Shown: positions 1-64,000 of the stretch, piece by piece
Numbering within the stretch: the stretch's first letter is position 1
How the letters are laid out: the number at the start of each line of letters is the position of its first letter
Assembly (NCBI GenBank): GCA_938015455.1
Contig: CALLPL010000018.1
Coordinates: forward strand, 1-64,000
Source: an uncultured Candidatus Altimarinota bacterium
GTDB lineage: Bacteria > Patescibacteriota > Gracilibacteria > BD1-5 > UBA6164
Length of the DNA: 64,000 bases
Reading direction: 5' to 3'
Program-made: the position numbers and the translations under genes
Notes under the pieces: model-generated
What the model saw: only the letters and a program-made list of their open reading frames with translations
Told to the model about the DNA's origin: nothing
Database searches by the model: none

Positions 1-53
1 TGTTTCTTTCTGCTTTGTTTCAAAGCTTTTTTTGCAGATGCTATGATAGGCAT
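1..53 (-). CDS. rpsT: Ribosomal protein bS20 (N-terminal fragment)
   Basis: Only the first 17 codons are in the window. The minus strand reads MPIIASAKKALKQSRKK, which matches the conserved bS20 start (M-x-I-x-SAKK-x-x-KQS). bS20 is a small basic protein that binds 16S rRNA early in 30S assembly. The rest of the gene runs off the left edge, so length and C-terminus cannot be judged. It is divergent from the gene at 234; the 180 bases between them hold the promoters of both. Confidence 0.8.
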   Translation of the reverse strand, partial: MPIIASAKKALKQSRKK

Positions 54-173
54 ATCTCGAAAATATTAATGGTAAAAATAACTGTAAAATAGAGCTTTAT
101 TCCCGAAAAATAGCGGGTAAGCTGAGGGATTATAGGCAAAACTAGCCCCGAGTCAAAAGATTTTTACCAATTT

Positions 174-202
174 TTGCATCTTATAAATACTTATGCTAAA
201 AT
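174..202 (+). promoter_or_regulatory. Probable sigma-70 type promoter for the gene at 234
   Basis: TTGCAT (174-179) and TAAAAT (197-202) are separated by exactly 17 bases, and a TG one base before the -10 box gives an extended -10. Transcription would start near 209, about 25 bases before the ATG at 234. Assigned by eye from consensus. Confidence 0.55.
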
Positions 203-233
203 TATAGGGTATTTAAAAAATAACCATCGTATT

Positions 234-797
234 ATGACAATTGAAGTATGAAACTGTGAGGTAGAAAATTGGGACTTAGATATAGTTTTAGATAATATTG
301 AGAGAATGGACGACTTAAATCAGCTACTGCGAAGATTAACACAAGAAATTTTTGAGACAAACAACAATGCAGAAACAAGTACAAGATTATCCCGCTTTAA
401 CTTCAAGCTAAGTAAGCTTAGTGATAAAATGTCTCAAAGATTATGAAAAAAAAGAGTTGATTTATCAGAGGAATCTATCGATGAGTTACTTGAGTACCAT
501 CAAGACCTTAGTAGATATCATGGATTATTAAAACTTGGGATAAGAGCATCTTGTAGAGCTTTTGAATTAGCGAAAGAAACACCAGAAAATTTTAAGTTAT
601 TTAAAGAAGACTATATAAAAGATTTAGGAGAGGAATATCGACAAGGTTTAATTGAAGATAGTATAGAAAACTCTGAGTGATACTTGATGGTTTTTGGCAT
701 TTCTTTAGAAGAAGCGAAGAGGGATATAGAGACTTACTGACTAGAATGATTTACAAATAGAATTAAAGGAATTACATTTGAAGATATTTCAAAATAA
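234..797 (+). CDS. Hypothetical helical cytoplasmic protein
   Basis: 187 residues in code 25, with five in-frame TGA codons. No signal peptide or membrane segment. It is charged, rich in Glu, Lys and Leu, and appears largely alpha-helical; the middle part (about residues 80-130) contains a DLSRYHGLLKLGIRASCRAF stretch with the look of a helical bundle. I do not recognise a family. It has its own extended -10 promoter and is followed at once by the convergent end of pheT. The ATG follows the promoter at normal leader distance. Confidence 0.7.
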
Positions 798-811
798 TAA
801 AGTTTAGGAAT

Positions 812-3148
812 TTATCGTAATCTTCCTCCTACCTTTTCAACTCTCGCGACTATATTCTCTATAAGTTTGTTCTTATACTCATCATTAAGGGTTTCTGTCA
901 TTGATTGCGTGTATACAGTAAAGCTAAGAGATCGTTGTCCTGGGAGCTTTTCTTCGGATTCGTAGATATCAAAGAGTTCTACCTTTTGGATGAGGGGATC
1001 GGTCTTTTCAATGGCAGTTATGAGGCTCTTACCTGGAGTATCTTTATCTACGACAAAGTTTATATCAAAGTTGTTTTCTTGGAAGGTGGAAACTTCACGA
1101 GCTGACAGGAGACCGTAGAGAGATTCTAATACAAGTTCCATGTTGATACAGAAGAATCATACGCTTCACGTGAGATCGAAGTTTTTAACGACTTGCGGGC
1201 TTATTTCTCATACATATCATACTTGTTTTCCTCTGATGACGAGAGCTGCAGTTCTCCCACTATGAGCGTAGCTTGGAAGATCCGAGTTTTGTTCAAAAGA
1301 GTATTTGAGTATTCAGAGCTTCTGACACAGGTCACTGACGATACTTTTTACATCATAGTATCCAGAGTCAGAACTGAGCGTCATAACTCCTGCAAGTTCG
1401 TAGTTTTCTGAGGTAGTTAAAGGAGATGTTTTATGAAAGACTTTTTCGAATTCGAAGAGCTTCATCTCTTTATATTCACGAGCATTATCCTGCACTGCTT
1501 GCAGGAGATTTGGGACGAGACCTCATCGCATATGAGAGAGTTCTTCTGAAAGAGCATTTTTAAGAGGTACGAGATTATCTGTTGTATCTCCAGCCTTTTG
1601 CATGAGAGCTGCGTCTACAAAAGAGTAGGTATACATCTCATACCATCCAGAAGCAGTGAGGAAATTTCGAGTATCTCGCTTAGCCTTGTAAGTAGGGCTT
1701 TGTGATACAGCTCAGAGATTAATCCGAGGAACAGTAACTTCTACATTACTATATCCATCAAGCCGAGCTACTTCCTCTGCTATATCAGCGATATGAGTAA
1801 GATCCTTTCTCCAAAAAGGAATAGAGAGAGTCCCATTATTTTCAGTAATTCAAAGATAGGAAAGCAGAGAGAGCATATTATCTTCTGCGTACTTAGCTCA
1901 GATAAGATTATTTATTCTCTCTGGTTTAAAAGTAATTTGAGTTTCTTTACTTGGTTCTGGATATACATCTGATACTTTCGTAATTTCAAGTTTTGGAAAT
2001 AACTCTCTGAGCTCAGAGAGGATAAGTGCTACTCATCTATGTTGCATATTCGTTGTAAGATCTTTTTCAAAGACATTGAGCGCATCTGTTCTCAGGCCAA
2101 GACGTTTTCCTGTCCCCCTGATTACTGCCTGGTCAAACCAGGCTGCTTCAATAGCGATGTTTGTCGTAGTATCTGAAACAGCAGTATTTTGTCCTCCAAT
2201 AACTCCTCATAGAGCAATAACTCAGCTATCATCTGCAATGACGATATCAGAATCTGAGAGTTCATAACTCTTTGCATTTAACGCTTCAAATTTTTCTCAC
2301 TTCTCAGCATAACGAACATGTATGTTTCCAACAAGTTTATCAGCGTCAAAACAGTGCGTTGGTTGACCGTAGAGATAGAGACAGTAGTTGGTAATATCAA
2401 CTAAAATTCCTTTTGAGTCTATTTCGTGAGAGGCAATGAGTTCTTTGATATGACTTGGAGTCTCGGAATTTTCTACTCCTGATACGTAGACTCACAGGTA
2501 CCTCTTTACTACATCTGGAATGTCATTTTTCACCCCTGCTTCTGTGTATCCTGAGAAATCTTCTTCTGTGTAATTAAAATCAAGCTGTTTCCCAGAAATA
2601 GCAGAGATTTCTCTGGCTATTCCGATATGAGAAAAGAGATCGGGCCTGTGATTAATGGCTTTATTATCTACCTCGAGAATAATATCATCAAAGCCGAGGT
2701 ATTCTCGCATGCAGGTATCAAGTGGAGCATCATCTGGGAGTTCAAAAATCCCATCTTGTCTCTCTTCTACGAGTCCAAGCTCATCCTCACTACAAAGCAT
2801 TCCATTAGAAACCTCTCCTCTGATTTTTGATTTCTGTATCACAAATCCTGGAGCAAGCTCTGCTCCTGGAAGTGCTACTGCTACTTTTAATCATGACCGT
2901 ACATTTGGTGCCCCACAAATAATTTGTCTGCTTTCTCATTGTACCTGAACCTGACAGATATTGAGCTTATCAGCATCAGGGTGTTTAGAGCATTCTGTAA
3001 TCTCTCAGATAAACACATTCTTCAAGTGTCCTCCCGACTCATGTATTTCCTCGACCTCTGCAGTATGCATAATGAGGTCCTGAGCTACTTCTTCAGGAGA
3101 TTTGATATCTGGAATATATTTACTCAGAACCTTGTATGAAACTTTCAC
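812..3148 (-). CDS. pheT: Phenylalanine--tRNA ligase beta subunit
   Basis: 778 residues, normal for bacterial PheT. It charges tRNA-Phe together with PheS as an alpha2-beta2 enzyme. The N-terminus (VKVSYKVLSKYIPD, then an HPDADKLNICQV tRNA-binding/OB segment and GAPNVRSGLKVAVALPGA), a B3/B4-type region with NKAINHRPDLFSHIGIARE near residue 165-185, and a C-terminal FDX-ACB anticodon-binding domain (last 95 residues) are all visible. Start is a GTG at 3148; an in-frame stop lies just upstream and no ATG is available. TGA occurs many times at expected glycines. pheS is not next to it: the upstream neighbour is recA. Confidence 0.95.
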
Positions 3149-3231
3149 GTGCTGTCTATTTTATCAATATAAAGATTGCTTCAAAAGATAATGAGAAAGC
3201 AGGAAAAGGCAAGGCAAAGGCAATTAAAAAA

Positions 3232-3249
3232 CTCTCCTTATCAGGAGAG
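3232..3249 (-). terminator. Rho-independent terminator (recA side)
   Basis: CTCTCC (3232-3237), loop TTATCA, GGAGAG (3244-3249). On the minus strand the hairpin is followed by a run of T (plus strand AAAAAA at 3226-3231), so it would end transcripts coming from recA before pheT. A shorter T run on the other side could make it weakly bidirectional. Confidence 0.6.
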
Positions 3250-3273
3250 GTTTTAGTTAGAGCGCACGAATTT

Positions 3274-3387
3274 TTATTTTTTTAATGATAATCAAAAAGA
3301 ATAGTCTTCATAAATATCTATATGGCTTGAAATCACTCAAGCAATAAGAGTAAAAGTAAAACTAAGTATTGTGACAATAATATCCAT
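3274..3387 (-). CDS. Possible 37-residue single-span membrane peptide
   Basis: ATG to TAA in code 25. It begins MDIIVTILSFTFTLIAGVIS, a hydrophobic segment long enough to cross a membrane, followed by a short charged tail ending in LSLKK. It fills the space between the recA stop and the terminator, so it could be translated from the recA transcript. No clear ribosome binding site and no recognised family; short hydrophobic ORFs arise by chance in AT-rich DNA, so this is tentative. Confidence 0.3.
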
Positions 3388-3396
3388 GTTATATTC

Positions 3397-4383
3397 TTAT
3401 AAGCTATTCTTAATTACCTCCTCAATTTCAACTGCGAGATCAGGATTATCTGTGAGGAACTGCTTTGCTTTTTCTCGGCCTTGTCAGAGCTTGGTCTCTC
3501 CATAGCTGTAGAAAGCTCATGATTTTTTGATAACCTCAGTGGTAGTCCCGATATCTACGAGTTCACCAACTTTAGAAATACCTTGATTGTACATAACATC
3601 AAACTCTGCCTCTCTGAATGGAGGAGCTATTTTATTCTTGATGACTTTTACTTTGGTTTTATTTCAGAAGATTTCTTTATCCATTCCAGCTCCGGTTTCT
3701 ATTTTTTCCTTTCTTCTGATATCAAGTCTTTGTGATGCATAGAATTTGAGTGCATTACCTCAAGTTGTTGTTTCTGGACTACCAAACATAACTCAGATCT
3801 TCATACGAATTTGGTTTATGAATATAACCGTGCATCCTGATCTATTTATTGCTCCTGTTATTTTACGAAGTGCTTGGCTCATAAGTCTGGCTTGGAGTCC
3901 CATATGAGAGTCTCCCATGTCTCATTCTATTTCTGCCTTTGGAGTGAGGGCTGCTACAGAATCAACGATTATGAGATCAACAGCTCCTGAATTTACGAGT
4001 TTTTCAGTAATTTCTAGTGCCTGCTCACCGTAGTCTGGCTGAGAGATGATGAGTTCTTGCGTATTTACTCCTACCTTTTCAGCGTAACTTGGATCAAGAG
4101 CATGCTCAGCATCTATAAACGCTGCTGTTCCTCCTGCCTTTTGGACTTCTGCTATTGCGTGAAGTGTCAGAGTAGTTTTACCAGATGACTCTGGTCCATA
4201 AATCTCTACGATACGACCTTTTGCGTATCAGCCTCAGAGTGCTAGGTCGAGAGAGAGGGAACCAGAAGAAGTTGTTTCTACTCCTTTTCCTCGTTCTTCG
4301 TCTCAGAGTTTCATTATTGATCATTGACCATATTGTTTCTCGATCATATCGAGGGCATTTTGTAATGCGGCTTTCTTATCCAT
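3397..4383 (-). CDS. recA: Recombinase RecA
   Basis: 328 residues, close to the usual length without the long acidic C-terminal tail. Walker A GPESSGKT at residues 63-70, [10 protein letters not shown], the Walker B region [12 protein letters not shown], the L2 region with [10 protein letters not shown] and the C-terminal ATP-dependent core are all intact. It catalyses homologous strand exchange and activates SOS-type responses where LexA exists. Start is an ATG at 4383. Glycines of LGGGY, MGDSHMG and others are coded partly by TGA, one of the clearest supports for code 25. No SOS box is evident upstream. Confidence 0.97.
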
Positions 4384-4484
4384 ACAAATGTATATTTAGC
4401 TAATAAAAATGTTATATCTCAAAATCTCTGTATAGATCGGATATAAAGTGAGTATATAAAGTATATACAGTTTTGCAAATATTT

Positions 4485-4718
4485 TTAGAACTTTTTTCGA
4501 AAATAGTTTGCTTTGAGTCATGCCTGGGTTCCCACTGCAATATTCTTTCCTGAGCATTTTTTGCATTCAAAGGTATATCATCTTGGGTTTGGCCTATTTG
4601 TTTCGACTATAGATTCACAATCTTTACAGTAAAATCCTACATCTCACCTCTCTAGGTCAAATGTTTCACGTTTTTCTCCAAACTCTTCGATATTTACTAA
4701 ATCTCAAAAATCTCACAT
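4485..4718 (-). CDS. Small zinc-ribbon protein
   Basis: 77 residues. Two CxxC pairs (FYCKDCES and FECKKCSGK) about 18 residues apart suggest one bound zinc, as in rubredoxin-like or zinc-ribbon folds. The C-terminus is basic (GLKANYFRKKF), compatible with nucleic-acid binding. It starts with ATG at 4718, 14 bases after the stop of the exonuclease gene at 4732, so the two probably share a transcript. No specific family recognised. Confidence 0.7.
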
Positions 4719-4731
4719 AGTTAAAAGGGGA

Positions 4732-5340
4732 TTAAAATAAACTCAGTACTTCTTGTTTTTTTCACGCGAAGGTGAGGACTCACTGTTTTTCTAATTCTAG
4801 GAAGCATCTGAGGGTAGCTTCAACATCTGTCATAGCGTCATGTGCTCCTATGAAATAGTCTCCAAAGAGTTTTTTATACAACTCTCAAAGTTTTGGGTAT
4901 TTAAGTCGTTCTCATTTTCACTGAAGCGCACAGAAGTCTACAGTATTTTTCATTGTACAGAGTATTTGGTCAGGTTTATAGAGGTAACTCTTTTCATATC
5001 TTTTAAGTTCAAGCTTTAACATATCCTCATCATATTCTATATTGTGTCAGATGAGTATGTCAGCTTTATTTACAAAATCCATAATAATATCAATTTGGCT
5101 TGCCATACCTGGAGCATCTTTGACATCAATATCGTATATATGGTGTACTTGTGAAGCTCAGTAGGGTATAGGTACACCAGGGTTGATGAAAATATTTATT
5201 CTCTCAAGCTCACTATACTCACCGTCTTTATGTTCTCAAAGAATCCCAGCAAATTGAACTATATAAGGCTGTTTTCCTAAATCTATTTCTTTTTTATTTA
5301 TGAAACCAGTAGTTTCTGTATCAAATACGAGTATTTTCAC
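4732..5340 (-). CDS. DEDDh 3'-5' exonuclease (DnaQ/epsilon-like)
   Basis: 202 residues. Exo I FDTETTG near residue 6, Exo II with HNIEYDEDML, and Exo III HDAMTDVEATLR give the D-E-D-D and catalytic His set of the DEDDh family. The family removes nucleotides from 3' ends; members include DNA polymerase III epsilon, oligoribonuclease-like and RNase T-like enzymes, and sequence alone does not decide between them. Start is GTG at 5340 (VKILVFDTETTG); no better start is in frame. Followed closely by the zinc-ribbon ORF. Confidence 0.85.
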
Positions 5341-5381
5341 CGAGTAAAAATTTAAAGATATTTTTGCTATAGTATATAAAA

Positions 5382-5409
5382 AGACCGAACGATTGCAATC
5401 GTTCGGTCT
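5382..5409 (-). terminator. Strong rho-independent terminator
   Basis: AGACCGAACGATT-GC-AATCGTTCGGTCT is a perfect inverted repeat of 13 bp. On the minus strand it is followed by TTTTTATA, so it ends the transcript of the sigma4/HARE gene (5425-6480). T-rich sequence on the other side would also allow function on the plus strand. Confidence 0.85.
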
Positions 5410-5424
5410 AGATTTTTATTATAA

Positions 5425-6480
5425 TTATGCTTTTGCAGCATAGAAGTTACGACCAACTCGCTCTATAGCTTTCTTGTTTTGTAGATTCATGTAGATAGTT
5501 GTCTTTTTTACATTTCGCACTTTGAGTACTTTTTTGATAATATCCTCTGTATTCATCGGTCATCCATTCTTTTTGAGTACATCAAGTATTACATCGAGTA
5601 CTGTTCCTGGTTTGAAACCCCATTCTTTGAGAGCATAGATTCCTCGTCCAATAAGAATAAATTCTTCATTTCGAATAAGTTCGTTATGAATAGTGTTTAT
5701 TTTCACGCTCTCACCAAGATAATCAGAAATTTTGTTAGAAATGTCGATAAAGTGCATTGGTACTTTTTCCTTCTTCATTACATAAATAGCTTTATCCTTG
5801 AGTGTTTTTGGATTAAGTATTTTCCATCTTGTGAGACCAATAAGAATTTCTTCTCCCTTTACAATATCATCAAATACATCGAGTACACTATCTATAAATA
5901 CATTTTCAAGAGATCAAACCTCTTCTCTAACATTTTGAGCGATTTGATTATAGAGCTCTGTTCGCTCCATAACATCTTTTTTCCTTTTAAGGATTTTTAG
6001 TGCTTCTCTGTGACTTGCATCAATAGATTTTCTTGAAACATCAGGAAGAGTAAAATATGTTTGAGTTCCTAGACGAGGCTTAGATTTAATGATTTCAAAA
6101 TCTGACTGAATAATCACCTCAAGGATGTGAGAGTTGATTTCTTTTGAAAGACTCATTTCTTTAATAAGAGCTCCGATAAGTTTTTCTCTTGTGAGTATAC
6201 CTCCGTGATATCCAAGGACCTTTCGTGCCATGTCCTGTATAGCAGCAAGTTCCGTTGCTTTTATAATTCTCCCTACTTTCTTGATTCCCGCATCTTCTAT
6301 CTGCCTTACTCTTTCTCTTGTAATTGCTGGCTTGAAAGAATTACCAATATTTTGAAGAGTTTCCTTGAGTCAGTTAAGACCGATCCTTCTTTCTATTACT
6401 GTGCGTTCTTTGTCAGATAGTGATCATAAAACATTAGAGAATGACTTTTCTATAAGACCTTTTGTAAGTGTTGCTTGCAT
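5425..6480 (-). CDS. Sigma region 4-like HTH protein fused to HARE-HTH domains
   Basis: 351 residues. Residues about 15-75 look like sigma-70 region 4: LSDKERTVIERRIGL, then ETLQNIGNSF and ITRERVRQIEDAGIKKVGR, which is the -35 recognition helix-turn-helix pattern. No sigma region 2 is present, so it cannot act as a complete sigma factor. The rest has two segments like the HARE-HTH winged helix of RNA polymerase delta and related proteins (for example VPMHFIDISNKISDYLG... GRGIYALKEWG). Likely a transcription regulator that touches the -35 region or RNA polymerase. Strong terminator after it; transcribed alone. Confidence 0.7.
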
Positions 6481-6584
6481 ATTTATATTTTGGTGGATAC
6501 TCTATTTAAATTACTTATGTCTACGATAAAATATAATACTTGCGTCATAAAAGTCAAAATTTTTTTTCTTAAAAGTCAAAAAGG

Positions 6585-7202
6585 CTAAAAAGGGAGTTTC
6601 ATGTTATCTTTTTGCTCATCTATTTGGAGATCTTGAATCTTTTTATCAATCTCACTGATATAGCTTCCTTTGATATTTTTTCTATATTCATTTCTCATTA
6701 TAATGGATCAGGTAAATATAATAAGAGCTCCTGTGATAGAGAGGATAATTCATTTCCCATAAAGGATATTAGCTGAAAATAACTGTAGTCAATTTATGAA
6801 AAAGTAGCTCTGAATAGAGAGTATAAAAATGATAACAGAACTACAAAGACAGCAAAGAGTATCAGAGATCTGTATCAGCATGAAAAAACGAATTTTTTCT
6901 TTTCGTACAATTGAAAATATGGAAAATGCACTTAATGTGAGGATACATAAGATTAAGAATCAAACATGACCAATATATCATGAAAAACTTGAAAAGGAGT
7001 CAAGTTTATTTTGACTAGTGCTCATTATTCCATCGAGAGAATTTACCCAGGGAAGAAAGAGTGACAGGAAAGTTATGAATATTCAAAAGAGTGTGATCTT
7101 AGATCAAAAAGTAAGGTGTGCGGATCGAAAGGAGAGGTGTTCGGCTCTTTGGTATATAAATTTCTGAATTTTACGGACAATATGAGGATTTTTGCGCGAC
7201 AT
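6585..7202 (-). CDS. Hypothetical four-span membrane protein
   Basis: 205 residues. Basic N-terminus (MSRKNPHIVRKIQKFIYQRA), then four hydrophobic segments: ITLFGIFITFLSLFLPW, VGFLILCILTLSAFSIF, a Cys/Ser-rich span LCCLCSSVIIFILSI, and IILSITGALIIFTGSI, followed by a charged C-terminal tail with a coiled-coil look (ISEIDKKIQDLQIDEQKDN). No family recognised. Starts at ATG 7202; the 104 bases to the next gene (6481-6584) hold nothing clear. Confidence 0.7.
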
Positions 7203-7283
7203 AGGGATTTTTCGTTGTTTTTTGATTTACAAGTAGAGGACTTTTCCTTATACTGTGAGAACTAAAACTTATAATATAAGGGA

Positions 7284-7550
7284 GTGGGAAAAACTCAAGA
7301 AAAAAAACATATCCGTAATAGCTTTTTCGATACTATTATTCTTTTATGGAGTTTTGTAGTAAGTATCTTTCGCTCTCTATGAGTATTTCTGTTTTTTCAT
7401 GAAAGTAATAAAATTAAAAATAATGCGACTTATAGTTTTATAGACTTTTTTATTCGTCAGTGGCCTAAGAGCTTTTCTAAAAAACCAACAGCATATAGTG
7501 CTATGAGAATGATAGGAGACTTTTTTCATCATATATTCCTCAAAAAATAA
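7284..7550 (+). CDS. Small membrane-associated protein ahead of the pilin pair
   Basis: 88 residues from a GTG at 7284 to TAA at 7548-7550. A hydrophobic stretch (TIILLWSFVVSIFRSLGVFLFF, about residues 16-37) is followed by a basic tail. An AAGGGAG sequence overlaps the start, so the true start is uncertain, but a stop lies upstream in frame. The next gene starts one base after its stop, so it is likely the first gene of the 7284-12989 operon. Family unknown. Confidence 0.5.
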
Positions 7551-7551
7551 T

Positions 7552-8673
7552 ATGAATACACAAACATCTTGATTCTCACTCATTGAACTACTAGTAGGGA
7601 TTCTAATAGTATCTTTTGTTATTATTGCCTGATTTCAGAGTTTGAGTGCAGTATGAATTGCGAAAGCAAAGCTCATAGAACATACTCGCATTGAAAAACA
7701 GTCATACTTTGCAGCTGAGAGGTTTTTTGAGTTGATAAAAAGATGATGAACTATCGATTATGAGGAATACTGGAATAGGTATTCATTTAACACAGGCTAT
7801 ATTAATGGTCATTTTCAAAACCAAACAGGCTTTTGAAATTTTGGTGCCTCTGGAAACCCTGGGACAAATAATTATGCAGGAGGTTTTTATTACTGTGAAA
7901 GTGGAAATGGGAGTGTAAACTCTATGGGAACATGATGATGTCTTACAAGTTTTAATAATCCATGAGCAAACTACGATGCAGAGCCACAGAGATACGGTCA
8001 ATATGAACTACAGTTTATAGATCACAACTCAGACGCAGATGCCAGCTGAGATGAGGATGGTGATGGAAATATTATTTGAGACGCAGATGATTTATATCTT
8101 GGTATTTGACCAGAAGCATTTCCTAATGGAATAGATTTATGAGAACTATATCTTATCAATGAGGCTGGAGATGAGAGAACCTACTTTAGATGGCATATAG
8201 ATCTTGACTCTAGCGCTCCTACTTGAGCAACTTGTACAGGAACACAGACTTTGACATGAACGGGCTGCCTGTGAACTATCGAGTTTCTCAAACTTGTTGG
8301 AACGGACAGTTGATACAATCATCTTGATGATGGAAGTACTGGAGATAATGATGGACTTATAGATACTTGGAGGATTCATCCTGATTTTAGTGGTGATGGC
8401 TCATCTCCTATAGCATGAAGTAATAGTACTGATTATTGGCAAGCAATATTTCCAAATGATATTCATGTGAGCCGAGCTGAATTTTACCTCTACCCGAATA
8501 AAAATTTAAAGTCATCTTGGAGAGATAGCTCTGAAAATATAAAACTTGCTCCGTATCTCCAGCTTCATCTTACCCTAGAGCCCTGATGGAAGGAAAAAAA
8601 GAGAATCTCTTGAGTGAGTCCGACAACAGATATTAGTACTACTATACAGCTTTTAGACATAGATTTACAATAA
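7552..8673 (+). CDS. Type IV pilin-like protein with prepilin leader
   Basis: 373 residues. The N-terminus NTQTSGFSLIELLVGILI carries the class III prepilin motif: G before the cleavage site, F at mature +1 and E at +5, then a hydrophobic helix. The long C-terminal part (Gly, Asp and Asn rich, with Cys pairs such as GATCTGTQTLTGTGC and calcium-like DADASGDEDGDGN) would be exported. Many glycines here are TGA. Overlaps the next gene by one base (TAATG). Probably a minor or specialised pilin; the large size suggests an exposed adhesive domain, which is inference. Confidence 0.75.
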
Positions 8674-9548
8674 TGAAACATACTACCCCAGCTTGATTTT
8701 CTATTATTCTTGCCCTTGGGCTTATGCTCCTTTTGAGTTTTACAGGATTATATCTCATAGAATATATAGTGCCATTTGCTCGAAGTGTTAAGGGAGTTGA
8801 GAATGCTTCACAGGCATTTTTTGAGAGTTATTCAGGTATAGAGACCTCCCTATATGATATTTATAGTTGAGACATATGAGATGAGTTCACTAAAGTATCT
8901 GCTACAGATAGTGATCATAACTACACTGTAGAAGCAAATGGAAATTTACTTCCTCCTGTTTGAAAGTGATTGAGTCCTAATGATCATAATTGGAGTACTC
9001 TATCTCAGAATGAACCTATACAACTTCTCGTTGGAAGAGGAAGATTAATTACAGGAAACAATAGAATAAGAATGGATTATCGTGTACCAAATATTGATGG
9101 CTGAACTCAAGAGGTATTAAAAATATGAGATGGAATTGATGATATAATACTATGGCAATTGTCATCATCTCAGGAGGTACTTTTTACAGAATCAGGATCT
9201 CTTATTAACGAATCTCAAATAAACAGTCCATCAAGGCTTAACTTATGGCCACAACGGGGTACAAAATGAGATGGTAGCTCTGAACGTATACGTGATTTTT
9301 ATAATAGTAATTGTTCAGGTTCAACAGACGAATGCGTTCTTAAGGTGACCCTTATTAGAGACCTTGTCTCAAGTGATGATAGTATACTTCCTTATCTGGA
9401 GTACCAACTTCGTTTTTCTGAACCTGTTCCAACACGTTTTGCTAGAATTTCGAGTATAGGGAAATCATATGGATTTAGTAAAAAGTTAGAACTCGCAGTA
9501 CCACAAGAAACCACAAATGCTGCATTTGATTTTACGATTTTTCAGTAG
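8673..9548 (+). CDS. Pilus-associated protein, PilX/GspK-like N-terminus
   Basis: 291 residues. N-terminus MKHTTPAGFSIILALGLMLL resembles the prepilin-like start of PilX and GspK proteins (GFSIILALGLMLLLS): a hydrophobic helix, but without the usual Glu5. The rest is an exported domain with no family I can name. TAATG overlap with the pilin upstream and direct contact with the rluA-type gene downstream (stop 9546-9548, next ATG 9549) show cotranscription. Likely works with the preceding pilin at the tip or in assembly; inferred from context. Confidence 0.65.
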
Positions 9549-10562
9549 ATGAAACAATACGAGATTACACCTAATGACGCAGATCAGAGGCTTGATAAAT
9601 TTTTGAAGAAACTTTTTTGAAATGCGACTCTGAGTTTTTTGTATAAGTGTAATAGAAAGGGGAATATAAAGATTTTTAAAGATTGAAAAAAAACGAAACA
9701 AAGTAATGAGTATAAGTTGCAGGTATGAGATCTCGTTCAAATATTTCTTTCTGACGGAGAAATAGAGAAGATATCTCAAGTAGAGAATGAAGTGGCTCTT
9801 TCATCACGGCAAAATGAAGGTATTCGTTCTTTCCAGAAACAGAATATTGTGTTTGAAGATGAATACTTGCTAGTCTTAAATAAAAATCCATGACAAAATG
9901 TTCATCCAGGTGATCATGCGAGTACAGAGGTTTCTCTTATTGAACAAGTTCATGATTATTTTTGAAAAAGTCTTAATAGTCTCACATTTAAGCCTTCACT
10001 CATTCATCGTATAGATAGAGATACTTCATGAGTAATCATGATTGCAAAAAATAAAACTGCTCTTACAAGGCTTTCAGATGATTTCAAAAGTCATACAAAA
10101 ATTCAAAAGACTTACTTTTGCCTTGTTTTATGAAAGCTCTCGCGTTCTTCAGGAACAGTCCGGAAGAAGTTGAAACGTATAGAAAATGCTCTTAAGGAAA
10201 ACAAAGTTCAGGTAAGTGAAGGCTGACTCGAAGCTATAACTCACTATACATTAATAGATGAGTATAAAATCGATATCCCGAATGGAGAACAAATTATTTC
10301 ATCACTCGAAGTAACTATTGAAACCTGACGTATGCACCAAATCAGGGTTCATCTTGCAGCACTTTGAAATCCTATTCTCTGAGATAAAACTTATTGAGAT
10401 AAAAAGCTCAACAGTTACTTCGCGAAGAATTTTCCATTAACTCGTCAGATGCTCCATGCCTGGAAAATAGAGTTTAATAACCCAATAAGTAAGAAAAAAA
10501 TGAGTCTTGAGGCTAAGTTAAAAAAAGATATGATAGAGTTTATACAAAATATAAAAAAATAA
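9549..10562 (+). CDS. RluA-family 23S/tRNA pseudouridine synthase
   Basis: 337 residues. An N-terminal S4-like RNA-binding segment (DQRLDKFLKK) is followed by the catalytic domain with HRIDRDTSGVIMIAKN, where the Asp of HRxDxxTSG is the catalytic aspartate, and RMHQIRVHLAALGNPILGD, the conserved family block. Converts specific uridines in RNA to pseudouridine. RluC and RluD subfamilies cannot be told apart safely by reading. Middle gene of the plus-strand run. Confidence 0.9.
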
Positions 10563-10564
10563 TC

Positions 10565-11275
10565 ATGGAAAAATATATCACTATTCCAACATCAGACGAG
10601 TTTGAAATTAACGGAATTTTAAACTGGAAAGATAAATCAGAGAAACTCATTATATTGGTTCATGGACTTACAGGGTATATGACAGAGGCCCATTACTATG
10701 CTGCAAAGGAATACTTTACAGAAAGAGGATATACAGTATTTCGTTTTAATTTTTATGATGGATGAGAGAAAAATAGGGATTTAAGAACGAGTTCTATAGA
10801 GACTCATAGCCAGGATTTAGAGAGTATTTTGACTTATTTTCAAGATGAGTATAAGGAAGTAAATGTTGTATCCCATAGTCTCTGATGACCAAGTGTTATA
10901 GGGGTAAAGGAAGTCCCTCAGAATACTAAGAAACTTATTTTTTGGGACCCGGCTTTTGACCCTGGGGTTTTAAAATTTTCACAGCAATGAGAAATAAAGC
11001 TCTTTAATTGATGAGACGGAAGAGATATACAGGTCTCAAAGGAAATGATTGAGCAAAGGGGACAAAATCATATGGAGAATCTCAAAGAGTTTCAATTTAA
11101 CTCTGACAATATGTATATAATTTACGCTTGAGCAAATACAAAAGTAGACTTTAAGTCTATGACAGATAGTCTTGGAATAGGATCTTGTATTATTAAGTGA
11201 GCAAATCATGGATTCACGCAAGAGTGAAAGTATGAAGAACTCTTTGAAAAGACTTTAGAATTTATAGAAAAATAA
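10565..11275 (+). CDS. Alpha/beta hydrolase
   Basis: 236 residues. LIILVHGLTGYM gives the oxyanion region and VVSHSLGGPSVIG the nucleophile elbow (S-H-S-L-G-G, both glycines TGA). A later NHGF (ANHGFTQE) provides a likely catalytic His. No signal peptide; cytosolic. Substrate unknown; family includes esterases, lipases and acylpeptide hydrolase-like enzymes. Two bases after the RluA gene and one base before the next hydrolase. Confidence 0.8.
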
Positions 11276-11276
11276 G

Positions 11277-11942
11277 ATGAAAAAGAATATATTTTTTGTA
11301 CATGGATTTTGAGTCCGAAAGGATGCAAGAGGAATGTTTACAGACATCGAGAGTTATCTTTTGGAGCAATCAGAGGAATATAATTTTTTCTATACGGATC
11401 TTAACGACTTCTGTGAAGATGGAAAAGATACTTTCTTGAAACCGTTGTCAGAGCAAGCTGAGATATTAGGAAGAGTTATTAAAGATAATATGAGTAATTT
11501 AAATGAAAATATAATTATAGCTCATTCTCAATGATGTATTGTAACAGCTCTTTTGAAACCAGATAATATTTCAAAGATAGTGTTTTTAGCTCCTCCAACA
11601 AATAATGATATAGATAAAACTATTAAAAACTTTGAAACAAGACCGGGGACAGATATTAATAAACAGGGAGTGAGTATACTCATGAGAAGTGATGGAAATA
11701 AAACCTTTGTTCCAGCAAAATACTGGAAAGAGCGACAACAATATCATTATGAAAATCTATATAGAGATCTTAAAGATACTTCTAGGGTTTCTGTTATTTT
11801 TGCAGCTCAAGACGAACTCATTAAAAACGACGCTCTTGAAAGTATCAAGTGATACGAAATACAGACAATAGATGGAAATCACAACTTTGATGGAGAGAGT
11901 AGAAAGACTCTCGTAAAGTATATTTGGAAACTTTTAAACTAA
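11277..11942 (+). CDS. Alpha/beta hydrolase, RBBP9/YdeN-like
   Basis: 221 residues. Begins KKNIFFVHGFG, with the nucleophile motif IIIAHSQGCIVTALL and a C-terminal IDGNHNFDG supplying the His. The short size and HSQG motif fit the RBBP9/YdeN serine hydrolase group rather than the larger esterases. Second of two unrelated-looking hydrolases side by side; the pair was not clearly made by a recent duplication. Three bases separate it from tsaD. Confidence 0.75.
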
Positions 11943-11945
11943 ACT

Positions 11946-12989
11946 ATGAAAATCTTAGCTTTTGAAACATCCTGTGACGATACGAGTATAGCACTTTTTG
12001 AAAACGAAAGGGTAATACAAATGTATACAAAGTCGCAAATTAAGATCCATAATAAAACCTGAGGAGTAGTTCCAGAGATTGCAAGTCGTGAACACGCGAA
12101 CGTAATATTTGAGGTTTTAGATGCTGTATTAGTAGATGGTAATGCATCACTAAATGATATAGACTATATAGCTGTTACTAATCATCCAGGACTCATCCCC
12201 TCTTTACTTACTTGAATTACGGTAGCATCTACTCTTTCTCAAACTTTGAGTATTCCTATTATTCCTATTGACCATATAGAGGCACATATATTTTCAAACT
12301 GGCTTGAGAGAGCAGAGTCAGAGATACCGTTTCCTCTCGTATGTCTTACGGTATCTGGAGGGCATAATGAGCTTTGGTATATGAGCGATATGTGGACTCG
12401 AGAAAAGCTTGGACAAACTCAAGATGATGCTGCAGGTGAAGCCTTTGATAAAGTTGCAAAAATGATGGAACTTTGATATCCATGATGACCTATAGTTTCA
12501 AGGTTGGCAGAAGAGTATAAAATATCCCATCCCCAAGCCTTCCCTTCAAATTGAAGGAAAGGGAGTAATAATGAACTCTTTCCTCGGGTCTTTTTAGAAA
12601 AAACGGGATTTTGATTTAGTTTTTCAGGACTGAAGAGTGCGGTGAAGCGAGAAGTAGATAAAAGATGAAAATTGACTATTCATGACCAGAGAGAGCTCTC
12701 ACATGAGTTTCAATCGGCTGTAAATGAAGTACTTTGTTTTAAACTCCTCGAAGCAGCACGGCAGAAATGAGTAGCAACCGTACTACTCGCAGGCTGAGTG
12801 AGTGCAAATGATGACCTTAATGCTAGAATATTAGAAGAATCAAAAAAACTCTCACTAAAATTTTTTACTCCAATAAAGAAGCTCTATTGTATGGATAATG
12901 CTGCGATGATTGGAATACTCGCGTATTATAGAGTAAAGTATGGACAGTTTGAGGAGAAAGTAGGAGTAGTTGAAGTAGGAAGATATTAG
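11946..12989 (+). CDS. tsaD: tRNA threonylcarbamoyladenosine transferase TsaD
   Basis: 347 residues. N-terminal ILAFETSCDDTSIALFE, PEIASREH, the metal-binding HIEAH and CLTVSGGHNELW, AGEAFDKVAKMM and GYPGGPIVSRLAE are the TsaD hallmarks. It transfers the threonylcarbamoyl group to A37 of ANN-decoding tRNAs with TsaB and TsaE. The usual HIEGH is HIEAH here. An unusual loop (HPQAFPSNGRKGSNNELF) is coded by a short palindromic DNA segment at 12543-12557. Last gene of the 7284-12989 run. Confidence 0.95.
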
Positions 12990-12991
12990 TA

Positions 12992-13019
12992 TTGACTTAG
13001 TTTTAAAACTATATAATAT
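12992..13019 (+). promoter_or_regulatory. Probable promoter for the small protein at 13049
   Basis: TTGACT (12992-12997) and TAATAT (13014-13019) with 16 bases between; an overlapping TATAAT lies at 13012-13017 with a shorter spacer. It sits just after the tsaD stop and about 30 bases before the ATG of the 53-residue ORF, so that ORF probably has its own transcript. Confidence 0.5.
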
Positions 13020-13048
13020 AACTTATTTATAAATTTAATTACTTTAGC

Positions 13049-13210
13049 ATGTCTTATGAAGACCATTCAAGAGTACCTCCATATATAGAAGCAGATGAAG
13101 TCGTGCCTAATTCTAAGTTTCCTTGAGAAGAAATAGCTGCATGTTTAATTGAAAGAGCAGATGCAGAAGCTGCTTCAGTAGTAGCAGTTTTTAATGCTAA
13201 AAAATCTTAG
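13049..13210 (+). CDS. Small acidic hypothetical protein
   Basis: 53 residues, one TGA glycine. Sequence runs MSYEDHSRVPPYIEADEV, then an Ala/Glu-rich helix (GEEIAACLIERADAEAASVV) ending in NAKKS. No membrane segment. A good promoter just upstream and clean position between convergent genes make it likely real despite its size. Family unknown. Confidence 0.55.
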
Positions 13211-13217
13211 TAAGCTT

Positions 13218-13820
13218 TTATTTCAACTTCTCCCTCACTTTAATATTATCTTTGATAAATATATTTCCTTTTTCTCAGAGGATATTGTGGATGAGTTTGT
13301 CTCCATAACTCAGACGATTGAAAAAGTCTTCGGTTGAGATGATGGCAAACTTTACCTTGGTATCAAAGAATGTTTGTCAGAGAAATACTGAGAATTCTTC
13401 ACGATCAATCTCTCCTATCATAAAAATATCGAGAATAGCTTTTCCATCCTCAACGAGTTTGTGTTTGATGCTTTCGTTGACTATAACAACTTCTAGAAGA
13501 GTTTGGGTCTTAAAGTAAGTCTTAATAGTATCGAGTGGATTGTAACTTTTGAGAAAAATCTCTTGAAATTCACGTATCAGATAAAATTGTTTGTTCACAA
13601 AAAATATTTTTTTGCGAAGTTCTGTCCGAGACTTAAGAACTCATAGAGCCTCAAGGTTATCTAGCTCACGTTTTACAGAATTAATTTGTTCATCGAGATC
13701 ACGCGCGACAGCACGCATATGAAATCATTCGTTTTTCCCAGCATAATATTCGAGAAAGAATTTCTCTAAGATCTTTGCACGACATTTTGAACCAAATATT
13801 TTTGAGAGGTCGATATTCAT
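13218..13820 (-). CDS. Winged-helix regulator with nucleotidyltransferase-like domain
   Basis: 200 residues. N-terminal wHTH (about residues 1-75: LSKIFGSKCRAKILEKFFLE, then DLDEQINSVKRELDNLEALG), followed by a domain beginning TQTLLEVVIVNESIKH with a weak resemblance to the MNT-type nucleotidyltransferase folds often fused to such regulators (ILDIFMIGEIDREEF). The GSxxD active-site signature is not clear, so this half may be non-catalytic. Transcribed away from the HIT gene region, convergent with the small ORF at 13049. Confidence 0.55.
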
Positions 13821-13891
13821 CTGTAAAAGTCTGTTCTAAAAAATTGTATACATTTGTAATATAGTCTTTTTTTGGCTTCAGGCAAGTCTTT

Positions 13892-14299
13892 TTAATATCA
13901 CTGTTTTTTTAGAAAATATTCTATATCATCATAGTGAATATTTCAAGGGAGGAAATGATAGTGCAAGTGTTCAAGACTTCGACTTTCTATAGATTCTCGA
14001 AGAAAGGAAAAATATTTCTTTCATTCATAAAATTCATGTATAAATTTGAGGACATTTGGGTATTCTATCATTTGTTCGTTTGTAAGATCTTTACTCATTA
14101 GTGTATGCCTATAAGGGATAGCCATTAAGTGATTCTGGAGTCCCAACACAGGGTACTTGTTATGTACAACATACCAGTGTTCAAATTCTTTAATGATATA
14201 TTCAGGCTCATTATTATATCAATTACAAAACGGGCAGTTGTTTTTTCCTTTGTCCTGAGGCTGATTTTTATCCCACTCTTCTCTATTTTTAAGTTCCAT
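13892..14299 (-). CDS. HIT-family nucleotide hydrolase/transferase
   Basis: 135 residues. An N-terminal zinc-type CPFC motif and the histidine triad HLHYHFLP (H-x-H-x-H) near residue 115 define the HIT superfamily, which hydrolyses or transfers nucleoside phosphates, such as AMP-lysine or diadenosine polyphosphates. NHLMAIPYRHTLM is the usual central strand. The substrate cannot be read from sequence. Starts at ATG 14299, divergent from tyrS. Confidence 0.8.
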
Positions 14300-14380
14300 A
14301 AAATATTATATCAAATATTATTGCGATAGAGTACTTTTTTTCTATTATAGAGGTAAATATTATTTTTTACAAGATATAAA

Positions 14381-15661
14381 ATGAAAGAGTTGAAGCAGGA
14401 TCTCGAAGAAAGGTGATTTCTTCATCAGTTTACTGATGATAAGGTATTTGATCTCTTTGAAAAATGAGGACAAAAGTTTTACTTTGGAGTAGACTGTAGC
14501 GCTAATAGTATGACTATAGGGAACTTTGTTGCTCTCATGATGGCAGTACATTTTATGCTCAGGGGAAATACTTGTTATTTACTTGTTTGATGAGCAACCT
14601 CAACAATAGGGAATCCTAGTTGAAAGGATGATGAAAGACCTATTCTCACTGAGGAAGATCTCGCAAAAAACCAAGCATGAATAGAAGCTCAGTTTCATAG
14701 ATTGACACAGAATATCTCTCAGATCACAGGTAAGCAGCTCAAATATGAAACAGTGAATAATTATGACTTTCATAAAGTGCTTAATGTGCTAGACTTTATG
14801 AAGGAAGTTGGAAGATTTATGACCGTTAACTGGATGATAGGCAAAGACATTGTTAAAAAGCGAATCACCGATCCTGATAAATATATTTCCTATGCAGAGT
14901 TTAGTTATATGCTCATTATGGGATATGATTACTATTACCTTTGGAAAAATAAGTGAGTAATACTCGAGGTTGGAGGGAGTGATGAGTGGGACGGTATACT
15001 TGCTGGGATTGAACTTGTATCTAAGAAAGACGGAGCTTCAGTATATGGAGTTACAAACAAACTTATCATGGATGCAAACGGAAAGAAGTTTGGAAAATCA
15101 GAGGGAAATGCTGTCTGGCTCGATTCTGAAAAGACCTCTCCTTACGAAGTATATCAGTACTTCATAAATACTCTTGATGCTGATATTGAAAGATATTTAA
15201 AACTTTTCAGTTTCCTTTCCCTAGAAGAAATATCAGAAATAGTTAGCAAACATGATATTGCTCCAGAAAAACGAGAATGACAAAAGTTTCTTGCAGCTAC
15301 GGTGGTAGAGATGGTTCATGGAAAAACTCAGGCTCAAATAAGTGAGAAGATATCAGAGTTTCTTTTTGGTAGTTGAGATAAGATCGAACTATTGCAAAAC
15401 CTAAGCTCAGAGGAATTTGAACTCTTTGCCTCTGAAATAGGGAGTATAGAATACATGGATCAAAACCTCTTTGGACTCTTTATAGAGTCAGGACTTGAGC
15501 AGTCAGGAGGTACTGCTCGTAATAGTATCTCTAGTGGAGCTCTTTCCCTCAATGAGCAGAAAATTTCAGACACAAATTATAACTTTTCAGAAGACTTTAT
15601 AGATAATAAATTCTTACTCCTAAGAAAAGGAAAGAAAAATTATAGACTGGTAGTGAAATAA
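14381..15661 (+). CDS. tyrS: Tyrosine--tRNA ligase
   Basis: 426 residues, full length for bacterial TyrRS: a class I Rossmann domain, GGSDEWDGILAGIEL, KFGKSEGNAVWLD (KMSKS-type loop, KFGKS), and a C-terminal S4 RNA-binding domain (ISSGALSLNEQKISD). The HIGH-type motif reads MTIGNFVAL, with Thr replacing the first His, and the upstream PTA block reads CSA. Ten or so TGA codons fall at conserved glycines. It attaches tyrosine to tRNA-Tyr. Confidence 0.95.
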
Positions 15662-15666
15662 CAAGT

Positions 15667-18540
15667 TTATTCCTTCACTATTTCTATCTCAACTTCATCA
15701 GAGATAGAGTTCTTATTTGCGAAATCAGCTCTGAGTTTAACAGTATAATCTCCAGCTTTTTTATAGCTGTGAGTTGGATTTGCTTCTGTTGAAATAGTTC
15801 CATCACCAAAGTCCCAAAAATATTCAACGATTTGTCATTCACTCTTATCAGATGAGAAGTCTATTCCTTGTCACACTGGAGCTTGTTTTAAGCTTGCTGT
15901 AATACTGACTCCTTGAGGAGGTGGAAGAAGAATTAATTTCTTTGAGGTGCTGTAGGAGGTGCCAGTTTTTCATCGAACAGTAAGTTTTACGGTATAATCT
16001 CATGCTTGAGAGTATGTATGCCCAGGATTTATGGCATCTCGCTCTTCTGTGACTCCATCACCATAATCATAAATAAATTTCACAATATCATCATTCTTTA
16101 TAAAACTTTTAGATGCATCAAACCTTACAGTTACAGGAACATAGTTACTATCGTATTTCATATCTAGATCAAGGATGGCATCTTGTTTTATTCATTCTAT
16201 ATAGATGAATTCCTTTAACTCGATAACATCATCTTGCTTCTTTCTGTGTTTAAATGTATAGTTTGCAACGAGTGTATGATTTCATTCAGTTGGGACCTCG
16301 TATATAAAGCTCTTTCAACCTGCGTCCATATCTCCGTCATTTCCTACATCCCAGCTGACGCTATCGAGAGCATAGAGTACACTTGCGGGACGAACGAGCC
16401 GAGCATCGAATTTTATTTTTCCTGGAATCCCAAAATTATCTATATAGTATTCATTTTGTTTTTCTTCATGACGCACTTCTTCTAACTCTTCTCAGTCTTC
16501 ATCTGTAATAATAAGAGGGGCTTTAAGCTGAACTCGTTTTTGGATAGTGATAGTTTTTTTAAGTGATTCAGTTTTTCACTTTGAATCAGTGAGTACAACC
16601 TCTATATCATGCTCTCAATACTCTTTAAATATATGTTGTATTTTTGGAGAGACATCAGCTTTTTCAATGTCTCCAAGTTCCCTATATGTTTTTTCGCTAA
16701 TATTCCAAAGATAGCTTTCTATAAAACCATCAGAGAAGTCTGTTTTCGCGTCTTCTACAAAAAACGTGAATTCTAGCTCATCATCAATAGACTGCTCAAA
16801 AGCTATTTCTCAAGTAATCTCAGAATCACCATCGGCTCTGATAAGGATTACTTTATCGATAGTTGGATCAGTCGTTTCACTATTGATAATAGAAGCTCCT
16901 ACATATATTTCATCAAAAAATATTTTACCTGGTATAAATTCATATCAATCATCTATGGGAGTCCATTCAGGATAGCTTGGATCAGGATTTGAGTCGCTTA
17001 TAGTCTCTTTGAAGTACCACTGTATTTTCCCCAGAGTTTCGAGATTTGTTGCATCAAAAGCAAGTCTTTTTCCTCAACTTGTGGTAAGAGTTTCCTTGAT
17101 ATCAATTACGTGAGATATGCTTACGGCAGGTATATTCGCAATATCTTGTTCTATTTCTTCTCCCTTGATATCTGTCCCAACAGCAGTAACTATAATAGGA
17201 TAATTTCAAATATCAGAGAAAGTTTTTATTATCTCAGGAGTAAAGGACTCCTGAGTTTCATTTCCAAATGACCAAATATATTTTTTAACAGTAAAGCCTT
17301 TACGAGCTTGATTTGTTTGAAAGTTATTAAGGTCAAATAGGAGGGTTACAGGACCTATAAGGTTCTCTGTATCTGAGAGAAGAGCCTCAACACTCCCAAA
17401 TGCACTACTATTTTTAAGATCGTTATCAAATATTTTAAGGTCACCATATGCTTGTTCTTGCCAATTAGGGAGGCTTTTTATTTTTTGATCAATAAACATC
17501 CAAGCACTTGCTGTTGCAAATGTAATCATTAGTAAGAAGAAAGATAAGAGGCCATAAATAATCTTTTTTCGACGAAGAGATTTTTTTGTGAGAAAGAATT
17601 TAAAGAGCCCAACAGAGAGGGCTGCGGTACAAAGAAATAGGAGAACTGAGAATATGAGCGTTACAATTTGTGAAATAAAGGAGTTGATGTCATTGAGATT
17701 GATTCCCAAACTTGCAAAAAACTTTACATCCTCTACGGTCTTCGCATTAAAGACGATAAATGCAATGAACGCTCCTCAAAGTATTAGTCCGACAAGGAGT
17801 ATAGCTCCTAAGAATCAAAATATCATTGAGAGTGAAGTTTTTTTAACCTGCTTTTTCTTAAGAGCACTCGTATCCTCCTTGGTTTTTATCCATATTCTTT
17901 CTCCATTTTGTCCTGGAGCAGTTTTTGCAGCAATAAGGAATTTCCCTGAACTAATACTTATTTTTCATTTTCATTCTTGATTTTCAGAACTTTCCTCAAC
18001 TATCATATTAGTAGTTTGCTTGAGTTTGAAGAGGATACTTGTATATACAGGATACTTTATGTATTTTATGCTTCTATCAATGTTGTCTTGCCTAAAGGTT
18101 ACTTTAACCTCATTATCTTCTGGTTCTACTAGTACATATTCGTACTCTTTATCTGCAATAAGCGATACAATATCCTCGAGTGAGGTGATATTAATATCAA
18201 TAATTTTTTTATCTGACATTTCTATTGGCTCACTAGCTGCTTCAGTTTCTGTTACTTTTCATTCATTTTCTTCCCAAGGAAGTTCATTACTTCACTCAGT
18301 AGTTGTCGGTGCTTGAGTATTTGTATCAGGAGTATTAAGTTCCCCCAATATATCTTGAGTATCGCTTACTTGGATTTCAGGCTTTTGAACATCTTGTTTT
18401 TTAGCTACTACTTCTGATAGTGGATCAACTGCGGGAGATGTGAGTGCTGAAGATTTTTCCAAAGATGAAGCTGACGCAGGAGTAGTATCATCTCCAGAGA
18501 CATCGAGATCAAGCTTAGAAGGGTCAAATATAGTCGACAT
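15667..18540 (-). CDS. Large membrane protein with PKD-type extracellular domains
   Basis: 957 residues as a single code-25 ORF. The first 170 residues are acidic, Ser/Thr/Pro-rich and low complexity; then come a soluble stretch and about three transmembrane segments (around residues 235-370: GFLGAILLVGLILGGAFIAF, IVTLIFSVLLFLCTAALS, IIYGLLSFFLLMITFATASA). The remaining 550 residues hold several PKD/immunoglobulin-like repeats, seen as YLWNISEKT, VSWDVGNDG, FIYDYGDG and EYFWDFGDG with following HTYSQAGDYTVKLTV. PKD domains often serve in adhesion or surface assembly. No enzyme domain seen. A role in host or prey contact is speculation. Confidence 0.8.
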
Positions 18541-18692
18541 GGTTTTTATTTTTCTTTGTATTTCTGAGTTTTATCAGCGAATACGCAAATATATACTAAT
18601 ATATTAGCATATCTTTGATAGAATTACATAAAAAACGAGTTGACTATAGTAGTAAAGAGTGAAGAAATACAGAAAAATAAAAAGATTACTAT

Positions 18693-19331
18693 TTAGTGTC
18701 AAGTTCGGGTATGAAAAATAGGAGGAATGTTTTGAAATCAGTTAACTTCTACTATTTCTAGTGAATCAGTACGAAATGTAATATTATAGCCTTCACCATA
18801 ATGGAGTGTAATTTTACCTGCGTAGAAACTTTCCATTGTTACCCAGGTGAACTTTCTATCAGTATAAAATGGTAGTACCTCATGGGTTCCATTTTGATAA
18901 CCCCTATCACTTGGTTTAATATTATCTCAGTCCTTATACCAAGGTAAAGGTTTAAGAAAATGAACAAATGAGTTCTCGGGGAATGACTCTCTATATATAC
19001 TTCCATTTATTTGAAGTCTGTGTTTCTCCCAAAGAAAGGTTCTAGGATCTAGGGTATGTATTCGATTAAGACATTCTCTTCTCTTTCTCGTGTATGTGGA
19101 TTGAATCTCAAGATCATCAAATTCATGTCTAAATTTGTCTACCATCCATTGCCCCCAATTAGATTCTGGCTTGAAGTATGGACCGCAAGTACTTTGTTGG
19201 TTATCTGCTTGAGCAGGAGAGACTAGAAGCGAGGCACTAAGAGCAATAGCCGTTGATAATTGAGAGAAGGCTTTAGTAATATCACTTCTATCTGTTCGTC
19301 AGTTGTTAATTCATGATTCAAAATGAGACAT
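18693..19331 (-). CDS. Secreted hypothetical protein
   Basis: 212 residues. After a longish N-region (GINNGRTDRSDITKAFS) comes a hydrophobic core (LSTAIALSASLLV) and a signal peptidase I site SPAQA-DN. The mature part has few cysteines (STCGPYF; RRECLNRI) and mixed beta content. No family recognised. It is preceded by the secA terminator hairpin and followed by 152 bases (18541-18692) that would hold the promoter of the PKD gene. Confidence 0.65.
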
Positions 19332-19354
19332 AGTATTGTTACAGACATAAAAAA

Positions 19355-19386
19355 ATATTATTTATCATGTTAGTGATAAATAATAT
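19355..19386 (-). terminator. Terminator after secA
   Basis: A 13-bp perfect stem, ATATTATTTATCA (19355-19367) with TGATAAATAATAT (19374-19386) and a 6-base loop. On the minus strand it is followed by T7 (AAAAAAA on the plus strand), as expected for rho-independent termination of the secA transcript. It lies only about 25 bases upstream of the next start codon, so it might also influence expression of the secreted protein. Confidence 0.65.
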
Positions 19387-19411
19387 ATTGACAAGCTTTA
19401 TTAGTATGTTT

Positions 19412-22090
19412 TTATACTCTAATTTTTTTCTTCTCTACTTTTTGAGGAGTAACTCTTTGATTTTGGGGTTGTGCAAAGAGAGGATTTCATCCTGATTTTT
19501 GTTTTGGAGACGGAGTTTGCTTAGAAGGTTGGTTTTGCGCTTGAAGAGAATCTCAAATTTTCATGTTTTCTACATCTGTTGATTGTATCTGAAGTTTCGA
19601 GTCGTCAATTCTACTTACTTGTACCTGAGTTTTTGAATCGATAGAAAATACTGATTTTACGATTTTGAATTCGATTTCTGCTATGAGTGCATCGAATTTT
19701 TTAAATGCTTCTTCTTTGTAGACCATAAGAGGTTGTTTCTGTGCGTATCCTGCAAATGCTACCTGATCCCTGAGTTTGCTCATACCATCAATATGGTTCA
19801 TCCATAGCCTGTCTATTGACTGCAACATAATTCGTTTTAAGAGATCATGATATGCTTTTTCACTTGGAGCCTCTGATTTAATAATATCAAGTTCTGCAAC
19901 AGCTCTATCAGCTATATAGTCAGCGAGAGTAAGTCCCTGCATGTGCGAAGAGAGATCTTGTTTTTCCAGGAGGTCATCAATAATGTTTCTTCATAAGAAT
20001 TCATGAACCTTGTTTATAATATTCTCTGTTTTTGCTGCCTTTCCTCATTTTGCTTCCTCTGCAATGACCACTCTTTTAGTAAGTTTATGTGTCATACCTG
20101 AGAGTGATTTTTCGAGCTCTGCGATGTCTTCACTTGATTCTAAAACAGTATTTCTCCGAGCATAGATTATCTCTCTGTGTTTATTAATAACGTCATCATA
20201 TTCGAGAACATGCTTTCTAGAATCAAAGTGGTGTCATTCAACTTGCTTTTGTACTCCTGTAACTCGCTTTGTGAGCATACCACTTTGAGTAAGTGGATCT
20301 TCATCTGGAAGGCTTGCAAACATAGGAGAGTTAAAGACGGAGAAGAGTTTATCTCCACCAAATATACGCATGATATCATCATTTGGAGAGATAAGGAATT
20401 GAGTCATTCCAGGATCTCATTGACGACCTGCTCGTCCACGCAGTTGATTATCAATACGACGAGTTTCGTGTTTTTCTGTCCCCAGTATTATAAGCCCTCA
20501 CAATTCTACAACTCCTTCTCAGAGTTTAATATCTGTTCCACGACCAGCCATATTTGTTGCAATGGTTACAGCTCATTTTTGACCTGCATTCCCAACTATC
20601 TCAGCTTCTTTATCATGTTGTTTTGCATTGAGTACATTATGAGGAATCCCTGCTTTCTTAAGCTCGTTTGAGAGGTATTCTGATTTATCTACGGATACTG
20701 TTCCTACGAGTATTGGTTGACCTGTTTCATGCAACTGCTTAATATACTTTACTACGTACGCAAATTTTCATTTTTCATTTTTAAAGAGGAGATCTGATTG
20801 GTCTTTTCGGTCAATTGGCTTATTTGTAGGGATTGCAAGTGTTTCCAGACCGTACACTTTATAGAATTCTTCTTCTTCAGTTTTTGCAGTTCCCGTCATA
20901 CCTGCGAGCTTCCAGTAGGTACGGAAGTAATTTTGAAAAGTGATACTCGCGAGTGTTTTGCTCTCTTGCTGAATTTTCACTCACTCCTTTGCTTCAAGAG
21001 CTTGATGAAGTCAGTCTGAATATCTTCGTCCTGAGAGAACACGTCCTGTATGTTCATCAACAATCATTACCTCATTGTTATTGAGGATATAGTCTTTATC
21101 TTTTACATAGACAGAGTTTGCTTTGAGAGCATTCTCAATGTGATGTAAATCGTTGTACCTATCAGATACATATATGTTATCAACTCAAAGTTCGGATTCT
21201 ATTTTTTTAATACCAGCTTCAGTGAGAGTAGAAGTTTTTCATTTTTCATCTATTTTATAGTGTGTCCCTGATTCGAGTTTCTTTGCAAGTGTAGCAAAAG
21301 CTATATATTTTTGTGTCGGCTCATTATCAGGCATAGAAATAATCAGTGGAGTTCTCGCTTCATCAATAAGAATAGAATCAACCTCATCAATAATCGCAAA
21401 AAATCTTGGAGACATTGTTTTATTCTCAAGTTCTGTAACCATGTTGTCACGCAGGTAATCAAAACCAAGTTCGTTATTTGTAGCATAAATTATATCTCTG
21501 CTATAGTTTTCTTTCTTTTCTTGCTTACTTTGAGCATGGGTAATAACTCAAACACTCATTCATAGTGCTTCATAGAGGATTCACATTTCTTCTGCGTCAC
21601 GAGACGCTAGGTAATCATTTACAGTAACGATATGAACGGTATTTCCTGAGAGGGCATTTATATACGCGGGAAGTGTTGCAACAAGAGTTTTTCATTCTCC
21701 TGTTTTCATCTCAGCCACATTTCCATCATGTATAGCAAGAGCTCCTATGACTTGGACATCATAAGGGAGCATATTCCATTCAACCTCTCTTCCACTTGGA
21801 AGTGAATAGGTTTTTCAGGCAATAAGCTTGCAAGTAACAAGCCATAGAGCAGCAGCTTCATACTTTATATTTTCGAGTCACTCAGATAGAAGTTTTGTTC
21901 CCTCAGGATTTTCAAAATCTATATCCTTGAAATTTTCCTTAATTTTAGAAGTTTTTGCTTGTATGTCTGACAGAGAATAAGAAGAAAAATCTTCTTCAAG
22001 CTTTCGAATCTTTTCAAGATCTTTTTTGTATTTCTTTACTTTCTTTTTATCAGGATCTCCAAATATACGAGTAATGATTTTTTCTATCAC
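19412..22090 (-). CDS. secA: Preprotein translocase ATPase SecA
   Basis: 892 residues, full length. Visible blocks: an N-terminal [13 protein letters not shown], a [18 protein letters not shown] (DEAD-type Walker B region), the [10 protein letters not shown] motif, and the region with [15 protein letters not shown] reconstructed around 20400-20470 with TGA glycines. SecA drives Sec-dependent export through SecYEG. The C-terminal tail ([17 protein letters not shown]) lacks the Cys-rich zinc/SecB-binding motif, normal for bacteria without SecB. Starts ATG 22090; terminator at 19355-19386. Confidence 0.96.
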
Positions 22091-22227
22091 GGGTTTTAAT
22101 GTGTTTTTGAATAAATAATAGAGCCTCTTGATTATATGAAAAATAGAGATATTTCAACTCTAAAAACTTGCAAAAAAGAGCTTTTTTATTAGCATATTAG
22201 CATAATTTTAACTTTTGATATGTTTTT

Positions 22228-22701
22228 ATGAAAAATAGTGTATTACTCCTAATAATCTCAAGCTTACTGCTCACTTGATGTTTTGAGAAAAAAGAAGACC
22301 TAACTATAGAGGATACCGCAGATAATCCGGAAATAGTTGAACTTGAGGACGTTATTTCTGAATCAGAAACAACTCCAGAGGATGCGACTGAAGAAGAAAT
22401 GGTAGTTGATGAAGAGACTAATACAGAAGAGACTAATAATATAGAACAAGCACCAGTTTCTAATGATACAGAGCTAACTCCAGCAGAACCAACACCAACA
22501 ACAGCACCAGCAACAGTTACTCCCCCAAGTGAATCAACTCCAGCTGAAGCTAAAGAATCTTCAGGGAGTCCCTCTAATGAGACAACTAAACCAACTAATG
22601 ATGATGAAGAAATTCTTAAGGATGAATCAGAAGATATAGCGGAACTCTTAGACGGTCTACTAGATGTTATTGGAGATGTCGAAGACTTAAATAACAACTA
22701 A
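22228..22701 (+). CDS. Lipoprotein with acidic low-complexity domain
   Basis: 157 residues. Signal peptide MKNSVLLLIISSLLLTGCFE with lipobox LTGC; acylation at Cys19 is expected. The mature part is almost entirely Glu, Thr, Pro, Ser and Asp, without folded-domain character, ending in a possible amphipathic helix (EDIAELLDGLLDVIGDVEDL). Probably a surface-exposed or spacer protein. Its stop abuts the start of the delta' gene at 22702. Confidence 0.75.
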
Positions 22702-23394
22702 ATGGATTTTCAACTTATTTCAAAGCAGATTAAAAAAGGAGAAGAGATATCTCCTTTTTTATTTTTGAGTCCAAACTTAGAGCTTCTACATGGCCAGTTA
22801 GAATCAAATATTTTAAATATTCTTAAAGAATCTTCTATAGATAAGCAGAGTCTTTTTCATCTTAGAGATACAGGAGAAAGTATCAAAATCGAGGAAATAA
22901 AGAACTTTCTCGCTCAGGGAAATATTCGTCCTCGCTTTGCCTTCCAAATATTCTTTATAGAGGATATTTCTCGCATGAGTTTACAATCAGCGAACGCTTG
23001 TCTCAAGTTTTTCGAGGAACCAGGACAATGAAATATTATTGTTCTTACAAGTAATTCTGAGTCAGGAATACTAGAGACTATACTGAGCCGAGTACAGGTA
23101 ATCAAGGATTACGCTTGAAATAAAGACCTAGTAAGAGATACCTGATTTTATAAAAGTATGATAAGCTCACATGTTTCAGCTAGTTCTGATGAACTTGTGA
23201 GGTATTTCTTTTCAGGAAAATATGAGAAGCAGGAATATATAAATTTTTTATATGCGCTTATAGAATATATAGCTGAAACTTGAAACTATAGTCAGCTTTT
23301 AGATGAGATACACGAGGATATTTGAGGAATACTCAAAAATAACCTTCAGGGAAAGTATATTGCGGATAAGTATATTATACTTATTAAAAACTAA
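22702..23394 (+). CDS. DNA polymerase III subunit delta'-like ATPase (short)
   Basis: 230 residues. It has the pattern of delta'/HolB: LRDTGESIKIEEIKNFLAQG, IFFIEDISRMSLQSANACLKFFEEPG (like the family's DAMTxxAQNALLKxLEEPP) and a following TILSRVQVI (SRC-type sensor region). The N-terminal P-loop is absent, which is common for delta'. It would help load the sliding clamp. Convergent with, and overlapping by four bases, the TrmB-like gene. Confidence 0.75.
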
Positions 23395-24131
23395 TTTTTT
23401 CTGAGATATTTAAATAGAAGCTTAAATATCTTTTTTTCAAAATCAGCAAATTTTTGATTTTCGATAATAAAGGAAGTATTTGAGTTATAGTCTATTACTG
23501 CTACCTTGTTACTATATATGACTTTTGTGATATTATCTTCAAACAGGTCATAGAGTTTCGGTATGGAAACCATTTCTCTGTTTAAAACATTTTTTCCTCC
23601 TTCTTTTAGTCTCATGAGTTCATCACTCGTTATAACCATTCTCCCGATTTCTTTTTCTTTTCGTTTCTTTCTATATGATTCTGATAAAAGACTTCGTAGA
23701 TGATCTTGCTTGCGTGAACTGTATCTATAGTAGGTTTCTCCATGTTTGAGGGTTTTTATAATATCATCAAATATATATTTAATACTTTCTTGCGTATAGA
23801 GTGCTTTAAACTGAGGAACAGCATGCTTTTTTTCATATTGTTTTTTTAGAAGCGTTACCGTGTTTTGAAATTTCATTTTTTGTTCATCAAAGATATTTTC
23901 TAGATTTTCAGGGCTTTCTGCAAAAAAATACTTTCTTTTTCACCGTATACTTTCTCATACAAGTTGTTTTTCTTTTAGATGAGGGATAGCACTATATATT
24001 TGTACTCGATTACAGCTGCTAAAATGAGAAATCTCTGTAATATTTTGAGTCCCTTTTTCTAATAGGCAAAGATATATTTTTGATTCTGTTTCAGTGAGTC
24101 ATATATTCTGCAAAATTTGCTCATTTACCAT
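23391..24131 (-). CDS. TrmB-like transcriptional regulator
   Basis: 246 residues. N-terminal winged helix (about 1-70: ILQNIGLTETESKIYLCLLE, then THHFSSCNR-like recognition helix region and VQIYSAIPHLKEKQLV) fits TrmB family DNA-binding domains. The C-terminal part includes a coiled region and a beta-rich end (VIYSNKVAVIDYNSNTSFIIE), resembling the PLD-like effector domain of some TrmB proteins. Ligand unknown. Start at ATG 24131. Confidence 0.65.
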
Positions 24132-24295
24132 AAGTGTAATATTTATTTACATAATTAAATTATAGATATTTTACCTATTTAAAAATAAAAATAAAGACTT
24201 TAAAAACATAAATATTACATTTCTAGTATTCTCTTAAAAAATATCTTAAAAAGTTCTACAATTAAGATCGTACTTACTTTTTAATTTTTAGGGCT

Positions 24296-25372
24296 ATGGT
24301 AGATATATATAAACTTGGTCCCAAATGAATGTTATCACATGATTCAGGCTGAGATAACATTTTAAGATTTCCTCCACAAGAAAACCCTCGTTTACGTTTA
24401 GTAAAAACATCGGGTAAAGGTGATGCTAGTAATCAAACATCGGTTATCGGATTAGATATGCACTGTCACTCTACTCAAAGTGATGGAAAAAACACTCCAG
24501 ATGAAATTATAGAGGAGGCTAAAAGAAAAAATCTAGTTTTTTTAACTCTAACAGACCATGATGCTATTGCTTCTCATGAATTCCAGCAAAAACTTCAAAG
24601 TTCTGGTATAGAAACTTGTGACAGCGTTGAGGTTTCAGCTAAAGGCCTCCATCTTGTGAGTTATGCAAGAAGATTCCATAAATCTCTTCATGATGTTTTA
24701 GATAATACTCGAAATGGAAAGGTGAAAAGATATGAGGGGCAGATACAGAAACTTTTAGAATATTGATTTGAATGAAGCATAGAGTGATTTTCAATTTATA
24801 TGCAAGAAAGACATGGAAGATGATTGAAATCAGCTAATATTGGATTTTTAGTACATTACTTATATACAATCCCTACAAATAGAGCAAAAATGTTAGAGCT
24901 AGTACAAAGCATATGATGAAATAGTCAGAATGTAATTAGCTTATTTTACTGAGAATGCCTAAAACGAAAAGGGGCTTTTTATGATAAATACTGATATGAA
25001 TCTGAAGAATATGAACCAAGTGTAGAGACTACGGTAGATGAAGTCGTAAGCAAAGCTTGATGACTTGTATCTATGGCTCATCCGAACGTAACGTTTTGAG
25101 GAAATAAGTGATGAATACCAGAATTTGAGAGAACTATCTCAGACTATATTGATAAATGAGTTCAATGAGTGGAGGTAAATGCAAGGGCTTGAATAGACTG
25201 GATAGAAGTTATTATGAGAGTTCAAAGAAAATACAATATTATACTCACATTTTGAAGTGATTATCATGGAAAGAGAGACGACACACACTGAAATTTATGA
25301 GAACAAAATCCATATATCACACCGATGAGAGTCCGTGAAAATTATGAGAGACTACAGTCTCATTTATGATAA
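24296..25372 (+). CDS. PHP-domain phosphoesterase
   Basis: 358 residues. After a 55-residue N-terminal extension comes DMHCHSTQSDGKNTPDEII and TLTDHDAIAS, the first two PHP motifs that bind metals, later MAHPNV and TFGSDYHG for motifs III-IV. PHP enzymes cleave phosphoesters such as 3'-phosphoadenosine, histidinol phosphate or nucleotides; the closest described kind is YciV/RnaseAM-like. The last codon pair is TGA (Gly) TAA. Its end overlaps the convergent glycosyltransferase by nine bases. Confidence 0.8.
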
Positions 25373-26485
25373 CAGGTTTCTCTCAATAAATCCTACTAAT
25401 TTTTCCTGAAATACTTGCTTATCAAACTGCTCTGCATGTTTCCTGAGTACTTTCGTATTAAAACTCATAGTTTCAAAATTTTCTAGAGACCTATTTAAAC
25501 TCTCAGGAGTCTGCTGATCAAAAAAGACTCAAGTTTTTCAGTCTATAACTGTTTCGAGGGCTCATCACTTTTTGTATGCTATTACAGGAGTTCATGAGGC
25601 TATTGCCTCAAGAGGAACGAGTCCAAAATCTTCTTCTGGAGGGAATATAAATGCCTGTGCTTCTCAGTAGAGTTTCAGAGTCTCTTCTCTTGAGATATTG
25701 AGTTTCCAAGTAATATTTTCTTTAGAGCGAGCTTTTAGTGATTTATAGAGCTTGTTATCAGTATTTGTTACTAAAATAAGTTCTTTCCCGTTTTTATTAA
25801 AAGTATCCACGAGGAGGTCAAATTTTTTATAAGGAATACACCTTCCAACTGCTAGATAAAAATCCTGTTTTTCTTTTGCTACTTTAAAGTCTTGAATATC
25901 TATTCCTGGATAGACAAGCTCTGACTCACGTCAGTAGTATTTCCTTATGCGTGACTGAGTATTCTGACTATTTGCAACGAAGAGGTCAGGTCTTTGAGCT
26001 GCACAAAAGTCCCAATTTCTGAGCTTGTGAACAATTCGTGGCATCATAAGTTTTGCAAGAGGATTAAGGATGCCAAACTCCATCATATCTCGAAACTCAT
26101 GGTAGTGACTCCAGAAGTATCTCGTAGGAGTATGGCAGTAACAAATATGCAAGCACTCAGGTTTTGTAATAACTCATTTACTCTCAGCACTCGTTGACGA
26201 TATCACGATGTCATACTCTGATAAGTCAAAGCGTTCAAAGGCCATTGGCCTGAGAGTCAGAGCGAGTTTATGAGATTTGTTTAGTAGAGGAATTCTTTGG
26301 ATGAAGCTCGTGGTGATCTTTCTTCCCTCAAATACAGGATTTCATTCCTGATAAAAGACGCTTGTGTAGATATCAGCATCAGGAAACATCTCTAATATAT
26401 GAGAGAGAACGAGTTCTGCTCCTCACCAATCTTTGATCCAGTCGCAAACTATAGCTACACGTTTATTTTTGAGGCAATTTTTCAT
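25364..26485 (-). CDS. GT4-family glycosyltransferase
   Basis: 373 residues. N-terminal KRVAIVCDWIKDWGGAELVLSHIL (acceptor-side GGAE motif), HICYCHTPTRYFWSHYHEF and later DLFVANSQNTQSRIRKYYG are typical of GT4 transferases such as WbaZ/mannosyltransferases, with the C-terminal EDFG region (PPEEDFGLVPLEAIASGTPV pattern at about 25590-25640). It adds a sugar to a surface glycan or lipid-linked precursor. Substrate not readable. Neighbour WecG-type gene at 26901 suggests envelope glycan synthesis. Confidence 0.85.
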
Positions 26486-26505
26486 AGAGCACATTATATC
26501 TAAAT

Positions 26506-26538
26506 AAAAATACTTCTCAATGCTAGAGAAGTATTTTT
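26506..26538 (-). terminator. Terminator hairpin between glycosyltransferase and small ORF
   Basis: AAAAATACTTCTC (26506-26518) pairs perfectly with GAGAAGTATTTTT (26526-26538), 7-base loop. The stem includes the A and T runs, so it could work in both directions; in context it ends the minus-strand transcript of the 26581-26820 ORF. Confidence 0.65.
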
Positions 26539-26580
26539 GTGCCACGCGGCTATTTTCGGGTCAGGCTTTAACAGGTATAT

Positions 26581-26820
26581 CTATGCTGCCATGTATCAAG
26601 TTGGTATTTCTTCACCTAGAGAATCAATTCCATAAAATGCTCATGCAGATTCGAATCAACCGATTCTTTTTACTTTGTGTCATTCTGGTAATACAAAGAT
26701 TGTTTCTGCTGTTTTTCCAGTAAGCGCACTTTCTATTCCATTATTTGCTACATTTAAACTTGAAGGTGTTCCAAGCTTTTCAGGATCTAATCCTGGTACA
26801 TGTTCGGCAGAAAGAGTCAT
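26581..26820 (-). CDS. Small hypothetical protein
   Basis: 79 residues from ATG 26820 to TAG. Composition is soluble and glycine-rich (LGTPSSLNVANNG, FVLPEGHKVKRIGGFESAGA). No membrane segment, signal or known motif. A good terminator just downstream supports it as a real transcript. Divergent from the WecG-type gene. Confidence 0.5.
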
Positions 26821-26900
26821 AATTTTGCGTTTAGCGATTAATTTCTATACTAATAATATCACACTATTTTTACTCGGTCAAAAAAATGTAAGAAAATTGT

Positions 26901-27740
26901 ATGAAGATTTTTGAACTGGATATTCCGAAACTGAGATATAGCGAATTTTTAGAAGAAATTAAGAGTTTTTTGAATTCTTCGCAAGAAAGATGAAAGTCTA
27001 TTTTTACTCCGAACCCAGAAATTTGCTTAGCAACTCTAAGAGATAAGGAATTTTTAGAAGTTCTTCAAGAGGCAAATTATCTCACGAGCGATGGAATAGG
27101 TCTCTATTTGGGGTATCAAATTTCAGAAAGTGGCTATGGAAAACTTATAAACATACTTTTGTCTCCATATTATCTCTTTAATATCATCTTTCGTAAAAAA
27201 TGTCTCTACGAGAAATATGGAGACCGAATCTGCGGAAGTGACCTGACTCGAGATCTCGTGAAATATTCAGAAAAAAATTCTATTAGAATAGCTGTTCTTG
27301 ACCCGTATTTTCCAGATGATGTAGCAAAATGTAAATCCCAGGAGAGCTTTACCAAAATTATGAACGAAAAATTTCCTGGTCTGGGTTTAGATTTCTATAT
27401 ATTGAGAGAAGAAGAAAAAGAAGATATTTTTGGAAAGATAAAAAACTCTGATGCTAAAATATTGTTTTCTACGCTTGGTATGAAAAAACAAGAGATATCT
27501 GTGATGGAATTTCTTGAGAAATGCCCAAGTTTGAAATTAGGTCTTGGAATATGATCAAGTTTTGATTATTTTACAGGATTTCAGAAGCGTGCTCCAAAGA
27601 TCTGGAGAGATGTAGGACTTGAGTGGCTTTATAGGATATTTACCTCTCCTGGAAAACTCAAAAGGCTAAGGAGGATTTACCAAGCTGTAATTGTGTTCCC
27701 AGTAAAAGTTTTATTTGACAAAACAGAGAAAAAAAATTAA
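26901..27740 (+). CDS. WecG/TagA/CpsF glycosyltransferase
   Basis: 279 residues. IFTPNPEICLATLRDKEF, YLTSDGIGLYLG (family SDGxG, with the catalytic Asp), LFSTLGMKKQEI and LGIGSSFDYFTG...RAPKIWRD...LEWLYRIFTSP are the conserved WecG/TagA blocks. The family moves N-acetylmannosamine or related amino sugars onto undecaprenyl-linked GlcNAc for teichoic acid-like or common-antigen polymers. Start at ATG 26901. Terminator follows at 27782. Confidence 0.9.
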
Positions 27741-27781
27741 ATAGAGCCCGTGAAAAATCATTTAGAAAGACATACTTCTTC

Positions 27782-27813
27782 AAATCCTTTCGCTTTGTTT
27801 GAAAGGATTTTTT
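27782..27813 (+). terminator. Rho-independent terminator
   Basis: AAATCCTTTC (27782-27791), 9-base loop, GAAAGGATTT (27801-27810) and TTT. Follows the WecG-type gene by about 40 bases and ends only about 12 bases before the prephenate dehydratase start, so that gene's promoter probably lies in or before this hairpin. Confidence 0.7.
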
Positions 27814-27824
27814 AAAAATTTTAC

Positions 27825-28637
27825 ATGAATATATATTATCAAGGAAATCCAGGAAGCTATATGCATACAGCTTCACTTGCAATACAAGAGAATCTTAGTT
27901 GAACGATAGATTCTATAGACGGAAAGGCAGACTTTAAGGATGTATGGGAAGCAATCGGTACAGATAATATCGCAGTACTAGCTATAGAAAACTCTTACAT
28001 GTGAAGTATTCATCCGAATCTTCACGGTTTTTTGAAATATGATTGTAAAATAATTGGAGAGTATAATATGCCAATTAATCACTGTATTTGTTCGAAAGAG
28101 TCAGATATAAAAGATGTTACAAAAGCATATTCTCAAATGCCAGCATTAGAACAATGTCATAGGTATTTAAAAGAAAAGGGTATTGAACCAATGGTTTACA
28201 GTGATACTGCACTTTCTGCAAAACATGTTGCAGAAACTGAAGATAGTTGAAAAGCAGCAGTTTGTTCAGAGCTTGCTGCCGAAATATATAAACTTAATAT
28301 TTTAGATAAAAATATCCAAGATCAAGCAGAAAATACAACTCGTTTCGCTATTATTTGTCATAAAGATCTAGATCTAAATTATTTGGTAAAAAAAGATAAA
28401 ATGAGTATCTCGTTTGAGATAAATCACATGCCTTCTAGCTTGTATCAATGTCTCTGATCTTTTGCCTTAAATAATATAAACCTTACAAAACTCGAAAGCC
28501 TTCCAAGTTATAAATGAAAGGGGACTTTTACTTTTTGGCTTGATTTAGAGGGAAAGTCAGACGATACAGCCGTACAGTTATCTCTCAAGTGATTAGAAAC
28601 TCATACTAAGAATCTTCGAATTATTTGAGAATATTAA
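27825..28637 (+). CDS. pheA: Prephenate dehydratase
   Basis: 270 residues. MNIYYQGNPGSYMHTAS starts the PDT domain; IAVLAIENSYMGSIHPN and the TRF motif (ENTTRFAIICH) are its catalytic and substrate blocks, and a C-terminal ACT regulatory domain has NNINLTKLESLPSYKGKG. It converts prephenate to phenylpyruvate for phenylalanine synthesis. No chorismate mutase domain is fused. No other shikimate-pathway gene is in the window, which is odd for a reduced genome; the others may lie elsewhere. Confidence 0.9.
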
Positions 28638-28665
28638 AAAAAGACCTCTTTAAGAGGTCTTTTTT
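28636..28665 (+). terminator. Bidirectional terminator
   Basis: AGACCTCT (28642-28649), 3-base loop, AGAGGTCT (28653-28660) with A7 before and T5 after. It sits between the convergent pheA and DUF1508 genes and would end both transcripts. Confidence 0.75.
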
Positions 28666-28674
28666 ATGATAGTT

Positions 28675-29004
28675 TTATTCACATTCTTCCACAGGAGCTT
28701 CAGGAGCATTTTTCATAACAGATTCACACCCATTTTCACATCCATCCTTTGAAGCGTACATTTGACTCGTTCCAATCACTTGACCATTTCCGGCCTTGAG
28801 ATTAAAGTGCCATTTCCCATTTGCAGCCTCTTTGCATTCGAACTTATCCATGTCTTGAGAGTTTTTTCTTACTGACTCTATACCATTCTCACATCCATCT
28901 TTTGAGCTGTATCCTTCACTTGCAAGAATATTTTCACCATTTCCAGCCTTAAGACGAAATCTATGCTCTCCTGCTTTGTCGCAGTATACTTCAAATTTTC
29001 CCAT
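28675..29004 (-). CDS. DUF1508 (YegP-like) tandem-repeat protein
   Basis: 109 residues with two copies of the YegP unit: FEVYCDKAGEHRFRLKAGNGENIL...GYSSKDGCENGIESV and FECKEAANGKWHFNLKAGNGQVIG...YASKDGCENGCESV. Each unit is a small beta-sheet pair with the characteristic KxGNGxxIxxSxxYxSKxGCxNGIxSV pattern. Molecular role is unknown; the family is linked to stress in some bacteria. Contains no TGA, so it reads the same in both codes. Confidence 0.9.
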   Translation of the reverse strand: MGKFEVYCDKAGEHRFRLKAGNGENILASEGYSSKDGCENGIESVRKNSQDMDKFECKEAANGKWHFNLKAGNGQVIGTSQMYASKDGCENGCESVMKNAPEAPVEECE

Positions 29005-29075
29005 ATTTTTGAGATTATATTGTAAACGGTCATATTTTAACTATTTTTAAGATGATATCAAAAATAATTCACATT

Positions 29076-29528
29076 ATGATACAGATATATATATTCGCAG
29101 ATTCACATAAGCACTTCTCTGAAAGCATTTCAGAGTATAAAAAACGTCTTGGGAAACAAGTAGAGCTTATTGAACTTAAACCAGTAAAGAAATGAACACC
29201 GCAGCAAATTATCAAAGGCGAGACAGATGTACTTATAGAGAAACTTGAACAGAATTTACATCATAAAATCCTCCTCTCACCCCAATGAAAGAATCTCTCT
29301 ACCCTAGAATTAGGGGAAGTAATAGAGAATCAAAAAAACTCAGGCAAGAAAATAGTATTTGTAATTGGTTGAGCTAATGGACTTGATTACGATGTTCTCA
29401 GGCCACATGTTGACCTTGAACTCTCTCTCTGAAAAATGATATTTCCTCATAGTCTTGCACTCACAGTATTGTTAGAACAAGTGTATAGGTGTAATGAAAT
29501 CGAGAGAGGGAGTGGGTATCACAAGTAG
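29076..29528 (+). CDS. rlmH: 23S rRNA (pseudouridine1915-N3)-methyltransferase RlmH
   Basis: 150 residues. SPOUT methyltransferase features: KIVFVIGGANGLD (trefoil-knot SAM site), [21 protein letters not shown] and the terminal GSGYHK, all conserved in RlmH. It methylates pseudouridine 1915 in helix 69 of 23S rRNA. Stop codon is directly adjacent to the convergent end of the DUF1801 gene. Confidence 0.93.
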
Positions 29529-29954
29529 TTACTTTCCATATTTTTCCTGCATAATTTCAAGTCCTTTTTTAACTATTTCCTCAAGTACACTCATATCAAT
29601 ATCTTCGAGTTTCTTGATATTGAGACAAGATTTTCCAGCTTTGTATTTGCCAAGTTTTTCGAGGAGTTCAGACATAGTATCGAAGTAATAGCCAGGCATG
29701 ATATACACAGATAATGCTCATTTTCGAGGAGAAAAACCCGTTCGCATCCAGTCTCACTCGCAGGAAGCTGTCTTGTAATGGTAGCTCCCAAATCCGATGA
29801 TAGCGCTTCACCACATCTTTGCAGGCCCCCCTGATACTCGAGTAAACATATCTAAGAGTTTGAAACTGTCTTCACGCTTTATAGGATCTTCAATGGTATC
29901 TAGGAACGCTTTTACGTCAGCATCGTTGATCTGAGTTTTTGGGGTATATACCAT
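29529..29954 (-). CDS. DUF1801 (YdhG-like) protein
   Basis: 141 residues. DVKAFLDTIEDPIKREDSFKLLDMF, KMWGSAIIGFGSYHYK, TGFSPRKGALSVYIMPGY and GKYKAGKSCLNIKKLEDID match the DUF1801/YdhG fold, a small alpha/beta domain of unknown function found in many bacteria. Starts at ATG 29954, back to back with rlmH. Confidence 0.85.
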
Positions 29955-30029
29955 GAGATAAAGTATTTGAAATATAAGATATTTTCCTACACTAACCTAT
30001 ATTATATTTTTTGACGAGTTTTTTCAACT

Positions 30030-32117
30030 ATGGATATCAAAAAACAGATATTAGACGCATTACAGAATCCTGATTTTCCAGATTTAAAGTTTTTATATTC
30101 CCCTGAAGTACTCGCTGTTTCAGAAGAGATATTATGAGAGTTATTAGTAGAAGAGCAGGAGGATTTTCAGAAAAAACTTAAAATTCCAGATGAAGATATT
30201 TCTTTTGAGACTTTTGAGGATTTCTCGATATTAGACTACTTTTTTTGACTTCTTGAGCATTATCAATGAGTCAATAATGATGAAGTAATCCGCAAGATAA
30301 TTGAAAATTTTGAACCAAAGTATATAGACTTCTCTAATGAGGTTGCGTACTCAAAGAGATATTATGAAATGCTCAAGTATTGTTTTCAAAATGGCAGCTT
30401 AGATGCAGAGCAAAAACGTATTATGGAAAAGTCGGTAGAAGTCTATGAGATTCGTGGTATCGCACTTGCAGAAGCAGAGCAGGCGAAGTTAAAGAAAATC
30501 AATAAAGATCTCTCAGAGCTCGGACAGAATTTTTGAAATAATGTGCTTGATAGCCAGAAAGAGTTTGAGTATATGATCTCGAATGAAGATATTATCTCTG
30601 AAATGCCAGATGATGATAAACTAGTAGCTAAGAAAAAAGCAGAAGAAAAGAAGAGAGAGTGATATCTCTTTGATGCCTCACAGAGTGCATATGCTGCGAT
30701 TATGAAATATTGTAGTGATAAATCAATAAGAGCATACTTCTATACAGCACGGAATCTCTTCGCTACAGAAGAGTGAAGGAATAATAAAACAGTGATTCTT
30801 AAAATATTAGAGCTAAAAAATGAGAAAGCAAAGCTCCTAGGTTTTCCAAACTATGCAGAGCTCTCGCTCCACTTTAAAATGGCCGAGACTCCTGATCAAA
30901 TTATAGATCTATTTGGTGAGATATCAGAAAAAGCGAGACCAAAGGCCCAGGCAGAACTTAATGAAATTAGAGAGTATTTTAATCTTCAGGAATTAGTAGT
31001 CTCAGATCTGTCCTACTACGCGAGGAAACTGAGAGAAGAAAAATATGCTTTGGATGATAAGGAACTTAAAAAGTACTTTGAGTTCGAGAAAGTGCTTGAA
31101 TGAATGTTTGAGATAGTAAAGAGACTTTACGGGATTGAGATAAAGAAGATACAACCTCACCCTAACCCTCTCCTTAAGGAGAGGGAACAAACTTCAGAGC
31201 CTCTCTCTCCTTGAGGAGAGAGAATTCAAGAGTGAGGTTTTGTGTGAGAAGGGTCTATTTTTGACGACATCCAAGTTTATGAAGTCTCCCGAAACGGAAA
31301 ATTTCTTTCATATTTCTTTACAGATTTCTTTTATAGACCTTTTAAGCGTCAATGAGCATGGGCAAATATTCTCAGAGAGAACTTTAGGGGTAATAAAAAA
31401 ATAGTCCTCAATGTATGTAACTTCCAAAAATGAGCCGATGGAACAACACTTCTGACACTCTGAGACGTTGAAACCATGTTCCATGAATTTGGACATGCAA
31501 CGCATGAGATGCTTTCTCGCTCTGAGCACTCTGAGCTTTCAGGTTTTCACGTAGAGTGGGACTTTGTAGAACTTCCAAGTCAACTCCTTGAAAACTGGTG
31601 TCGTGACCCGGAGGGGATGAAGATTTTTGCGTCGCATTACCAGACCTGAGAGCCAGTACCAGAGGATATACTCCAGAAGCTTGAGCAATTAGATACCTTT
31701 GGAAGTGGGCAATTCGTCATCAAACAAAACGAATATGCAATGATGGATATGAGCTTACACACTGGGATAATTCCAAGCTCCGAATCGGAACTCGATACTC
31801 ATGTTCAAAAAAATTATCTTAAAAATTCCCTCTTTCCACTCAGTGAAGTATATAATCCACATACAAGTTTTTCTCACATATTTGATGGTGGGTATGCTGC
31901 AGGGTATTATAGCTATATGTGGGCCGAGATAATCGAAAAAGAGGTCTGGAGAGCCTTCAAGGATAGTGGAGATATATTTTCTCCAGAGGTTTCAAAGAAG
32001 TTTCATGACACTATTCTTTCACAAGGAACCACAAAAAAAGCCTCCGAACTTTTCAGAGACTTTTTTAATAGAGATGTTGAGATAGATGCGTTTTTGAGCG
32101 AGAAGGGACTTATATAA
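30030..32117 (+). CDS. M3-family (thimet/PepF-type) oligopeptidase with a repeat insertion
   Basis: 695 residues. Zinc site HEFGHATHEM at about residue 485-494, third ligand in DFVELPSQ, and the substrate-binding FDGGYAAGYYSYMWAE near residue 630 mark the M3 oligopeptidase/Dcp group. It degrades short peptides in the cytosol. Residues about 375-403 (QPHPNPLLKEREQ...) are coded by an 88-bp palindromic repeat inserted in frame just before the catalytic domain; family members have no counterpart there. The last 27 codons are duplicated at 32613-32695. Confidence 0.9.
31153..31240 (+). repeat. 88-bp palindromic repeat inserted in frame in the peptidase gene
   Basis: Begins AACCTCAC and ends GTGAGGTT, with two internal palindromes: CCCTCTCCTTAAGGAGAGGG (31166-31185) and CTCTCTCCT-TG-AGGAGAGAG (31203-31222), separated by a 17-base spacer. 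The right half (about 31198-31240) matches, nearly base for base and in opposite orientation, the end of the DUF559 element at 48981-49020. It adds about 29 codons with no stop in the gene's frame. I read it as a non-autonomous copy of that element. Confidence 0.8.
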
Positions 32118-32534
32118 CTATCATACAAAATCTTGTCTATCAGTGAGTGTCTTCATTGTTTTATCGATACAGATTTGCGAAGCGTCGACGATAGCAGCAG
32201 TATATGTTCCTCACATTCCGACCATAGGCATATATTTTATGTACTTTGTAAGAGTGTCATCACTTTCTATATCTGGTATTACACCTGGTGCTTCTGCTTC
32301 GAGTATCCTTATTACACAATCCCTTAGTTCAGCAGCCTGCTGAAATGATCATATGCCCTTTTGTTGAAGAGCTCTTGATATTGATGCATTGAACACTCAA
32401 CTAGGAATATTACTCATTGCCTTGAGGCCAGCATACCCAAAACTCATGCCGAGAATAATTAAGATTCCCCAGGGTCATATGCGTGCAGAATCAGATGATT
32501 CTGATGATATTTCTATGTTATCGAGAGGAGTCAT
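32118..32534 (-). CDS. Hypothetical protein with one membrane segment
   Basis: 138 residues. A short Ser/Glu-rich N-terminus, a hyd rophobic span (IGPWGILIILGMSFGYAGL) and a soluble helical domain ending in DKTMKTLTDRQDFVG. The frame stays open upstream to an ATG at 32576 (adding MLLQIYLIKPLVLN), so the start is uncertain. No family recognised. Stop is immediately next to the peptidase stop (convergent). Confidence 0.55.
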
Positions 32535-32612
32535 ATTCAGTACTAGGGGCTTTATTAGATATATTTGAAGAAGCATTGTATATTTTTAGAAAAACAGTCA
32601 AGAGAATAAAAT

Positions 32613-32695
32613 AAAAAGCCTCCGAGCTTTTCAGAGACTTCTTTGGCCGAGATGTTGAGATTGATGCATTTTTGAGTGAGAAGGGGCTAGTATAA
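32613..32695 (+). pseudogene. Duplicated 3' end of the M3 peptidase gene
   Basis: Reads ASELFRDFFGRDVEIDAFLSEKGLV followed by TAA. The peptidase itself ends ASELFRDFFNRDVEIDAF LSEKGLI-TAA at 32036-32117. At the DNA level the two tails agree over about 80 bases with roughly ten differences. There is no start codon or upstream coding part, so this is a remnant, left either by a tandem duplication followed by insertion of the 32118-32534 gene or by recombination. Confidence 0.75.
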
Positions 32696-32704
32696 AGAAG
32701 GGGC

Positions 32705-33274
32705 TTACTCTTCAGGAAGGTTTCTCATAATTTCTGTGGCCATAGCCTGAGCTCAAACTATATCTTCTTTTGCCATTCCTACTAATTGAGTTATAACCTG
32801 CTCTCCAAGTTCAGCATCGTTTATACTTAACAAATTACCTCAATCTTGGCTTCTTATTACTCGAATGGCTTGTCCAATCTTTTCTGGTTTTGAACTATAT
32901 TTTTCTAGTAATCTAAATAGATCACTTTCTATTAATTCTCTTGCCATTATTGCAGTCCTTCTTATCGAAGGTGAAGAGGTATGTATTTCGCTATGCCTAC
33001 CAAGAAGAAAAAGAGGTAGGTCTCATTTTTGAGGAGCTTGTTCCATGAGTAATCGTTCCTCTTCAACCGCAACATCAGTTATGGGTTTTTGCATTCAATT
33101 AAGAATTTGAGCGATAACTTTTTTTCTTCTTTGAGTTATACCATGTAAGAAAAACCTTAACTCCTCTGGTGTCACAACGTATCATGCTTGTCTGAGTGCT
33201 ATAAAAATCGGCTCATCATACGTGGGATTTCTTTCTTCTCAATCAGGGGATGAAAGTTCAGGTTTTTCAATCAT
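32705..33274 (-). CDS. Hypothetical cytoplasmic protein
   Basis: 189 residues. Mostly helical and charged: EEPIFIALRQAGYVVTPEEL-like N-terminal part, then LHGITQRRKKVIAQILNGMQK and MARELIESDLFRLLEKYSSKPE. No signal, membrane segment or recognised motif. It stands between the peptidase tail remnant and the ECF sigma gene. Eight or so TGA glycines confirm translation in code 25. Confidence 0.6.
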
Positions 33275-33396
33275 GGATATATGTTCTTAATTAGAAAAGA
33301 CTATTGATTAATATATAAGCTAATATGATATATTTGTCAATAAAAAATATCATATCTACTCGTATCTTCTAACTCCTGAGTATAATAGAGTCATAT

Positions 33397-33425
33397 TTTT
33401 GTCACGTTTATAGAAACTTTTCGTT
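33397..33425 (+). promoter_or_regulatory. Putative ECF-sigma promoter in front of the sigma gene
   Basis: TTTTGTCAC (33397-33405) then 16 bases and CGTT (33422-33425). The same pattern with the same spacing, and near-identical spacer end (TAGAAACTTTT versus TAGAATCTTTT), lies before the beta-propeller gene at 35082-35110. If CGTT is the -10 box, transcription would begin at or next to the ATG (33433), a leaderless mRNA. Confidence 0.5.
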
Positions 33426-33432
33426 GTAGACT

Positions 33433-33987
33433 ATGCATATAGAGAACTGCATTATCCGATTTCAAGCAGGAGATTTTGATGCTTTTGGAGAGATTTATGA
33501 GGAGTATGTCGATCAAATATTTGCCTTTATACTCCGTAAGACAAGTGATAGAGAGATTGCAGAGGACCTTACAAGTCAGGTCTGGATGAAGGCCATGAAG
33601 GGGCTTGAGAAATTTTCTGATAAGCAGGGAGCGAGCTTTAAATCATGGATTTATCGTATCGCAAATAATAGCGTGATTGATCATTATAGAACACAGAAAG
33701 AGCAGTTAGATATTGATAAGGTAGATGAAATAGGGATATCAGCAGATTTGGGGAAATGTATAGACGATCAGGATAAACTTATAGAAGTAAAAGCGTTTCT
33801 TGGAGATCTCAAACCAATAGAACAAGAGATAGTAACTCTGAGAGTATGGGATGAGATGAGTTATAGAGAGATTGCTGAAGTAACGGGAAAAAAAGAAGAT
33901 AACTGCAAACAAATATATAAACGAACGATAGAAAAAATACAAGCGAATATTCTGATGATCTGTTTGTGTATAATAGTTTTCTTATAA
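33433..33987 (+). CDS. ECF-type RNA polymerase sigma factor
   Basis: 184 residues. Region 2: FGEIYEEYVDQIFAFILRKTSDREIAEDLTSQVWMKAMKG...FKSWIYRIANNSVIDHYR. Region 4: LKPIEQEIVTLRVWDEMSYREIAEVTG followed by KQIYKRTIEKI. No region 1 or 3, so it is an ECF (group 4) factor. The C-terminal tail (LMICLCIIVFL) is unusually hydrophobic, perhaps a membrane anchor. Followed four bases later by a probable anti-sigma gene. A shared motif upstream suggests it transcribes its own operon. Confidence 0.92.
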   Translation: MHIENCIIRFQAGDFDAFGEIYEEYVDQIFAFILRKTSDREIAEDLTSQVWMKAMKGLEKFSDKQGASFKSWIYRIANNSVIDHYRTQKEQLDIDKVDEIGISADLGKCIDDQDKLIEVKAFLGDLKPIEQEIVTLRVWDEMSYREIAEVTGKKEDNCKQIYKRTIEKIQANILMICLCIIVFL

Positions 33988-33991
33988 AAGT

Positions 33992-35047
33992 ATGAAACAA
34001 TATTTAGAGACATTACTTAAAGAGTTTAGAGAACTTTTTCCAAGTCAAAAATCAGATAAAAAATTTGAACAATGACTTGGGAATCTGAAAAGTCTCCAAT
34101 GATCCTTAGCTCCTGAGAAGGAATATAAAGAGAATTTAAGATCAAGACTTGAGGGGGTGTATTTTATGGATACACAAGAATGAGGTTTGTGGACAAGTAT
34201 TAAAACTTGGAGTAATATTGCAGGATTTGCCTTTGCTCTTCCTCTTGTGGTATATGTTGGATACATGTTCTTTAGTGCCAATACTGACGGTCCTCTTGTA
34301 AAACCAGTCTGAGAATGAACTCAAATAGAAAGTATCCAGAGTAAAAATATATCACTAGAGGATACGGATGGGTGAGACGGGAGTGTGAATACTGAAGAGT
34401 CTGATCTACCTATAGAAATAAAAACCCCTAGTAATATTCTTAGAGAATCAGATGTGGTAGGTACAAGAGTATCAGTAGAAGAGATATATAAGCAGGAGCC
34501 TCTTAATGATTCAGAAGAAACTGATTCAGAGGTATTAATTTCTCCAAAACAGGAAATAAATAATGAATCAATTCAGTGAGACAGTCAAGCTGAAGAAGTT
34601 TCTGAATCTAATAGCAACAGCGAAACTCCTAAGCTAGAAGATACTTCATGAGGAGAAAGCTTTCTTCCTGAAGAAAATCTCCCAAGTGAAGACGCTCTTT
34701 CAGATGATGAATATGGGCAGGATGAAAAGAGTAATGATATAATTATTGCTCCAGTAGTACCAGCAGTATCACCATTAGGGTGAGAAGTACAGTGAAGTAC
34801 TAGCGCTGAATCATCTCAAGACTTTTCTACTGATGGAGAACAAAGTGCTGAGCCTAGTTTTGAATTAATATGTCTTGAAGAGCTGTGATGAGAGATTATA
34901 GAAGACGGTCGTATATGTCGTCTTTTAGATGGAACAACTTGCGATCAGAGTGAGATTTATACTTGCGGCACAAGGCCAAAAGATAATGAACCTGAACGAG
35001 AGGAAGAAGATATATATTTAGAAGATTATATACAAGAGGGTCAATAG
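33992..35047 (+). CDS. Probable membrane-bound anti-sigma factor
   Basis: 351 residues. A cytoplasmic N-terminal part of about 70 residues, one membrane span (IAGFAFALPLVVYVGYMFF, near residue 80), then a 230-residue acidic, Ser/Glu/Asp-rich low-complexity exported region ending in two Cys pairs (ICLEELGGE...GRICRL, TTCDQ...YTCG). Gene order and topology fit an anti-sigma that holds the ECF factor at the membrane, though no zinc-type ZAS motif is seen. Function inferred from context. Confidence 0.6.
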
Positions 35048-35081
35048 CGAATATTCGTAAAAAGAAGATATTTTAGTAGAA

Positions 35082-35110
35082 TTTTGTCACTTAGTTAGAA
35101 TCTTTTCGTT
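35082..35110 (+). promoter_or_regulatory. Putative ECF-sigma promoter in front of the beta-propeller gene
   Basis: TTTTGTCAC (35082-35090), 16 bases, CGTT (35107-35110), matching the site at 33397-33425 in both boxes, spacer length and spacer end. A TTTATAATA directly after it could alternatively be a sigma-70 -10 box. Confidence 0.5.
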
Positions 35111-35120
35111 TTATAATATA

Positions 35121-35145
35121 TGAGAGGATTATAAATAATCCTCTC
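35121..35145 (+). promoter_or_regulatory. Hairpin at the 5' end of the beta-propeller transcript
   Basis: GAGAGGATTA (35122-35131) pairs with TAATCCTCTC (35136-35145) with a 4-base loop. It starts a few bases after the predicted transcription start and about 40 bases before the ATG. It is not followed by a T run, so a terminator is unlikely; an mRNA-stabilising 5' stem is plausible. Confidence 0.4.
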
Positions 35146-35187
35146 TAAGCCTTATATAAAAACCATTATTTTTTAATACTATATTTT

Positions 35188-37491
35188 ATGAAGAATATAC
35201 TTGTAATTCTCCTATTGAGTCTATGAATAGGAAATGTTTCAGCAGCAGTAGATGATGATTCTATTATTGATGAACTGAATAGTCAGAATACTCAAAAGTT
35301 AGAGCTAGATTTTAAGATGAAAACTTTTGATAGTTGTGATGCTTTTGAGGATGTGATGGAGGATTATATGAAAGAATACTGGGAAAATAACTATAAAGGA
35401 GGATATAACTATTTTCGCTCTTCTACCTGAGGGCCAGAAATTATGGAGATGGCTTTAGAGGATACAGTTCCGGCAGCACCTGTAGTATCTGCAAAATCAA
35501 GTGTAGCAAATGAGTCATCTGCTGATGGAGTATGAGGTGGAGGTAGTGACTTCTCTCAGACAAATATCCAAGTTGGATGAGTTGATGAAGCAGATAAAGT
35601 AAAAACAGATGGAAAGTATTTATACTATTTTAATGAGACTGAAAAGGCTGTATTTATAGTCGAGACTAACGGTGATACAACAGAGATAATAAAAAAGATT
35701 CATATGCCAGAGAGTTTTTATAATGCTGAACTTTATGTTACTCAGGGGAGACTTGTTATTATTTCAGGAGGCTACTCTGAGAATGACTATACGAAGCAAT
35801 GATACTATATAAATAGAAACTCTAAGACTTATACGATAGTATTTGATACAAATGATAAAAAAAATCCAGAACTTATAAAATTTTATAGTTCAGATGGGGA
35901 TTATTCAAAATCTCGAAGAATATGAGATTATGTATACGTACTTTCTAAAAATTATTTTAACTATCCTTATTGGAACATAAAAAATATTGATGATATAGAA
36001 GTAGATGCAGACCTTATGCTCCCTCAACAACTTGATATATCGAAAACATCAAATTCAGATGAACAAAACCTTATGGTAAAAAACAATACACTCCCGTATA
36101 AGGCTAGCAGAGGTGATATTTCTGATTGTCAGTCTATATCTTATAGCTTTCCGGATAGTGAAACTATTAAAAATACTGGTTTTAATCCAGGATACAGCAT
36201 GATCTCTGCTATCAATATAAATGACGCAAGAAAAACAGTTACTACAAAAGTTATAGCAGGAAGCAATTCAGAAATATATATGAGTCAAGATAATTTATAC
36301 ATGACAGAGGGGATATATCAGGCAAGTAACTTTAGATGTCCAGTTGACGCAATATGTGCCATGCCATTTTTCTGGGGAGGGACACAAAACACACTTATTC
36401 ACAAACTCAATATAGATAAAGCCTCCGTAAAATATCAAGACACAGGACTCGTTCCAGGAGCCCCACTGAACCAATACTCAATGGATGAGCATAAAGGAAA
36501 CTTTAGAATAATTACATCGCAGTGGCAACCAGAGAGATCAACAGGACTCTATATACTCGATGAAAATCTGGAAAAAGTTTCAGATCTTACGAACCTTGCT
36601 CCTTGAGAAACCTTCCAATCAAGTAGGTTTTTGGGAGATAAGCTCTTTCTTGTTACCTTTGAACAAATAGATCCACTCTTTGCAATTGATCTCACTGACC
36701 AGGAAAATCCGGCAGTACTATGAGAGCTGAAGATACCATGATTTTCTACCTATCTTCATCCATATGATGATAATCACCTTATTGGTCTTGGATACGATAC
36801 GCAGGTAAATCAGTGGGGAGGGACACAAACAGCAGGAGTAAAACTTGATCTCTACAAGATTAATTATGATAAGAAATGTGGAGATTCAGGACTTACAGCG
36901 CTGCAGGAAGAAAAATGTGAATCAGGAGATTATAAATGAATTATAGTAGAACAGCTCTACACAGAAACTCTTGGCTGAAAGGGGAGCTATTCAGAAGCAC
37001 TCAATAACCCTCGAATGTTTGTCTGGAATAAAAATAGAAATACTTTACTGCTTCCAGCGACACTCTATGACAGAGATGATAATTGGAGAACAACGAGTTA
37101 TTACGATGGACTCTTCGCTTTAAGTATAAATAAAGACGCAGGTATTGAAGTTACAGGAAAAGCAACGCATATCGATATCACATGAGTAGAGCAAGAACGT
37201 CAAAAGGAATGCTCACAATATTCAGGAAGCACTGGAGAACCAGTATGTCGTGAACTTTGGAATGGTGAGCTCAACTGTGAAACAGAAAGAGAGTATGAAT
37301 ATGTACCAAACTATTGTTACAAAGACTCAGATGTATGGCAATATATTGGAGATAATTCTTGGCAATATAGAAATATGCAAATGAAGAGAGCCTTGTACAT
37401 AGGAGAAAATGTATATTGATTTTCTGATAGTCAGGTTGGAACCTATGATTGGGATCTGTCAGAAAAAGCTAAGACTTCATTTATGAAGTAG
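35188..37491 (+). CDS. Secreted beta-propeller domain protein
   Basis: 767 residues. Signal peptide KNILVILLLSLGIGNVSAAV. The block NIQVGGVDEADKVKTDGKYLYYF (35570-35630) is the signature of the secreted beta-propeller domain family (Pfam Beta_propel). Further repeats such as IETNGDTTEIIKKI, LYILDENLEKVSDL and KLFLVTFEQIDPLFAIDL fit blades. Several cysteines (CEDV, CPVDAICAMPFFWGG, CSQYSG) suggest disulfides. It is likely regulated by the ECF sigma gene two positions upstream. Terminator directly after. Confidence 0.85.
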
Positions 37492-37501
37492 AACTTATAA
37501 T

Positions 37502-37533
37502 AAAAAACACACGAAAATTCGTGTGTTTTTTTT
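37502..37533 (+). terminator. Rho-independent terminator
   Basis: AAAAAACACACGAA (37502-37515) with TTCGTGTGTTTTTT (37518-37531) and two further T. It ends the beta-propeller transcript about 10 bases after the stop codon. Confidence 0.85.
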
Positions 37534-37656
37534 GTACCCAGAGATTTTCATATATACTAGAGTTAATATTATTTAGCCTGAAGAATCTTCTTGATATCCA
37601 CTACTTTTATACTCCTTTTCTCGTGAATTATACTCTTACTTCCTTTAGTATTTTGG

Positions 37657-38574
37657 ATGTATATATTTACAACTTTTTTCCCTTACTCTATATCAAGGAC
37701 TCAATTTTTATGAGGAATAGTGATAGGAGCTCTTTCTAGTATTCCATTAGTATTTCATGATAATTTCTTCCTGTGAGAGATTTTGTGAAATGTATTTCTT
37801 GCTCTGAGTGTTAATGGTTTTACTCAAATCTCAAGCAGCTTAATTGTTCTTTTTTTAAGTATATTTTTTCTATATTTTATACTCTGATACTCCTTCCAAG
37901 AGTATAAATATCGATTTACTTCCGTATATCTCAAGTCGCTCATTGTAGTATTTTTATTGATAGTACTTTCATCTTGAGCTATATTAATATTCCAGAACGT
38001 ATTTTTAGTGAGTGTAGAGGGAGTAAGTGTCTCATATGGATGACTTGTCTCATTCATAAGTGTTGGGTCAATTATCTCGTATTATATGGTTATTGCCCTA
38101 CTTGAAGAAGGAAATAAATATATTTCATGATTGAGTTTCTCTGGTAGATGAAATTACTTTCAAGTACTTCAAAAATACCTTTCTATGACTGCTTGTATTG
38201 CTTTATGATTCGCATTTTTTGAGAACATTCTCTATGCTTATTTTTATGTAAATCAGTCAGGAATAAATGGCTCTCTCTTGAGTCTTGTATTTTTTCGGAG
38301 TATATTTACTATTATACTCCACCTTATGAGTAGTATACTGTTTGCCTTATGATTTTGGTGAATACTTCATGCAGAATGGTGGCTCAGAAAATATTCTTTA
38401 CTTAGTCTTTTCTTCCTTACGTCGTTATGACTTATAAGTCATGTTATTTTTGATAGTGTTTTAAGTTTTGGGTATATTGGGGTGGTCTTTTTTTATGTAT
38501 TTTTGATATATATTCTCCTGAGTTATATCACTATGAGGACTGACTCACTACCTGATAACTCTGAGTTTCAATAA
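37657..38574 (+). CDS. PrsW-family intramembrane metalloprotease
   Basis: 305 residues with about eight membrane spans. The PrsW signature is present: LLEEGNKY (EExxK), GFAFFENILYAYF (FxxxEN), RSIFTIILHLMSS (R...H) and LISHVIFDSVLS (HxxxD). PrsW-type proteases cut membrane proteins, in Bacillus an anti-sigma factor. The frame stays open upstream to a TAG at 37576 with no ATG, GTG or TTG; upstream residues (FSGIILLLPLVFW) look like the start of the first span, so translation may begin at a non-standard codon near 37627 and ATG 37657 is only the first ordinary start. Confidence 0.75.
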
Positions 38575-39565
38575 TCCTCCATCTAGGATCACGAGATTGT
38601 AATATATCTAAAACTCCTTTAAAATGCATGAGTCCGTAGAGGATATGTACTTTATCATGTTCTGAGTTTAGTATCTCTTCTACAAGATATTCGTTTCTGT
38701 CATCAAGGATTACGGCAAATATATCGGTGTTTCCAATTTTTGTTATGAGTGTATCTCTCAGAGCTTCGTTCTTCATCATAAAATTCATAAATGATTGATT
38801 GAGAAAACGTAAGAGTAATAACTGTTTTTCACTCAAACTTGAAAGAGTACGTATAAGCTCACTATTGATATCTAAAGCCTGCGTTTTTGGAGTATCTGTT
38901 TGTTCTCAGACTGCTTTCGAGAGTTCCTGTTTTCTGTCGTAAATATCCATAACTTCATCGAGAGAAAGATCTACGTTATAATCTTTATCATTTACGATTC
39001 GGAGAAAATCATCATTATTTTGAGCAACAATACCGTAGAGTTTTGAAAAATTATTATAGAGTTCTGGATTAAATTCTATTCCAAGAGCTTTGTTAAAAGC
39101 ATCACCTGACTCCTCACTTCCAGGACGAACTCATTCAAAAAATAAAACAAAACCATCTTGTTTAGCAGTGAGTATTTCTTTTTGTACTTGCGCATAAAAG
39201 TCACTAGAAGCAACATGGCTCATAGTTTGGAACCTGATAATTTTTTCTCAATTAGTAAGCGTATGTAGAGGGAGCATTGCCGGATTTATAATATTTTGAT
39301 ACACGGTAAATCATATTACTATAATAATAAAAACTCCTAAGCTCCCAGAAAGCTTATAGAGAAAATATACTGAAAAATCCCAGAGAGAATTCCTTTTCTT
39401 TCTTAAAAAGAATCTCCAAATGCAAGATATAAAATATGCGAGAAGTGTATAGAAACAGAGTCAAGAAATAAACTTTATTAGCGCTCCGAGTCATCAAATA
39501 TATAACAAAAATATTCATAATACTCAGATGAAGCTGTAGCTTAAGGTTAGTTTTCTTTTGTTCAT
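38531..39565 (-). CDS. TraB/TIKI-superfamily membrane protein
   Basis: 344 residues. Two or three N-terminal spans (SFIGVLGIFLLYIGGLGALIKF, LCFYTLLAYFISCIW, GSLGVFIIIVIGFTVY) precede a soluble domain with VLFFEGVRPGSEE, DDRNEYLVEEIL and HILYGLMHFKGVLDIL. These match the TraB/PrgY pattern (E-G-x-R-P-G, D-R-N, and G-x-x-H-x-x-G) of putative metalloproteases that process or restrain peptide signals. Its 3' end overlaps the convergent PrsW gene by 44 bases. Confidence 0.7.
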
Positions 39566-39656
39566 ATACTAAGAGTTGAGAAAATAGGTTTTGAGTTTCC
39601 TGTAATTTATATATAATTTTTTTAAATACAATGTAACTTCTATTTTTACACTATTT

Positions 39657-40100
39657 ATGAAGAAATATTTTACACGTCTCACGATCATATGCTTTTTGAT
39701 TTTGAGCCTTTGAACTCAGATCGTTGTATGAGCAAGTCCTGTAAGCCAAGATGCAGAAAATCAATGAGCAGCTATACCATTTTGTGATGGAACAGATGCA
39801 AATGGCAATCCAGAGTGTTGACTTCAACAGTGAATTGATGCAGTAGGTGAGATAGGTGGGCTTGAAAACGATATTTGAGCTGCGGATTTTATACAAGAAA
39901 TAGTGGGATATATTCTTTCATTTGTATCACTTATTGCAGTAATTTATATTATCTACGCAGGGTTTCAGATACTTATTTGAAATGGAGAAGAAGAAAAACT
40001 CAAAAAATCAAAACAAACTATTCTCTACGTTATTTTGGGTATCATTGTAATATGGCTTGCATGGCCAATTACAATAATGGTCATAAGGGCACTCAGCTAA
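39657..40100 (+). CDS. TrbC/VirB2-like pilin-type membrane protein
   Basis: 147 residues. N-terminal signal segment (IICFLILSLGTQIVVGAS), a Cys-containing exported loop (FCDGTDANGNPECGLQQG), then two spans, LSFVSLIAVIYIIYAGFQIL and ILYVILGIIVIWLAWPITI, joined by a basic loop GNGEEEKLKKSKQ. This pattern matches the small pilin-like proteins, often annotated as T4SS pilin, common in candidate-phyla bacteria. 25 bases ahead of the PilN-like gene; may be the first gene of the pilus operon. Confidence 0.7.
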
Positions 40101-40125
40101 TTTATTTATAACTTACACATAGTTT

Positions 40126-40650
40126 ATGTCAGCAGTCGATTCACAGTTTTATCAAAAGAAAAAGAACTCAACATTTTATGTAGGACTTGGATTTTTAGTA
40201 TTTACCATTCTTGCCACAGGATGATTATACCTCTACACATCGAGTATTAAGGAAGAAAATGCTCAAATATCTGAACAAATACAAACATATAATGCTTCAA
40301 TAGAAGCTGAACGAAGTGATGAAAATGTTCAAATATATAGTATATATGAAAAACATAAAGGACTCTTAGAGAGCACCTCAAAGCGTTCTGAAATTCCACT
40401 TTTTGTTTCACACCTCAAAAAGAATTTTCAAAAGTATTGAGTTATATGAAAAGGTTTTGATTATAACGATGGAGTCGTATTAGTTGAAATGGAATCAAAA
40501 ACAGGAGAGTCTGAATATGCGTACCAAAGAATAGTGAAAATGCTCCGAGAGTACCCATTGGATGAAAAAGCACTTTTTGAAATATGAGAGGTTACAACAT
40601 TCTCTGGTCATGACCAAATAACTTATACTGCGGAGTTCCGCTTAAAATAA
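40126..40650 (+). CDS. PilN-like pilus assembly protein
   Basis: 174 residues. Short cytoplasmic N-terminus, one span (FYVGLGFLVFTILATGGLYLY), a coiled-coil (IKEENAQISEQIQTYNASIEAERS) and a small C-terminal ferredoxin-like domain (EMESKTGESEYAYQRIVKML). This is the architecture of PilN, which forms the inner-membrane alignment complex with PilM and PilO. No family signature is strong enough alone; position before PilO- and PilC-like genes supports it. Confidence 0.6.
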
Positions 40651-40671
40651 TTTCATTACTTAGACTATCTT

Positions 40672-41223
40672 ATGAAAGCCTCTTATACACAAAATAATTT
40701 TCTAGCCTACTTGTTGGTACTTGCAGCTCTCTTTGTACTTGTTTTTTTTACCAAGAATATTTTTTCAGATATGCAGGTAGTTATGGATGAGAGAGACCGG
40801 CAAAATAATATTAAAATCGAAAAGGAACAGACACTTTCTAAACTTAGTGAATTAAAGAATATCTTGAAGCAGGAAGATAGTGAGGCTCTACAAGAAATTA
40901 AAGGCTTTACAGGGGATTTTTCTGAAAAGGATATCTTAGAGTATTTACACCTTTATGCCTGACAGGTAAATTCAGGGAATGAGAGAATTATTATGAAGAA
41001 CATATCAGTTACATGAGACCAAGTAAGTGATCTTGGTTTTAATAAGGCAACAGTAGATATTTCAGCGGTGTTTTCATCTGAGTCTACTCTTTTTGGCTTC
41101 TTAACACACCTTACAGGCCAAGAATGAAAATATCGCTTTTATATTACAAGGTTTAACTATCCTATGAATGAGAAATCATGAAATATTCAAGCAGAAATCC
41201 CTCTTACTTTGTACTATAAATAA
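40672..41223 (+). CDS. PilO-like pilus assembly protein
   Basis: 183 residues. One N-terminal span (YLLVLAALFVLVFFTKNIF), a coiled-coil (DMQVVMDERDRQNNIKIEKEQ...LSELKNIL) and a C-terminal small domain (ITVTGDQVSDLGFNK-type beta strands, VFSSESTLFGFLTHLTGQ). The domain order is the same as PilO and PilN. It lies between the PilN- and PilC-like genes with short gaps. Confidence 0.6.
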
Positions 41224-41229
41224 TCACAT

Positions 41230-42306
41230 ATGAGTAACATTGAACTTCCTATGTTCCAAAAAGTTTCTCTTATAGATAAATTTAACTTTTATGAATATCT
41301 ATCTGTAATGCTTGATGGATGAGTAACTATCTCCGAGACTTTAAATTCAGTTCAGACGAAAATAAAGAATAAGTTCTTTAAAGAAAAAATCGTAGAGCTA
41401 CAAACATATGTCTCTAGTTGAGACTCATTTAGTAAGTCTATGAAGAAAATCCCGCAAATATTTACTTCATGAGAAGTTTCTATTGTTGAATCTGGGGAAA
41501 CGACAGGAAAACTTTCTTTATCACTTGGTCATTTAGCTGAAAATCTTCGAAAGAGTCACGATCTTAGATCAAAAATAAAATGAGCTCTTACGTATCCTAT
41601 AATTATCTTTCTCTTCTTATTTCTTGCAATAATTATTGTACTCACCTATGTAATTCCAGCTGTGAGTCAATTATTTGAAACCTCCGAAGTAGAGCTGCCA
41701 CTTGCGACCAAGGCCCTCGTAGCGACTTCTAATTTTGTTATCTTTAACTGGCCAGTACTTATATTGTTGTTACTAACAGGAATAGTTCTTTTTTATGGGT
41801 ATAAAAATACAGAAAAATGAAGAGCAAACCTTGATTATTTTCTTTTAGGTCTTCCTCTAGTTGGGAAAGTATATAAAAATTATATTCTCGCCTCGCTTTC
41901 AACAAATATGTGAAGTCTCATAGCTTCATGAGTCCCTGTTACAAAGTCGCTTTCTTTGACAGCAAGATCTCTCAATAATGTAGTGTATGAAACACATTTG
42001 AACGATGTAATGCATAAAGTATCATGAGGACAGAAAATTGTTGACTCAATGACAGAGGTTGATCCTGAACATCAATTTTTCCCATTAGATTTTCTTCAGA
42101 TGCTTTCAGTATGAGAAAAAACAGCTTCTCTTGATAGCGTAAGTAAAAAACTCACTGAGCAATATACAAGAGAGGTAAACTATTCTCTAGCAAGCCTCAC
42201 AAAGTGGATAGAACCAATTGCTATACTTGTGGCCTGAGTATTTGTTCTTTGGTTTGCCTTTGCAATATTTGGAGCGATTCTGAAAGTTACTCAAACTGTT
42301 TCTTAA
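41230..42306 (+). CDS. pilC: Type IV pilus platform protein PilC (GspF family)
   Basis: 358 residues with two T2SSF domains: the first around FNFYEYLSVMLDGGVTISE...FPQIFTSGEVSIVESGETTGKLS, the second around LASLSTNMGSLIASGVPVT. Three spans (YPIIIFLFLFLAIIIVLTY, NWPVLILLLLTGIVLFYG, WIEPIAILVAGVFVLWFAF). PilC is the inner-membrane platform on which the pilus extension ATPase acts. No PilB/PilT ATPase gene is in the window. Two bases before the next pseudopilin. Confidence 0.92.
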
Positions 42307-42307
42307 A

Positions 42308-42874
42308 ATGGAGTTTACAATGCTACATACTAAATATAGTAGATGATGATTTACTCTTATAGAATTGATGATCGTTATCACAATCTTAGGTATGGTAAGT
42401 CTAGCAACATATTTACCATATGCACATCATCAAAAGAAGGTTCTGGTAAAGCAAGGAGTAAAAGAAATTGTACAAAGTCTTACAGAAGCAAGAAATTTAG
42501 CTATTAATGGTATTAATACTGGCTCATGAAACCTACATGTGGGTTTGTATTTTTCATCATGAGCTACGCAGGTTTCTTACTATACTCTTGGGCATACATG
42601 AAGCTTAGACTTTAGTACACTTTCCTCAGCTGAGCTTTTAAAAACAAAAGCTCTCCCTCAAGGTATTCAAATTAATGATATCTCAACAAGTAATGATGAA
42701 TCTCTTTTTGTTTTTAATGCAATCTCGGGAAGTGGGGCTATTTTTTCTAGACCTGACTCGGGGATTTCTACACCAAATATCGTGAGGATACTCGCATCTT
42801 ATAAATGAGCGACTACTCCTGTTTTGCAAAAAGAAATAGAGTATTATACTAGGTCATATATTTCTGATTATTAA
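42308..42874 (+). CDS. Type IV pseudopilin (GspH/FimT-like)
   Basis: 188 residues. Prepilin motif YSRGGFTLIELMIVITILG: G before Phe+1 and Glu+5, then a hydrophobic helix. The C-terminal domain has GspH-like features (ARNLAINGINTGSG; VRILASYKGATTP). ATG at 42308 lies one base after the pilC stop; a second ATG at 42320 is also possible. Some of the glycines before the cleavage site are TGA. Confidence 0.8.
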
Positions 42875-42883
42875 GTCCATAGT

Positions 42884-43507
42884 ATGCGTCAAAGGAGCCC
42901 CACATATTCTGGATTTTCTATAATTGAAGTTCTTGTAGGTATTTTTGTATTTTCTCTGGGGCTTGTTTCTATTTACGCTCTACTTGCTGCGTCACTTAGT
43001 ATTAATGAGCGAAATAAAAATTCTATTATAGCTTCTAACTTAGCCCGTGAGCAAATAGAGCTTATAAGGAATATTCGAGATACAAATTATGAAACACTTA
43101 AAGTGTGGAATCAATTTAATCTTCCAAATCAACCTACACCAACAGATCTAATAGATTCTGGAAAAGTCTTTTCTCCCTGAGTGTATTATACTCTTATGAA
43201 TGATTCTTCGGTCTCATGAATTATGACGAAAGTAAATAAGCTTGGGACGTCTATTCCTGAATGAAAAGCTGATATTGTAGGTATGAATATTTATAGGCTT
43301 TGTCTTGATAGTGAGAGACGATATGTATATTGCCCCTGAGGAGATGAAACACCATTTTATAGGTATCTCAAGGTAGAAGAACTATTAGATGAAAATGGAC
43401 TCGTTATAGATAATGCCTACAAAGTTATTTCGAAGGTAATTTGGTATAAGCGTTGATACTATGAGTTTGATATTCAAACTGTTATTACTGATTGGAGACG
43501 TATATAG
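42884..43507 (+). CDS. Type IV minor pilin (PilV-like)
   Basis: 207 residues. Prepilin motif YSGFSIIEVLVGIFVFSLGL with Gly before Phe+1 and Glu+5, followed by the AREQIELIRNIRDTNYE helix common in PilV/GspI-type minor pilins. The exported part contains two cysteines (YRLCLD, VYCPGG). Part of a four-gene pseudopilin string. Confidence 0.8.
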
Positions 43508-43512
43508 AAAAT

Positions 43513-44178
43513 ATGAAACAACAAACTTCACATCCTTGATTTACTCTTATAGAGCTCATAGTCTCCATAGCTATTTTTGGTGTTATTATGGTATCGGTTA
43601 TGACTATTTTTCTCTTTTCTTCACAGATGTCTACGAGGGTAGAGTTGAATCGTATTATGCAGGAAAACGTTAAGAATGTAATGGAAGATATATCTGAAAA
43701 TATTAGAAAATGAAAAATAAAATGAACAATTAATGCTGGTTTGTCAGCCTGTCCTGTTTCTGTTCCTGATCCTGTAAGTACTTCAACAAGTGCTAAGACA
43801 AAACTTTGTCTTGATGATAGCTATGGTACAGATATAGAATATGTGATTTGAAATTGGGATACAACTTTAAGTAAATGGCTCCCTGTAGATAATATTAGTG
43901 AGTGTGCTGACTTCTTAAAACCATGAAGTATATGAGAGAATAAAGAAAATATTTGTAGAGTTTTAAAAGTTGAATGATCAGAGAGATTTCCTCTCACAAA
44001 TAGCTATGTTGCGATTGAAAAATTAGATTTCTATCTTACGAACGATACTATACCAAAGGTAACTGTTATAATGACGGTTCGTCCTGCTCTTGGAAAATGA
44101 CTAGCATCGAATCTCTTGAAAGCTAGTACTATACAAGTGCAAACAACTATTAGTGAACGGTCTATAAAAACAAAGTAA
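43513..44178 (+). CDS. Type IV minor pilin (PilW/GspJ-like)
   Basis: 221 residues. Prepilin motif HPGFTLIELIVSIAIFGVIM. The SSQMSTRVELNRIMQENVKNVMEDI helix resembles PilW/GspJ. Exported part holds several cysteines (LSACPVS, TKLCLDD, ISECADF, NICRVLK), so disulfides are likely. Confidence 0.8.
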
Positions 44179-44182
44179 AGCT

Positions 44183-44974
44183 ATGAAAAAATATACTTCT
44201 ACATGACCAGAGTGATACTCTATTATAGCTGCGATAATGATGATAGGATTCTTACTCATACTTACCGTGAGTACTTTTAACCTTGTATTACAAGAACTTC
44301 AGGATTGACGATGAAGGGAAGATTATATGAAGGCCTATGCTGGAGCAGAATGAGCACTAGAGCTCGCGTTACTGCAAATTAAAGATAATGGCTATGGTTA
44401 TATTGAAAGCGATAGCGAATCTCAAGATCTTGAATACTTTGGACTAGGGAGGAAGAATGGTGTCATGAACTATGATATTGATAGTGAAACGAGCTCATAT
44501 ACGTGATCTTTGGCAGCTTGAGCATATTCAACAGATATTATACCACTCTTTACATTAGATGATGCTGATAATAAAAATTCGGTGAGAACTTTGAGGTTTA
44601 CGGATATTTCGTCAACAGGTTTAATATGGAATGTTATAGGAGCGACCTGAGGACTATCTGGTACAGGAACATTTACAGAGTCTCGCTCAGGAGGTGTTCG
44701 TACTCTATGACCCTCAGATTCATTTGATTTTCAAGATGTTACAATTTCCTCACTTCTGTTAACAGATGGAAACTATTTAACAATATTTAATCCAACGGCA
44801 AATCAGGCGAATTATAAGGTAGAAGTTACTGGAGCAGGTGAGCTTTTCACAAAACCTAAATCGACAATATACTCTACTTCAAAAGTTGGGAAATATTCCC
44901 AAAACCTTGCTACTACAGTAGATAATAGCGAATTTTTAGGAATTTTAAAATATTCTATATATTCTTGAAATTAG
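44183..44974 (+). CDS. PilX/GspK-like pilus protein
   Basis: 263 residues. N-terminus STGPEGYSIIAAIMMIGFLL lacks the Glu+5 and resembles PilX/GspK (GYSIIAAIMMIGFLLILTV), followed by AYAGAEGALELALLQIKDNG, the typical PilX helix. Ends the pilus operon. About 135 bases of non-coding DNA follow before HU. Confidence 0.7.
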
Positions 44975-45046
44975 CTATTTTAAGCCAATTTAATAGTATT
45001 TTTAAAGAGGTATTCGCATAATATAGGGAAAAAACACAAAAAAAAC

Positions 45047-45074
45047 TTGAAAAAGCGTAATTGCTCGCTACAAT
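45047..45074 (+). promoter_or_regulatory. Promoter of the HU gene
   Basis: TTGAAA (45047-45052), 16 bases, TACAAT (45069-45074). The ATG follows at 45110. A frame open to an ATG at 45047 would place the start inside this promoter, which argues for 45110. Confidence 0.6.
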
Positions 45075-45109
45075 CAAGAGTGTTTATTTTATATAATTAT
45101 TTTCGTATT

Positions 45110-45382
45110 ATGAAAAAACAAGACTTTATTAAAGCTGTTGCAGCTTCTGCAGGTCTCTCTCAAGACGCTGTATCGAAAGTACTCGGTTCTATGATCGATA
45201 CTATCACTTCTGAACTTGCTAAAGGTGGAGAAGTAAATATTACTGGTTTTGGTGCTTTTAAAGTAGCTTCAAGAGCTGCTAGAAACGGTGTAAACCCAAG
45301 AACAAGACAAGCAATCAAAATTCCTGCTATGAAATCTCCTGTATTCAGAGCTGGTAAAACATTTAAAGAGTCTGTAAGATAA
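45110..45382 (+). CDS. DNA-binding protein HU
   Basis: 90 residues, the standard HU length. KKQDFIKAVAASAGLSQDAVSKVL, GEVNITGFGAFKVASRAARNGVNPRTRQAIKIPA and a terminal PVFRAGKTFKESV match the HU/IHF family, including the DNA-intercalating Pro in NPRTRQ. It bends and compacts DNA. No TGA codons. An ATG at 45047 in the same frame would add 21 residues but would lie in the promoter, so I used 45110. Confidence 0.95.
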   Translation: MKKQDFIKAVAASAGLSQDAVSKVLGSMIDTITSELAKGGEVNITGFGAFKVASRAARNGVNPRTRQAIKIPAMKSPVFRAGKTFKESVR

Positions 45383-45404
45383 TAGTTATCTGCGGTCCTT
45401 GTTC

Positions 45405-45434
45405 AAAAAAGCATCTTAAATAGGATGCTTTTTT
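45405..45434 (+). terminator. Terminator after HU
   Basis: AAAAAAGCATC (45405-45415) and GATGCTTTTTT (45424-45434), 8-base loop, with the T run at the end. Confidence 0.8.
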
Positions 45435-45486
45435 GATTTTTTATGTCTTTTTTGTTATAATGGGTATGATACTCATAAGTAGAGCT

Positions 45487-46029
45487 ATGCAACGATTTAC
45501 ACTTGAAGATTTCTGTTCTCCAAATGACCGAACTGCGGCCATTAGTAATATATGTAGGAACTCATCTATAGATATAGTTATTTCTTATGAGTCAGATTTT
45601 CGAAATGCAAAAATTCTTAGAGAACTTACTGACGATATTTGCCGTGAATTTGGTGTCACGCCAAAATGGAGAACAAGAATTGTTCTCATTATCGATGAAT
45701 TAAACAATAATGCGATTGAGTATGGGAGTAGGCATCTAGATATAAATACTTTGCATATCCAGGTCGAGCGAAAAGATACTAGAGAAGTGTATATAAAAGC
45801 ATATGTCACTGATACAGGTAAATGAGACCATGCAAAAACAGCACAGGAAATGGAACAGTTACGGTTAGTACATGAGAATAAGGATTTTGGGAAACACCAC
45901 TCTATCAGATGAAGATGATTATTCCTTATTATCTCTAGGCTTGTAGATCTTTTAAAATTTGATAATGATATAGCAGGTGGTCTTATTGTTCAGATTGAGA
46001 AGTCTCTACAGGAAAATTCTGAAAAATAG
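45487..46029 (+). CDS. HATPase-domain protein (RsbW/anti-sigma kinase-like)
   Basis: 180 residues. A GHKL ATPase fold is shown by the N box LIIDELNNNAIEYGS, the G1 box YVTDTGKGDHAKT and the G2-like HHSIRGRGLFLIISRLVD. This is the pattern of small Ser/Thr kinases such as RsbW and SpoIIAB that control sigma factors through partner switching. No sigma or anti-anti-sigma gene is next to it. ATG 45487 is used; earlier in-frame ATGs fall against the HU terminator. The 3' end overlaps the convergent FtsQ gene by 47 bases. Confidence 0.75.
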
Positions 46030-46963
46030 TCTCTGAGTATATATCTTTGAGATTTTTTCGGCATAAAAACTCATTTTCGTACTCGCATACAAATAACTTT
46101 TGAAGAATCCTCACATCAATATAGATATATTTTCTCTCTATAACGTTTCCTCATTCTTTTGAGAAGACAGCTAGACCTTTAATTTGTTTTGTAAGGTCTC
46201 CTGTGAGGTCAAATAGAAATAGGTTTCAAATACTATTTTTAATAATGAGTTCTCTTTCTGCAGGGAGATAGTATAAAACTTTGGAAGAGAAACCAACGAT
46301 ATTTCGAGAGAGTTCATTTTGCAGTAAGATAATATTACGTAAATCATCGCTATTTAACACTCTATTAAAGAGAGATCTTTCGTATAAATCTTCAGACACC
46401 TTTATATTTGGAAGATCATCAATGAAGTTCTCTGAAGCTACTAGGGCTCAATTTTCGAGTATGAGGTATTTCTCAGTTTGAAAAAGAGGTTTATATCATT
46501 CAAGATATAAATTAAGTGTTTTGGGAAAAGCACTTTCAAAGCGAATATTCTTGATAGTATTTTGATTTTTTATAATTCTTTTTTCAAGATCCTGAGTATC
46601 AATAAAGAGTAAGTTCCTTCATCTAATATAATCTACACTAGAGTAAGCCTGATTTATATTGATTATATTTCATTGTTTTTCTATAAAGATTTTATCTATA
46701 TTAAATAATGGTCAAAATACAAGAAAAGCTCATATAGCAAGAATTATAGTTATTGAGATAAGTGATAGTATGATTTTTTGTCCTATAAAAAAACTATGGA
46801 GTGATTTCTTTAGGTTTCCTTGAAGAGGACTCTTTTTCCTCCTATGAAAGAGAGAGCCTGATCTCTCATTATCAAAAAAAGTACTCTGTTGATATGAGGA
46901 TCAAGGAGCCTGTTTCTTTTTACTTAGTTTTTTCGTAAATAGTGTGAGTATTTTCTCTAGCAT
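45983..46963 (-). CDS. FtsQ/DivIB-like cell division protein
   Basis: 326 residues. A basic cytoplasmic part (about 75 residues), one span (IILSLISITIILAIGAFLVFG), then a POTRA-like domain (FNIDKIFIEKQGNIININQAYSSVDYIRGRNLL...NTIKNIRFESAFPKTLNLYLEGYKPLF) as in FtsQ, and a C-terminal beta domain. It would link FtsB/FtsL at the septum. Starts three bases after the rbfA stop, so likely cotranscribed. Confidence 0.75.
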
Positions 46964-46966
46964 GAC

Positions 46967-47308
46967 TTACTTTATATCTAATTCTTGAAGAGTTTGGTGT
47001 ATTTCAAACGAAGTTTTTCCACTTTCATCATAGCGAAACCTCACTCGAGGAACTTTAATGAATTCTATTTTCCTTCCTAAGAGTCTCTGAATATCATGAG
47101 CATGTTCTGAGAGCTGCTTTGTTAATAATTCTGTATTTTTTAGAGAGCTTACAGATACATCAATATATGAGAGGTCACTACTAATATCAACTGCTGTAAT
47201 AGTAATAATACCAAATTCAGATGACATTTCCTGAAGGTCAGATATTAGGTATTCGCTTAAGAGTTTTTGACTAATTGATTCAGCTCGTTTTCTTCGTTCT
47301 TGCTTCAT
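46967..47308 (-). CDS. rbfA: Ribosome-binding factor A
   Basis: 113 residues. KQERRKRAESISQKLLSEYL, ITITAVDISSDLSYIDVSVS and KVPRVRFRYDESGKTSFEIHQ correspond to the RbfA KH-type fold (family: VTxVxxSxDLxxAxVYVS; PxLxFxxDxS). It assists late 30S maturation. Reads without a TGA. Confidence 0.8.
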   Translation of the reverse strand: MKQERRKRAESISQKLLSEYLISDLQEMSSEFGIITITAVDISSDLSYIDVSVSSLKNTELLTKQLSEHAHDIQRLLGRKIEFIKVPRVRFRYDESGKTSFEIHQTLQELDIK

Positions 47309-47356
47309 ATATTTTGATAAAATGATAGTGTGAACATAGTACGAAGCTTTTTTTGT

Positions 47357-47383
47357 TTGACAAACGAAAAATAAAGATACAAT
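47357..47383 (+). promoter_or_regulatory. Promoter of rpsU
   Basis: TTGACA (47357-47362), 15 bases, TACAAT (47378-47383); close to consensus. The start codon lies 45 bases downstream. Confidence 0.6.
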
Positions 47384-47428
47384 AGGTCCACTTTAACCAA
47401 TCACTTCCTATAAGGGGATAGAACTACT

Positions 47429-47629
47429 ATGATATACGCAGTAAGAAAAGACAATGAATCAAATGAGAAACTCCTTCTCAGATACAAGAAATTATTTTTT
47501 GGATCAAGAATCGTAACAAAGCTTAAAAAAGAACGTTACGCAATAAAGGGGCTCAAAAAAAGAAAAACTCGAGAGAAAGCAATCGTTACGAATGCTTACC
47601 GAGAACTCAATGCAAAGGTATACTTCTAA
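47429..47629 (+). CDS. rpsU: Ribosomal protein bS21
   Basis: 66 residues. MIYAVRKDNESNEKLLLRYKKLFFGSRIVTKLKKERY follows the bS21 pattern (V-x-x-NESxxxxLRRFKR, then basic KKERYxxKxxKKRKxRxKA). Very basic C-terminal half. bS21 helps the 30S subunit bind mRNA leaders. Flanked by its own promoter and a strong terminator. Confidence 0.85.
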   Translation: MIYAVRKDNESNEKLLLRYKKLFFGSRIVTKLKKERYAIKGLKKRKTREKAIVTNAYRELNAKVYF

Positions 47630-47641
47630 TACAAAGTACTA

Positions 47642-47677
47642 CACTAAAAAACTCCTGGTCCTGGGAGTTTTTTAGTG
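47642..47677 (+). terminator. Terminator after rpsU
   Basis: A perfect 14-bp stem, CACTAAAAAACTCC (47642-47655) with GGAGTTTTTTAGTG (47664-47677), 8-base loop. The T6 run is within the right arm. Confidence 0.8.
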
Positions 47678-47699
47678 CCTTAAATCATATATGAATAAA

Positions 47700-47724
47700 A
47701 AAGACGCTTCATAGAAACGTCTTT
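47700..47724 (-). terminator. Terminator after rpmG
   Basis: AAAGACG (47700-47706) with CGTCTTT (47718-47724), 11-base loop; the minus strand continues with T. It ends the rpmG transcript. Confidence 0.6.
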
Positions 47725-47743
47725 AACAAGAAAACATAAAAAA

Positions 47744-47929
47744 TTATGATCCTTTTTTAATTTCTTTCATCTTGAGAACCTCGTGTTTACGAGTTACTTT
47801 ATTGTATTTTCTGAGAGTAGGTCCTTTTGTTCCTGCTTCGTAATTCTTTTTTTGTATATTTGTTGAGTGTACCATATTTCCAGTCTCTGTTGAGTAGTAT
47901 GCTACGTATGTTCTTTTTCCTTTTGCCAT
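47744..47929 (-). CDS. rpmG: Ribosomal protein bL33
   Basis: 61 residues. MAKGKRTYVAYYSTETGNMVHSTNIQKKN...LRKYNKVTRKHEVLKMKE fits bL33 (TETGxxxYxTxKNKKNxxxLELKKYxPxxxKHxxxKE). The zinc-binding cysteines found in one bL33 type are absent, so this is the zinc-free type. Component of the 50S subunit near the E site. Confidence 0.85.
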   Translation of the reverse strand: MAKGKRTYVAYYSTETGNMVHSTNIQKKNYEAGTKGPTLRKYNKVTRKHEVLKMKEIKKGS

Positions 47930-47993
47930 AAATTAATAATAGGTTTTAAATCGGGGGGATTATATATTTTTTTATGTGAAGTCCAAAAGATTT

Positions 47994-48539
47994 TTAGACT
48001 TTCATTATCTCTGATTCTTTTCTCTTTGCAGCCTCATCAATGGTCTTGTTATGTTCATCAACAAGTTTTTGTAGATCACCTTCGATGTCTCTCGCTCAGT
48101 CCTCACTGAGAGTTTTATCAGTTTCTTGCTTTTTAATCTGTTTTACAAAATCTCCTCGAACATTTCTCACAGAGACTTTTGCTTCTTCTGCAAACTTTTT
48201 CACGACTTTACACATCTCAGTTCTTCGCTCCTGAGTAAGCTGAGGTACTTTGATAAGTACTGAGTCAGCTTGTGCTTGAGGGTTGAGACCGATTCCTGCA
48301 TCAGTTATCGCTTTTGCAATAGGATGAATTAGAGCCTTATCCCAAGGAGCAATTGAAAGAGTTTGTGGATCAAGAATATTGAGAGAAGCAGAATTCTTGA
48401 GTGGTTGCATACTCCCGTATTGCTCTATCATCACATCCTCTACGAGTGCTGGAGTTGCTCGCCCCATTTGGAGTTTTCCAAATTCCCCTTCTAGGTGATG
48501 AAGCGCTTTTTCTAATTGTTGTTTTGCTTGATCTAGCAT
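47994..48539 (-). CDS. frr: Ribosome recycling factor
   Basis: 181 residues. LEGEFGKLQMGRATPALVEDVMIEQYGS, SLNILDPQTLSIAPWDKALIHPI, and VSVRNVRGDFVKQIKKQE are the standard RRF blocks. With EF-G it splits post-termination ribosomes. TGA codes the Gly in LSEDGARDIEGDL. The next gene upstream, 113 bases away, is the interrupted NMN adenylyltransferase. Confidence 0.95.
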
Positions 48540-48651
48540 TTTCTAAAAATTATATATAAAAATATGTCGAGATTATAGAGGGTTAGAGAGAAAAAGCAAG
48601 AAAAGTTTTTAACTCTATCTTGAATCTTTTCCTTTATGTAAGGGAAAAGAA

Positions 48652-49620
48652 CTACAAAATACTATCTAGTTTTTTGAAAGTTTCTTTTCAGAGAGATTTT
48701 TTCAGACTCCCAATATCATTCTGTTCTAGATCCTTACGAACCTGTGTTCATGAGATAGGAAGTTCTTTTCTGTCTATTTCTATTATATGAAGGGTAAATG
48801 GAAGAGTATCTTCTAGTTTCTTGAGAACCTGAATAGCGTAATCATTTTCTGTATCACCACAATATATATAGCAATCACTTACTCGCTCTGGAATGTGTAA
48901 AAGTATATGAGCTACCCAATCAGAGTCTTCAGGAAAGTCAGGGAGAGCTGCAATAGAGAGACTTCATTGGTCTATTTTACAAACCTCACTCTTGAATTCT
49001 CTCTCCTTAAGGAGAGAGAGGCTTTGTAACTCTTGTTCGAGCTTAGAATATATCTGTTTGGGCGAGTAATTCTCTAGTGAGCTATTTGCTAAGCGAACTA
49101 CATGTATTCCATGGGACTCAATTATGTCATCACGAATCATGTCATATTCTTTTTGTCTTTCATGAATTACTCCATCTAATTCGATTACTACTTTTTTTTC
49201 ATCACAATAAAAATCTGCTATATATCTTCAGATCGCATGTTGTCTTCGGAATTTTAAATTATGAAACTTTCTATTTCTTACAAGATGCCAAAGCACCTCT
49301 TCGTGAGGTGTCTGGGTGTATCTGAGTTTCTTTGAGAGAATTTTTACATATTCTGGGACTTGATTGTATAAATACCTCATATTTTTACCCTCCTCTCCTT
49401 GAGGAGAGGAGATTCAGAGGTGAGGTTGCGTCTTAGGAAACTCTCAGAGAATAAACTCTTTTCTCTGCACATAGCTATAAGGATTTTTTTCGTCTTTATT
49501 TTCACTAGAGCCTATCAAAACAAGAGTAGCAGGATTTTCATTGAGCGATTTTTCAATCAGGAGTATATGCCCCCTATGCAGTGGCTGAAAGCGTCAGATA
49601 ATAAGTCAAAGAGATATCAT
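48652..49620 (-). CDS. NMN adenylyltransferase interrupted in frame by a DUF559 endonuclease-like ORF
   Basis: 322 residues in one frame. Residues 1-64 are the N-terminal half of a NadM-type nucleotidyltransferase: GLIIGRFQPLHRGHILLIE (GRFQPxHxGH), LVLIGSSENKDEKNPYSYVQRKEFI. Residues about 81-200 are a DUF559/Vsr-like endonuclease: TPHEEVLWHLVRNRKFHNLKFRRQ, YIADFYCDEKKVVIELDG, HVVRL. Residues 214-322 resume the NadM fold: LPDFPEDSDWVAHILL and ISGTQVRKDL (ISGTxxR). The host enzyme makes NAD from NMN and ATP. Whether it still folds as one chain, or the endonuclease is made separately from ATG 49380, is unknown. Confidence 0.8.
48981..49020 (-). repeat. Right inverted end of the DUF559 element
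   Basis: Contains CTCTCTCCTTAAGGAGAGAG (48999-49018), a 20-base perfect palindrome, after AAACCTCACTCTTGAATT. Over about 40 bases it matches the reverse complement of the right half of the repeat at 31198-31240 with one clear difference (TTAA versus TTGA in the loop). Confidence 0.75.
49388..49427 (-). repeat. Left inverted end of the DUF559 element
   Basis: CTCCTCTCCT-TG-AGGAGAGGAG (49390-49411) followed by ATTCAGAGGTGAGGTTG. Same layout as the other end but more diverged. Translated in frame as QPHLGISSPQGEEG within the host protein. Confidence 0.7.
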
Positions 49621-49701
49621 TTTTAAAGTATTTTAGAGTTGATTTCTGAGTATTATACTTATAATTCAGAAGATTTTAAATCTTATAAATATAATTTTCC
49701 G

Positions 49702-50295
49702 ATGGCAAATATTAAGCATAAACCAAGTAAATATATGTTAAATCTTCTTCATGTACTCCCACCATTTGTAGAGGGAGAAGAAGAAAATAATCTCATTAAT
49801 ACTCTTGTAGAAATTAATCCTGGAACGATTAATAAATATGAGTTTATTACAGAAACAGGTACTTTGAAATTAGATAGAGTTGGTTATTCATCGCTCGCTT
49901 ATAATTTTGCCTACTGAGCAATCCCATGTACTTGGGATGAAGATGATGATATGCTAGATGTCGTTATTCCACTCGTAACAGAACCATTTGTGCCTGGGTC
50001 ACTGGTAGAACTCAGAGTTATAGGAGTGATTAAATTTATAGATGGAGGTGAGGTCGATGATAAGATCGTTGCAGTAGTAAATGATGACAAGAGACAAGAC
50101 CACATAACCCATATGGATCAATTAGGAGACCACTGGAAGAAAGAAACAGAGCACTACCTCAATATGTATAAGCATCTCAAGAAACCTTGAACGTGTGAAG
50201 TAAAATGATTCTTCGGAGTAGAAGAAGCTCTCAAAACTATCGAAGAATGTAAGGAACGTTATGAAAAGGAATACCTGCCAAAATTTGAAGATTAA
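49702..50295 (+). CDS. ppa: Inorganic pyrophosphatase
   Basis: 197 residues from ATG 49702. NTLVEINPGTINKYEFITETGTLKLDRVGYSSLAYNFAYGAIPCTWDEDDDMLDVVIPL has all family I PPase elements, including the metal-binding DxDDxLD stretch, and VVNDDKRQDHITH continues it. It hydrolyses pyrophosphate to pull biosynthetic reactions forward. An in-frame TTG at 49639 would add 21 residues; ATG is preferred because it gives a typical N-terminus. First gene of a pair with the Nudix gene. Confidence 0.92.
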
Positions 50296-50311
50296 TTTCT
50301 AAAAATATTCC

Positions 50312-50860
50312 ATGAGTGAAAATATCTGGGAAATAGTGTATAAGGGAAAACTTGTAGCTGTAGAACGGCTATCATGAAAATGATACGAACGAGCTGTTCG
50401 TCCACCAGGTGTACGACTTATATTGAAGAACGATGAAGGAAAAATTCTTCTTACCCGCGAACACCGTATGGAACTGGGTGATTTTGACTATAGGCTTCCA
50501 GGAGGAAAAGTCTTTGATGACCTGGAATCATATTTAGAGCTCAGATGAAATGATGAAAGATTGCAAAAAAGTGTCATAGAGGCCGCAGAAGCAGAAGCAA
50601 AAGAAGAATGCTGAATTGATGAACTTAGCAATCTAGAAATCGTCCATATCTCAAAAGCCTGAGCTACAGTTGAGTGGACACTCTACTACGTGACCTGAGA
50701 GATTGTGACTCAGTCATGAGAACAGGCCCTCCACGGAGATGAACTCACTCATGGTATAGAAGTGTGATTCTATACTCCTACCGAGATTCAATCTATGATC
50801 CGTGAAGGCAAGATGAACGAAGAAAGAAGTGTTGCAGTGTTGTCGAGGTATATCGGGTAA
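50312..50860 (+). CDS. Nudix hydrolase
   Basis: 182 residues. Nudix box is seen from LPGGKVFDD through AAEAEAKEECGID, matching GxxxxE...REUxEExGU with a 15-residue insertion in the first part (SYLELRGNDERLQKS) and Ala in place of the Arg of REU. Members cleave nucleoside diphosphates linked to other groups, such as ADP-ribose. The ATG follows the ppa stop by 16 bases. Confidence 0.8.
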
Positions 50861-50871
50861 AAAATAAACTT

Positions 50872-51057
50872 TTATTTGAATGCTTTTGCTAAAAGACATA
50901 ATATTCAGAAACTAGTTCAAAGGTCACCAATAATCCAGAATATTGCTTTGAATACAATCAAAAAAAGAAAAGCATTAAATATCTGATATCAGATATATGT
51001 TTTAGGATTTTTCTGAAATTCTTTGTATTGTTCTGATGAATATTTGGGTGAAAACAT
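50872..51057 (-). CDS. Small two-span membrane protein
   Basis: 61 residues with code-25 reading: MFSPKYSSEQYKEFQKNPKT, then two hydrophobic stretches (IGYQIFNAFLFLIVFKAIFWIIG, TSFGILCLLAKAF). Several TGA codons fall between hydrophobic segments. It ends 12 bases from the convergent Nudix stop. It could also relate to the Hxs locus on its other side. Family unknown. Confidence 0.5.
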
Positions 51058-51420
51058 TTTTTCAGTAAGTTAAATATAATATCTATAGTTTCTTTTTTTT
51101 GTGGAATCAGAGTCAAGTACGATACTCTAACTTATTTACTTTACCATAGGGTTCTTACCGAACAATAGTTTTTTACTTATATAGCATATGGAAAAAATCC
51201 TTTGTATAAAAGACTACATTTTACGTGAAAAACCTTGATGAAATTCGAGGCTTTTAGATAGTATTACTTCTTAGAAAAACTCGATCTTATACGCATTTGG
51301 ATGCTCTTTGAGTTTTTTAAAGAGAACTAGAGAACTTTTTAACATAAAAGAGAGATAAATATTTGATATATATATAGAGCCTTTATACTTAAGGGTAAGT
51401 TATATTTTAAATACAGTATT
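51058..51420 (+). other. Intergenic region before the Hxs locus
   Basis: 363 bases with no recognised RNA gene. It would hold the promoters of the divergent small membrane gene and hxsD. A candidate promoter for hxsD is TTGATA (51363-51368) with TATACT (51384-51389) or TACTTA (51386-51391); neither spacing is ideal. A 28-codon code-25 ORF (51188-51274, MEKILCIKDYILREKPGGNS...) is present but cannot be told from chance. Confidence 0.4.
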
Positions 51421-51987
51421 ATGTCTTCTTTTTTAAAAGAAACTATAGAGGGAGAGAGTTTTGAACTCTTGATAGATACAGGAATATTTCCAAAAGATAT
51501 TATCCTCAAAGCTGCGTATAATCACCTGGATAAGTGATATTTTTTCTTTAAGCATGATACGGATGGAAATATTGTTTTAGAGTTTACTAGAAAGGATGGA
51601 GTAGATATCCAGCCGAAAATAGTGATAGGTGAGTTTTCGGATGAACTTCTCGACGTGTATCTGAGAGATAAACTTGAAAAAGATAATAAGGTAATTCGCG
51701 AAGCTATAGTTACAAAGGCTATTAATGGCCCTCTTGATATGCAAAACTTTGTATCTCTTGATACTGATAGTGCACAAAAAAATGAAATAGATTTTGATAA
51801 AGACATTGATGAAATATTAAAGGAAATAGAAAATGACCCTGATCTTAAGATAGATGAAGAAGAAATAGAGAAGATTCTTAAAGAAATTGAAGAAGAAAGT
51901 CAGTCAGAAGTTCAGAAACCAAAAGTAACGGTAGATCCAAAGGCTATTTCAGGAGTGAAAGATATGTTTAAAAATAAAGAGAAATAG
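51421..51987 (+). CDS. hxsD: His-Xaa-Ser system protein HxsD
   Basis: 188 residues. Residues 15-105 match HxsD: IFPKDIILKAAYNHLDKGYFFF...IVLEFTRKDG...GEFSDELLDVYLRDKLEKDNKVIREAIVTKAI. The LLxxYLRxxLxxxxxxIREAI stretch is the namesake signature of this small family (formerly chp_LLNDYxLRE). Family function is unknown; it always accompanies HxsA precursors and radical SAM maturases and may act as a recognition factor. The C-terminal 75 residues are acidic with two EIxKILKEIE-like repeats, not typical for the family. First gene of the Hxs run. Confidence 0.8.
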
Positions 51988-51990
51988 ACT

Positions 51991-52176
51991 ATGGAAAAGA
52001 CCTTTGAAATATCTACTGCAATTTATGATACTGAAGCAATTATAGCAGCTATTGCTGATTTTTCAGAAGTAGCAAAGATAAGCTTTAAAAAAGATATACT
52101 CACTATTTCTTGAGACTCAGAGGTTGAAGTCATAGAAGTTTTCCGTGAGTTTATGAATTATGTACTCTCTTTATAA
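51991..52176 (+). CDS. Short HxsD-like protein
   Basis: 61 residues. It reads FEISTAIYDTEAIIAAIADFSEVAKISFKKD...EVFREFMNYVLSL. The spacing of Y-x-x-E-A-I-x-x-A-I, a beta hairpin and EFxNYVL mirrors the N-terminal half of HxsD (IFPKDIILKAAYNHLDK...GEFSDELLD). I read it as a minimal HxsD relative, perhaps a peptide-recognition element. Starts four bases after hxsD and precedes hxsB by seven bases. Confidence 0.6.
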
Positions 52177-52182
52177 AAATAT

Positions 52183-53634
52183 ATGACTGTAGATTTACAA
52201 AAAATTAAAGAAACTTCTACCGATAGAGTAGGATTCTTTAGATTTAAGAAATTTGATGCCGAGACATATCTTATTACAAATGATGCAGGGAAATTTCACT
52301 TCTTAAATAGTGAAGATTTTCAGAACTTTATTGCTTGAAATTTTGATACACTTGCTGATCTTTCGGATCTTGAAAAGAAGGGGTTTATTAAGAATGACCT
52401 GTATCAGGATGCTATGATAGGGAGTGTTGCTATGAAGAATCACTTTGTGGGAGTTGGTCCAACGCTTCACATGGTTGTCATAACACTTCGCTGTAATCAT
52501 AAGTGTAAGTATTGTCATGCTGCTGTCGCTCCTATGTCAGCAAAAGAGTTTGATATGTCAGAGGAAACAGCGAAAAAAGTTGTTGATACGATTCTCTATA
52601 CAAACTCTCCTGTATTAACTATTGAATTCCAATGAGGAGAAGCGCTCGTAAACTATCCTGTAGTACAATATGTTGTAGAGTATGCAACAGATAGAGCGCA
52701 ACATTTGGGAAAACAAGTAACATTCTCTCTTGTGACAAACCTCACGCTTATGACAGAGGAAAAGCTTACCTGGCTCCTGGATAATTGAGTTGATATATGT
52801 ACAAGTCTTGATGGTGATGAAGTTTCACATAATGCCTCTCGTACTGGTTATGATGGAAATAGCTTTGAAAAGGTGAGTTACTGGCTCCAAAGAGTGAGTG
52901 AAGAAAAACAAAAACGAGGAATGTGAAAAATATGAGCTCTCCTCACGGCAACAAAGCAGACACTTCCTCGCTATAAAGAAATTATTGATGAATACCAAAA
53001 ACTGGGTCTTGATGGAATTTTTCTTAGATGGCTTAATCCGTATGGTTTTGCTGCTGCAGATATGGATACTCTTGCATATAATTCGGATGAGTGGATAGAG
53101 TTTTATACTCAGGCTCTAGATTATGTTATTGAAATTAATAAATGAGGAACATTTTTTAGAGAACAAATAAGCTCAGTATATCTTCAGAAAATATTTAATA
53201 CCTATGATCCTGCATTTATGGATATTCGAAGTCCAAGCTGAATAGCTGTTGGAGGGGTAGCGTATAACTATGATGGAAAGATATATGCAAGTGATGAATC
53301 TCGTATGCTATGACGCATGGGAATGGACGACTTTCTTATGACAGATCCTCAACAGTCTGGACAAAAAAACTATGAAGTTATGATGAAGAGTGATATTACA
53401 AAAATAGCTGTACAATCGAGTACTCTCGATGGACTACCAGGATATAATGATCATGTGTATAAGCCGTACCTTGGAGTAGATATCATACATAATTTTAAAA
53501 CAACAGGAAGCTTGTATACTCCTCTTGTAAAAGATGAAAAAATGAAATTACAAATGGCTATCCTCGATACTATCTTTGAGAAACTTAGAGATCCTGAGGT
53601 AGAGAAAATATTTATGTCTTGGATAGGGAGATAA
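52183..53634 (+). CDS. hxsB: His-Xaa-Ser system radical SAM maturase HxsB
   Basis: 483 residues. N-terminal RVGFFRFKKFDAETYLITNDAGKFHFLN is the HxsB lead domain. Radical SAM cluster CNHKCKYC (Cys104, 108, 111), then TIEFQGGEALVNY (GGE, SAM binding). Family-specific WLNPYGFAA and AYNYDGKIYASDESRML are present. It lacks a three-cysteine SPASM end. HxsB enzymes modify HxsA-type precursors; the chemistry is not established to my knowledge. Precedes the precursor gene directly. Confidence 0.88.
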
Positions 53635-53722
53635 ATAATGCTTTCTTTGTAAAGAAGCATGACTTGAATATTTCTAAAAAATACTATACTTAGTTCTATA
53701 TATAATTTTTATTTTACATTAT

Positions 53723-54076
53723 ATGCCAGCAGTAAAGAAGAAAATATTTCCGAAACTCAAGAAATCGCTTAAGAATTTTCTAACGGATGAAAGCTGAGAA
53801 ATAACTAAAAAGGATGCACTTGGAATAAGTGCCTGAGCTGCCTTATTTGCTGGTGTAGAGGATGTAGTTGCAGGTCATAGTAGTAGCTATTCGCCTAGCC
53901 TTCCAGAAAGTGGTGAAACCTTCGTAAGGATTACATGAAGTACTTGTAATCATGGGAGCTGAATAGTTAATGGTCATTATAGTTCAACTCCCTCTGTTAA
54001 CAGTTCTAGTACTACCTATACTCATGGAAGTCACGGGAGTCATGGAAGTCACGGGAGTCATGGAAGTAGATGGTAA
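53723..54076 (+). CDS. hxsA: HxsA-like ribosomal peptide precursor with HGS repeats
   Basis: 117 residues. The leader has the HxsA pattern of a basic start (PAVKKKIFPKLKKSLKNFLT), DESGEITKKDALGISAGAAL with a short hydrophobic stretch, and then a Ser/Gly/His-rich core. The core ends in five tandem His-Gly-Ser units (54023-54067) followed by RW; single related units occur earlier (GHSSSYS, NHGSG, GHYSS). HxsA families are named for such His-Xaa-Ser repeats. Presumed substrate of HxsB and neighbours. Several Gly codons in the leader are TGA. Confidence 0.85.
54023..54067 (+). repeat. Tandem His-Gly-Ser coding repeat
   Basis: Two and a half copies of an 18-base unit, CATGGAAGTCACGGGAGT, encoding HGSHGS. 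In the +1 frame each CATGGAAGT gives an ATG, and the last one (54060) is the likely start of the next gene. Confidence 0.85.
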
Positions 54077-55007
54077 TATATCACCTTGAGATATTCGATT
54101 TCAAGACGGTATTGAAATATTTTTATGATATACATGTAATGTTCATTGTGATTTTTGTTATCAAAACAAACTCAGACAAACATTTTCCAAAAATATGACA
54201 GATAAAGAGGTGTTTTCTCTTATATCAAGCTCAGCTGAGAAATGAAAGAAGTTTTTAATATTTTCCTGAGGAGAACCTACTTTAGATTCAAATTTATTAG
54301 CTTATATTAGGTTTGCAAAAGAGAACTGATTTACTCATATCAGACTTCATACAAATGGTTTTGGATTAAGAAAAGAAGAGTATGTTCATGAATTGTATGC
54401 TGCATGATTATCCTGAGTAATTATTTCGGTCCATGGCTATAAAGAAATTCATAACCTTGTTACTTGATCAGAAAATAGCTTTGACCATATATTTAGAGCG
54501 CTAGTAAATATAGAAAAGATTTGTAGGAGTGATAGAAACTTTACTTTAGATACAAACACAGTTATCTATAAAAGAAACTATAAGTATTTACTCCCGCTAG
54601 TTACTCTTCTTTCAAAATTTTCAGTTAATAGAGCTCAGTTTGCATATGCATATGACTTATGACTATTTAGTGTAAATGAAAAAAAGAAACTGCTTGTTTC
54701 TTATGAGCAGTCTACTCCATATATTATAGATATTTTGGATTTTGCATCTAAGTTGGATATAAATCTTGTTTTAGAAAATATCCCTTTCTGCCATATCGAT
54801 AAGGCTTACTGGAAGAGTCTATTTGATAACTATAGAATAGAAAGAAGAGTTCATGATTTGCTTCATTGAGATATAGAAAGTACTACAGATCTTGGAAAGC
54901 TAAAGGATAATGAGTGTAAAAAGTGTGTTTTTAATGATAGGTGCTCTTGAATTCCTGAAGAATATAATGATTTTTTTACAGTGCAAACAAAAGCGATTTT
55001 AAATTAA
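54060..55007 (+). CDS. Radical SAM maturase in the HxsC position
   Basis: 315 residues. Cluster CNVHCDFC (Cys26, 30, 33), FLIFSGGEPTL, RLHTNGFGLRKEEYV and GVIISVHGYKEIHNLVTG. The C-terminal CKKCVFNDRC is a SPASM-like auxiliary cluster site. In other Hxs loci the second maturase is HxsC; order fits, but similarity to HxsC is only general. The gene's ATG lies within the hxsA repeats in another frame; the repeats provide several in-frame ATGs, the last giving MEVDGNISPGDIRF. Confidence 0.75.
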
Positions 55008-55114
55008 AAAATATATATGTAAATACTATAAACATTAAAACTCTTTGAATTTGCCTACTTGTAGCTAGAATTAATATGTTTTATTTAAGGATTAAATACA
55101 TAATATACCATTTT

Positions 55115-55858
55115 ATGAATCATCTAAAAATTTTCACAGTTATAGCTTTATGTATTATTTCTATGTCTTCGTGCTCCAAAGATACCTGAAGCGTTAGTCT
55201 AAGCTCATGAAATAATAATATTGACCAAGCGAATCAGACTGCTCCATCAAATCCAAATGGCTCTCAAATTCTTATTCAAGATGAACGGCAACCTGAAAAT
55301 TGAAATACTACTCAGAACGAATTAGAGGCTCTTAATAAAGCATCTACTCCTGAAGAAATAAAAGAGATAGTAAAGACTAAAGGAGAAAAAATGAATTTCT
55401 GAGATGAATCATTAGAGGATGAAATATACGAAAACGATGTATATAGTATAGCTCATCTTTATGATGTATGTTCCTCTGCTTGAGAACTTGATCTATGATC
55501 ACTAGTGGAATGATATTATGAAATATCCTCTGATGATATCCTTTGAAAGGATGCAATGTATAAATGAATAAGTTATGAGTGAAAAACAGCTGTAGATATT
55601 CTAATGAGTGAAGATTGAGAAGATTATTGTAGTAATCCTGTTTTTTGAAATGAGGATTATAAAACTTGTTATACTTCTTTTGATTGAGACTTCCTAAATG
55701 CGGTCATTCGAGTTTATCTTTGAAAATCCCCAGAGAGTAGTTTTGAAACATATTTAGAAAACCTTAATCCTCGATCAGATAAGGAGAAAGTACTTAAGAA
55801 TATTTTTAAAAAAGTATTAAATAATGAAATTCAATCAAGAGATGATTGTTTTAAGTAA
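55115..55858 (+). CDS. Lipoprotein in the Hxs locus
   Basis: 247 residues. Signal peptide MNHLKIFTVIALCIISMSSC with Cys20 as the lipidation site (SMSSC is a usable lipobox). A Ser/Asn-rich linker and then a folded, cysteine-containing domain (VCSSAGEL, EDYCSNPVF, YKTCYTSFDG, DDCFK) follow. No family recognised. Its placement between maturase genes suggests a role at the outside of the cell for the modified peptide, which is inference. Confidence 0.7.
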
Positions 55859-55875
55859 AAGAAACCTATCTTTGT

Positions 55876-57345
55876 ATGGAAAAGTACCCTATAGAAATAG
55901 AAATTTCTTCTTATTGCTGACTACGCTGTAAATCTTGTATAAATTCAAGCCTCTCGAAGAAAGTCTTTGTAGATTCAAGAGATTTTAAGTCTATAATTGA
56001 CTTTTTAGTAAAGAATAAGGAATCAATATCTTTTATTGATATATCGTGAATTGGAGATGCTTTCCTTCATCCTGAAATTCTCGCATTTTTAGAATATCTT
56101 TACGACAGTTTTTCTGGATATCCAATTCATCTTAATTTTTCACAAAAAGGACAAAAAGTATGAGAGGAACATATCAAAATTTTAGAGAAAATGAAAGATT
56201 CTTGAATGCAGATAGATATATTTATCTGAATTTTTTCTATTAGGGAAAAGGTTTATGAATTTCTCTCCTGATGAGACTCATTAAAGAGAGTTTTAGAGTT
56301 TGCTCAAAAGATGCAGAAGAAATGATTTTTTGTCTCACTTGAACTCCTTAACAATTATTTTGCAAATAGTGAATATGAAAAATTTTATAAAATTTGTGAT
56401 AGTATAGGCTGTTCATGAAGTATAAAGAATATCACGAATTTTTGATGACTCTTACCTACAAAGCAGAGTTACTTATTTGGATATAATAATAAATTTGAGT
56501 CTCCTGCTCTTATAAGAGCAAGTGAAAAAACAGTAGACGAGAGACATATTTCCGAAAAATGTGGGAGTACCCCATATATTAGTGCAGCATGAGACATATT
56601 AGTATGCAGTTACTTGCAATGATATGATGATGGGAGGTGAATTATAGGAAGTGTAGACGATCTCCAAAACATGACACTACAACAGATATATGAACTTTCT
56701 TACAATAAAATGTTTAGTCCAATATGTAATTGATGCTCACTTTTTGTAAGCGAAAAACAATGGTTTTCAGAAGAATACTATATATCTGACAAGGGTGATA
56801 TCATAAGAGATAAGTACCTTGTGAAGATTTATCCATATGATACTGCAGAAGACCTTATATTTTTATATTACAATGATAGTGAATTTATAAAAGAACTTTT
56901 TCAAGAGGAGGAGAACATTAATAAGCATGAAAAAATTGATTTTTTATTTATCATGAAGCTATGTGCTAGTATTTACGGCCTAGACTTTGAAGCATTCTTT
57001 AAAAAATTATTGAGATCTTGGGGACTAGATGAAAGTTATAAAGAGTTCCAATCTATAGAGGTCACAGGAAAACAAGTACAAGATATAGTATTTATAGATA
57101 CACTATGTAAGAAACTTGATATTGAGACTGTTGAGTTTTATTTATATTGTTATATAGATACTTATATAAGTAAAGAGACTTTCCTTACTCGTATTGCTCA
57201 GCTTATGAAAGATGCCCATAAACAGAAGAATTCAACAAACTTAGCATACCTTGTCTTATTAAAGGATAAGTTGTTAAATAAAAAATTAAATAAGAATTAT
57301 GGAACAGATCTAGTTACCCGTTATTATTGAATATTTTCTTCTTAA
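55876..57345 (+). CDS. Radical SAM protein with long helical C-terminal domain
   Basis: 489 residues. Cluster CGLRCKSC (Cys14, 18, 21) near the N-terminus; a following FIDISGIGDAFLHPEIL replaces the usual GGEP with IGD. A second cysteine group is NGCSLFVS around 56730. The last 170 residues (YPYDTAEDLIFLYYNDSEF onward) are entirely helical with no known family. The start ATG gives MEKYPIEIEISSYCG. Radical SAM enzymes with altered GGEP may still bind SAM. Confidence 0.75.
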
Positions 57346-57347
57346 GT

Positions 57348-58229
57348 ATGAATAATATATTATTCGAACTGATAGTCTCTCGGCAGTGCAATAAACGATG
57401 CAAGTATTGTGATTTAGAGTTTGAGTCAGAATATCAAACAGAGGCAAGGCTGCGAGAATTTTCAAATTTTCTAAGAAAAAACTATAATCAAGCTGATTCT
57501 CTACTGATTAATTTTTTTTGATGAGAGGCAATGCTTGATTATGCAGGTATACAAAAGTTTATTGCATACAACTCTGGTATACCAAATATACGGTACTCTT
57601 TATGAACAAATGGGATACTGATAAATAACGCAGTTGCTGAGTATCTTCAGGCTCAGAAAATAGAACTCTACTTTTCGATTGATACAGAATCTCAAAGTAG
57701 TATATACGAAAAAAAATCTCTCAGGGAGTACCAAAATATAACAGTAAATTTCATATTAAATCCTAATACTATTGCTGCATCTGAGGAATTACTAAGAAAG
57801 CTTATAAGTCTTGGGTACAAAAAGTTTAATTTCATTCCTGTTTTTTCTACTATTAGATGGAATATCCCATCATTTGCGTTGTTAGGGAAGTTTAAGGAAT
57901 TTGTAGAACTACAAGATTCTATAATCTATACATTCTATTCCTATTATGAAAAACCAACTTCTGATATTCAGTTTGTTCTTGATACAGATGGGTATGTTTA
58001 TAGAGATATTCATACTCACTTTTGGATTATGAAGCAATTATCTTATCTCTCTCAAGAACAGAAAAAAGATATAGAATTATTTACCCAAGTAGAGAAAATG
58101 AATGAGGGGCTTGATATTTTTTTGCTAATAGAAAAATATAATCAAAAAGAACTTATAAAAAAGAGTTATGATCTTGCTAAAACTATATGATATGACAGAG
58201 ACTTTAGGATATTAGATAAAATATTATAA
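57348..58229 (+). CDS. Radical SAM protein
   Basis: 293 residues. Cluster CNKRCKYC (Cys14, 18, 21), LINFFGGEAMLDY (GGE present), YSLGTNGILINN. It is short and lacks a SPASM-type cysteine end, so it probably carries only the SAM cluster. Two bases after the preceding gene and three bases before the next. Confidence 0.8.
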
Positions 58230-58232
58230 GCT

Positions 58233-59129
58233 ATGAATAGTATATTTAATTTAGAATCTGTTATTATTAATATATTTGATGATGACTATGAATGTCCTCG
58301 GTGATGCCTATGATGCTCAAATAGTAAGAATAAAGGAAAATTTGTTTGAAATGATATGCTAATATCTTTAGATAATTATCTATATGAAAACTTTCCTAAT
58401 ATAAAAAAGATACATATTTTATTAGATATATTTAATAATGAGCATTATAATATATTTAACTTTTTAATTTCAAATACAAAAAATAAGGAAATTACTTTTG
58501 ATATAAGATGAGATTTATGAAAATTAGATAAAGGAAACCTCTATATAAAAGAGATATTTAAGGATAAAAATGTAAGTATAGTTTTTACTTTGAATTTAGA
58601 TAAGGGTCTTGAACTTAACAAAAAATACATGAGTAATTTCCTCTATTTGATGAAATTAACTTCTAAGATTAATTCTGAGATTACTCTAGACTTAGTATGA
58701 GGAGATAGTTTAAGTCGTAGAGATAAAATACAATATTTCATACTAGCGAAAAAATTTTGTGCGTACACACAAGGAATTAACCCAAATATAATATATGAAA
58801 GATGATTTGTTTCTTTTGATTTTAAAACGATGGATTTTTCTCAATTTAATAAAAATTTCTATAACGGTTGTTATATGCTAAATCAGTGACCTTGGCTAGA
58901 GGTTTGAATAAATAAGATATTCTTCCACTGAGCATATTGTAAGAATATTAATATTAATAATTTTGGTGATTTTAGATCAGAGAAACAACTCATAGATAAA
59001 AAAGCGAATATATTTTTGAGTGAATTAGGTGATGTATTTAACGATTATGATAAGGAGAAGATAAGTTGCATTGAGTGTAATAAACTATTTAAGATGAATG
59101 AATCATGAAAAAATATGAAGAAGTATTAG
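58233..59129 (+). CDS. Diverged radical SAM-like protein
   Basis: 298 residues. CPRGCLGC (Cys21, 25, 28) has the CxxxCxxC spacing, but no GGEP-like motif follows, and the sequence is rich in Asn, Ile, Lys and Phe. A C-terminal CIECNKLF could bind a second cluster. Translation is consistent with code 25 at ten or more TGA. It may be a catalytically weakened member. Overlaps the next gene by 25 bases. Confidence 0.6.
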
Positions 59130-59872
59130 ACTGTATAACTGATTTTGATACAAATTACATTACTGGTAATAAAGAGAATACATTTCTTGTTTTTTCGTAT
59201 GATGATATTTGATGAACAGAACTAGGTTTTGTATCTAAGGTAAGTTTTTTACATCATTTATTTAAAAAAAATATAATTAATCGTCATAAGTTCAAAGACT
59301 TATTTTTAATATGCCTAAAAGTAGGCAAGAAATATAAGACGAATAATTTCTTTACATATATATTTGACTTTAAAGATAATCATTTGATTGATGTTAAAAT
59401 AATATTCTTCTTTAAAGATACTCTACAAATAAATAACCTTTTACAAGATGCGCTTAATATAGATTATAAAGTAAGTAAACTACTTTGAAAAGATGATGGT
59501 GAATATGAGATATACTTTTCATATGATAAAGATAGAATATACTTAGAGAAAGTGTATTTTAATCCTCCCAGCCAGTTTCTTATTGACTATCTAATAAAGA
59601 AATGATTTTATATTTCTTTTGAAAATATATTTTTGATTTACATAGCTTTTAGTAAAGAAAATGATATAATAAATACAAAATACTATAATTATATCAAATC
59701 ACCTGAAATATTTCCTCAGAATAAAAAAATGAATGATTTTGTTTGAAAATTTACAAATTATTATCACGACTACTTTATTGGTTATAAATTATGAAATGGT
59801 AATGAAATAATCTCTAAAGAATATTACATAGAGATTAACCGTTTTTCTATATCTACTAGTAGAATTAATTAA
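59105..59872 (+). CDS. Hypothetical protein in the Hxs locus
   Basis: 255 residues. Rich in Lys, Ile, Asn, Phe and Tyr, with no Cys cluster, no signal peptide and no clear span. Alternating charged and aromatic stretches (NNFFTYIFDFKDN, FIYISFENIFLIYIAF) suggest a beta-rich fold. Starts at ATG 59105 within the end of the previous gene. No family recognised. Confidence 0.6.
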
Positions 59873-59878
59873 AAATTT

Positions 59879-61243
59879 ATGATAGCAAAAATATTTTATG
59901 CGCTTGTTCTATTTCCTCATATCACTTACTGAAAAGCCTTTCATTGATATACATTACAAAAAATATCTGAGGAAGATTTAGGTGTGTTTTTCCTTTTATT
60001 TCTTTGTCCAGAGTGAAATGAAACTAAAATATATTTCTGTCATAAAAACTTTTGAGAACGAAACAGCTATAGTACAAAAAATTGGATTATATCTGGAGAT
60101 AGAGAACTATTAGATATCATTTTTTTACATATACAGAAAATAGATACTTGAGATTTTAATTTTTTCGAGGATAAGTCGTTTTATGACGAGATTCCATTTG
60201 GAACTGTTTTAACAGTAACGAGTAAATGTAACATATTTTGTTACTATTGTTTTAATGATTACGACTATCCGTTGAAAGATAGGAATTTACGAAAGAGTAT
60301 AGGGATAGATAATTATAAAAAAATAGTAGACACACTCTATAATGAAGGAACAAGAGATATCATTATTACTGGATGAGAGCCCTTTGTATTTGAGGCTTTT
60401 TGGGAATTACTAGACTATATTCAAGAAAAAAATATTTTCATACGAATAAATACAAATGGAACATTGCTAAGTGACGAAACTCTTAAAAGACTTAATGATA
60501 ATTATGCGCTTGTGCTTATGGTTTCTGTACATGAATTTAATAATAGGGATTATTTTTTAGTGAATGAGAAGTGAGCGAAGCAGATACAGTGACTTGCTGG
60601 TGTTAAGAATTTTGAAAATAAGTTTTCAGAAAAAGTTAAGCAGCTTCGAAAACTTCCAAAATACCAAAATTTAACTCTAGATTTTCTTACAATACTCACT
60701 CCAAAGAATATTATTGCTTTTGAGAAGATTTTTGATTGGGTACTCTCAAATTTTACTCTAGCAGACTGGCATTTTTTCAGGTTATATTCTACGGATCAAT
60801 GACCAGGTATTTCCCGTCCAATGATGAGTCTTGCAATTCATAAACTCTATAAACTCAATAAAAAATATAATACATATTTTAAAATAGTAGATAGTGTCCC
60901 TTTTTGTGTTACGAAAGACACAGAAAAGGCGAGTCAAGTCATCGATGGGGAGCTCACTGATAATCATAATGTAAAGACCATTATCACAACGGACGGCTTC
61001 ATACAAATTATGTCAGCATTTGATAGTAATTTGTGAAGTATATTTGAAAATGATTTAGGTGAAGTATGGAGGTGAGATTTTGTACAATGAATGCTGAAGA
61101 ATAAATTTCTTCCAAAAGAATGTGAAGACTGTAAATATAAAGAAGACTGTAGGTGATGAAGTCGAATGGACGCAAATATTTACAAGTGAAGCTATAGTGC
61201 TTTTGATCCACTATGAGATGTAAAGAATAAAAAAATATGATAA
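59879..61243 (+). CDS. Radical SAM/SPASM protein
   Basis: 454 residues. After a 100-residue N-terminal domain (peptide-binding-like position) comes CNIFCYYC (Cys117, 121, 124), DIIITGGEPFVFEAF and IFIRINTNGTLLSD. C-terminal CEDCKYKEDCRGGSRM is a SPASM end. This is the classical layout of RiPP maturases such as sactisynthases and PqqE-like enzymes. Six bases before its ATG the previous gene ends; it overlaps the next by seven bases (ATGATAA). Confidence 0.85.
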
Positions 61244-61998
61244 TCTCTTCTTATTACACATCATTCCTAGAGAATCTTTGATTCCGTGATATTAAGATAC
61301 TAAGAAAAGCTACAGAGAACTCTGTTAATGTAAATGAAATCTATAAAATCTCTTGTCTTGATATATCTGCGAAATTTAATTCAGAACATGTAGTCCTAAA
61401 TGGGATCTATACTGGAGATCAAATGGTAAGGGAAAAAGTTTGAATTATTACTGAAAGAATAATGGTATTTAAAGATAATTCACTTTCTTTTTTTTATTTT
61501 AATGGTGAAAACATCTTGAAGATTGGTGAAGGAGAATTCATATTATATAAATATATACCTTGAGATTTTATATCTTTAACGGATTTATCTTCCTTATTAT
61601 TTTTTCAAACCCTCAGTAGTATAAATTTTACGAAATGACTTTCTTTTTCAAAAAATCTTCAAACTGATACTCACTATTCTTATGGTCCTATCTACTTAGA
61701 TATAGACTCAGAAAACTTTTTAAAAAATGATGAAAAAATTATATTTCTTGATTATGAATCTATAATAGTATGAAACACAATCTTTCAAGTATTACATTAT
61801 TATCTATACTTACGGAGTTATAGTAATAATTTATATAAAAAATGTACAGTAAAAATTTTAGTATATTTTTTGCAGCAAGGTAACTTAAAAAAGAGTGATT
61901 TATTTCAAGATATGAAAATATTAAAAAATGACTTATTTTTAGATAAAGATATAGATGATTTTTTAGAAATTTTAATTCTCTTTAGAAATAAAATATAA
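61237..61998 (+). CDS. Hypothetical protein, possibly a decayed kinase fold
   Basis: 253 residues. N-terminal SYYTSFLENLGFRDIKILRKATENS then beta-rich segments. In the middle, YSYGPIYLDIDSENFLKNDEKIIFLDYESIIVGNTIFQV resembles the aminoglycoside/choline kinase pattern HGDxxxxNxLxxxxxxxxIDFExxxxG, but with Asp and Glu where the HxD block should be. This could be an inactive or unusual phosphotransferase. Low confidence in the fold, high that the gene is real, given overlaps on both sides. Confidence 0.6.
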
Positions 61999-62002
61999 AG
62001 AT

Positions 62003-62575
62003 ATGGAGCTACGAGTTTTTTATAGTATGTCTGATATACTATCGCAATTATGAATGGAAGATATTAGAATTCTTTGCCTATGAAACATAGAAGAGGCATT
62101 GTCGCGTTCTAGAAAGAGTTCGGTCTTTTTCGACACATTTGCGGCTCAAGAAGAATATTCAAATATTTCTAAAGAAACAAAGGTACTATTTTTATATACA
62201 AGTTACTGTGAAATGTTCAGAACCCATGCAAAAACTCAGATTCAGAAAAAGGAGTATATAGATACCATATATAATAATAATTCTATTGATACTAAAATTC
62301 CAACCTCAATAAAAAAAGATTATGAGTCACTTTTTAGTGATTATGCCTCTTATGATGATTTTATTTCTCGGAACAGAGATCTATATGAGAAAAACTTTTC
62401 ATGAGATTTCATAGATATGAAAGTTATATATCTTATATATAATAGTATTATTACTAACGGTAAAGATCTTCAATCTTTTTTGATTGAAAGCTATGATGAG
62501 ATTGACATGGATAGTTTTTATACAATTACTACTAAATATAGAATGTGCAAGAAGAAAATAAAACTCAAGAAATAG
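62003..62575 (+). CDS. Hypothetical helical protein
   Basis: 190 residues. Mostly helical with repeated aromatic residues (RVFYSMSDILSQLGM, FLYTSYCEMFRTHAK, SLFSDYASYDDFIS). Ends with a basic tail RMCKKKIKLKK. No cluster motif or signal. Overlaps the next gene by 31 bases. Confidence 0.55.
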
Positions 62576-62907
62576 ATATACTATTTATTCAGTGTAAGCT
62601 TGGATTAAGAGAAATTATCAAGTTAGAAAATAATACAATTTTTAGTGACGATGACTTACAAAGATATGCGGATACCTATAAATTAGGAAATATTACAGTT
62701 TTGCTATTGAGTATGGGGGGAATTGAATGTATATTTATTCGAAAAGATGTTTCGGCAATACGGAATTCTTTATATGATAAGGATAATCCGAGAAGGCACA
62801 CCCGAGTAATACATATACAATATAAAATTTCTTGTTCTCAGACAAGTGTGATGTTTGAGAAAATATTTTCTTATTATACAGCTACTCATGGATCTCAGAA
62901 TTACTAA
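62545..62907 (+). CDS. Hypothetical small protein
   Basis: 120 residues from GTG 62545. Begins VQEENKTQEIDILFIQCKLGLRE; a beta-rich segment (NITVLLLSMGGIECIFIRKDVSAI) follows. No known family. It overlaps the preceding gene and the following radical SAM gene, so start GTG rather than a later ATG is favoured by position. Confidence 0.5.
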   Translation: MQEENKTQEIDILFIQCKLGLREIIKLENNTIFSDDDLQRYADTYKLGNITVLLLSMGGIECIFIRKDVSAIRNSLYDKDNPRRHTRVIHIQYKISCSQTSVMFEKIFSYYTATHGSQNY

Positions 62908-63730
62908 CACCTGTAATAATAACTGCTTATACTGCCTTGAGCAAGATTTAAGAAATAAGGAGAATTTTATAGCCTTCAAAAAAATAAAGCAGAAGCTGGA
63001 GAATATAAGAGAAGAGAATTCTGTTATTAGCTTTTATGGAGGGAATAGTCTCCTCCACCCAGATATAATAGATATTATATCTTATTGCAAACACTTAAAA
63101 TTTGTATCTATAAGTATCTTAACAAACTCATATCATTCTAATCCACAACTTTTAGGAAATCTTATTAAGTCTGGGTTAACAGGAATAAGTATTTATTTTC
63201 ATAGCTCTGACAGGAGGGTTCATGACACTATTGTAAATGATGGAATCTCCCTTAAACAACTATATGAAAATATAACTACTTGCTCTGAGAGAGCTCTTTA
63301 CCTCAAAATAATTATTCATGTCAATAAGTTAAATATATCAGCTCTTTCAAGAGATATTCTTTTTCTTTATAAAAACTATAAAATAGATACACTAGAGTTT
63401 GTAAATTACTTTCCTTTTGATAGACCATACCAAAAATATCATACTTATCTTTGATATGATATTACTGATTATAGAAAACATATAAATTCATTATTTGAGA
63501 CTATAAAATTATTATGAATTGAGACAAGATTCTTTAAGTTTCCACAAAGTTTTTTCTCGAATTATTTAGAATATTATTCCTATAATTATTGAATTAAACA
63601 GCAAATCTCGCAAGAAGATAAGCAGAGGATTGATACAGAGCATGAACCTGAGTGTTTTATAGAGGATAGGTGCCCACACTGTTTTATACAAGATAATTGC
63701 CCTTGGTATGGAGAGAGATATTCGAGATAA
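62888..63730 (+). CDS. Radical SAM protein with Cys-rich C-terminus
   Basis: 280 residues. Cluster CNNNCLYC (Cys9, 13, 16) right at the start, SFYGGNSLLHPDII (GGN in place of GGE), and a C-terminal CFIEDRCPHCFIQDNC that could bind an auxiliary cluster. ATG 62888 gives MDLRITNT; upstream in-frame starts are possible but lie deep in the previous gene. Its end overlaps the next radical SAM gene by 23 bases. Confidence 0.75.
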
Positions 63731-64000
63731 TATATGAGACACAGATCAGCTTATAGTTCGGGTCGGAAAAGCATGTAATTTTCGATGTAATTTTTGTAAT
63801 GTTACAGACAACGAAAGGAATGTAAAACTTCGAGAAAATATAGACGATATAGTGAGAAACTTTCATTATAAACTCAAATATTCAAATACCGAATCTTGAG
63901 AAATAATTGTTACCATATCTGGTTGAGAACCATCGATCTTTCAAAAAGAAACCATTTTTGCTCTGAGATATATTCAATCCTTTCTCACAAAGAGATGAGT
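63708..64000 (+). CDS. Radical SAM protein (5' part, runs off the window)
   Basis: The first 97 residues. MERDIRDN..., cluster CNFRCNFC (Cys23, 27, 30) and EIIVTISGGEPSIFQK. Start ATG 63708 is in a different frame and inside the previous gene. Product is cut at position 64000, so SPASM content cannot be seen. The locus therefore continues to the right. Confidence 0.75.

Follow-up and report, generated by a model that had tools for sequence, protein, structure and literature searches.

In-frame insertion of a DUF559 nuclease gene with palindromic ends in the NadM gene of a Gracilibacteria genome, and related insertions in other core genes

The nadM-like NMN adenylyltransferase gene of the Candidatus Altimarinota genome studied here is split in frame by a 446-bp insertion that contains a DUF559 nuclease gene between inverted palindromic repeats. 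The same architecture is found in many genomes and in other host genes. The most likely explanation, which we hold with good confidence, is an autonomous mobile element, consisting of a DUF559 gene between inverted ends with a head and a hairpin each, together with non-autonomous partners, with movement that would be driven by the nuclease. The window is the whole stretch of 64,000 nucleotides that was analysed; it is part of a draft genome of 1.33 Mb in 48 contigs, which requires genetic code 25 (TGA=Gly) for its reading and whose named close matches are Gracilibacteria.

The nadM gene (48652-49620, minus strand, 322 aa) is a single open frame of 322 codons only when TGA is read as glycine; eight TGA codons are found inside it, and with table 11 the same stretch breaks into short ORFs. 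Provided that code 25 is used, the arrangement described in the initial annotation, two NadM halves around an in-frame DUF559 protein, is confirmed. The N-terminal segment (49429-49620, minus strand, residues 1-64) and the C-terminal segment with the stop codon (48652-48963, minus strand, residues about 220-322, SLSIAALPD...ISGTQVR) carry the motifs GRFQPLHRGH and ISGTQVR, both intact and one on each side of DUF559. The insertion separates FPKT from SLSIAALPD; relatives have FPDE-SLTIG or YPDK-CISIS at this place. Fold comparison of residues 2-322 gave NadM/NMNAT matches with Z 18-20 and an intact nucleotidyltransferase fold; the best match quoted (2qjo_B, Z 20.1, rmsd 2.0, 159 residues) recovers the NadM fold over the whole chain. 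An AF2 model from a 14-sequence alignment has a pLDDT of about 90 in the NadM halves, 60-75 in DUF559 and largely below 50 in the repeat-encoded linkers, and the model from the single sequence has 42. The initial annotation had seen no intein splice motifs, which agrees with a Pfam scan of the protein in which no Hint-family domain was found at E <= 1. No group I or II intron family was found by an Rfam search of 48400-49800 at E <= 0.1.

The element itself (48982-49427, minus strand) is absent from the NadM of seven congeners. The inverted palindromic repeats proposed to bound it are real: they are 35 nt each, 80% complementary and with a hairpin in each (CTCTCCTTAAGGAGAG, CTCTCCTTGAGGAGAG). 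The left repeat (AACCTCACCTCTGAATCTCCTCTCCTCAAGGAGAG) lies at 49393-49427 (minus strand, hairpin at 49390-49411) and the right repeat at 48982-49016 (minus strand, hairpin at 48998-49019), and both are matched (49382-49427 and 48982-49027, respectively) by R1, a head-plus-hairpin model built from 18 sequences. The inverted repeat score of the locus is 14, exactly at the class threshold of at least 14. The size first given, about 450 bp, holds for the element between the repeats, but the coding sequence added to nadM amounts to about 465 nt (155 aa; 48964-49428), with about 18 nt beyond the element, between its end and the resumed NadM (48964-48981, minus strand), for which a target duplication and filler are candidate origins. 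The DUF559 domain (49069-49344, minus strand, residues 93-184) matches Pfam PF04480 with E 2.3e-30 and 105.1 bits, the cut-off being 20.6, and is a Vsr-like PD-(D/E)XK nuclease. It resembles 3hrl, an endonuclease-like protein of Neisseria (phmmer E 7.5e-12). The residues D48, E59, D61 and H65 of the domain (D...ExD...H) are invariant in 16 sequences, including that of the window, and the nuclease is probably active. An ATG at 49380, after GGAGAGGAGGG in the left repeat, makes internal initiation possible. A solitary half-element of head and hairpin (48610-48657, plus strand, R1 E 4e-13) overlaps the 3' end of nadM. The right end (48982-49020, minus strand) also gave a weak Rfam match to the whalefall-1 RNA (E 0.0019, below the cut-off), a family that might include such hairpin repeats; this identity was rejected, the match being below the cut-off and with no recurrence above it at other loci. 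PADLOC gave a marginal DpdF match alone.

Uninterrupted NadM is found in the seven congeners and in more than 20 further members of the taxonomic family. The relatives therefore do not all share the interrupted arrangement, and the NadM case is due to insertion, not to an ancient fusion. This supports the proposal of a mobile element tolerated inside a core gene. The same pattern is seen in RecG: 12 genomes have DUF559 in the loop that connects the P-loop helix to motif Ia, while RecG is uninterrupted in about 27 of the 48 family genomes, a sample of MAG assemblies with one genome per species. Within genus g8 the RecG site is empty in three genomes and filled in three, and the structures of the inserts differ among the filled ones. 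At one locus (L043) the left end of an insertion of the L044 type is retained with another element inside, and the RecG of G040 has a DUF559-less copy in the loop that elsewhere holds DUF559. At L053/L282, in the RecG of G025, the right repeat is missing and the downstream part of RecG is in another frame, which can be either a decaying copy or an assembly error. Two other RecG genes (L279 and L284, in G019 and G043) have an unrelated in-frame stretch after DEQHRFGVKQRE that is similar to GNAT acetyltransferases.

PF04480 is present in 33 of the 48 family genomes. When the 300 nt on one side of each DUF559 domain were compared with the 300 nt on the other, inverted repeats with a score of at least 14 were found at 73% of the 83 family loci, which are not fully independent because some are near-identical copies (G039), against 0.9% of 319 shifted controls and none of 249 shuffles. 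About a quarter of the family loci had no detectable flanking repeats in the same comparison. With a score of at least 12 the proportion was 63% in other Patescibacteria against 1.2% in the control, and 58% against 0% in other phyla, including Bacteroidota, Cyanobacteria, Chloroflexi, Pseudomonadota and Planctomycetes. Both the guess that the element may be common in these genomes and the expectation of similar repeats beside other DUF559 genes were borne out. In the typical end, a palindrome of the CTCTCC..GGAGAG type comes after a pyrimidine-rich head. The left and right ends of one element match each other, and the types of end vary between elements; in Adhaeretor the repeat pattern is confined to the element itself. 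In a strict scan for a uniform target-site duplication adjoining the ends, immediate duplications were not in excess. Imperfect direct repeats of greater length are overrepresented, with a score of at least 10 in 14% against 2.4%, and this fits widely spaced nicks. Two of the direct repeats are 16 nt exact (L220) and 27/29 nt (L104). At L220 (2820-3420) the left repeat is found in tandem copies, and the 16-nt repeat lies on either side of the element. In G039 (L068-L076) at least seven near-identical copies of a DUF559 element are located within a larger unit that has inverted repeats (GGCATAATCTAAATTTTGGTGGA) and 8-bp direct repeats. The larger unit looks like an IS-type MITE with a DUF559 element aboard. 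Because the copies ride in this unit, which has 8-bp duplications and inverted repeats of its own, their amplification may stem from another transposase.

The repeats are also found without DUF559. Half-elements matching R1 number 56 in the genome of the window, where a few of the matches are one hairpin counted again on the reverse strand, and 4-53 per congener. Seven of the 14 DUF559 genes of the genus are bracketed by inverted R1 copies on both sides, with a chance of about 4e-5 for each, and R1 pairs about 100 bp long occur without DUF559. About 14 of the 22 copies examined are within long open frames, with DUF559-less copies in metG and, by motif reading, in the genes for RNase R, HflX, a MiaB-like protein and RecQ. 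The M3 peptidase gene of the window (29967-32117, plus strand, Pfam 5.9e-108) has an in-frame copy of this kind, a non-autonomous 87-bp palindromic element (31153-31239, plus strand, R1 match 31194-31239) that congeners lack; its last 39 nt are identical to the right end of the NadM element in 38 of 39 positions. The DUF559-less repeats are read as non-autonomous members of the family because their ends are shared with the DUF559 elements and half of the DUF559 genes of the genus are bracketed. The objection raised in advance, that the repeats elsewhere might be unrelated to DUF559, is thus right only in that repeats without the gene exist.

The numerous copies without DUF559, and the G039 copies, carried along by the larger unit with its 8-bp duplications, would also be expected if the palindromes were an independent family of REP- or RPE-like repeats moved by another enzyme, with DUF559 as cargo or as a nuclease gene that shelters among them. 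This is unlikely, since DUF559 and paired palindromes co-occur in many phyla and since a screen that covered the Y1/RAYT family (PF01797) found no transposase over the cut-off in any of the eight genus genomes, which are incomplete drafts, and one sub-threshold fragment (G014).

In addition to NadM and RecG, the elements are found in frame in MnmA (two genera), TsaD, PriA, RecQ, LeuS, RibE (two genera), Sua5 and an Elp3-like protein, several of these host gene names resting on motif reading, and N-terminal fusions of DUF559 to MiaA and others are also present. In-frame copies were identified by their open frames, and insertions that break the frame are left out of the counts. Three LeuS loci in Bacteroidota are occupied near the editing domain. 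The LeuS of G019 (L082) has a NUDIX domain match (residues 199-319) besides DUF559. The phylogenetic tree of DUF559 groups sequences across host genes, for example RecG of G000 with PriA of G030, RecG of G037 with LeuS of G019, and RecG of G042 with MnmA of G027. Closely related elements in different genes point to transposition rather than to homing to one allele. The substitutions in DUF559 are mainly synonymous (mean pN 0.26, mean pS 0.58), and much of this divergence may predate the insertions.

The initial annotation had compared the insertion in effect with a homing endonuclease. In such a process DUF559 would cut the uninterrupted host allele and recombination would copy the element in. 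It would account for the finding that one and the same RecG loop is occupied in many genera and that MnmA and RibE are occupied in two each, and Vsr-like (EDxHD) homing endonucleases are a known type. The likeness is only partial, however, because the nearest relatives of the RecG inserts reside in PriA, LeuS, RecQ and MnmA, copies that have the same ends but no DUF559 are scattered, and an intein domain was not found in the Pfam scan; we regard homing as improbable, and transposition accounts better for related elements in different genes. That DUF559 was recruited in old functional fusions that gave NadM, RecG and others a further function has hardly any probability left, for although the frames are open and the nuclease domain is conserved, the presence is patchy, empty sites in congeners already contradict it for NadM, the host enzymes are unrelated, and the linkers are repeat-encoded and have low confidence in AF2.

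The structure of the element, the empty sites, the association with repeats, the occurrence in several genes and the predominance of synonymous change are observed; for the autonomous element with non-autonomous partners, we infer that DUF559 cuts the ends and drives the movement. Against this reading stand the lack of a uniform target-site duplication, the family loci with no detectable repeats, the confined pattern in Adhaeretor and the possible role of another transposase in G039. It would most likely nick the hairpin ends, the target or both, and host DNA repair would then complete the copying of the element. Insertions in protein genes would survive where the loop tolerates them, the frame is preserved and no stop codon is introduced. 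In a surviving insertion the hairpin ends would be turned into flexible linkers, and the host protein would gain the nuclease as an additional domain. VsrA, a DUF559 protein of Caulobacter, is needed for the SOS response on removal of a methyltransferase (PMC12907096), and the DUF559 family can therefore act on DNA in cells. On a broader view, to which we give even chances, DUF559 mobilises a widespread class of palindromic elements in many phyla, moving hairpins without DUF559 in trans and adding loops and domains to core proteins.

According to the available part of a review (PMC10969869), the Rickettsia palindromic elements (RPE) are about 150 bp long and many of them lie in frame in unrelated genes. 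The short palindromic copies described here do so as well, a likeness of architecture, but some of them encode a DUF559 nuclease, whereas the same part of that review does not mention a nuclease in RPEs. The REP/REPIN and RAYT systems also have hairpin repeats, often in inverted pairs, around a single nuclease-type gene; the enzyme here is instead a Vsr-like PD-(D/E)XK nuclease, in a genus with no Y1 gene over the cut-off. IS elements and MITEs share the single gene between terminal inverted repeats and the shorter copies with the same ends, but in the present element a transposase domain and a uniform short target duplication were not detected. Vsr-like (EDxHD) homing endonucleases are likewise small, mobile PD-(D/E)XK nucleases resident in host genes; the elements here differ in that one element type is found in several host genes, in their palindromic ends and in the copies without DUF559.

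In E. coli K-12 (L328, 3700-4330) the DUF559 gene ycjD adjoins a palindrome of the same type, with both long palindrome arms on one side of the gene. The median number of sites that match a 51-nt piece of this palindrome is 18 per E. coli genome, and 3362 of 5426 genomes contain most of the ycjD stretch. E. coli was rejected as a source of clean empty sites because other genes replace ycjD where it is absent: in SMS-3-5 and 19AR1321, the two ycjD-less genomes inspected, TetR and efflux genes come after fabI. The reach of the DUF559-driven class may extend to the palindromes beside ycjD, a link that is a lead only.

To our knowledge, the agent that mobilises in-frame palindromic elements like the ones in Rickettsia has been an open question ever since they were discovered, and a candidate enzyme inside some copies of a similar system makes it testable. 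In the open-access literature, searched by title and abstract with subscription journals outside the coverage, no paper was found that links DUF559 with such repeats. The RPE (PMC10969869) is the nearest known kind, and what is new here is the nuclease inside the element. Movement by DUF559 would give a role to a large nuclease family of 'unknown function', and it would explain the odd insertions in RecG, LeuS, MnmA and other proteins. It would also call for caution in annotation, as many of the annotated 'DUF559 fusions' would be insertions.
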